Assembly: GCA_018399955.1 (NCBI GenBank)
Contig: JAGYNO010000012.1
Span: 1 to 33,123 of the forward strand
Source of the DNA: Halanaerobium sp.
GTDB taxonomy: Bacteria; Bacillota; Halanaerobiia; Halanaerobiales; Halanaerobiaceae
Length of the DNA stretch: 33,123 nt
Direction: 5' to 3'
Under the pieces are notes generated by a model. That model searched no databases. It was not told the origin of the DNA and saw nothing but the letters and a program-made list of their open reading frames with translations. Below are positions 1 through 33,123 of the stretch, piece after piece. The translations under genes were made by a program, and so were the position numbers. How positions within the stretch are numbered: position 1 is the first letter of the stretch; each line of letters starts with the position of its first letter.

Positions 1-82
1 AAAGAAAAAACATCATACCTAAAGCAATCAATGGCATAATAAACATAGGAAAAAACCACATCCCACTATAAAAAAATGGCAT
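1..82 (-). CDS. Small hydrophobic membrane protein, N-terminal fragment
   Basis: A partial reading frame runs off the left edge. Its ATG (80-82) follows an AAGGAGG ribosome-binding site at 91-97, which overlaps the stop codon of the preceding gene, so the two are probably translationally coupled. The 27 visible residues begin MPFFYSGMWFFPMFIM and are almost all hydrophobic or aromatic with many Met. This suggests a membrane segment at the very N-terminus, as in small one-helix membrane proteins. It is the third gene of the minus-strand ArsR unit. No family can be named from this fragment. Confidence 0.6.
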   Translation of the reverse strand, partial: MPFFYSGMWFFPMFIMPLIALGMMFFL

Positions 83-95
83 AGTATCTACCTCC

Positions 96-467
96 TTAGA
101 GTAATTCCAATTTCAATACCTTAATTTTTTTATCTCTAATTAATCTACTTAAAAAATATAGTACTGTTTCTTCACTTACTTTTAGTTCTTTTGAGATTTT
201 TTCTGCATTGAATTGATTGGGATTAAGACTGTTCAGAATTTCTTTTTCTACTTGTTCAGCCCATTCTTCAAATAACATCTGAACCTCGCTATTAGCATGA
301 GCTGCTAGTTTTGCAGTTGTTTTAATGGAACTTGTCATCTGCTCACACATCTCTTGAGGATTAAACGATTTCTTCTGCATGTTTCCCATCATTTTTTTTG
401 CCATTTCAGGCATCATACTTTTTGGGTTACCCATTTCATTTTCTTCGCCACAACAACCTGTAGACAT
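96..467 (-). CDS. Met/Cys-rich small protein with winged-helix-like C-terminus, unknown function
   Basis: This gene encodes 123 residues from the ATG at 465-467, which has a GGAGG site 8 nt upstream. A longer TTG start at 482 would place that GGAGG inside the gene and is less likely. The N-terminus begins MSTGCCGEENEMG and continues with a Met-rich stretch (MMPEMAKKMMGNM), suggestive of soft-metal handling. The middle is amphipathic and probably helical. The last 40 residues (about FNAEKISKELKVSEETVLYF onward) look like a helix-turn-helix or winged-helix segment. It lies directly downstream of the ArsR regulator and shares its transcript. I do not recognise the family; a role in metal or stress response is inferred from context and composition only. 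Confidence 0.7.
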   Translation of the reverse strand: MSTGCCGEENEMGNPKSMMPEMAKKMMGNMQKKSFNPQEMCEQMTSSIKTTAKLAAHANSEVQMLFEEWAEQVEKEILNSLNPNQFNAEKISKELKVSEETVLYFLSRLIRDKKIKVLKLELL

Positions 468-491
468 ATTGTATACCTCCAATTAATTAAT

Positions 492-827
492 TTATTTCCA
501 GGGTGGACATGGAAAGCTTGAATTATTTTCTAAAACCTGGTCAGGACCATAATTGATAAAACCTTTGATAAGTTTAATTAAATTTGGGTCACAAATTTTA
601 TTAAAAACAAATGTTGATTTACGCTCTTTAATTATCAATCCTGCTTCTTCTAAAGCTTTTAAATGAAAAGATACTAATGGCTGCGATAAATCAGTCATTT
701 TAGTAATCTCTGTTACTGAAAGTGCCCCTTTCTCCAAAGCAAACAATATTTTTAATCTGTTTTCTTCACTTAACAATTGGAATAAGTTTGCTAATTTTTT
801 AATATTTGTTTTTTCAATGGATATCAC
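492..827 (-). CDS. ArsR/SmtB-family transcriptional repressor
   Basis: This 111-residue protein has the compact winged helix of the ArsR family. A dimerisation helix (LANLFQLLSEENRLKILFAL) is followed by SVTEITKMTDLSQPLVSFHL, the recognition helix-turn-helix, then the wing (LIIKERKSTFVFNKI). Members usually repress their own operon and release DNA on binding a metal or another signal. Two cysteines are visible, one near residue 80 and one in the C-terminal CPPWK. They are too far apart to assign a known metal site. The first in-frame conventional start is GTG at 825-827, but it sits within the AGAGGTG ribosome-binding sequence. Ideal spacing would instead select an ATT codon three codons later. 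It heads the minus-strand unit and has a consensus promoter. Confidence 0.9.
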   Translation of the reverse strand: MISIEKTNIKKLANLFQLLSEENRLKILFALEKGALSVTEITKMTDLSQPLVSFHLKALEEAGLIIKERKSTFVFNKICDPNLIKLIKGFINYGPDQVLENNSSFPCPPWK

Positions 828-865
828 CTCTATATAAATATTTGCTTATATAAATCATTATTTAT
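828..865 (-). promoter_or_regulatory. Possible ArsR operator in the 5' leader
   Basis: The stretch between the -10 box and the ArsR gene is pure A/T-rich with repeated TATATAAAT units (831-839 and 848-855) and an outer ATAAATA / TATTTAT pair. ArsR-family repressors often bind AT-rich imperfect inverted repeats at this place in their own promoter. The assignment rests on position and repeat content only. Confidence 0.3.
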
Positions 866-894
866 ATTATACTTTATAAGAGCATTTTTGTCAA
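866..894 (-). promoter_or_regulatory. Sigma-A promoter for the ArsR unit
   Basis: Read on the minus strand, a perfect TTGACA (889-894) and a perfect TATAAT (866-871) are separated by 17 bp. Transcription should start near 859 and read into the ArsR gene. Confidence 0.85.
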
Positions 895-901
895 TATATT
901 G

Positions 902-930
902 TTGACAAAGTTAAATTTTTAATATATACT
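902..930 (+). promoter_or_regulatory. Sigma-A promoter of the trp operon
   Basis: TTGACA at 902-907 and TATACT at 925-930 are separated by exactly 17 bp. The predicted start is about 937, which gives a trpE leader of roughly 480 nt. The -35 box lies only 7 bp from the -35 box of the divergent ArsR promoter. Together they form an inverted repeat, TTTGTCAA-N7-TTGACAAA. Confidence 0.85.
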
Positions 931-942
931 AAAAAAAATTAC

Positions 943-1003
943 AAGATGAGAAGAGCCCAGCTTAGTAAAGATTAGATTGAGATGAGATGAGAAGAGCAGA
1001 TAG
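943..1003 (+). promoter_or_regulatory. TRAP (MtrB)-type binding site: 11-12 NAG triplets in the trp leader
   Basis: The triplets are AAG 943, GAG 948, GAG 953, CAG 958, UAG 963, AAG 968, UAG 973, GAG 979, GAG 984, GAG 989, GAG 994 and UAG 1001. All spacers are 2 nt except one of 3 nt (before 979) and one of 4 nt (before 1001). TRAP, the tryptophan-activated RNA-binding attenuation protein of Bacillus, is an 11-subunit ring that wraps RNA carrying 11 G/UAG repeats with 2-3 nt spacers. The number, spacing and position directly upstream of trpE all match. The site begins only about 6 nt after the predicted transcription start, without the 5' stem-loop seen in B. subtilis. No mtrB gene is in the window. 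Confidence 0.75.
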
Positions 1004-1021
1004 TATTTTATTAAACCAGGC
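955..1021 (+). promoter_or_regulatory. Predicted trp antiterminator hairpin
   Basis: Bases 962-970 (UUAGUAAAG) can pair with 1006-1014 (UUUUAUUAA, two G-U pairs). After a short mismatch, GCC 955-957 can pair with GGC 1019-1021. The left arm lies within the NAG-triplet run. The right arm overlaps the left arm of the terminator at 1013-1044. Binding of a TRAP-like ring would therefore block this fold and favour termination. The pairing was found by eye, with no energy calculation. Confidence 0.5.
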
Positions 1022-1053
1022 GGGGACATATATATGCGTGGTTTTTATTATTT
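1013..1053 (+). terminator. First trp leader terminator (attenuator)
   Basis: AAACCA (1013-1018) pairs with UGGUUU (1039-1044). GC/GC pairs continue inside after one G-G mismatch. A U-rich tail follows (UUUUUAUUAUUUAUU from 1042). It is modest in strength, as expected of a conditional attenuator, and is mutually exclusive with the antiterminator. Confidence 0.55.
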
Positions 1054-1055
1054 AT

Positions 1056-1093
1056 TAGAGATCAGCAGGAGATGAGAGACAATTTTAGATTAG
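1056..1093 (+). promoter_or_regulatory. Second, looser NAG cluster in the trp leader
   Basis: After the first terminator come UAG 1056 or GAG 1058, CAG 1063, GAG 1069, GAG 1074, UAG 1086 and UAG 1091. Several are 2-3 nt apart, but there is a gap at 1077-1085. It could be a partial second TRAP contact or simply purine-rich sequence. Confidence 0.25.
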
Positions 1094-1347
1094 TGGATAT
1101 GCTTTATTTTATTATGATTATAAATTTTTAAAATTAAAGCAGAAGTACTGCTTGAATAAAGTGCAGTATCTATAAATCTGTTTTTGGGACAATTTATATA
1201 ATATCTATTTAAGATTAAAATCTAAAATTATATCTTTTAAAATCATCTTTACAGAATACCTGTATCTCTAGATAATGACTAATAATTTTTAAAATATTAT
1301 TTCATAAATATCTGTTCTAAATCAAATATCTATAATCAAGACTTACT
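1094..1347 (+). other. Remainder of trp leader; alternative small hairpins
   Basis: No gene is seen here. Two mutually exclusive hairpins can form: AAGCAG/CUGCUU (1137-1142 with 1148-1153), or GUACUGC/GCAGUAU (1145-1151 with 1163-1169). The copy of UGCAGUA near 1162 could also pair over a long range with UACUGCA at 1344-1350, at the edge of the second terminator. No T-box consensus, Trp-codon leader peptide or known riboswitch was found. Confidence 0.35.
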
Positions 1348-1387
1348 GCAGTCAGGCTTTTTAATTAAAGTTTTGGCTGTTTTTTTG
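1348..1387 (+). terminator. Second terminator, directly before trpE
   Basis: CAGUCA (1349-1354) pairs with UGGCUG (1374-1379). Two G-U pairs and CUUU/AAAG (1357-1360 with 1367-1370) close a 6-nt loop. Seven U (1380-1386) follow at once. The tail ends about 16 nt before the trpE ribosome-binding site, so it must be read through or prevented for the operon to be expressed. Confidence 0.65.
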
Positions 1388-1414
1388 TTTTCTGGGTATT
1401 TTAAGGAGGCTAAC

Positions 1415-2926
1415 ATGAAAAGTAGAGATGAATTTATAGAACTTACAGATAAATATAATATGATTCCAATTTATGATGAATTTATTGCAGATACTCAGAC
1501 ACCGATTTCTCTATATAAAAAACTGGCTTTAGATAATGATTATACTTATCTTCTTGAAAGCTCAGAAAATGATCGGTATTCATTTATTGGTTTGAAACCG
1601 GCGGCTGTTTTAAAAAATTATCCAGATTATTTGGAAATTAGCCGAGAAAATACTAATAAAAAGCTGCAGAATCAGGAATTAATACCATATCTGCAGAACT
1701 ATCTAAAAAAGATTAGAGTATATGAAAGTGAGGATCTTCCGCCCTTTTCAGGTGGTTTTGTCGGTTATTTTAATTACGAAATGATAGAAAAATGGGAAGA
1801 TATCTATCATCTTGAAGCCGAAAAAGAATTGAAAAAGGATAATACTCCTCTCAGTATATTAGTTATGACAAGGATAATTATAGCGTATGATCACCTGCAC
1901 AACACTGTAAAGATTATTAACAATATAAAAATTGACAGTAATTTGGATAGGGCAGCCAAAAAGAGAATCTTTGCAGAGGCAGCAGAGGAGATAGAAGAAG
2001 TTAAGCGGGCAATTGCGAATAATTCTTCACTAGATATAAGTGGTGAAAATGATTATCAGCCGCTAGAAAATAGAAAACTGAAGTCGAATACAACGAAAAG
2101 AGAATTTAAAAAGATGGTAGAAAAAGCAAAAGAGCATATTAAAGCAGGAGATATATTTCAGATCGTACTCTCACAAAAATTTTCTGTAGAAAATGATCTG
2201 CCGCCTTTTAAAATATATAGAGCTCTGCGTTCGGTTAATCCCTCACCATATTCTTTTTATTTGAATTTTCCCGAGATTAATATCATTGGTTCTTCACCAG
2301 AGGTTCTTGTGAGGGTGAGAGACAAACACGTAATTACTAGACCATTAGCTGGAACCAGACCCAGAGGGAAGAATTCTAACGAAGATGAAAAGTTAAGATT
2401 AGATCTTTTAAATGATGAAAAAGAGAAAGCTGAACATACAATGCTTTTAGACCTGGGGCGTAATGATTTGAGCAGAATTGCAGCAGCAGGAACTGTAGAA
2501 GTAACTGAGCTGATGGAGGTAGAATTCTACTCAAAGGTAATGCACATAGTCTCACAGGTAGAGGCTGATCTGAGAGAAGGTTTGGACAGTTTGGATGTAC
2601 TTAAAGCGGTTTTCCCGGCTGGTACGGTTTCGGGAGCACCAAAAATAAAAGCAATAGAGTTAATAGATGGGCTGGAAAAAGATCCCCGAGGTGTCTATGC
2701 TGGAACGGTTGCCTATCTCAGTTTTAATGGAAATCTTGACAGCTGTATTACAATCAGAACTTTTTCGCTTACAGAAGGACGCTTAAATCTACAGGTTGGA
2801 GCAGGTATTGTTGCAGATTCTGACCCGATCAAAGAATATCAGGAAACACTTAATAAAGGTCAGGCATTGTTTGATGCACTGCAGATCGTCAGGGAGGATG
2901 GTATCCGTGATTTTAGTAATAGATAA
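1415..2926 (+). CDS. trpE: Anthranilate synthase component I
   Basis: TrpE converts chorismate to anthranilate with ammonia supplied by TrpG; this is the first committed step of tryptophan synthesis. The 503-residue length is usual. The ATG at 1415 is chosen because AAGGAGG lies 5 nt upstream; an in-frame start at 1373 would fall inside the terminator hairpin. LLESSENDRYSFIG near the N-terminus carries the LLES motif of the tryptophan feedback site. The chorismate-binding core shows GDIFQIVLSQKF, PLAGTRPRG, LDLGRNDLSRIA and GAPKIKAIELIDGLE. It is the first gene of trpEGDCFBA and its 3' end overlaps trpG by 20 nt. Confidence 0.97.
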   Translation: MKSRDEFIELTDKYNMIPIYDEFIADTQTPISLYKKLALDNDYTYLLESSENDRYSFIGLKPAAVLKNYPDYLEISRENTNKKLQNQELIPYLQNYLKKIRVYESEDLPPFSGGFVGYFNYEMIEKWEDIYHLEAEKELKKDNTPLSILVMTRIIIAYDHLHNTVKIINNIKIDSNLDRAAKKRIFAEAAEEIEEVKRAIANNSSLDISGENDYQPLENRKLKSNTTKREFKKMVEKAKEHIKAGDIFQIVLSQKFSVENDLPPFKIYRALRSVNPSPYSFYLNFPEINIIGSSPEVLVRVRDKHVITRPLAGTRPRGKNSNEDEKLRLDLLNDEKEKAEHTMLLDLGRNDLSRIAAAGTVEVTELMEVEFYSKVMHIVSQVEADLREGLDSLDVLKAVFPAGTVSGAPKIKAIELIDGLEKDPRGVYAGTVAYLSFNGNLDSCITIRTFSLTEGRLNLQVGAGIVADSDPIKEYQETLNKGQALFDALQIVREDGIRDFSNR

Positions 2927-3476
2927 TTATGATTCATTTACCTATAATTTGGTTCATATGCTTGAAGAATTTGATGAAGTTAAAGTGATGCGAAATGATC
3001 GGATAACAGTAAATGATATTGCAATTCTGGCACCTGAAAAGATAATAATTTCTCCTGGCCCGGGAAGACCTGATGATGCTGGTGTTTCTAAAAATGTAGT
3101 TGATTATTTTAAAGATAAAATATCTATACTTGGTGTCTGTCTTGGCCACCAGTGTATTGGTGAGGTCTTTGGTTCAAAGGTGGTCGAAGCTGACAGAATT
3201 GTTCACGGTAAGGTTTCTGCAATTTTGAAGTCGAAAAAAGATGATGATAGATTGTTTAAAGGGATTGAAGACGCATTTGCAGCAACACGCTATCACTCAC
3301 TTATTGTTGATAAGCAGAGTTTAAGTAATGAGCTGGAGATACTTGCAGAGAGTGATGAAGGAGAAATAATGGCACTCAAACACCGCAGATATCCAGTTTA
3401 TGGTGTTCAGTTTCATCCTGAATCAATTTTAACTGAAGCAGGTCGTGAGATCATCAAAAATTTTTTAAAACTTTAA
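2907..3476 (+). CDS. trpG: Anthranilate synthase component II (glutamine amidotransferase)
   Basis: TrpG hydrolyses glutamine and passes ammonia to TrpE. The class I amidotransferase triad is visible: the Cys nucleophile in GVCLGHQCIG, and His and Glu in GVQFHPES. YHSLIVD is also typical. The GTG start at 2907 is preferred because the product then begins VILVIDNYDSFTYN, as in the family, with GGGAGG 9 nt upstream. An ATG at 2898 abuts that site. The result is 189 residues, the usual size for a stand-alone subunit. The overlap with trpE suggests coupled translation of the two partners. Confidence 0.96.
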   Translation: MILVIDNYDSFTYNLVHMLEEFDEVKVMRNDRITVNDIAILAPEKIIISPGPGRPDDAGVSKNVVDYFKDKISILGVCLGHQCIGEVFGSKVVEADRIVHGKVSAILKSKKDDDRLFKGIEDAFAATRYHSLIVDKQSLSNELEILAESDEGEIMALKHRRYPVYGVQFHPESILTEAGREIIKNFLKL

Positions 3477-3481
3477 ATTCA

Positions 3482-3516
3482 GATAAATAATTTAAAATTT
3501 GAGTTTATCACTTTTT
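3482..3516 (+). terminator. Weak intercistronic hairpin between trpG and trpD
   Basis: GATAAA (3482-3487) and TTTATC (3504-3509) can pair across a 16-nt AT-rich loop, followed by CTTTTTAG. If it acts at all, it would only reduce downstream transcription, since trpD has its own GGAGGAG site and the operon continues. Confidence 0.25.
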
Positions 3517-3544
3517 AGTTAAGAATACTAGAGGAGGAGAGAAT

Positions 3545-4564
3545 ATGTTTAACAAGCATTTAGATAAAGTTGTGAGCAGAGAAAATTTGAGTTTAGCTGA
3601 GATGGAAGAAGCAATGTCAATGGTTATGGAGGGTAAAACCACTGATAGTCAGCTGGCAGGCTTTTTAGTTGGTCTGCGGATGAAGGGAGAAACTATAGAT
3701 GAAATCACCGGAGCAGCTTCAGTAATGAGAAATAAGGCAGCAGCTGTCAGCACAAAAGCTGACAATTTGATTGACAGCTGTGGGACAGGTGGTGATGAAA
3801 AGGGGACATTTAATATTTCTACAACTACGGCAATTGTAATGGCTGCTGGAGGTTTGAATGTAGCAAAACATGGTAATCGTTCTGTTTCATCAAAAAGCGG
3901 CAGTGCAGATCTGCTGGAAGCCTTAGGTGTTAAAATCGATTTAGATCCAGAATTAGCAGGCAGATGCCTGGATGAAATTGGAATCTCATTTCTTTTTGCT
4001 CCTCATTTTCATCAAGCTATGAAATATGCTGTTGGTCCGCGCAGAGAATTGGGCTTACGGACAATTTTTAATATCTTAGGACCGCTCACCAATCCGGCAA
4101 AGGCAGATTATCAAATACTTGGGGTCTACAAGGAGGAGCTGGTTTTACCGCTGGCCCATGTCTTAAAAAATCTTGGTCTAAAATCAGCGATGGTAGTTCA
4201 TGGAGCAGGTGGAGTTGATGAGCTTTCACTGGCAGGAGAAAATAAGACTGCTTATCTAAAAGATGGAGAAGTTAGAGAATACAATTTTACTCCAGCAGAA
4301 GCGGGTCTAGAAACAGCTCCAATTGAAGCGATATTAGGTGGAACACCTGAAGAGAATAAAGAAATAACACTTGCTATTTTAAATGGAGAAAAGGGGCCAA
4401 GGAGAGATGTGATTCTACTTAATGCTGCAGCTGCCTTTATGGTAGAAAGTAAGGTCAATAATCTAAAAGATGGAGTAAAAATGGCTGCAGAAATAATAGA
4501 CTCGGGTAAAGCTTTAAAAAAATTAGACGAATTAATTGCCTGCAGCAGATCACTGGCGGTGTAA
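3545..4564 (+). CDS. trpD: Anthranilate phosphoribosyltransferase
   Basis: TrpD transfers phosphoribose from PRPP to anthranilate. The 339 residues contain DSCGTGGDEKGTFNISTTTA, which binds the PRPP pyrophosphate, and VAKHGNRSVSSKSGSADLLE, the anthranilate/PRPP site, plus the GPRRELGLRTIFNILGPLTN segment of the family. It is a separate protein, not fused to TrpG. A GGAGGAG site lies just before the ATG, and trpC follows after 2 nt. Confidence 0.97.
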   Translation: MFNKHLDKVVSRENLSLAEMEEAMSMVMEGKTTDSQLAGFLVGLRMKGETIDEITGAASVMRNKAAAVSTKADNLIDSCGTGGDEKGTFNISTTTAIVMAAGGLNVAKHGNRSVSSKSGSADLLEALGVKIDLDPELAGRCLDEIGISFLFAPHFHQAMKYAVGPRRELGLRTIFNILGPLTNPAKADYQILGVYKEELVLPLAHVLKNLGLKSAMVVHGAGGVDELSLAGENKTAYLKDGEVREYNFTPAEAGLETAPIEAILGGTPEENKEITLAILNGEKGPRRDVILLNAAAAFMVESKVNNLKDGVKMAAEIIDSGKALKKLDELIACSRSLAV

Positions 4565-4566
4565 TA

Positions 4567-5310
4567 ATGATTTTAGATAAAATAATCTTAGAAAAGAAAA
4601 AAGAAGTGGCTGAAATAAAAAAACAGGGTGCCTCTCTCCAGGAAAAACTTAAAGAAGATAAATTAAGTCTTCTCGCAGAAATAAAAAAAGCGTCTCCAAG
4701 TAAAGGCTTAATTCAGAAAAATTTCAATCCAGCAGTACAGCTTAAAGCCTATAAAGAGGCCGGTGCAGACTGTATATCAATTTTAACTGATCAAAAATTT
4801 TTCCAGGGAAGTAATCAGATTTTAAGAGAGGTGCGAAAACTTACCGAGCTGCCAATTTTGCGCAAAGAATTTATTATTGACCCACTCCAAATATATGAGA
4901 GCTTCTTTATAGGAGCTGATGTCATTCTGCTGATTGCAGCTGTACTAGAGCTTGAAGAGCTAAAACAATTGCTAGACCTTACAAAAAAACTCAATCTTGA
5001 AGCCATTGTAGAGGTTCATAACCAAACAGAACTTGAAGCTGTTATCAAAACAGATGCTGAAATAATTGGAATTAATAATAGAAATTTAAATGATTTTAGT
5101 GTTGATCTAAAAACAACAGAAAAGCTATTGAAAATTATTGAAAATAAAGCTTTGAGAGATCAATATTCTATCATTGCAGAAAGTGGAATAAAAACAAAAA
5201 AAGATATCGAGTACATAAAGGAATTAGGTGTTGATGGTGTTTTAATCGGTGAGACTTTGATGAAAGCCGAGAATCCTGAAGCTAAAATAAGAGAACTGGG
5301 CTTAGCTTGA
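4567..5310 (+). CDS. trpC: Indole-3-glycerol phosphate synthase
   Basis: TrpC closes the indole ring from CdRP, releasing CO2 and water. The 247 residues form the expected TIM barrel. The catalytic Lys region LLAEIKKASPSKGLI, the beta-strand motif LRKEFIIDPLQIYES, IGINNRNLNDFSVDL and the C-terminal phosphate-binding GVDGVLIGETLM are present. It is not fused to TrpF, unlike the enteric enzyme. It begins 2 nt after the trpD stop. Confidence 0.97.
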   Translation: MILDKIILEKKKEVAEIKKQGASLQEKLKEDKLSLLAEIKKASPSKGLIQKNFNPAVQLKAYKEAGADCISILTDQKFFQGSNQILREVRKLTELPILRKEFIIDPLQIYESFFIGADVILLIAAVLELEELKQLLDLTKKLNLEAIVEVHNQTELEAVIKTDAEIIGINNRNLNDFSVDLKTTEKLLKIIENKALRDQYSIIAESGIKTKKDIEYIKELGVDGVLIGETLMKAENPEAKIRELGLA

Positions 5311-5336
5311 TCAGCTTAGAGATGGGAGGGTTTAAT

Positions 5337-5969
5337 TTGAGTTACAGAAGGACAATGATTAAAGTCTGTGGTATGACCCGCAGAGAAGATATAGAATTTG
5401 CAGTTGAGCTTGGGGTAGATGCACTTGGCTTTATCTTGGCTGAAAGTCCAAGAAAGGTTGAACTAGAAACTGTAAAAATGCTGGTTAGTGATCTGCCGCC
5501 TTTTATTGATAGAATAGCAGTTTTGGTGAACCCTGAATCGGAAAAAATAGACAGAATTATAGAAAGCGGGCTTTTTAATTATATTCAGCTGCACGGCAGT
5601 GAAGATCCTGAGATGATTAAGAAGCTGCCTTTAAAAACAATTAAAGCTATTTCTGTAGCAGGTAAAGAAGATTTAAAGAAAATTGATATATATAAAGAGG
5701 CTGCTGATTATCTTCTTTTTGATACTAAAATAGGGAGACAGACAGGTGGAACAGGTGAAAGTTTCGATTGGTCTCTTTTAAGAGAAAGCAGATACAAAAA
5801 AAAATATATATTGGCAGGTGGTTTGGGAGCAGATAATATAGAACTTGCTCTAAAATGCTTAAATCCTGCTGCAGTAGATATCAACAGCCAGGTAGAAAGT
5901 TCACCTGGGAAAAAAGATCAGCAGCTGCTTAAAGAAACTCTTGAAATTATTAAAGAATTTACAAAATAA
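5337..5969 (+). CDS. trpF: Phosphoribosylanthranilate isomerase
   Basis: TrpF performs the Amadori rearrangement of PRA to CdRP. MIKVCGMTRRED carries the catalytic Cys; VDALGFILAESPRKVE, LFDT, LAGGLGADNIELAL and VDINSQVESSPGKKD follow the family pattern, with the catalytic Asp in LFDT. TTG at 5337 is chosen as start because GGGAGGG ends 6 nt before it, giving 210 residues. A TTG overlapping the trpC stop (5307) has no suitable site, and the inner ATG at 5355 has too short a spacing. Confidence 0.94.
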   Translation: MSYRRTMIKVCGMTRREDIEFAVELGVDALGFILAESPRKVELETVKMLVSDLPPFIDRIAVLVNPESEKIDRIIESGLFNYIQLHGSEDPEMIKKLPLKTIKAISVAGKEDLKKIDIYKEAADYLLFDTKIGRQTGGTGESFDWSLLRESRYKKKYILAGGLGADNIELALKCLNPAAVDINSQVESSPGKKDQQLLKETLEIIKEFTK

Positions 5970-5998
5970 AGAAGAAGCAGGCCTGATATAAGAACTAT

Positions 5999-6026
5999 TT
6001 TTTTAAATTTAATTAAATTTAAAAAA
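5999..6026. repeat. 28-bp perfect AT-only palindrome
   Basis: The sequence between trpF and trpB reads as T6-A3-T3-AA followed by its exact reverse complement. As RNA it could fold into a hairpin of A-U pairs; as DNA it could be a protein site. It lies 41 nt before the trpB ATG. Confidence 0.6.
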
Positions 6027-6067
6027 CAATAATAAACTATATTATTTATTTGGAAGGAGTCAGAAAA

Positions 6068-7252
6068 ATGAGTAGAGGATATTTTAATGAATTTGGGGGG
6101 CGTTTTGTTCCAGAAACTCTGATACCAGCCCTGGATGAACTGGAGGAGGTTTATTTGGAATTAAAAGAGGATCCAGATTTCAAAGCACAGCTTAAGTCGC
6201 TTTTAGCTGATTACAGCGGCAGACCGACCTCATTATATTATGCTGAACAATTGAGCAGCCATTATGGAGGAGCAAAGATTTATCTAAAAAGAGAAGATTT
6301 AAATCATACAGGTGCACATAAAATTAATAATACTTTAGGGCAGATTTTACTTGCAGTTAAAATGGGAAAAAAGAGAATAATAGCTGAAACGGGAGCAGGT
6401 CAGCATGGAGTTGCCACAGCAACCGTTGCAGCCCGCTTTAATCTAGACTGCCAGGTATATATGGGTACAGAAGATATAGAAAGACAGGCCTTGAATGTAT
6501 ATAAGATGGAGATGCTGGGAGCTGAAGTAATTCCAGTTACCTCAGGTACCCAAACCTTAAAAGATGCAACAAATGAAGCAATAAGAGACTGGGTGACAAA
6601 TGTAGAAGATACCCATTATATAATAGGCTCTGTAGTTGGTCCTCACCCATATCCAATGATGGTGCGTGATTTTCAGAGAATTATTGGTGATGAAACACGA
6701 GAACAGATTATGAAAAAAGAAGGAAGATTACCTGACTATATATTAGCCTGTGTTGGTGGTGGAAGTAATGCAATGGGAATTTTTTATCCTTTTGTCGAAG
6801 ATAAAGAGGTCAATTTAGTTGGTATAGAAGCTTCAGGCAGTGGTATTGAAAGTGGAAAACATGCAGCAACTCTATCGGCTGGTCGAGTTGGAGTGTTACA
6901 TGGGAGTAAGTCATATCTGCTCCAGGATGAAGATGGTCAGATTATTCCTGCTTACTCTATCTCGGCTGGACTTGACTATCCAGGGGTAGGGCCTGAACAC
7001 AGTTATCTTAAAACTATAGAGAGAGTCGAATATCAATCAGCTACAGATATGGAGGCTGTAAATGCATTTCGATTACTTTCAGAAAAAGAAGGAATAATAC
7101 CTGCATTAGAAAGTTCTCATGCTCTATCATATTTAGAAAAACTGGCTCCAGAGCTTGATTCAACTGCAATTATTGTAGTTAATCTTTCAGGCCGTGGGGA
7201 TAAAGATATTAATAATTTTAAAAAGATCAGGGAGGCCGAAGCCGATGCTTAA
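6068..7252 (+). CDS. trpB: Tryptophan synthase beta chain
   Basis: TrpB condenses indole with serine on pyridoxal phosphate. The PLP lysine lies in [30 protein letters not shown] contains the catalytic Glu, and [12 protein letters not shown] binds the cofactor phosphate. The 394 residues and start [17 protein letters not shown] fit the classical TrpB1 form that works with TrpA. The ATG at 6068 has GGAAGGAG 8 nt upstream; an in-frame TTG at 6050 precedes that site and is unlikely. It overlaps trpA by 8 nt. Confidence 0.97.
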
Positions 7253-8036
7253 TATAAGTGAACAATTTAAAGGAAAAAAACCGTTGATTACCTATATAAG
7301 TGGAGGTGACCCCAGCCTTGAGATGACAGAAAAAATTATCTATAGGCTGCAGGATGAGGGAGTTGATATTATAGAGATTGGAATTCCTTTTTCTGATCCG
7401 CTTGCAGATGGCCCTGTGATTCAGGCAGCTTCTCAGAGAGCTTTGGAAAATGGTACATCTTTAAAGAAACTTATTGCTAAAATTAAAGATATAAAAGCGA
7501 ATGTCAAAGTGCCAATTGTTTTAATGGGATATTATAATTCGGTATTGAATTATGGAGAGCATCAATTTGCAAAAGATATCAGTGAGGCAGGAATATCTGG
7601 TGTTATTATTCCTGATCTCCCTGTAGATGAAAGAGCTAAACTGACTGAAGAATTAAAAGCAAAGGGGGTTTCGCAGATTCTGCTGGTAACTCCTAATACT
7701 TCTGAAAAACGCCTGGAAGAAATCGCTGCAAAATGTTCAGGATTTCTTTATTGTGTTGCCCTACTGGGGACAACAGGTGATGCAAGAGAGCCTTATCCAG
7801 AGTTGGAAGGTTATTTAAATAGGGTTAGAAGATTTTCAGGTGATCTTCCTTTAGGACTTGGTTTTGGTATAGATGGTCCTGAAAAAGTAAAGAAAATAAT
7901 TAATTATCCAGATGGGATAATTATCGGAAGTGCTTTAATAGAAGCTATTCAGATAGGGAATACAGAAACAGAAATGTTAAATAATGCTGGTGAATTTGTC
8001 AGAGAAATAAAAAGAGCTATTAAAGATTATAGTTAA
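7245..8036 (+). CDS. trpA: Tryptophan synthase alpha chain
   Basis: TrpA cleaves indole-3-glycerol phosphate to indole, which passes through a tunnel to TrpB. The 263-residue barrel shows [30 protein letters not shown] (containing the catalytic Glu and Asp), [11 protein letters not shown] and GLGFGID. The ATG at 7245 lies within the end of trpB with GGGAGG about 10 nt upstream. It is the last gene of the operon. Confidence 0.97.
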
Positions 8037-8083
8037 TCTTTAGGATTATAAGAGCAATAAATAATGACATTGTTTTTCACGGT

Positions 8084-8109
8084 GGAGATAAGCATCTCTA
8101 TTTCTATTT
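8084..8109 (+). terminator. Possible weak terminator of the trp operon
   Basis: GGAGAT (8084-8089) and ATCTCT (8094-8099) form a 6-bp stem on a 4-nt loop, followed by ATTTCTATTTA. The U-tract is interrupted, so termination would be weak. No better hairpin is visible between trpA and the next promoter. Confidence 0.3.
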
Positions 8110-8195
8110 ATGTTGAATATTTTAAATAAGTTGCATAATAAAAGAAAGAAAAAATGATAATTATAGAGAATATAAAAAATAAATTTAAATAATTG

Positions 8196-8224
8196 TTGAC
8201 AGAGCTATATTAGAATGCTATACT
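8196..8224 (+). promoter_or_regulatory. Sigma-A promoter of the cold-shock gene
   Basis: TTGACA (8196-8201) and TATACT (8219-8224) are spaced by 17 bp, giving a start near 8231 and a 5' leader of about 57 nt. Confidence 0.85.
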
Positions 8225-8230
8225 ATTGGA

Positions 8231-8261
8231 GATGGAGAAAAATACAAGTTAGATTTCCATC
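8231..8261 (+). promoter_or_regulatory. 5'-end hairpin in the cold-shock mRNA leader
   Basis: GATGGA (8231-8236) pairs with TCCATC (8256-8261) around a 19-nt loop, right at the predicted transcript start. Such a 5' stem could stabilise the mRNA. A link to temperature sensing is only inferred from the gene it precedes. Confidence 0.4.
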
Positions 8262-8287
8262 GTTAAAAAATAGGAGGAATTTATTTA

Positions 8288-8491
8288 ATGATTTACACAG
8301 GAACAGTTAAGTGGTTTGATGGGAAAAAAGGTTTTGGCTTTATTGAAAGAGAAGACGGAGACGACGTGTTCGCACACTTCTCAGCTATTCAAGAGGATGG
8401 ATTTAAAAATCTTGAAGAAGGTCAAGAAGTAGAATTTGAAATTGTAGAAGGCGACCGCGGCCCACAAGCTGCTAATATCGTTAAGTTATAA
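8288..8491 (+). CDS. Cold-shock domain protein (CspA family)
   Basis: This 67-residue single cold-shock domain protein binds single-stranded RNA and DNA and acts as an RNA chaperone. KGFGFIE (RNP1) and VFAHF (RNP2) carry the aromatic nucleic-acid-binding residues, and the [16 protein letters not shown] start is typical. TAGGAGGA precedes the ATG. Codon use is richer in C-ending codons than in the neighbouring genes, as expected of a highly expressed protein. It is transcribed alone, between its own promoter and terminator. Whether it is cold-induced cannot be told from sequence. Confidence 0.96.
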
Positions 8492-8519
8492 AGCAAATAA
8501 AAGTTTTATAATAGAATTG

Positions 8520-8557
8520 AAAGCCCTGATTACTTTTTAAGTGGTCGGGGCTTTTCT
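8520..8557 (+). terminator. Terminator of the cold-shock gene
   Basis: AAGCCCTGA pairs with TCGGGGCTT and the stem extends inward with TTAC/GTGG, giving about 13 bp. TTTTCTGG follows. Confidence 0.85.
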
Positions 8558-8624
8558 GGTTTATGCTTATTCATTTAACTATTGTGCAATTTTTAGATTG
8601 AAAAATTTAGCTAAAATAAGTAAG

Positions 8625-8653
8625 TTGAAGTAGAATAAAATTAGTGATTATCT
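8625..8653 (+). promoter_or_regulatory. Possible typA promoter
   Basis: TTGAAG (8625-8630), a 17-bp spacer and TTATCT (8648-8653) lie 50 bp before typA. Both boxes are imperfect, but the gene needs a promoter after the upstream terminator. Confidence 0.35.
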
Positions 8654-8702
8654 AAATAAATAAGGGAGTTAATTTAACTTTATAATAGAAAGGGTTTTTA
8701 GA

Positions 8703-10508
8703 TTGGAAAAAAAAGAAATAATTAATCTGGCAGTTATTGCCCATGTTGATGCAGGAAAATCTACTCTTGTTGATGCTTTTTTGAATCAGAGTGGTGTGTT
8801 TAGAGAAAATGAAGATGTTGTAGATTGTGTGATGGATAGCAATGATCTTGAGCGTGAGCGTGGAATAACCATTTATTCAAAAAACTGTGCAATTGAGCAT
8901 AATGGAGTTAAGATTAATATTGTAGACACTCCTGGCCATGCAGACTTTTCTTCTGAAGTGGAACGTGTGATTAAAGCTGTTGACTCAGCCATTTTAATAG
9001 TTGATGCTGCAGAAGGTCCTATGCCGCAGACAAGATTTGTACTTAAGAAATCACTTGAAAAAGGTATAAAACCAATAGTTTTTATAAATAAAATAGATAA
9101 AAATAATCATCGAGCTGAAGAGGTACATGATGAAATTTTGGATTTATTTATTGATCTTTCTGCAGATGATGAGCAGTTAGAGTTTCCAGTAATCTATGGA
9201 ATTGCTGTTGAAGGAAAGGCTTTTTATGAACTTGATAATGAAAGTGAAGATCTTGAACCGCTTTTTGAAACAATTATCAATACTGTAGATAGTTATCCAA
9301 ATTTAGATGATAAAGACTTGCAGATGCAGGTTTATGATCTTGCCTATGATGATTATTTGGGTAGAATAGGAATTGGCCGAGTTTATCAAGGAACTATAAA
9401 AGATGGTCAGCAGATTGAGATTTATAAAAGAGATGGTTCAATTAAAAAGGGTAAAATAACTAAACTATCAGTATATGAAGGCTTAAATCAGAATGCAGCT
9501 GCTGAAGCACATAGTGGAGAAATTGTCTCAATTGCTGGTATTTCTGATATATCAATCGGAGAAACTGTCTGTGAGGTTTCTAAAGTTGATCCACTACCGA
9601 TGATAGAGATTGCTGAGCCAACTCTCGCCATGTATTTTCTGGTTAATGATTCTCCTTTTGCTGGACTTGAGGGAGAATATTTGACGACCCGCCATCTTAA
9701 GGCCAGACTAGATAGAGAATTAGAGGTTAATGTTGGACTTAGGGTAGAAAAAGCAGATAATACTGAGGCTTTTAAAGTTTCAGGAAGAGGAGAACTTCAT
9801 CTTTCTATATTATTGGAAAATATGCGTAGAGAAGGTTATGAAGTATCTGTATCTAAACCCGAGGTTTTAATGAAAACAATAGATGATAAAAAACATGAGC
9901 CAATAGAAAAGGTAATGGTAGAAGTACCAGAAAAATATTCAGGGACAGTTATTAATAAGTTGAATCAGCGCAAAGGAATTATGAAGTCAATGCTGCCGGA
10001 TAATAATTATGTTCACCTTGAATATCTTGTTCCGACAAGAGGATTAATTGGTTTTAGAAGCCAGTTTATTAATGATACAAGTGGAGAAGGAACTTTAATT
10101 CGTTCTTTTCATAATTATGAACTATTTAGAGGAGAAGTTCCACAGCGCAATAATGGAGTTTTAGTTTCTAATCAGAGTGGAACTGCTATGTCATATGCAT
10201 TATCTAATTTAGAAGAAAGAGGAGAAATGTTTATTGATCCTGGTACAAAAGTTTATGAAGGAATGATTATTGGTCTTCATAATAGAGATAATGACTTGGC
10301 TGTTAATCCATGCAAAAATAAAAAACTAACAAATGTTAGAGCTTCCGGTTCTGATGATAGTATAAGTCTTGCCCCACCAAAGAAATTCACACTCGAAACA
10401 GCTCTAGAGTTTATAAATGATGATGAGTTAGTAGAAATAACTCCAGAAGCCATTAGGCTGCGTAAAAAAATAAGGAATGAAAAGATGAGATTAAGAAATA
10501 GTAAATAA
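8703..10508 (+). CDS. typA: Ribosome-associated GTPase TypA/BipA
   Basis: TypA (BipA) is a translational GTPase that binds the 70S ribosome and helps 50S assembly, mainly under stress or cold. The 601-residue length fits. Visible are the P-loop [13 protein letters not shown] (residues 13-25), RERGITI (switch I), DTPGHADF with the catalytic His, NKID, then EF-G-like domains and the TypA-specific C-terminal region ([23 protein letters not shown] is part of it). The start is TTG, with AAAGGG 8 nt upstream. The P-loop reads DAGKS where TypA usually has DHGKT; EF-G and TetM also have DAGK. It is probably monocistronic. Its position near a cold-shock gene may be coincidence. Confidence 0.96.
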
Positions 10509-10840
10509 AATAGTTGAGAATGGGGAATTTAATAGAAAACTAGGCTTTTTTAATTTAGAAGCAGGAAATTTAAGTTTTTAATAGAAAGTATGATTATGAT
10601 ATAGGTAAATTAAATTTTTATATTTTAACTTTATGATTTGATTGTTAAGTGAAATTCTTGACAAAGCAGAGAAATAAATGCTATAATTTTAAACAGTAAT
10701 AATTACTTCTATTCTTTATTTATGGGAAATAAAGAGAAATTTATATTAAAATGAAAGTTATTAAGGGTGAACCAGTCTTTAGGGCTGTTTACTATAATAA
10801 ATAATAGTATTATCTAAAATTATAAGGAGGAATTTAAAAA
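10509..10840 (+). other. 332-bp gene-free stretch before the superoxide reductase gene
   Basis: No gene is visible. It holds the promoter at 10658-10687 and a leader of about 147 nt. The leader has a small hairpin, CAGTC/GGCTG (near 10774-10788, loop TTTAG), and then an AT-rich stretch with ACTAT/ATAGT ends. No clear terminator for typA was found; a run of T after AGGC near 10541 is not backed by a stem. Confidence 0.5.
10658..10687 (+). promoter_or_regulatory. Sigma-A promoter of the superoxide reductase gene
   Basis: TTGACA (10658-10663) and TATAAT (10682-10687) match consensus perfectly with an 18-bp spacer. Confidence 0.85.
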
Positions 10841-11194
10841 ATGGCTTATGAACTTAACAAATTAGAAAACACTGGTGACGATAAGACTGCTCTAGAAAAA
10901 AAGCATGTTCCTTATATTCAATGTCCTGATCAAGTGAAAAAGGGTGAATCTTTTGAGGTAACTGTAACTTTTGGTAAAGAGATTGAACATCCAATGGAGC
11001 CTGGTCATTTTATTGAGTATTTTGATTTATATGCTGAGTATGCAAGTCTTGCTAGAGTAACATTTACTCCTCATATGAAGGCAGAAGCTACATTAAATGT
11101 TAAATTAGAAGAATCATGCAAATTAAGAGTATATGCTTTCTGTAATCTTCATGATCACTGGGAAGGCTATAAAGAAGTTGAAGTAGTAGAGTAA
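10841..11194 (+). CDS. Superoxide reductase, class II (neelaredoxin type)
   Basis: This enzyme reduces superoxide to hydrogen peroxide without making oxygen, which suits anaerobes. The 117 residues form the single Fe(His)4Cys domain. Likely ligands are His22 (KKHVPYI), His50 and His56 (HPMEPGH), Cys101 and His104 (CNLHDHW). No N-terminal desulforedoxin rubredoxin-like iron site is present, hence class II. The position two before His22, where Pyrococcus has the sixth ligand Glu14, is Lys20; Lys21 matches the conserved catalytic Lys. Electrons probably come from a rubredoxin, not encoded here. AAGGAGG precedes the ATG. The gene has its own promoter and terminator. Confidence 0.93.
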   Translation: MAYELNKLENTGDDKTALEKKHVPYIQCPDQVKKGESFEVTVTFGKEIEHPMEPGHFIEYFDLYAEYASLARVTFTPHMKAEATLNVKLEESCKLRVYAFCNLHDHWEGYKEVEVVE

Positions 11195-11215
11195 TTCCAG
11201 AAAATATTAGATTTT

Positions 11216-11242
11216 AAAACCGCCCTTAATGGGCGGTTTTTT
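11216..11242 (+). terminator. Terminator of the superoxide reductase gene
   Basis: AAAACCGCCC (11217-11226) pairs with GGGCGGTTTT (11231-11240) on a TTAA loop and runs into six T. It is a classic strong intrinsic terminator. Confidence 0.95.
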
Positions 11243-11384
11243 GACTAATATGCTAAAAATTTTAATTTTGAAGCATTTTACTATGTGAAATATGTTTTAC
11301 AGAAAGTTAGCTAATTTTGAATTAAACTATAATAAATGATAAAGTTTCGCAGTAGAAGATTAATTGGTATTATTACCGTTTTAC

Positions 11385-11413
11385 AAAAATATCAATTCAG
11401 GTTGATATTTTTT
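11385..11413 (+). other. 11-bp perfect hairpin just before psuK
   Basis: AAAAATATCAA (11385-11395) pairs exactly with TTGATATTTTT (11402-11412) around TTCAGG. The 3' arm ends in a T-run, so it can act as a leader terminator or as an operator. A weak TATAAT lies upstream at 11328-11333, which would place this hairpin in the psuK leader. Confidence 0.5.
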
Positions 11414-11420
11414 ATAATAA

Positions 11421-12419
11421 ATGTTAACTATTATTATGAGAGATTTGAAAGGAGTGAGTAAAATATCAGATATCAAGGAATATAGTATTGTTGTTGTAGG
11501 TGGAGCAAATCTTGATATTAAAGCATACAGTAAAAATTATATCCGCTGCAGCTCAAGTCCAGGCTGGATCGAGGAGAGTCCGGGTGGAGTAGGTAGAAAC
11601 ATTTCGGAGAACTTAGCTAATTTCGGACAGAATGTAATATTTTTAAGTGTTTTAAGTGATGATCATGTTGGTAAAGAATTACTTAGAAAAACTAAAGATG
11701 CCGAGGTAAATACTGAGCACATAAAGATTCTATCAAAAGAAAGATTTAGAACTGGTATTTATTCAGCTCATCTTGATCATAATGGTGAACTTATTGGTGC
11801 TATTAATGACATGAAAATATTAAAAGAAATAGATCTTGAATATATTGATAAAAATTCTGAAGTAATAACTGCTGCTCAACTATTAGTAATAGACTGTAAT
11901 CTCGAAGAAAATATAATTGAATATTTATTAAATATAACTCGTGAAAGAAATATTGTTAATTTGATTGAGGCAGTTTCTGTAGAAAAAAGCTTGAAATTAA
12001 AAGGTAAACTGGAAATGATTGATTATCTTAGAGCTAATATAGATGAGGCAGAAATATTGCTTGAACTAAGAGAGAAAAATAATAAGTTTTCTTTTTCTAA
12101 AAGAATAAATAAAATTTTCAAAAAGTACTCAAAAAGATCAGAATTGCCGGTAATGATAATAAGTGCTGGTAAAGAGGGAGTTTATCTTTTTGAAAAAGAA
12201 AATGGAAAATCAAAATATATTCATTTAGACGCTCAAAAAGTAAAACAAGAAAATATTATTGAAACAACAGGAGCAGGTGATGCATTGACTGCAGGATTGG
12301 CCGCAGGTCTATGTATTAGGAAAAATCTTAATGAGGCAATTAATCTTGGGATTAAAGCTGCATCTATAACTATTCAGAGCAGCTTAACCTGTAATCCAGA
12401 AATAAAGAAAATTATATAA
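11421..12419 (+). CDS. psuK: Pseudouridine kinase, PfkB family
   Basis: PsuK phosphorylates pseudouridine to pseudouridine 5'-phosphate for PsuG. The PfkB (ribokinase) fold is shown by VVVGGANLDIKAYS near the N-terminus, SPGGVGRNISENLANFG, and ETTGAGDALTAGLAAGL with the catalytic Asp near the C-terminus. The psuG neighbour makes pseudouridine the likely substrate. It lacks the N-terminal helix-turn-helix of E. coli PsuK (YeiC). The start is uncertain: the ATGs at 11421 and 11436 have no ribosome-binding site. AAAGGAG at 11448-11454 overlaps GTG 11454 and points, with 8-nt spacing, to an in-frame ATA at 11463. That arrangement parallels the GAGGTGAGTAAA-ATG start at 15403. Confidence 0.88.
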   Translation: MLTIIMRDLKGVSKISDIKEYSIVVVGGANLDIKAYSKNYIRCSSSPGWIEESPGGVGRNISENLANFGQNVIFLSVLSDDHVGKELLRKTKDAEVNTEHIKILSKERFRTGIYSAHLDHNGELIGAINDMKILKEIDLEYIDKNSEVITAAQLLVIDCNLEENIIEYLLNITRERNIVNLIEAVSVEKSLKLKGKLEMIDYLRANIDEAEILLELREKNNKFSFSKRINKIFKKYSKRSELPVMIISAGKEGVYLFEKENGKSKYIHLDAQKVKQENIIETTGAGDALTAGLAAGLCIRKNLNEAINLGIKAASITIQSSLTCNPEIKKII

Positions 12420-12473
12420 GGAAATATGTTTGAATAATAAATATCTTTAAATAATAAATTTGGAGGAATATTA

Positions 12474-13406
12474 ATGATTAATACCCAAAAACATTTAGCT
12501 AGATATCTAGAAATTAGCAAAGAGGTCGAAGAAGCAATTTCTCAAAATGATGCCGTAGTTGCTTTAGAGTCTACAATTATTGCTCATGGAATGCCTTATC
12601 CGAAAAATATCGAAACTGCATTAGAAATAGAAAATATTATTCGAGAGCAGGGAGCAGTTCCAGCTACTATAGGAATTATTGATGGTAAAATTAAAGTAGG
12701 TTTAAATAGAGAAGAGATAGAATTTCTGGGTAAATCAAAAGATGTTCTAAAAGTATCAAGAAGAGATATGCCGATTGTAATAGCTGAGAAGAAGAATGGT
12801 GCAACCACTGTAGCAGGTACTATGATAGCAGCAAATTTAGCGGGAATAAAGATTTTTGTTACAGGCGGGATTGGTGGTGTACATAGAGGTGCAGAAAATA
12901 GTTTTGATATTTCTGCAGATCTTGAAGAATTAAAGAAAACATCAACAGCAGTTATTGCTGCAGGAGCTAAGTCGATTTTAGATATAGGATTAACTTTAGA
13001 AAGACTCGAAACATTTGGAGTACCCGTATTAGGCTATCAAACAGATGAATTTCCAGCTTTTTACAGCAGAAAGAGTGGTTTTAAATGTGATGCTGCACTG
13101 AAATCACCTGAGCATGCAGCAGAGATTTTAAATGCAAAATGGAATCTGGGATTAGAAGGTGGAGTACTGATTGCTAATCCGGTGCCAGAACAATCTGAAA
13201 TACCTTATGCTGATATGAATGAGAAGATTGGCTTAGCTCTTTTTGAAGCTAAAAGGAAAAATATAGATGGCAAAGAATTAACACCGTTTTTGCTTGATTA
13301 TATAAAAGAAATTACAGAAGGCAGAAGCCTAAAAACAAATATTGCTCTTGTAAAAAGTAATGCAGAAGTTGGAGCAAAGATAGCCCAAAGTTTTTCGAGT
13401 TTATAA
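12474..13406 (+). CDS. psuG: Pseudouridine-5'-phosphate glycosidase
   Basis: PsuG cleaves the C-C glycosidic bond of pseudouridine 5'-phosphate to uracil and ribose 5-phosphate, completing salvage of this tRNA/rRNA nucleoside. The 310 residues show ALESTIIAHGMPYPKN (with the catalytic Glu), KVSRRDMP, GATTVAGTMIAA, FVTGGIGGVHRGAE, and a conserved Lys/Asp region SFDISADLEELKKT. GGAGGA precedes the ATG. It follows psuK by 54 nt, and the two form an obvious pair. Confidence 0.96.
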   Translation: MINTQKHLARYLEISKEVEEAISQNDAVVALESTIIAHGMPYPKNIETALEIENIIREQGAVPATIGIIDGKIKVGLNREEIEFLGKSKDVLKVSRRDMPIVIAEKKNGATTVAGTMIAANLAGIKIFVTGGIGGVHRGAENSFDISADLEELKKTSTAVIAAGAKSILDIGLTLERLETFGVPVLGYQTDEFPAFYSRKSGFKCDAALKSPEHAAEILNAKWNLGLEGGVLIANPVPEQSEIPYADMNEKIGLALFEAKRKNIDGKELTPFLLDYIKEITEGRSLKTNIALVKSNAEVGAKIAQSFSSL

Positions 13407-13474
13407 AAACAATAGGTTCATTTATTTTATTTTTGAATTTATATTGTGATAATGATAACATTAAACTAAATAAT

Positions 13475-13503
13475 TTGATTTTTATGGTATTTAAAAATAT
13501 ATC
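13475..13503 (+). promoter_or_regulatory. Possible promoter of the ABC importer genes
   Basis: TTGATT (13475-13480), 17 bp, TATATC (13498-13503). The boxes are imperfect but the spacing is ideal and the position, some 70 bp before the permease gene, is sensible. Confidence 0.4.
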
Positions 13504-13573
13504 TTTATATTAATAGTTATTTATTTAAATTTCGTTTTATCTTACTAGTACTTTGATCTGGGATGTGAATAAG

Positions 13574-14518
13574 TTGAGAAATTATATTATTAAAAGAATT
13601 CTTTTATTAATTCCAGTTATAATAATAGTTGCTGTGATAGCTTTTTTTATCACAAATCTCATGCCTGGAGATCCTGTACGAGTAATACTGGGTAATTTTG
13701 CTACAGAAGAACAGGTTTTAAGATTGGAACAAGAACTGGGTCTAGATCAACCACTGATCATTAGATTTTTCAGCTGGTTATCTAGGGTTATAAGAGGAGA
13801 TTTTGGGAACTCATTATATTTGAATGCTCCTGTTTCAGAGGTTCTATTAAACAGAATCAAACCAACATTTATGATAGCTGTGACAGCTGAAATTATAGGA
13901 GTAAGTTTAGGCCTTTTGCTGGGGATAACTGCTGCGGTTAATCACAGAAAGATTCTGGATCAATTTTCTATTACAATATCACTTTTTGGAATTTCCATAC
14001 CAAGTTTTTGGCTTTCACTAATGTTAATATTTGTTTTTGCAGTTCAGCTGCGCTGGTTTCCTGTAAGTGGATTCAAGTCTTTTTCTGAAGCAGGTTTAGG
14101 AGCATTTCGATATCTTGTTTTACCAAGCTTTACCCTTGCATTTATGCAGGCTGGACTTGTTGCTAGGATGACAAGAAGTGCGATGCTTGACACACTTAAG
14201 CAGGATTATATTCGAACAGCAAGGAGTAAAGGCATATCAGCTAAAAATGTTATTTTGAAACATGCTTTAAAAAATGCAATGCTTCCTATTATAACAGTAA
14301 TTGGACACAATTTTGCCATTCTGCTTGGTGGAACCTGGATTATAGAAACCATTTTTGTGATTCCTGGAACAGGATTTTTAGCTATTAATGCAATTATGAG
14401 AAGAGATATCCCGGTAATTCAGGCCTGCATCATTTTTGTTGCACTCATATATATTGTTTTAAACTTATTGGTTGATATTAGTTACGGATTTTTTAATCCT
14501 AAAATAAAGTATAAATAA
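13574..14518 (+). CDS. ABC transporter permease, DppB/OppB type
   Basis: This is an integral inner-membrane subunit of a peptide/nickel-type (PepT family) importer. From the TTG at 13574 the protein has 314 residues and starts MRNYIIKRILLLIPV, the usual DppB beginning. In-frame TTG 13553 and GTG 13565 are also possible, and no ribosome-binding site is strong. A first membrane helix (residues 8-28) is followed by LMPGDPVRVILG, a periplasmic loop, and five more helices. The EAA loop is DYIRTARSKGISAKNVILKH, which contacts the ATPases. It is followed by a DppC-type permease and a binding protein, but no ATPase gene. Confidence 0.92.
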   Translation: MRNYIIKRILLLIPVIIIVAVIAFFITNLMPGDPVRVILGNFATEEQVLRLEQELGLDQPLIIRFFSWLSRVIRGDFGNSLYLNAPVSEVLLNRIKPTFMIAVTAEIIGVSLGLLLGITAAVNHRKILDQFSITISLFGISIPSFWLSLMLIFVFAVQLRWFPVSGFKSFSEAGLGAFRYLVLPSFTLAFMQAGLVARMTRSAMLDTLKQDYIRTARSKGISAKNVILKHALKNAMLPIITVIGHNFAILLGGTWIIETIFVIPGTGFLAINAIMRRDIPVIQACIIFVALIYIVLNLLVDISYGFFNPKIKYK

Positions 14519-14544
14519 GAATAACACAATAGAGGAGATATAAA

Positions 14545-15387
14545 TTGTTATTTTATAAAAGTTTAATCAAATTAAAACATCCATATATTATAACTGCTTT
14601 AGTAATATTAATGATTATCTTTACTCTTGCCCTTCTGGCACCAGTGCTGACCGAATATGATCCTGAGAATAATGATGCTCGTAATAGATTAAAACCACCC
14701 TCTTTTAAACATTTTTTGGGAACTGATGAATTTGGAAGGGATGTATTTACAAGATTGATTTATGGTATTAGAGCCTCAATGCAGGTCGGTTTTTCGGTTG
14801 TGATTTTAACTGCTGTATTTGGAATAATTGTAGGAGTTCTTGCAGGTTATTATCCAAGCTTAGACAATGTGATAATGAGGTTTTTAGATGGAATGATGGC
14901 ATTTCCAGGTATTATAATTGCAATTTCTTTAGCAGCTATCTGGGGAGCAGGTAAGTATAATATCATATTTGCTTTATCATTTGCATATTTCCCTAAAATG
15001 GCCAGAATAGTTAGAAGTGCAGTAATATCTATTAAAGACATAGAATATGTGGAATCTGCCAGAGCAGTTGGTGCAAAAGATAATTATATAATTTTCAATT
15101 ATATTTTAAGAAATTGTACTTCTCCGATACTCGTGCAGGCTACATTTAATTTTGCACTTGCCATTTTAGATGAAGCAGCACTTAGTTTTTTAGGAATTGG
15201 AATTATGCCTCCAACTCCTAGTCTTGGTGGAATGATTACTGATGCACGGTCCTATATGACAGTTGCACCATGGTTGATTATTTCTCCTGGTGTAATGATT
15301 ATTCTTTCTGTTTTATCACTAAATTTACTGGGTGATGGTTTAAGAGATTTTCTGGATCCCCACTTGAAGGGGAGTATAAAAAATTAA
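14545..15387 (+). CDS. ABC transporter permease, DppC/OppC type
   Basis: This is the second permease of the importer, 280 residues. An N-terminal helix precedes the family motif FLGTDEFGRDVFTRLIYGIR; five further helices follow, with the EAA loop EYVESARAVGAKDNYIIFNY. The TTG start has GAGGAG 7 nt upstream. It pairs with the upstream permease to form the channel. The substrate cannot be told from the permease. Confidence 0.93.
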   Translation: MLFYKSLIKLKHPYIITALVILMIIFTLALLAPVLTEYDPENNDARNRLKPPSFKHFLGTDEFGRDVFTRLIYGIRASMQVGFSVVILTAVFGIIVGVLAGYYPSLDNVIMRFLDGMMAFPGIIIAISLAAIWGAGKYNIIFALSFAYFPKMARIVRSAVISIKDIEYVESARAVGAKDNYIIFNYILRNCTSPILVQATFNFALAILDEAALSFLGIGIMPPTPSLGGMITDARSYMTVAPWLIISPGVMIILSVLSLNLLGDGLRDFLDPHLKGSIKN

Positions 15388-15402
15388 AATGAGGTGAGTA
15401 AA

Positions 15403-16977
15403 ATGAAAAAGTTATTTACTATGACAGCAGTATTGATATTGTTGACTACACTAATATTTAGTTTATCAGTTAGTGCACAAGAAGAAAGATATGGCGGCAC
15501 ATTAAATGCTGCTGTAAAGATGTCTGTTGCTCATTTAGACACAGATAATTCTACTGATTCGATGATCTCATCAATGATGAATCATGTTTACGAGGGTCTA
15601 TTTGAATTTGATAAAAATTTACAGGTACAGCCTCATCTAGCAGAAAGTTATCAGGTGGCTGAGGACGGCAGGGAGTACACAGTAAACTTGCGCAGGGGAG
15701 TTATGATGCACAATGGTCAGGAAATGAATGCTGATGATGTTTTGGCTTCATTTGACAGGTGGCTGAGATTAAACAATGGCGGCAATATTGTAGAGCCCTA
15801 CTTTGATAGTGTAGAGAAAATTAATGATTATAAAATCATATTTAAGTTTGCAGAGCCATATGCTCCATTCTTAAATATTCTGGCTTCACCAGTATCTAAT
15901 CAAAAGTTTGTAGTAAGAGCTGAAGAGATTATTGATAAATTTGGAGATAGTGTTATAACTGAACATGCAGGAACAGGACCATATAAAGTTGAAAACTGGA
16001 TTCCAGACCAGAATTTAACTCTTGAGAAATTTGATAACTATACAGCAAGTTCTTTAGAATCATCATTTTTTGCAGGTGAAAGAACCCCTTATCTTGATAG
16101 AATTGTATTTAATTTTATTACAGATTCTCAGGTTAGGGTTTCAGGGATACAGACAGGTCAGTTTCAGTTTGCGGAAGAAGTGCCAAGAGATCAGTATCAG
16201 ATTTTTAAAGCAAATTCAGATATAAATACTCAAATAATTTATCCGGATAAAATGGCAGTTTTGATAACAAATAATGGAGTTCCTCCATTTAATAATAAGT
16301 ATGCAAGACAGGCACTTGTTTATGCACTTGATTTCGAAGAGCTGGGATATGCGATGATCGGTAATCCCGAATTCTGGAGACTTGAAGCTGCACTTCATGA
16401 AGAGGGTAATCCCTGGCATGATGAAACAGCTGGTGAAGGTATATATGGGGTATATGATCCAGAAAAAGCAAAAGAACTCCTAGCAAAAGCTGACTATGAT
16501 GGCACTCCTCTCGTTATCTTGAGTGGACAGGATGATGATATGGAAAGAAATGGAGCAATAGCCATCAAGGATCAATTAGAAGAGATAGGTATCAATGTAG
16601 AACTGCAGCTTTTTGACAGACCTACAGTTGTGGAAAAACGAGCAAAACTGGAAGGTTGGAATATTCACCTATCACCATTTATTAAGACTGTGCCAGATCC
16701 ACAGATTCATCAAGGATGGACAGGTACAAATAAATGGATAACAAACTGGGATTCTGAAGAATCAAGGGAAATGGATGAAATTTTTGAAAGAATGGTAAAA
16801 GAAGTTGATTATGATGAACGATATAAGATAGTACAGGAATTTTATGATGAAATGTGGGATTCAGTTCCGTATTTCAATATACTTGACTTCAGCAGGCTTC
16901 ATATTACAAGATCTAATCTCAGGAATTACCAGCCCGCCTGGCAGCCATTTTTCTGGAATACCTGGCTTGAAGAATAA
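15403..16977 (+). CDS. Periplasmic substrate-binding protein, family 5 (peptide/nickel type)
   Basis: This 524-residue family 5 solute-binding protein feeds the two upstream permeases. MKKLFTMTAVLILLTTLIF and a likely SVSA/QEE cut form a type I signal peptide. There is no lipobox Cys, so the mature protein should be free in a periplasm, as expected for a diderm cell. EERYGGTLNAAV, VYEGLFEFDKNLQVQPHLAE, YTVNLRRGVMMHNGQEMNAD and GTGPYKVENW are family hallmarks. The ATG at 15403 follows GAGGTGAGTAAA; the in-frame GTG at 15394 is part of that site. Ligands in this family include peptides, nickel, sugars and nucleoside-like compounds; which applies here is unknown. Confidence 0.93.
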   Translation: MKKLFTMTAVLILLTTLIFSLSVSAQEERYGGTLNAAVKMSVAHLDTDNSTDSMISSMMNHVYEGLFEFDKNLQVQPHLAESYQVAEDGREYTVNLRRGVMMHNGQEMNADDVLASFDRWLRLNNGGNIVEPYFDSVEKINDYKIIFKFAEPYAPFLNILASPVSNQKFVVRAEEIIDKFGDSVITEHAGTGPYKVENWIPDQNLTLEKFDNYTASSLESSFFAGERTPYLDRIVFNFITDSQVRVSGIQTGQFQFAEEVPRDQYQIFKANSDINTQIIYPDKMAVLITNNGVPPFNNKYARQALVYALDFEELGYAMIGNPEFWRLEAALHEEGNPWHDETAGEGIYGVYDPEKAKELLAKADYDGTPLVILSGQDDDMERNGAIAIKDQLEEIGINVELQLFDRPTVVEKRAKLEGWNIHLSPFIKTVPDPQIHQGWTGTNKWITNWDSEESREMDEIFERMVKEVDYDERYKIVQEFYDEMWDSVPYFNILDFSRLHITRSNLRNYQPAWQPFFWNTWLEE

Positions 16978-17075
16978 TTTTGCTGTAAATGAATCTGAAG
17001 ATTATAAGTTTAAATTTAATAGCTCAGTAAAATGAACTGAAATAGAAGTAGATTGAAATGTGAATATATGGAATC

Positions 17076-17105
17076 AAAAAAGCACCAGCTTAAGCTGGTG
17101 CTTTC
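17076..17105. terminator. Bidirectional terminator between convergent units
   Basis: A 26-bp perfect palindrome (17079-17104, AAAGCACCAGC arms around TTAA) separates the binding-protein gene from the minus-strand permeases. On the minus strand the stem runs into six T. On the plus strand the T-run is shorter (TTTC), so it should work best for the permease unit. Confidence 0.85.
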
Positions 17106-17159
17106 AATAAAATTTGCCTTAATTTTATATAAATAAGTTTAATTAATATAGAATAATAT

Positions 17160-17711
17160 TTAATCTGGTTGTGGGATTTTGTAATCAATTTTAGAGAAAA
17201 AATTACCAAGTAAAATTGAGCTGATAATTACTAAAGGTAATGAAACTCCAATTCTAATTGCTGTAAATTTAATACCAAGTATTGATGCTTCCATAATACT
17301 CATTGGTATCATTACAAGTGAAGCGGCGGTTACATAAGTGAATATTGAAGAATAATTAGCACCTTTATGATAAAGACTGTTTGCTACAGGAAATGCAACA
17401 AATGTACCACCAACTGTAGTTGCGGCTAAAAGTACTGCATAAATATATTTTTTAAAACCTGAAGTGTTTCCAAAATTATTTTCAATACTTTCTCTGCTGA
17501 CCCAGACTTCAAATAGTCCTATTAAAACAAATGCTGGTGGGAGAATTGCTCCCATATCTTTAGCAAATATCATAAAATTAGAAGTGATTCTATTTCCAAG
17601 TTCAAAATTTAAAAAATAAGAAGCTATCATAAATACCGAGAATACTGCAAATATATAATAGTTTATTTTATTTTTCTGATTAGTTTTCTGTTTTTTATCT
17701 TTTTTACTCAT
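17160..17711 (-). CDS. Permease, C-terminal half protein (ArsP_1/DUF318-like)
   Basis: This 183-residue membrane protein starts MSKKDKKQKTNQKNKINYY, a basic cytosolic tail, then four to five hydrophobic segments. The stretch GGTFVAFPVANSLYHKGANY followed by SSIFTYVTAAS resembles the repeated permease signature of the ArsP_1 (UPF0718) family and echoes a similar stretch in its partner. The Cys-rich motif of arsenical ArsP pumps is absent. The ATG at 17709-17711 overlaps the preceding stop by one base (TAATG), with GAGAGGTG 8 nt upstream. A longer frame up to 17792 lies in the partner gene and is rejected. The family call is from memory of the motif; the substrate is unknown. Confidence 0.7.
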   Translation of the reverse strand: MSKKDKKQKTNQKNKINYYIFAVFSVFMIASYFLNFELGNRITSNFMIFAKDMGAILPPAFVLIGLFEVWVSRESIENNFGNTSGFKKYIYAVLLAATTVGGTFVAFPVANSLYHKGANYSSIFTYVTAASLVMIPMSIMEASILGIKFTAIRIGVSLPLVIISSILLGNFFSKIDYKIPQPD

Positions 17712-18193
17712 TATACAAACACCTCTCCATAAAGTATTCCTGTCGCTAGAGCAATAAAAGCTGATATAATAAATCCTGCAATATTCCTCCATATTGTAGC
17801 TTTGATTCCGAAATATTCTTTTTCAACAGGATAAGTTGCAATTCCAACCAGCATTAAGGTAGTAATAAATGCTGCTACAACCATGTAATCAACACCTCTG
17901 GATACTAAAATTCCAGCCAGTGGATAAGCTATAAAGCCCGGCATCATAGTGATAGATCCAATAATCAGGCCCATGATTAGTCCGATAAACGGTGCCTGTC
18001 CCCCAAGATAATTGATAATAAATTGATCTGAAATAAGAAGAATAAATGATAATATAATTAAAAGTTTTAAATAGGTTCCTAAAATTTTATTGAATTTTTT
18101 CCAGCCAATTTTTAAAGCCTTAATTGTTTTTTCTCTGTCTGTAAGAAAAGAAACTGCAGCTGCAATACCTGCAATATAATATAGTGCGTACAT
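17711..18193 (-). CDS. Permease, N-terminal half protein (ArsP_1/DUF318-like)
   Basis: This 160-residue membrane protein has about four to five hydrophobic helices. The segment GSITMMPGFIAYPLAGILVS followed by RGVDYMVVAAF mirrors GTFVAFPVANSLYHKGANYS in the next gene. The two probably form the two inverted halves of one transporter. GAGGAGG precedes the ATG. The gene starts 18 bp after a CsoR-like operator, so it is likely induced by copper(I), persulfide or a related signal. It is not a broken gene: the second half has its own start, site and overlap. Unrelated two-gene permeases are a possible alternative. Confidence 0.7.
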   Translation of the reverse strand: MYALYYIAGIAAAVSFLTDREKTIKALKIGWKKFNKILGTYLKLLIILSFILLISDQFIINYLGGQAPFIGLIMGLIIGSITMMPGFIAYPLAGILVSRGVDYMVVAAFITTLMLVGIATYPVEKEYFGIKATIWRNIAGFIISAFIALATGILYGEVFV

Positions 18194-18210
18194 ATTTAGC
18201 CCTCCTCAAT

Positions 18211-18227
18211 ATACCCCTATAGGGTAT
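18211..18227. promoter_or_regulatory. CsoR/CstR-type operator
   Basis: ATACCC-CTATA-GGGTAT is a 6-5-6 perfect inverted repeat. It closely matches the operators of CsoR-family repressors (copper sensor CsoR, persulfide sensor CstR), whose B. subtilis copZA site also has ATACCC and GGGTAT flanking 5 bp. It lies just upstream of the permease ribosome-binding site on the minus strand, where a repressor would block transcription. No csoR gene is in the window. Confidence 0.65.
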
Positions 18228-18326
18228 TTCTATAAATATCATATGATTAAAACAGCTAAAATAAAGTTAAGTGCTTTACAAAAGTCATAGTTCTTTAAAT
18301 ATAATCTAGTTTTAGGCAGAAATATT

Positions 18327-18355
18327 TTTACATATATCTTGAAATCCGATATAAT
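18327..18355 (+). promoter_or_regulatory. Sigma-A promoter of pgi
   Basis: TTTACA (18327-18332), 17 bp, TATAAT (18350-18355). It gives a leader of about 93 nt before the pgi ATG. Confidence 0.75.
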
Positions 18356-18454
18356 TATTAAATGAGTAAAATCTTGCAAAAAGCCCGTGAAAAATATATA
18401 CTTGTGATAGTATTAACCAGTTTTATAATTAAATTAAACCTAAGGAGGAATACT

Positions 18455-19891
18455 ATGTCTGCAAAAAAGAAATTAAAAAACAAAGATGATCTTAGGATTA
18501 GATTAGATATCAATAATATTTTTGAAGAAGTGATTGGTGGGGAAGAAGGATTTACCCGTCAGGAACTTGAAGCTGCAAAAGATAAAGCACTTAAAGCCAG
18601 AGATAACATATTAAAAGCCGAAGCAGAAGGCAAAATGGGTTTTATGGAGCTCCCATATAAACAGAAAGAAGTTATCAAAGATTTAAAAGAAACTGCAGAA
18701 AAATTGAAAGAAAAGTTTGATAATCTAGTTGTACTTGGTATTGGTGGTTCAGCTCTGGGTAATATTGCTGTTCAAACAGCAATCAATGATCCATACTATA
18801 ATTCTTTTGAGGAAGCTAGAAACGGTTATCCTCGTCTTTTTGTAAGTGATAATGTTGATCCAGAGGGAATTAGAGCAATGCTTGATAAACTGGATCCTGA
18901 AAAAACTGTATTTAATGTAATTTCTAAATCTGGAAGCACTGCAGAAACAATGAGTCAGTTTCTACTTGCAAGAAAAATCATAGCAGAAGAAGTAGGTGAA
19001 GATAAGGTAGGAGAACATTTTATAGCTACCACCAGTTCAGATTCAGGTTATTTGATAGAAATTGCTGAACGGGAGGGTATGAAAAAGTTCTACATACCTG
19101 ATAATGTTGGCGGAAGATTTTCTGTATTGACTCCTGTTGGTCTGCTTTCTGCAGCATTTACCGGTGTAGATATTGAAGCACTGCTTGATGGTGCTGCTTA
19201 TATGGACAAGATTTCAAGAGAAGCTGACTTCTGGGAAAACCCAGCCCTTATAAATGGATTAATTCATTATTTAGCATTCAAAAAGGGAAAAGTAATGTCA
19301 GTTATGATGCCTTATTCTGATCGACTGCGTGATGTAGCTGACTGGTACAGACAGCTATGGGCAGAATCACTTGGTAAAGAAGTCAATAGGCAGGGCGAGA
19401 AAGTAAATGTTGGCCCTACTCCTATAAAAGCTCTTGGTGCAACTGATCAGCATTCACAGGCACAGCTTTATATGGAAGGTCCTTATGATAAGATTATTAC
19501 CTTCCTTGAAGTTGAAAACTTTGCAGAAGAATTAGAGATTCCTTCAGCATATGAGGACCTTGATGGCCTTGGCTATCTTGGTGGGCATTCTTTCGCTGAA
19601 CTTATTAATACTGAGAAAAAGGCTACAGAGTTAGCTTTAAATAAAAGGAAGAGAATGAATCAGACAGTAAAAGTTCCTGAAGTAAATGAATTTACACTTG
19701 GTCAACTATTCTACTTCTTTGAATTTCAGACAGCAGTAGCTGGGGAACTTTTTGATATCAATGCTTTCAATCAGCCAGGAGTAGAATTAGGAAAAAATTA
19801 TACTTACGGTATTTTTGGTCGTGATGGATATCATGATAAAAAAGAAGAGTTTGAAAAATCAGCAAAACATGATGATGATTTAATATTATAG
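18455..19891 (+). CDS. pgi: Glucose-6-phosphate isomerase
   Basis: Pgi interconverts glucose 6-phosphate and fructose 6-phosphate in glycolysis and gluconeogenesis. The ATG at 18455 has AAGGAGG 6 nt upstream, giving 478 residues. An in-frame ATG at 18362 has no site and lies at the transcript start. SIS-domain motifs are VVLGIGGSALGNIAVQTA and SKSGSTAETMSQF; the PGI signatures are NVGGRFSVLTPVG and, near the C-terminus, AVAGELFDINAFNQPGVELGK minus its last residues. The catalytic Glu lies in YRQLWAESLGKE and the His in TDQHSQAQLYMEG. It is transcribed from its own promoter and ends at a strong terminator. Confidence 0.96.
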   Translation: MSAKKKLKNKDDLRIRLDINNIFEEVIGGEEGFTRQELEAAKDKALKARDNILKAEAEGKMGFMELPYKQKEVIKDLKETAEKLKEKFDNLVVLGIGGSALGNIAVQTAINDPYYNSFEEARNGYPRLFVSDNVDPEGIRAMLDKLDPEKTVFNVISKSGSTAETMSQFLLARKIIAEEVGEDKVGEHFIATTSSDSGYLIEIAEREGMKKFYIPDNVGGRFSVLTPVGLLSAAFTGVDIEALLDGAAYMDKISREADFWENPALINGLIHYLAFKKGKVMSVMMPYSDRLRDVADWYRQLWAESLGKEVNRQGEKVNVGPTPIKALGATDQHSQAQLYMEGPYDKIITFLEVENFAEELEIPSAYEDLDGLGYLGGHSFAELINTEKKATELALNKRKRMNQTVKVPEVNEFTLGQLFYFFEFQTAVAGELFDINAFNQPGVELGKNYTYGIFGRDGYHDKKEEFEKSAKHDDDLIL

Positions 19892-19900
19892 TATATTTAA

Positions 19901-19956
19901 AATAGAGTAGATTATGAGCCATCGGGATGGTTTTCCCGGTGGCAGACTCTATTTTT
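19901..19956 (+). terminator. Terminator of pgi
   Basis: GCCATCGGG (19918-19926) pairs with CCCGGTGGC (19935-19943). An outer stem AATAGAGT/ACTCTATT (19901-19908 with 19946-19953) adds 8 bp, and TTTTTG follows. It is an unusually long two-tier hairpin. Confidence 0.8.
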
Positions 19957-19981
19957 GTTTATATTTGAATGGGGTATTTTT

Positions 19982-21337
19982 ATGTCAGATTATAAAATTC
20001 TAAGTAAAGAAAAATTATTTAAAGAATTTATTCCACGTTCTAAAGTTCAGCTTGATATAGTAAATAGTTTAAGAAAAGATTTAGTTGACTCAACGGAAAG
20101 ATTAGCTCCTGAAATTATATCTTATCAGCAGATAATAAAAGAAAATGGAGAATATTATTTACTTTCTGATGCAGCTGAAGAAATTATGCCTCTTGCAAAA
20201 TATCTCAATCAAAACGATGTGGATTTAAAATATCTACTTAAAGAGTTTAAGATAATCCTGGAGACAGTAAATGAATTTGATGATTTTAATAAGTTTCGCT
20301 CTCTATTTCCCAAAGGAATAAATGCAGCCAATTTTTGGATTGATAAAAATAAGAATATATATCTAATGCCCCAAACTTTTTTAGAAATAAGACAGAGCTA
20401 CAGCAGTATTGATTTTGCTGTACCTGATGAAGCTTACTTTAAACCACCAGAGATTATTTCAGGTCAAAAATGGAATAAAAAAGCTTATTTATTCAACCTT
20501 GCTGCTGTATTTTACTATTTTTTAAGTGGTGAAAAAATTTTTGCTGATCAAGACAGAGCAAAAGTTCTGAATAAAATTCAGAGCGAAAAAATTCTTGAAA
20601 TAAAATTTCTTATACCAGAGCTGCCAGAATCTTTAAACACTTTATTAATGCAGATGCTGAGCAAAAATGATTCTGAGCGTGGAAATTTTGATCAAATCAT
20701 AGAAAAATTATCTGGATTATTAGATAGATCTGAGTCAGACATTGAACTACAAGCATTTCTGAAAAGAACAGATATGCCTGATGATAAATCAGTTAATTGG
20801 ATAAGAAAAAAAGAAAACTTAAAACTTTATTTTCGTCAGAACTGGAAGTTTATGCTCTTTTTTCTGGTTCTGGGAGGCAGCTTGGTTTTTGGAGTATTTT
20901 CGCATACACCTGCTGTAATAACAGAAGAAACAAAGCCCAAGCAGGTTGTAAATTATTTTTATGAAGGAGTCAGCACTAAAAATATGAATCTTATTGATGA
21001 GGCAGCAGCATTTAAGCTTGGTGATATGCAGAGAATAATAACTGAGTCTCATGTTATAGAGAAAATGCAGGGTGCTTTTAATCAAAATAATTCTGAACGT
21101 GATTATGAACAGGTTTACAGCCTTGAAGATATAAGTATTGAGCAAATATCGTTAGGTGATAATAATAGCAGGTTTAAGGTTAATTATGTTTTTAAATTTA
21201 CTGATAAAGAAGGAAGGTATTCTTTAAATGCCGAAGATGAATTAAATTTAGAAAAAATAAATGGTATCTGGGAAATAACCAGTATTAAAGGTAGTTTTGC
21301 CCAAATGATAGATGGTGATTTCCCCTGGAGGGAATAA
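19982..21337 (+). CDS. Membrane protein with degenerate protein-kinase-like domain
   Basis: This 451-residue protein has three parts. Residues 1 to about 260 are cytosolic and end with features of a Ser/Thr kinase C-lobe: a PPE in place of APE (near 154), a stretch AYLFNLAAVFYYFLSGEKIF in place of the DxxSxGxxxxxLxxGxxPF helix, and LNTLLMQMLSKNDSERGNFD, like the kinase end with its conserved Arg. I see no glycine loop, VAIK lysine, HRD or DFG, so it should be catalytically dead. One membrane helix (about 287-307) follows. The C-terminal 140 residues, presumably periplasmic, resemble an NTF2-like fold (VVNYFYEGVSTKNMNLIDE and YSLNAEDELNLEKINGIWEI). GGGGT precedes the ATG. nadE follows after 3 nt. 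Function is unknown. Confidence 0.6.
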   Translation: MSDYKILSKEKLFKEFIPRSKVQLDIVNSLRKDLVDSTERLAPEIISYQQIIKENGEYYLLSDAAEEIMPLAKYLNQNDVDLKYLLKEFKIILETVNEFDDFNKFRSLFPKGINAANFWIDKNKNIYLMPQTFLEIRQSYSSIDFAVPDEAYFKPPEIISGQKWNKKAYLFNLAAVFYYFLSGEKIFADQDRAKVLNKIQSEKILEIKFLIPELPESLNTLLMQMLSKNDSERGNFDQIIEKLSGLLDRSESDIELQAFLKRTDMPDDKSVNWIRKKENLKLYFRQNWKFMLFFLVLGGSLVFGVFSHTPAVITEETKPKQVVNYFYEGVSTKNMNLIDEAAAFKLGDMQRIITESHVIEKMQGAFNQNNSERDYEQVYSLEDISIEQISLGDNNSRFKVNYVFKFTDKEGRYSLNAEDELNLEKINGIWEITSIKGSFAQMIDGDFPWRE

Positions 21338-21340
21338 ATT

Positions 21341-22084
21341 ATGGAAAAGATAGATTATGCTAAAGTTGAAACAAATCTTGTAAAATGGCTTCAGAATAAA
21401 GTTAATAATGCAGGCTTAAAAGGTGTGGTTGTCGGTTTAAGTGGGGGGATAGACTCAGCTGTTACAGTACGACTTGCTCAAAAAGCTTTTGATGATAATG
21501 TACTGGGAGTTATTATGCCCTGCCATTCTAAAACTCAGGATGAAGAAGATGCTCAAATGTTGGTTGAAAAATTTTCAATAAAACATCTAAAATATGATCT
21601 TTCAGATGTCTTTGATCATTTTCTTGATGGGTTAAAGAGAACAGGAATTGAAGGTGATAAGCTGTCCGAAGCAAATATTAAGCCGAGACTCCGCATGGCA
21701 GCTCTTTATTATTATGCATCTGCATTAAATTATCTTGTAGTTGGCACAGATAATAAAAGTGAACTTAAAATAGGATATTTTACTAAATATGGTGACGGAG
21801 GTATCGATTTAGCTCCCCTTGGTGCTCTTGTAAAACATGAAGTGAAAGGCTTAGCTCAAAGACTTGATATTCCAGAAAGAATTATAAATAAAAAACCATC
21901 AGCTGGACTCTGGAGCGATCAAACTGATGAATCAGAAATGGGCTTTAGTTATCAGGAATTAGACCATTATATTTTAACTGGTGAGGCAGATGAAGAAATA
22001 AAAGAAAAAATAGAAAAGCTTGCTGCAAAAAACAGACATAAACTTGAGCCGATTCCTATTCCTAAACGAGAGGATATATTTTAA
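21341..22084 (+). CDS. nadE: NH3-dependent NAD(+) synthetase
   Basis: NadE amidates deamido-NAD to NAD using ATP and ammonia. The 247 residues carry the PP-loop SGGIDSAV, GTDNKSELKIGYFTKYGDGG, and PSAGLWSDQTDESEMGFSY, all typical. No glutaminase (nitrilase-like) domain is fused, so it is the short ammonia-dependent type. It starts 3 nt after the pseudokinase gene, and its GGAGGG site lies in that gene, so the two are almost surely one operon. Confidence 0.96.
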   Translation: MEKIDYAKVETNLVKWLQNKVNNAGLKGVVVGLSGGIDSAVTVRLAQKAFDDNVLGVIMPCHSKTQDEEDAQMLVEKFSIKHLKYDLSDVFDHFLDGLKRTGIEGDKLSEANIKPRLRMAALYYYASALNYLVVGTDNKSELKIGYFTKYGDGGIDLAPLGALVKHEVKGLAQRLDIPERIINKKPSAGLWSDQTDESEMGFSYQELDHYILTGEADEEIKEKIEKLAAKNRHKLEPIPIPKREDIF

Positions 22085-22151
22085 ATTATCATGATTATGT
22101 GTAATAATAAGCGTATAAAGGTATTATTTTAAAAAGGATAGGGGTATTATA

Positions 22152-23078
22152 GTGAAAAAATTAATTTTAATAATACTTGCAGCTGTTCTAATATTTATTC
22201 AATTTTCTTTAACAACTACTGCTTTAGAATTTCCTATAAAATTTATTGATGATATGGAAAGAGAAGTTATCATTGAAAAAAAAGTTGAGAGAGTTATTTC
22301 ACTTGCTCCAGGTGTGACCGAGATGATTTATGCACTAAATGTTGAAGATAAACTTGTTGGAGTTAGCTCTGCAGCCAATTATCCTGAGCAGGCATTGGAA
22401 ATGGAAAGTGTAGGGAATATAAGTGATCCAAATATAGAAAAGATAGTTTCTTTAAAAGCAGATTTGGTTATTGCTGAATCTGTAACAAATAAAGAAGTTG
22501 TGAGAAGACTTTCAAATCTCGGCATTAAGATTGTTGGTTTTAGACCTAATAGTATTCCAGAAACACTCGAAATGATAGAAGATATAGGTCTGCTGCTTTC
22601 GGCAGAAAAAAATGCTGAAAAATTAACTGCTGAAATGAGAGTAGAATATAATGAAATAAAGAACTTAGTTGATTCCGAATTGGAAAAAAGCAGCGGGGTA
22701 AGAGTTTTTTATGAAATCTGGTCTGATCCTCTAATTACTGCTGGAAGTAACACCTTTTTAGACAGTATTATTGAAGAGGCCGGTGGTTATAATATCGGTC
22801 GGGATGCTGAAGGATCATGGCCGCAGTTTAATATAGAAAGCTTGTTGGCGGCTGACCCAGAGGTTTATATAGCAAGTGAACACAGTTCCCCAGATGGTTT
22901 GACAATGGAAAAATTAAGAAAAAGGAATATTATGAGAGAAACATCTGCTTTTAGAAATAACAGACTATATCTGGTCAACCAGGACCTTGTTAACAGACCC
23001 TCTCCACGAATAGTTGAGGGTTATAAAGAATTTGTATTTGCAATTTTTCCTAAAATTCAGGAGGAAATTAAAGAATAA
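22152..23078 (+). CDS. Periplasmic binding protein, BtuF-like
   Basis: This 308-residue protein is of the cobalamin/iron-siderophore class (PF01497 fold). MKKLILIILAAVLIFIQFS and TTTAL form a type I signal peptide without lipobox Cys. The start of the domain, ERVISLAPGVTEMIYALNVE followed by DKLVGVSSAANYPEQA, resembles BtuF, as do VGNISDPNIEKIVSLKADLV and DSIIEEAGGYNI. It starts with GTG, with GGATAGGGG upstream. No permease or ATPase genes are near, so it may feed a system encoded elsewhere. Cobalamin is the best guess; heme or siderophore remain possible. Confidence 0.85.
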   Translation: MKKLILIILAAVLIFIQFSLTTTALEFPIKFIDDMEREVIIEKKVERVISLAPGVTEMIYALNVEDKLVGVSSAANYPEQALEMESVGNISDPNIEKIVSLKADLVIAESVTNKEVVRRLSNLGIKIVGFRPNSIPETLEMIEDIGLLLSAEKNAEKLTAEMRVEYNEIKNLVDSELEKSSGVRVFYEIWSDPLITAGSNTFLDSIIEEAGGYNIGRDAEGSWPQFNIESLLAADPEVYIASEHSSPDGLTMEKLRKRNIMRETSAFRNNRLYLVNQDLVNRPSPRIVEGYKEFVFAIFPKIQEEIKE

Positions 23079-23097
23079 TCTTGAAAATCTAAATATA

Positions 23098-23118
23098 AAG
23101 AAGGATTAGCCTTTTTTT
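23098..23118 (+). terminator. Weak terminator after the BtuF-like gene
   Basis: AAGAAGG (23098-23104) pairs with CCTTTTT (23110-23116, one G-U) on an ATTAG loop, ending in T7. It is short and would stop transcription only in part. Confidence 0.45.
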
Positions 23119-23160
23119 AAAAGGAAATAAGTTAAAATAATAAGATTAAGAGGTGGTTTA

Positions 23161-23628
23161 ATGAATTTATCAGATTTTACAATTGATGATTTTACAGAAA
23201 TTGATGGTGGACAGTCAATCGGTAAGGTAGCAGTGCTGCTGTCAATGGTTAATGACGAATATGATAAAAAGATAATTCAGGCATATAAAAACGTGGGGTA
23301 TAAGGCGGTTATTACCAGAGCAGGGGGTAAAGGTTCTAAACTTAAAGACAAAGTTTTAAGAAACTGCCTTGGTGCAGCAATTAAAGGTGATGTAATTTCA
23401 GATTCTGTTCAGGACCAAAGAATTTTAACAAGATGTGTTGAAAGAGCAATGGTTGATTTTGATAAGCCGCTTTCTGGAATTTCAGGAGCAGGTATCAAAA
23501 TAGGTATTGTCAGCAAAGAGCCGCATCTTGCTGTAGCTCTCTATGGTAAATTAGGTATTCCTGGTCTTGATGTAGACCACGAAATTTCAGGAATGGGGAT
23601 TCACTATTATGGACTCACTTCAAAATAA
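23161..23628 (+). CDS. HutP-family RNA-binding regulator, orphan
   Basis: HutP of Bacillus is an L-histidine- and Mg-dependent antiterminator that binds NAG-repeat RNA in the hut leader. This 155-residue protein matches its size and ends with HLAVALYGKLGIPGLDVDHE and ISGMGIHYYG, close to the HutP C-terminal block IAVSLYGTIGAPIKGLEHE. IGKVAVLLSMVND matches the first strand. His140 corresponds to a metal-ligand His. The other two ligand His of Bacillus HutP (near 73 and 77) are replaced here, by my alignment with Ile and Cys in DQRILTRCVERA. Its ligand may therefore differ. AGAGGTGG precedes the ATG. It overlaps the MsbA-like gene by 20 nt and heads the lipid A operon. No hut genes are nearby. 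Confidence 0.82.
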   Translation: MNLSDFTIDDFTEIDGGQSIGKVAVLLSMVNDEYDKKIIQAYKNVGYKAVITRAGGKGSKLKDKVLRNCLGAAIKGDVISDSVQDQRILTRCVERAMVDFDKPLSGISGAGIKIGIVSKEPHLAVALYGKLGIPGLDVDHEISGMGIHYYGLTSK

Positions 23629-25381
23629 AGAAGAAAGCAAAGAAATTTTAAAGAGAATATTTTCATATGTTTTACCATATAAAGGCAGACTGGCAGCGGG
23701 AGTTTTCTCGATGCTGGTTCATGCCTTTTTAACAGTTTTTTTCGTTAAGATTTTCAAAGATTTAATAGAAACAATTATTGCTGATATGTCTGCAGGTAGT
23801 GGAGGTATTATTAAATTAAGCTGGATTGCAGCTTTTATGATATTGATTTATTTTCTAAAAGGTATATCATATTATGGTCAGCAGTATCTGGTATCTTATG
23901 TTTCACATAAAGCTATTCGTGATATTCGAGATGAGCTTTATTACCATCTTCAAAATCTTTCATTGAGTTTTTACAGCAAAAATAAAACAGGTGAAATTAT
24001 TTCTCGGGTTACAAATGATGTGGCAAAACTTGAAAGCTCAATTGTTAAAGGTGCAGTTAGCATAATCTATAAGGCATTTACTTTTATTGGAGCAATAGGT
24101 TATCTGCTCTATTTAAATTACAGGTTGACAGTATTTTTAGTGGTAATGCTGCCGCTTATAAGTTATATATTAAATAAATTCAATAAAAAAATTAAGCGGG
24201 TAAGCCGCAGAGTACAGGTGAAAATAGCCAATGTTTCTGATGTGCTGCAGGAAACTCTCTCTGCAGTTAGAGTTGTAAAATCTTTTGGTAGAGAAGATTA
24301 CGAATATGACCGTTTTAGTTCTGAAAACCAGGCTAATTTTAGGGCGAAGATGAAGGAAACACAGTATGGGTCTATTTTAACTCCGCTGATTGAGTTTGTG
24401 GCTGCAATATCATTTACAGCTATATTGTGGTATGGTGGTTATGAGGTAATGCAGGGCAGAATGAAACCCTCGGAATTAATTGCATTCTTTACTCTCCTGC
24501 TCACAATAAGTGATCCTTTACGTTCTCTAACCAAATTGAGCAGAAGCATTCAGCAGGCATTAGCCTCTGGTGAAAGGATTTTTGAGATCATGGATACAGA
24601 GAGTGCTATTTCAGCAGAAAATAAAGGTAAGGTAAAACTTGAAGAGGTTAAAGGTGAAGTTATATATGATAATATAACCTTTTCTTATGATAGAGATGAA
24701 ATAGTTCTTAAAGATATTAATTTGAACGTATCACCAGGAGAAGTAATTGCTTTGGTCGGCCACAGTGGAGCAGGTAAGACAACTATGGTTGATTTAATAC
24801 CCCGTTTTTATGACCCACTTGAGGGGCAAATGAAGCTTGATGGCTATGATTTAAAAGAATTAGATTTAGAGTGCTTGCGGAGCTTTATAGGAATAGTACC
24901 ACAAGAAACAATTTTGTTTAGTGGAAGCTTAAAAGATAATATTGCTTACGGTAATTTAGAAGCTAATGATGAAGCAATTATGGCAGCAGCAAAAGCAGCT
25001 AATGCACATGATTTTATTCTGGAATTTCCTAATGGTTATGATACAATTGTAGGGGAAAGAGGAGTTGGACTTTCTGGAGGGCAAAAACAGAGAATTTCTA
25101 TTGCAAGAGCTATTTTAAAAGATCCCCAAATTTTAATTCTCGATGAGGCAACTTCTTCTCTTGATGCAGAATCAGAAGCTCTTGTTCAAGAAGCACTTGA
25201 GCATTTAATGCAGAATAGAACAACCTTTATTATCGCTCATAGGCTTTCTACTATCAAAAATGCTGATGAAATTGTGGTCATAGAACAGGGAGAAATAGTG
25301 GAAAGAGGTTCACACAATGAGCTGCTGGAAGAAGAAGGGAAATATGCTTCATTATATCAAGGGCAGTTTATAGAGAAATAA
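23609..25381 (+). CDS. msbA: Lipid A exporter-like ABC transporter (MsbA type)
   Basis: This 590-residue half-transporter has an N-terminal six-helix membrane domain (about residues 1-320) and an ATPase domain. Visible are Walker A GHSGAGKTT, the Q-loop GIVPQETILFSG, signature LSGGQKQR, Walker B ILILDEATSSLD and the switch His in IIAHRLST. MsbA flips lipid A-core across the inner membrane. The setting with lpx, kds and waa genes supports that role, though the family also includes drug exporters. Its ATG lies inside the HutP-like gene. The next gene starts 47 nt downstream. Confidence 0.92.
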   Translation: MDSLQNKEESKEILKRIFSYVLPYKGRLAAGVFSMLVHAFLTVFFVKIFKDLIETIIADMSAGSGGIIKLSWIAAFMILIYFLKGISYYGQQYLVSYVSHKAIRDIRDELYYHLQNLSLSFYSKNKTGEIISRVTNDVAKLESSIVKGAVSIIYKAFTFIGAIGYLLYLNYRLTVFLVVMLPLISYILNKFNKKIKRVSRRVQVKIANVSDVLQETLSAVRVVKSFGREDYEYDRFSSENQANFRAKMKETQYGSILTPLIEFVAAISFTAILWYGGYEVMQGRMKPSELIAFFTLLLTISDPLRSLTKLSRSIQQALASGERIFEIMDTESAISAENKGKVKLEEVKGEVIYDNITFSYDRDEIVLKDINLNVSPGEVIALVGHSGAGKTTMVDLIPRFYDPLEGQMKLDGYDLKELDLECLRSFIGIVPQETILFSGSLKDNIAYGNLEANDEAIMAAAKAANAHDFILEFPNGYDTIVGERGVGLSGGQKQRISIARAILKDPQILILDEATSSLDAESEALVQEALEHLMQNRTTFIIAHRLSTIKNADEIVVIEQGEIVERGSHNELLEEEGKYASLYQGQFIEK

Positions 25382-25428
25382 ATTAGACATAGAAATTTAT
25401 AATATAAACAATCGAGGTGGTGAAATTT

Positions 25429-26082
25429 TTGCATCAGAAAAGGACCAAAAAAATAGAAGATAAATTAATTCCACCTCTGGCATATTACTTGATGAAATTT
25501 ATTAACAGCAGTTTGAGATTAAAGGTAGAAGGCTGGGAAGAACCCGCTAAAATGCTCGAAGATAAACAATCATTAATATTTTCGAGCTGGCATGGTAAGA
25601 GCTGGATTCCAGCATATTTTTTAAGAGATTTAGGTATATATGCATTAACCAGTTTAAGTAGGGATGGCAGTTATATGACTGAAATTTTAGAAAACCTGGG
25701 CTGGAATACTGTAAGAGGTTCAAGCAGCAGAGGTGGAAGCCGTTCTCTATTATCTTTATATAAAAAATTAAAAAGAGGTGAAAGTACAGCTTTAACACCT
25801 GATGGACCAACCGGTCCAATCTATAAGGTTAAGCCGGGAATTGTTTTCCTGCAGCAGAGGGCTGGATCTCTATTAGTACCAATGGGAACAGATGCGGTCT
25901 GGAAGAAAAACTTTAACAGTTGGGATAATTATTTACTTCCTCTGCCTTTTTCACGTGCTTCTCTAGTTTTTGGCAGAGCATTTGCCTTTGATCCAGAATT
26001 AGACATGCAGTCAAAACAGCAGATATTAAAGAGAAAAATGTTCAAGGTAAATAAGCGAGCTGCAGAAATTCTAGAAAGTTAA
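25429..26082 (+). CDS. lpxJ: DUF374 lipid A acyltransferase (LpxJ-like)
   Basis: The DUF374 family includes LpxJ of Helicobacter and Campylobacter, which adds a secondary acyl chain to lipid A before or without Kdo. The 217 residues contain IFSSWHGKSWIPAYF with the likely catalytic His55, SLSRDGSYMTEILENLGW, RGSSSRGGSRSLLSLYK, and LTPDGPTGPIYKVKPGIVFL, all of the family. TTG at 25429 is taken as start because GAGGTGG ends 8 nt before it. GTG at 25417 and 25420 are within that site. Between msbA and lpxK, it very likely acts on lipid A. The exact acyl chain and position are unknown. Confidence 0.85.
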   Translation: MHQKRTKKIEDKLIPPLAYYLMKFINSSLRLKVEGWEEPAKMLEDKQSLIFSSWHGKSWIPAYFLRDLGIYALTSLSRDGSYMTEILENLGWNTVRGSSSRGGSRSLLSLYKKLKRGESTALTPDGPTGPIYKVKPGIVFLQQRAGSLLVPMGTDAVWKKNFNSWDNYLLPLPFSRASLVFGRAFAFDPELDMQSKQQILKRKMFKVNKRAAEILES

Positions 26083-26095
26083 GTTTTTAAATATT

Positions 26096-26124
26096 AGTCT
26101 GTTTTAATTTTTCATCAACAGACT
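26096..26124 (+). other. Intercistronic hairpin before lpxK
   Basis: AGTCTGTT (26096-26103) pairs exactly with AACAGACT (26117-26124). There is no T-run, so it is not a terminator. It could mark an mRNA processing or stability site. Confidence 0.4.
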
Positions 26125-26144
26125 CTAATAATTGGTGGTATAAA

Positions 26145-27266
26145 ATGGAGAAACTTAAGCTTTATCTTGAAAAGATTATTGATGGTGAAAAAGAGGGTTT
26201 TACGGCTTCTATCGTATGTTTTATACTAATTATTTTATCTTCAATTTACTCACTTCTTGCAAGGCTCAGATATAAATTATACAAAAATAATATATTAAAG
26301 CAGAAAGAAACAGAGGTGCCTGTAATAAGTATCGGCAATATAACAACTGGTGGAACTGGGAAAACTCCCTTTACCGCATTTTTGCTTGAACATTTTAAAG
26401 AAAAATATAGTACAGCAGTTATAAGCAGAGGCTATGGAGCTGAGAAAGATGTTGAGGAGCCATTTTTGATCAAAGATGGCAGAGAAATATTTGCTGATCC
26501 TTCTCAGGCTGGTGATGAATTATTTATGCTGGCCAGGAATAAAGATGGTATAATATTCATACGTTCAGCTGACAGATTTAAGGGAAGCAAACTTGCTCAA
26601 AAAGAGGGTGCAGAATTAATTTTGCTTGATGATGGCTTTCAGCATTATCAGCTAAAACGTGAATTAGATGTAGTAATACTGGACTCAGAAGATCCTTTTT
26701 CAAACGGAAGGGTACTTCCTGCTGGATATTTGAGAGAACCTTTTACTGCTTTAAAAAGAGCTGATGTTTTTCTGATCAATCGTTCTGAGAATATTGATTT
26801 TAATAAACTTCAGGAGATAAAAAAATCTTTAAATACTCTAAGTCCAGAAAATAGCGGAATTTTTGCAGCTGAGACTGTCCTTGGGAAATGTATTTCTATT
26901 GCAGATCAGGAGGAGAAAGAACTAAGCTTTTTAAAGGAGAAAAAGGTTTTTGCATTTTCAGGAATCGGAAGTCCTGAAGCTTTTCAAAAAAGCATAAAAA
27001 CTGCCGATGGTGAAGTTGTAAGTTATAGAGTTTTTAAGGATCATTACAATTATCAAAAAGAAGATATCTTAACACTCCTTGATCAGTACGAATCATCACA
27101 GGCTGATTTGATTTTAACTACAGAAAAAGATGCAGTTAAGTTATTTGACTTTGCAGAAATCATTGGTGATCTGCCGCTTTATTATCTAACTATTTCGATG
27201 AAAATTAATAATAGTGAAGAACTTATGCAAATAATTAATGAAAAAATCAAGACAAAGAATATTTAG
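26145..27266 (+). CDS. lpxK: Tetraacyldisaccharide 4'-kinase
   Basis: LpxK phosphorylates the 4' position of the lipid A disaccharide at the inner face of the inner membrane. The 373 residues start with a membrane-anchor helix (about 20-40), then the P-loop GNITTGGTGKTPF (64-76), VISRGYGA, DGFQHYQLKRELDVVILD and LPAGYLREP, all family marks. GGTGG precedes the ATG. Its end is followed after 10 nt by kdsB. Confidence 0.96.
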   Translation: MEKLKLYLEKIIDGEKEGFTASIVCFILIILSSIYSLLARLRYKLYKNNILKQKETEVPVISIGNITTGGTGKTPFTAFLLEHFKEKYSTAVISRGYGAEKDVEEPFLIKDGREIFADPSQAGDELFMLARNKDGIIFIRSADRFKGSKLAQKEGAELILLDDGFQHYQLKRELDVVILDSEDPFSNGRVLPAGYLREPFTALKRADVFLINRSENIDFNKLQEIKKSLNTLSPENSGIFAAETVLGKCISIADQEEKELSFLKEKKVFAFSGIGSPEAFQKSIKTADGEVVSYRVFKDHYNYQKEDILTLLDQYESSQADLILTTEKDAVKLFDFAEIIGDLPLYYLTISMKINNSEELMQIINEKIKTKNI

Positions 27267-27276
27267 AGGTGAAAAA

Positions 27277-28023
27277 ATGGATGGTATAAAAACAGCAGCT
27301 GTAATACCTGCTCGTTATGATTCAAAACGCTTTCCGGCTAAAGCTCTTGCAGAAATAAATGGAAAAGCAATGGTTGTAAGAGTTATGGAGGCAGTAAAAA
27401 AATCAGATTTAATAGAAGAAGTAATTGTTGCAACTGATGATATAAGAATAAAACAGCTTGTAGAAGCTGCCGGGGGAAAAGCGGTTATGACATCTCAGGA
27501 CCATAATACAGGTACTGATCGGATTGCAGAAGCTGCTGCAGTTATTGATGCTGAATTAATTGTTAATGTTCAGGGTGATGAACCTTTAATAAAAGCAGAA
27601 ACAATTGCAGAAGCACTTCAGCCTTTTAAAACTGATCCAGATCTAAAGATGAGTACACTCAGAAGAAAGCTAAAGGTAGAAGATGCTGATAATCCTGATA
27701 TAGTAAAGGTTATAGTGGATAAAGATGATAATGCACTATATTTTTCGCGGGCAGCACTTCCTTTTTATAGAGATGCTGATTCAGCAGAAAAAAATTATTA
27801 TCAGCATATTGGTCTTTATGTCTACAGAAAAGATTTTTTACTTGAGTATTCTGCAATGGAGTCAACTCCAATGGAAGAAGCAGAATCACTTGAACAGCTG
27901 CGCGTATTAGAAAACGGCTATAAGATTAAGGTTATCGAAACAGAAGCAAAATTGATCGGTGTTGATAGAGAAGAAGATATTGCGCTGGTAGAAAAAGAAC
28001 TCAAGAAACGTAAAAATAATTAA
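27277..28023 (+). CDS. kdsB: CMP-Kdo synthetase
   Basis: KdsB activates Kdo with CTP to CMP-Kdo for WaaA. The 248 residues have the nucleotidyltransferase start AVIPARYDSKRFPAKALAEI, then VATDD, and VNVQGDEPLIKAETI. A Mg-binding Asp and the sugar-binding YQHIGLYVYRKDFL are present. The ATG at 27277 has AGAGGTG upstream. An in-frame ATG at 27238 lies inside lpxK without a site and is rejected. Confidence 0.96.
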   Translation: MDGIKTAAVIPARYDSKRFPAKALAEINGKAMVVRVMEAVKKSDLIEEVIVATDDIRIKQLVEAAGGKAVMTSQDHNTGTDRIAEAAAVIDAELIVNVQGDEPLIKAETIAEALQPFKTDPDLKMSTLRRKLKVEDADNPDIVKVIVDKDDNALYFSRAALPFYRDADSAEKNYYQHIGLYVYRKDFLLEYSAMESTPMEEAESLEQLRVLENGYKIKVIETEAKLIGVDREEDIALVEKELKKRKNN

Positions 28024-28069
28024 ATGATTAAACATATAAGACTATAATAATATAAGAGGTGAGATCAAA

Positions 28070-28915
28070 ATGGTTAATAAGGTTAAATTAAATGATAATA
28101 TAGTATTTGGAGATTCTAATTCTCCATTTGTACTTTTAGCAGGACCATGTGCATTGGAGGAAGAAGATAGGGTTTTAAGGATTGCTGAAGGAATCAAAAA
28201 GATAACTGATAAACTAGGGATTCCCTATGTTTTTAAAGCTTCTTTTGACAAAGCAAATCGCTCGTCAATTGAATCTTATCGAGGTCCAGGATTAGAAGCT
28301 GGTCTAAAATTACTGCAGAAGGTTAAAGATGAGTTTTCATTACCGGTAATATCTGATATTCATCTTCCAGCACAGGCAGCTATTGCCGCAGATGTGCTTG
28401 ATATTATGCAGATTCCTGCCTTTTTATCAAGACAGACAGATATACTCACTGCAGCAGGAGAAACTGGTAAAATTATAAATGTGAAAAAAGGTCAGTTTTT
28501 GGCTCCCTGGGATATTGATCATGTGGTAAATAAAATCGAATCAACAGGCAACAAAAATATTTTGCTCACAGAGCGTGGAGTAAGCTTTGGCTATAATAAT
28601 CTGGTGGTTGATATGAGGTCACTACCGCGGATGAGGAAGACTGGATACCCGGTTGTATTTGATGCAACTCATTCAGTACAGCTTCCTGGTGGTGCAGGAG
28701 ATACTTCCGATGGCCAGAGACATTATGTTTCCTATTTGATGAGGGCTGCACTTGCAGCAGGTGTTGATTCACTCTTTATGGAAGTTCATGATAATCCAGA
28801 AGAGGCTAAAAGTGATGGAGCAAATATGATTTATCTTAATAATTTGGAGAATATATTAAAACAGGCACTTGCTGTTGATACTGCTGTTAAAGAATGTCCT
28901 GAAATCGAACTTTAA
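28070..28915 (+). CDS. kdsA: Kdo-8-phosphate synthase
   Basis: KdsA condenses phosphoenolpyruvate with arabinose 5-phosphate. The 281 residues show [49 protein letters not shown] and [12 protein letters not shown]. Cys27 in AGPC marks the metal-dependent class (as in Aquifex); the E. coli enzyme has Asn there. AGAGGTGAG precedes the ATG. It is followed by the gene that makes its sugar substrate. Confidence 0.96.
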
Positions 28916-28945
28916 ATATAATTAATCATAAATAGGTGAATAAAA

Positions 28946-29941
28946 ATGACTGAAGAGAATGAAAAAAGAAACGAAAAATTAAATCAGGGAATTAATGAAG
29001 CAAAAAATGCTCTGCAGGTTGAAGCAGATGCAGTACTTAAATTAAAAAAAGATCTTGATGGAAGTTTTAAAGAGGCCATGGAGTTAATAATTGACTGTCC
29101 CGGCAGAGTTGTTTTTACTGGAGTAGGAAAGGCTGGTCTTGTGGCTAAAAAACTTGCTGCAACTTTTTCCAGTACAGGTACCTCGGCCTTTTTTGTCCAT
29201 GCTGGGGAAGGTCTGCATGGAGATCTTGGGATGATTCAGCATGGTGATGTTGTAATTGCGGTCTCTAATAGTGGTGAAACTGATGAAGTAATAAATTTGA
29301 TTCCTTCTTTAAGAAGAATAGGAGTTAAACTGATAGCACTGACAGGAGATAATGACTCCAGCCTTGCTAATTATGCAGACTTAGTATTAAAAGCAGATGT
29401 GATTACTGAAGCATGTCCCCATAATCTTGCACCTACAGCAAGTACCACAGCTGCTATAGCACTTGGAGATGCATTGGCAATTGCACTTTCCACATATTAT
29501 GGATTTACTCCCGAAGATTTTGCTTTATATCATCCTGGAGGTTCTCTTGGCCGCAGGTTATTAACAAAGGTAAAAGATGTTGTTAAAATCAGAGAACAGA
29601 ATCCTACAGTTAGTCTTGATACTACTGTTAGGGAAGCGCTATTTAAGATGACAGAGAGCAGAATGGGTTCAGTCTCAATAGTTGATGAGAAAGGCTATTT
29701 AAAAGGTATCATAACTGATGGAGATATAAGACGTCTGCTGGAAAAATCATCTGACTTTATTGATCATCCAGTAGAAGAATATATGACAGCAGATCCTTCG
29801 GTTATTTCTCCAGATAGACTTGCTGCAGAAGCTCTGCAGCTCATGGAAGAAAAAGAAATCAATGATCTACCTGTTGTTAAAGATGGTAAACCACTGGCTA
29901 TGCTTAATTTCCAGGATTTACTGAGAGCAAAGGTATTTTAA
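28946..29941 (+). CDS. kdsD: Arabinose-5-phosphate isomerase (KdsD/KpsF type)
   Basis: KdsD makes arabinose 5-phosphate from ribulose 5-phosphate, the entry to Kdo. The SIS domain (about residues 40-190) shows GRVVFTGVGKAGLVAKKLAA, SNSGETDEV and HNLAPTASTTAAIALGDALA, and the linker has HPGGSLGRRL. Two CBS domains follow (about 205-331), which may bind an adenosine nucleotide or CMP-Kdo as regulator. The N-terminus is charged and slightly long. A TAGGTGA site precedes the ATG. kdsC, the phosphatase often found next to it, is not here. Confidence 0.95.
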   Translation: MTEENEKRNEKLNQGINEAKNALQVEADAVLKLKKDLDGSFKEAMELIIDCPGRVVFTGVGKAGLVAKKLAATFSSTGTSAFFVHAGEGLHGDLGMIQHGDVVIAVSNSGETDEVINLIPSLRRIGVKLIALTGDNDSSLANYADLVLKADVITEACPHNLAPTASTTAAIALGDALAIALSTYYGFTPEDFALYHPGGSLGRRLLTKVKDVVKIREQNPTVSLDTTVREALFKMTESRMGSVSIVDEKGYLKGIITDGDIRRLLEKSSDFIDHPVEEYMTADPSVISPDRLAAEALQLMEEKEINDLPVVKDGKPLAMLNFQDLLRAKVF

Positions 29942-29964
29942 AATATAAAGTAAAGAGGTTAAAA

Positions 29965-30831
29965 ATGAAGGATAAATTGAGCATATTTTTTTATAACTTA
30001 TTTAAATTCATTACAAAATCGCTGCCACGCAAAAAAGCTGATTTTATCGGTGTGATTATAGCTAAATTAGCATATTTGATAACTTCTGAAAGAAGAAAAA
30101 GAGCCAGTGATAATATAGAGAAAGCACTTGAAGTTCCAAAAGAAGAAGCGGCTCGATTAACTAAAGAAGTTTATAAAAACTTAGGACTTAATTTTGCTGA
30201 ATTTTTATTAGAAGAAGAATTAACTAAGAAAGATATTGAAAAGATGGTTGATTTTATCAACCTTGATTACCTTGACCAGGCACTTGAAAAAGGAAAAGGG
30301 GTAATCTTATATACAGCTCATTTTGGTAACTGGGAGCTGCTCGGTGCAGTACTGGCACTTAAAGGATATAAAATTAATTCCATTGCCAGAGAACAGAACA
30401 ATCTTTTGTTTGATAAAAAAATTAATAAGATAAGAAGAGATCTTGGTATAGGTATTATTCCAAGAGGGCTAGCAGTTCGTCAGGCCTTTAAAGCTCTAAA
30501 AAATAATGAAATAGTAGCTATTTTAGGTGACCAGGATGCCAGAAGTAATGGCTGGAAGCTCGAATTTTTTGATAGACCAGCTTCAACATTTCCAGGGGCT
30601 GTTCAGTTTGCAGCAAGAACCGGTGCAGAGATTGTACCTGGTTTTTTCAGCCGCAGAACTTGGCTTAAGCATCAGTTTAAATGTTATCCTCCCCGGAAAA
30701 TAGATGCAGAAAGCACAAAAGATGAGCTAAAAAAAGAGCTGCAGTCTCTGCTGGAATTAACCGAAGCAGAAATTCAGAAGTCCCCAGCTGATTGGATGTG
30801 GCTGCACAAAAGATGGAAGACATTTAATTAG
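29965..30831 (+). CDS. lpxL: Lipid A late acyltransferase (LpxL/HtrB family)
   Basis: This 288-residue inner-membrane acyltransferase adds a secondary acyl chain to Kdo-lipid A. The catalytic HX4E motif is His119 to Glu124 in YTAHFGNWELLG. IAREQNNLLFDKKINKIR, ILGDQDAR and the late FPGAVQFAARTGAEIVPGF are typical. An N-terminal hydrophobic stretch (about 24-40) anchors it. AAAGAGGT precedes the ATG. The DUF374 enzyme in the same operon means two unrelated late acyltransferases are present. Which one acts first is not shown by sequence. Confidence 0.93.
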   Translation: MKDKLSIFFYNLFKFITKSLPRKKADFIGVIIAKLAYLITSERRKRASDNIEKALEVPKEEAARLTKEVYKNLGLNFAEFLLEEELTKKDIEKMVDFINLDYLDQALEKGKGVILYTAHFGNWELLGAVLALKGYKINSIAREQNNLLFDKKINKIRRDLGIGIIPRGLAVRQAFKALKNNEIVAILGDQDARSNGWKLEFFDRPASTFPGAVQFAARTGAEIVPGFFSRRTWLKHQFKCYPPRKIDAESTKDELKKELQSLLELTEAEIQKSPADWMWLHKRWKTFN

Positions 30832-30920
30832 TAAATTATTTATTAACTTAGTTAAAAACATATAATTATTTATAACATTATAATCTATTTGTTTATAAAT
30901 ATTGGAGGAGGTAAGAATTA

Positions 30921-32243
30921 ATGTATTTGTTATATAATTTGATATTAGCAGTTTTAACTGTTTTTTTACTTCCTTATTATTATTTTAAAAGCCGCAGAAG
31001 TGATGAGAAATTGAATCTTAGGGAAAGATTTGCCTTTTATAATCAAAACCACAATTTAGATATTTTGTTTCCAGCAGCAAAGGTAATCTGGATTCAAGCT
31101 TCTTCAGCTGGGGAAACTCTTGCAGCTCAGAAGTTAACAAAGGAGTTAAGAAATGAATATCCAAAGGCAAGAATTATATTCTCAACAATGACAGCTAGTG
31201 GACAAAAACTGGCCAAACAAAAAATTTCAGCAGCAGATTTAATAATTTACTTACCATTTGATTTAACTTTTGTTGTTAAAAAAGCAGTTAATATTTTCCA
31301 GCCTGATTTATTTATTATGATAGAAACAGAATTATGGCCTAATTTGATAAAAGCATTAGATGAATCTGGAGCCCAACTTTTACTTGCAAGTGGGAGAATA
31401 AGTGATGATTCTTTTTCTCAGTATAAATATTTGGGTTCACTGCTTGAAGATATGTTGAGCAGAGTTGATATTTTTAGCATGCAGGATCAGGAAACTGCAG
31501 AAAAGATAAAAGATTTAGGGGCACCTGAAGATCATGTCTGTGTTAATGGAAACCTTAAATATGATCTAAACCTTGATCCTCCTAATGATGAAGAATACTT
31601 CAGTAAGATAGAAATGTTCAATATTACTGACAAAACAAAAGTTTTAACAGCTGGAAGTACACATCAGGGTGAAGAAGATATAATAATAAATACATATAAA
31701 AAACTAAAAAAAGATTTTACTGATTTAAAAGTTATGCTAGCACCCCGTTATGTTGAGCGTAGAGATGAACTTGTACGTTTATGTAGGGCAAATGAACTGC
31801 AGGCAGTCTTATATTCAGATTTAAAAAAGGATAATGCTCAGGCTGATAAAAATACAGACATAATTATCATTGATACAATGGGAGAACTTTCACAGCTTTA
31901 TTATTATGCAGATCTGGTTTTTATTGGTGGTACACTCATAAATAATGGTGGACACAATGTAATTGAGCCAGCTGCTCGAGCAAAACTTGTACTCTTTGGA
32001 CCAAGCATGTATAATTTTAAAGAAGAAAGGGATTTTTTGCTAAATAATGAAATAGCTTTTGAAGTTAAAGATGAGGATGATTTATATGAAAAATTCTATC
32101 AGCTTCTAATGAATGATCAGTTTAGAGAACAGAGGGCTGAGAAATCTGCATCTCTAATCTCAAAAAATAGGGGTTCAGTTAAAAAGCATCTTCAATTAAT
32201 TGATGTTTTGTTAAAGCAGGGAGTAGATAATTATGCCGGATAG
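30921..32243 (+). CDS. waaA: Kdo transferase
   Basis: WaaA (KdtA) transfers Kdo from CMP-Kdo to lipid A at the inner membrane. The 440 residues start with a membrane anchor (about 1-22). IWIQASSAGET holds the catalytic base Glu64. ARIIFSTMTASGQ, MIETELWPNL, LASGRISDDSFS, TAGSTHQGEED and GGTLINNGGHNVIEPAARAK are family marks. GGAGGAGG precedes the ATG. Whether it adds one or more Kdo units cannot be read from sequence. It overlaps the next gene by 11 nt. Confidence 0.95.
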   Translation: MYLLYNLILAVLTVFLLPYYYFKSRRSDEKLNLRERFAFYNQNHNLDILFPAAKVIWIQASSAGETLAAQKLTKELRNEYPKARIIFSTMTASGQKLAKQKISAADLIIYLPFDLTFVVKKAVNIFQPDLFIMIETELWPNLIKALDESGAQLLLASGRISDDSFSQYKYLGSLLEDMLSRVDIFSMQDQETAEKIKDLGAPEDHVCVNGNLKYDLNLDPPNDEEYFSKIEMFNITDKTKVLTAGSTHQGEEDIIINTYKKLKKDFTDLKVMLAPRYVERRDELVRLCRANELQAVLYSDLKKDNAQADKNTDIIIIDTMGELSQLYYYADLVFIGGTLINNGGHNVIEPAARAKLVLFGPSMYNFKEERDFLLNNEIAFEVKDEDDLYEKFYQLLMNDQFREQRAEKSASLISKNRGSVKKHLQLIDVLLKQGVDNYAG

Positions 32244-33123
32244 TAGAGCAGAAAAAATTTTAGTTACTCGTTTAAGTGCAATTGGAGATGTTATTCATGC
32301 ACTTCCGACTGCTTATGCACTTAGAAGAAAATATCCGAATGCTCAAATAGATTGGCTTGTAGAAATAAAGGCAGCTCCACTTGTGAATTTAAATCCATAT
32401 CTTGATAATGTAATTATACTACCCAGAAAACAATGGAAAAAACAGCTGAAAGAAGATGGATTATTCAAAGCTTCAAAGTCTTTTATTAATTTTTTTAAAG
32501 AAATTCGTAAAGAAAAATATGATTTAAATTTAGATCTGCATGGGTTATTCAAAAGTGCTTTTAGCAGTTATTTGATAAAACCCTGTTTAAGAATGGGTCC
32601 CGGTGATGGAAGAGAATTAAGCACATTTTTTTATCAGGCAAAAATAGATATCCCAAAAAAGAAGATGCATCAAGTAGAGAGAAATCTGCATATGGCTGGT
32701 GCACTTGGTGCAGAAAGTAAAAAAGTTAATTTTGGACTTAAGATATCACCAGTTATTAAGAGTAGGGTGAGCAGACTTTTTGAAAAAGAAAATATTTCAA
32801 AAGATAAAAAGTTAATAGCTATAAATCCTTTTACTACCTGGGAATCTAAAAACTGGTTTTTGGAAAGATATTTTGAAGTTGCAAAAAGATTAATTGATTT
32901 GGGTTATTTTATTATCTTCACTGGTTCAAAAAGTGATAGAGAGGCAATTAATGAATTTGAAAGCAAAAGTGATGCATATGCCAATCTTGCTGGTAGAACA
33001 GATTTGGAAGAACTAACTGAAATATATAATAGGTCAGAATTATATATTGGTGGTGATACTGGTCCAACCCACCTTGCAGCTGCAGTAGGTTTAACTGTGC
33101 TAGCATTAATGGGACCAACAGAT
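32233..33123 (+). CDS. Heptosyltransferase-like glycosyltransferase, family 9 (cut by window edge)
   Basis: A partial gene of 297 codons has no stop before the right edge. It begins MPDSRAEKILVTRLSAIGDV, the usual GT9 start, continues with HALPTAYALRRKYPNAQIDW, and near the end shows the donor-binding GGDTGPTHLAAAVG. This family (WaaC, WaaF, WaaQ) adds L,D-heptose from ADP-heptose to the LPS inner core. After waaA, heptosyltransferase I (WaaC) is the likeliest role. The ATG lies inside waaA with GGGAG upstream, so the two are coupled. Confidence 0.9.
   Translation, partial: MPDSRAEKILVTRLSAIGDVIHALPTAYALRRKYPNAQIDWLVEIKAAPLVNLNPYLDNVIILPRKQWKKQLKEDGLFKASKSFINFFKEIRKEKYDLNLDLHGLFKSAFSSYLIKPCLRMGPGDGRELSTFFYQAKIDIPKKKMHQVERNLHMAGALGAESKKVNFGLKISPVIKSRVSRLFEKENISKDKKLIAINPFTTWESKNWFLERYFEVAKRLIDLGYFIIFTGSKSDREAINEFESKSDAYANLAGRTDLEELTEIYNRSELYIGGDTGPTHLAAAVGLTVLALMGPTD

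Follow-up and report, generated by a model that had tools for sequence, protein, structure and literature searches.

A TRAP-type triplet run at the extreme 5' end of a Halanaerobium trp leader, followed by two tandem terminators

The trp operon of this Halanaerobium genome is very probably under TRAP control, exerted through a run of NAG triplets at the 5' end of its leader. The run lies in what we call the window, the whole 33,123-nucleotide stretch of DNA analysed here, where a structured leader of about 480 nt precedes genes in the order trpEGDCFBA. The features of the leader and operon are collected in Table 1, and the evidence for TRAP control comes from the run itself, from the TRAP gene (mtrB) and from a second set of runs at the trpP genes, while the way in which the run might govern the terminators behind it is drawn from RNA folding.

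Table 1 Features of the trp leader and operon, in window positions
Feature	Position	Strand	Basis or remark
trp operon promoter, TTGACA-17-TATACT	902-930	+	11 of 12 consensus matches; near-constant spacing of -10 box to run in congeners
TRAP-type site, 11 in-register NAG triplets (AAG GAG GAG CAG TAG AAG TAG GAG GAG GAG GAG, 5' to 3')	943-996	+	register common to congeners; shuffles
GAGCCCAG unit, core of the predicted antiterminators	953-960	+	GAGCC(C/T)AG retained by most leaders of the order
12th triplet TAG, extra, outside the register of most congeners	1001-1003	+	comparison with congeners
Middle leader, long, A+T-rich, self-folding (z -1.8)	1004-1342	+	folding
Terminator T1, hairpin dG -9.4, interrupted U-tract TTTTTATTATTT	1013-1044	+	directly after the run
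Predicted pairing partner of run bases 950-979 (antiterminator versus T2)	1333-1362	+	nascent RNA folds
Terminator T2, 13-bp hairpin, dG -12.0, then TTTTTTTG	1348-1380	+	immediately ahead of the trpE ribosome-binding site
trpE (anthranilate synthase component I)	1415-2926	+	PF00425, PF04715
trpG, trpD, trpC, trpF, trpB, trpA (remainder of operon)	2796-8036	+	the trpG open frame begins at 2796, trpG itself further downstream

The triplet run, its promoter and its conservation

Twelve NAG triplets occupy window positions 943-1003, starting at 943, 948, 953, 958, 963, 968, 973, 979, 984, 989, 994 and 1001. The start-to-start spacings of 5, 5, 5, 5, 5, 5, 6, 5, 5, 5 and 7 nt are exactly those of the near-regular 5-nt period, with 2-nt spacers, one of 3 and one of 4, that the initial annotation had described, and the two AAG triplets (943 and 968) and single CAG (958) that it had singled out are all present. 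The first eleven triplets share a register, with an extra base after triplet 7, that is common to most congeners; eight of these eleven are G/UAG and the other three are AAG or CAG, a point that counts against the TRAP reading. Scored with a simple period score, the run reaches 9.25, against only 3.6 for the remainder of the window. The best of 300 dinucleotide shuffles of the whole window scored 6.95, and the value of the run was reached by none of 2000 shuffles of positions 900-1420 and by none of 5000 shuffles of positions 937-1010, the 74 bases around the run itself.

The promoter that had been proposed in front of the run was recovered with 11 of 12 consensus matches. Since the distance from its -10 box to the first triplet is almost invariant in congeners, the run can be placed at about +5 to +7, in line with the earlier estimate of some 6 nt past the predicted start. 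A divergent sigma-70 promoter with a perfect 12/12 consensus (866-894, - strand) lies opposite the trp promoter and reads into an ArsR-type regulator gene (492-827) and then a gene weakly like TsoA.

Conservation of the triplet period in relatives had been named beforehand as a point on which a TRAP reading could fail. Every congener with a trpE gene has the 5-nt run ahead of it, as do several other families of the order, and the promoter spacing and the GAGCC(C/T)AG unit accompany the run upstream of trpE across Halanaerobium and in further families of the Halanaerobiales. The same scan picks out the trp leaders of Thermolongibacillus, Paenibacillus, Heliorestis, Desulforadius and Thermosyntropha.

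Short NAG runs (score up to 6.7) also lie over the trpD ribosome-binding site in several congeners, as at L038 3629-3663 and L039 3632-3671; the run at this site is weak in the window (3476-3560). These may represent a secondary TRAP site within the operon.

The TRAP gene and the trpP genes as a second target

A search of the genome for mtrB, likewise named in advance as a point of possible failure, found the gene at equivalog level. The window's own genome (1.87 Mb, 76% complete) carries one PF02081 gene, at C78:89353-89556 (profile search, E=1.3e-37, 128.7 bits), whose 74-aa product scores above the cut-off of the NCBIfam MtrB equivalog NF009724 (129.1 versus 117) and matches solved TRAP structures. 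Residues K35, K54, R56, T23, Q45, T47 and S51 are invariant in an alignment of 12 TRAPs, the first three of which we take to be the RNA-binding KKR of TRAP. The closest named organisms among the matches listed are Halanaerobium saccharolyticum, H. kushneri and H. polyolivorans.

Beyond this genome, 44 of the 49 good-quality relatives carry mtrB, and one species-level genome collection contains at least 546 TRAP loci, among Clostridia, relatives of Desulfotomaculum, Paenibacillus and others. TRAP control is thus likely to be widespread among Firmicutes and no peculiarity of Bacillus, and the Halanaerobium trp leader accordingly represents a variant layout of a TRAP system, not a novel type. TRAP has been studied, to our knowledge, almost solely in Bacillus; the initial view that it is best described in Bacillus relatives underrated how widely it is spread, and did not include the two terminators, the GAGCC unit or the trpP targets. 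Anti-TRAP (rtpA) is a Bacillus feature and not a universal one. In contrast to B. subtilis, there is no clear anti-TRAP gene here: no convincing candidate was found in the window's own genome or in the relatives' genomes searched, where the own match and nearly all others fell inside frames of 340-404 aa, presumably DnaJ zinc domain proteins, and one 78-aa frame in G015 lay below the cut-off.

We scanned genomes for runs with a strict 8-triplet pattern allowing 2 mismatches, with the backward pattern as control. In the window's own genome the control gave 0 matches and the strict pattern gave just two loci, the trp leader and the beginning of a tandem pair of genes, both TrpP by Pfam, where the runs cover the Shine-Dalgarno sequence and start codon of both genes. 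B. subtilis TRAP represses trpP by overlapping its ribosome-binding site. The placement of the Halanaerobium runs over these elements of TrpP-family genes is alike, the difference being that Halanaerobium has two tandem trpP genes, each with a run. The same TRAP may repress both transporter genes by covering their ribosome-binding sites.

Among the TRAP-bearing relatives examined, the trpP run mostly scores 5-8 against a local background near 2-3, although at a few loci the background sample takes in a neighbouring run or the run sits further upstream. In two genomes that lack mtrB (G018 and G024), trpP has no run (scores 2.6 and 2.45), and in four genomes with mtrB and no detected trpE (G007, G012, G013 and G014) the trpP run is kept. 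As judged from sequence comparison, this co-occurrence of mtrB and the trpP run is the best evidence that such runs are TRAP targets. One of the four, G007 (L025, L193), is a Halanaerobium, and with mtrB and the trpP run it forms a natural trp-minus TRAP system.

In congeners, single runs beside nadA (L152) and one other gene (L153) were considered as further TRAP targets and rejected, since in some genomes the backward controls are similarly frequent. The first of these, at about 1501-1540 of L152, stands directly before a nadA-like gene of congener G006 with 1 mismatch and could be chance.

Tandem terminators and predicted antiterminators

T1 is found in the window and in nine of ten congeners, L043 being the one without it. 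Its stem sequences differ, its U-tract is mostly uninterrupted, and its hairpin is stronger in congeners (dG -13 to -16) than in the window (-9.4). T2 has a homologue in all ten congeners compared and in three short-leader genomes of a second family; in that family (L042, L044, L045) T2 is present and there is no clear T1. In the alignment of the T2 hairpin 97% of cells are paired, and two pairs are altered on both sides. The middle leader varies in length among leaders from about 50 to 340 nt and forms self-contained hairpins in most of them (z mostly -3 to -9), only weakly so in the window; by the folding models, this self-folding may bring the run near T2. In H. saccharolyticum (L033, about 1250-1340) a GC-richer inverted repeat with a folding z of -9.4 is inserted in the middle leader, possibly a small mobile hairpin.

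In folds of nascent length, in which the RNA ends before the 3' arm of the terminator, the 5' arms of T1 and T2 pair with the run in all 20 leaders, mostly with 8-14 expected pairs. The pairing with T2 runs through the GCC of GAGCC(C/T)AG, its register being shared by the genus and the second family, and in the window the T2 hairpin has 1.5 expected pairs with the run free versus 8.9 with the run masked. Compared with runs whose triplets and spacers were permuted, the mean z is -0.9 for T1 and -1.4 for T2 (window, -2.7 and -1.4). Non-cognate runs often pair equally well, and the cognate run is seldom the best partner of its own terminator arms; because the run:arm energies reveal no clear cognate preference, we do not claim co-evolution of run and arm. 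In equilibrium folds of T1-length leaders the hairpin mostly persists even with the run free, so that any antitermination must depend on the order of transcription. With its layout conserved and pairing moderately in excess of permuted runs, the antiterminator step is plausible on these models.

The run and its conservation, the mtrB gene, the runs at trpP and the hairpins are computed; from them we infer that TRAP binds in a tryptophan-dependent way, that antitermination operates and that a single site controls both terminators. This would proceed as follows. When tryptophan is ample, the TRAP ring would wrap the 11 triplets once these are clear of RNA polymerase; T1, and T2 for polymerases that pass T1, would then form because the TRAP-bound run cannot pair with downstream leader RNA, and transcription would halt ahead of trpE. 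When tryptophan is scarce, TRAP would be off, the run, centred on GAGCCCAG, would pair with the 5' arm of T1 and then with that of T2, and the operon would be read. The full proposal, that a single 5'-end TRAP site sequentially governs tandem terminators ~60 and ~400 nt downstream, by way of two alternative antiterminators that draw on one GAGCC(C/T)AG segment, the second pairing over long range across a self-folding insert, is one that we put forward tentatively, at slightly less than an even chance.

It is quite conceivable, if somewhat doubtful, that TRAP binds the run but controls one terminator, with T2 as the attenuator and T1 as a structural or constitutive partial terminator, or the reverse. 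The lack of a clear T1 in the second family and in L043, the weak T1 of the window with its interrupted U-tract and the weak mean permutation support for run:T1 pairing all fit such an arrangement. Against this, T1 is retained in the window and nearly all congeners despite its differing stems, mostly with an unbroken U-tract, its 5' arm pairs with the run in nascent folds, and the T1 pairing of the window is stronger than that of 99.6% of permuted runs.

We regard it as unlikely that bound TRAP works here chiefly by terminating transcription directly or by blocking the translation of trpE, antiterminator pairing mattering little. The z values for antiterminator pairing are indeed only moderate in this leader set, B. 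subtilis TRAP is able to terminate transcription in the absence of the attenuator hairpin, and several attenuators of Bacillus are weak (PMC3913778). However, T2 and, in most congeners, T1 form strong hairpins followed by long U-tracts, unlike the Bacillus attenuators described there (PMC3913778), and the run retains GAGCC although the spacers of TRAP sites can otherwise vary freely.

Control by a Trp T-box or a Trp-rich leader peptide, the triplets being incidental, would likewise make the trp operon responsive to tryptophan, and such devices govern trp genes in many bacteria; the length (about 480 nt) and structure of the leader would suit them. We dropped this explanation as very improbable, since neither the leader nor the whole window matches a T-box or any other Rfam family and the leader holds no ORF with Trp codons; the pattern of co-occurrence of mtrB and the trpP run also argues against it. 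That the triplets are chance purine-rich, low-complexity sequence has next to no probability: the region is A/G-rich and weak NAG runs occur elsewhere in congener genomes, in some at rates near the backward control, but none of the shuffles of the same 74 bases attains the score and the register is kept across the genus.

Relation to known TRAP systems and the diderm host

As a TRAP system, the Halanaerobium trp operon can be set beside that of B. subtilis, in which trp attenuation relies on TRAP, a run of 11 NAG triplets (spacers of 2-3 nt) ahead of trpE and a terminator/antiterminator (PMC3913778). The 11-triplet run before trpE and the TRAP gene are common to both, and so may be the terminator/antiterminator layout, the antiterminators being predicted in Halanaerobium; the leader is about 480 nt long in Halanaerobium and 203 nt in B. 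subtilis (PMC3913778). In Halanaerobium, moreover, there are two tandem terminators, of which T2 is strong and has an unbroken U-tract, trpG is part of the operon, and the run sits at about +5, the extreme 5' end, with no 5' stem-loop before the triplets because few bases separate the predicted start from the run. Such a stem-loop is a feature of B. subtilis and not a universal one.

The TRAP systems of other Firmicutes, namely Paenibacillus, Heliorestis, Desulforadius, Thermosyntropha and Carboxydothermus, resemble that of Halanaerobium in having mtrB and NAG runs near trp genes and differ from it in the position of the run; some families have mtrB next to trpE together with several runs. At L003, L004, L006, L010, L021, L054 and L058, from such families, mtrB lies immediately upstream of trpE and 2-3 NAG runs precede trpE, some of them near its start. 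Our literature search found no report of TRAP in Halanaerobium; most subscription journals were outside its coverage, and earlier predictions are thus possible.

The host had been described as diderm and LPS-bearing, and the window bears this out, encoding LpxK, a CMP-KDO-type cytidylyltransferase, a KDO8P/DAHP-type synthase and a lipid A acyltransferase. It also encodes a HutP homologue (PF09021, E=5e-35; 23161-23628) that adjoins an ABC transporter, so that this diderm genome has a second RNA-binding antiterminator family known from Bacillus. At 17160-18193 (- strand), two overlapping frames, the first a permease match (PF03773), may be a single gene interrupted by a frameshift.

TRAP control of this operon would extend a textbook RNA-binding regulator to a diderm, LPS-making, halophilic Firmicute lineage, in which the two mtrB-less relatives whose trpP lacks the run provide a natural control. 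The strong terminators of these leaders would make hairpin-driven versus TRAP-driven termination testable, a question debated for Bacillus with its weak attenuators. If one site does govern both terminators, the system would amount to a TRAP attenuator with two gates in diderm Firmicutes, and its long-range, two-terminator leader would offer a route to testing how one protein-RNA complex gates polymerase twice.
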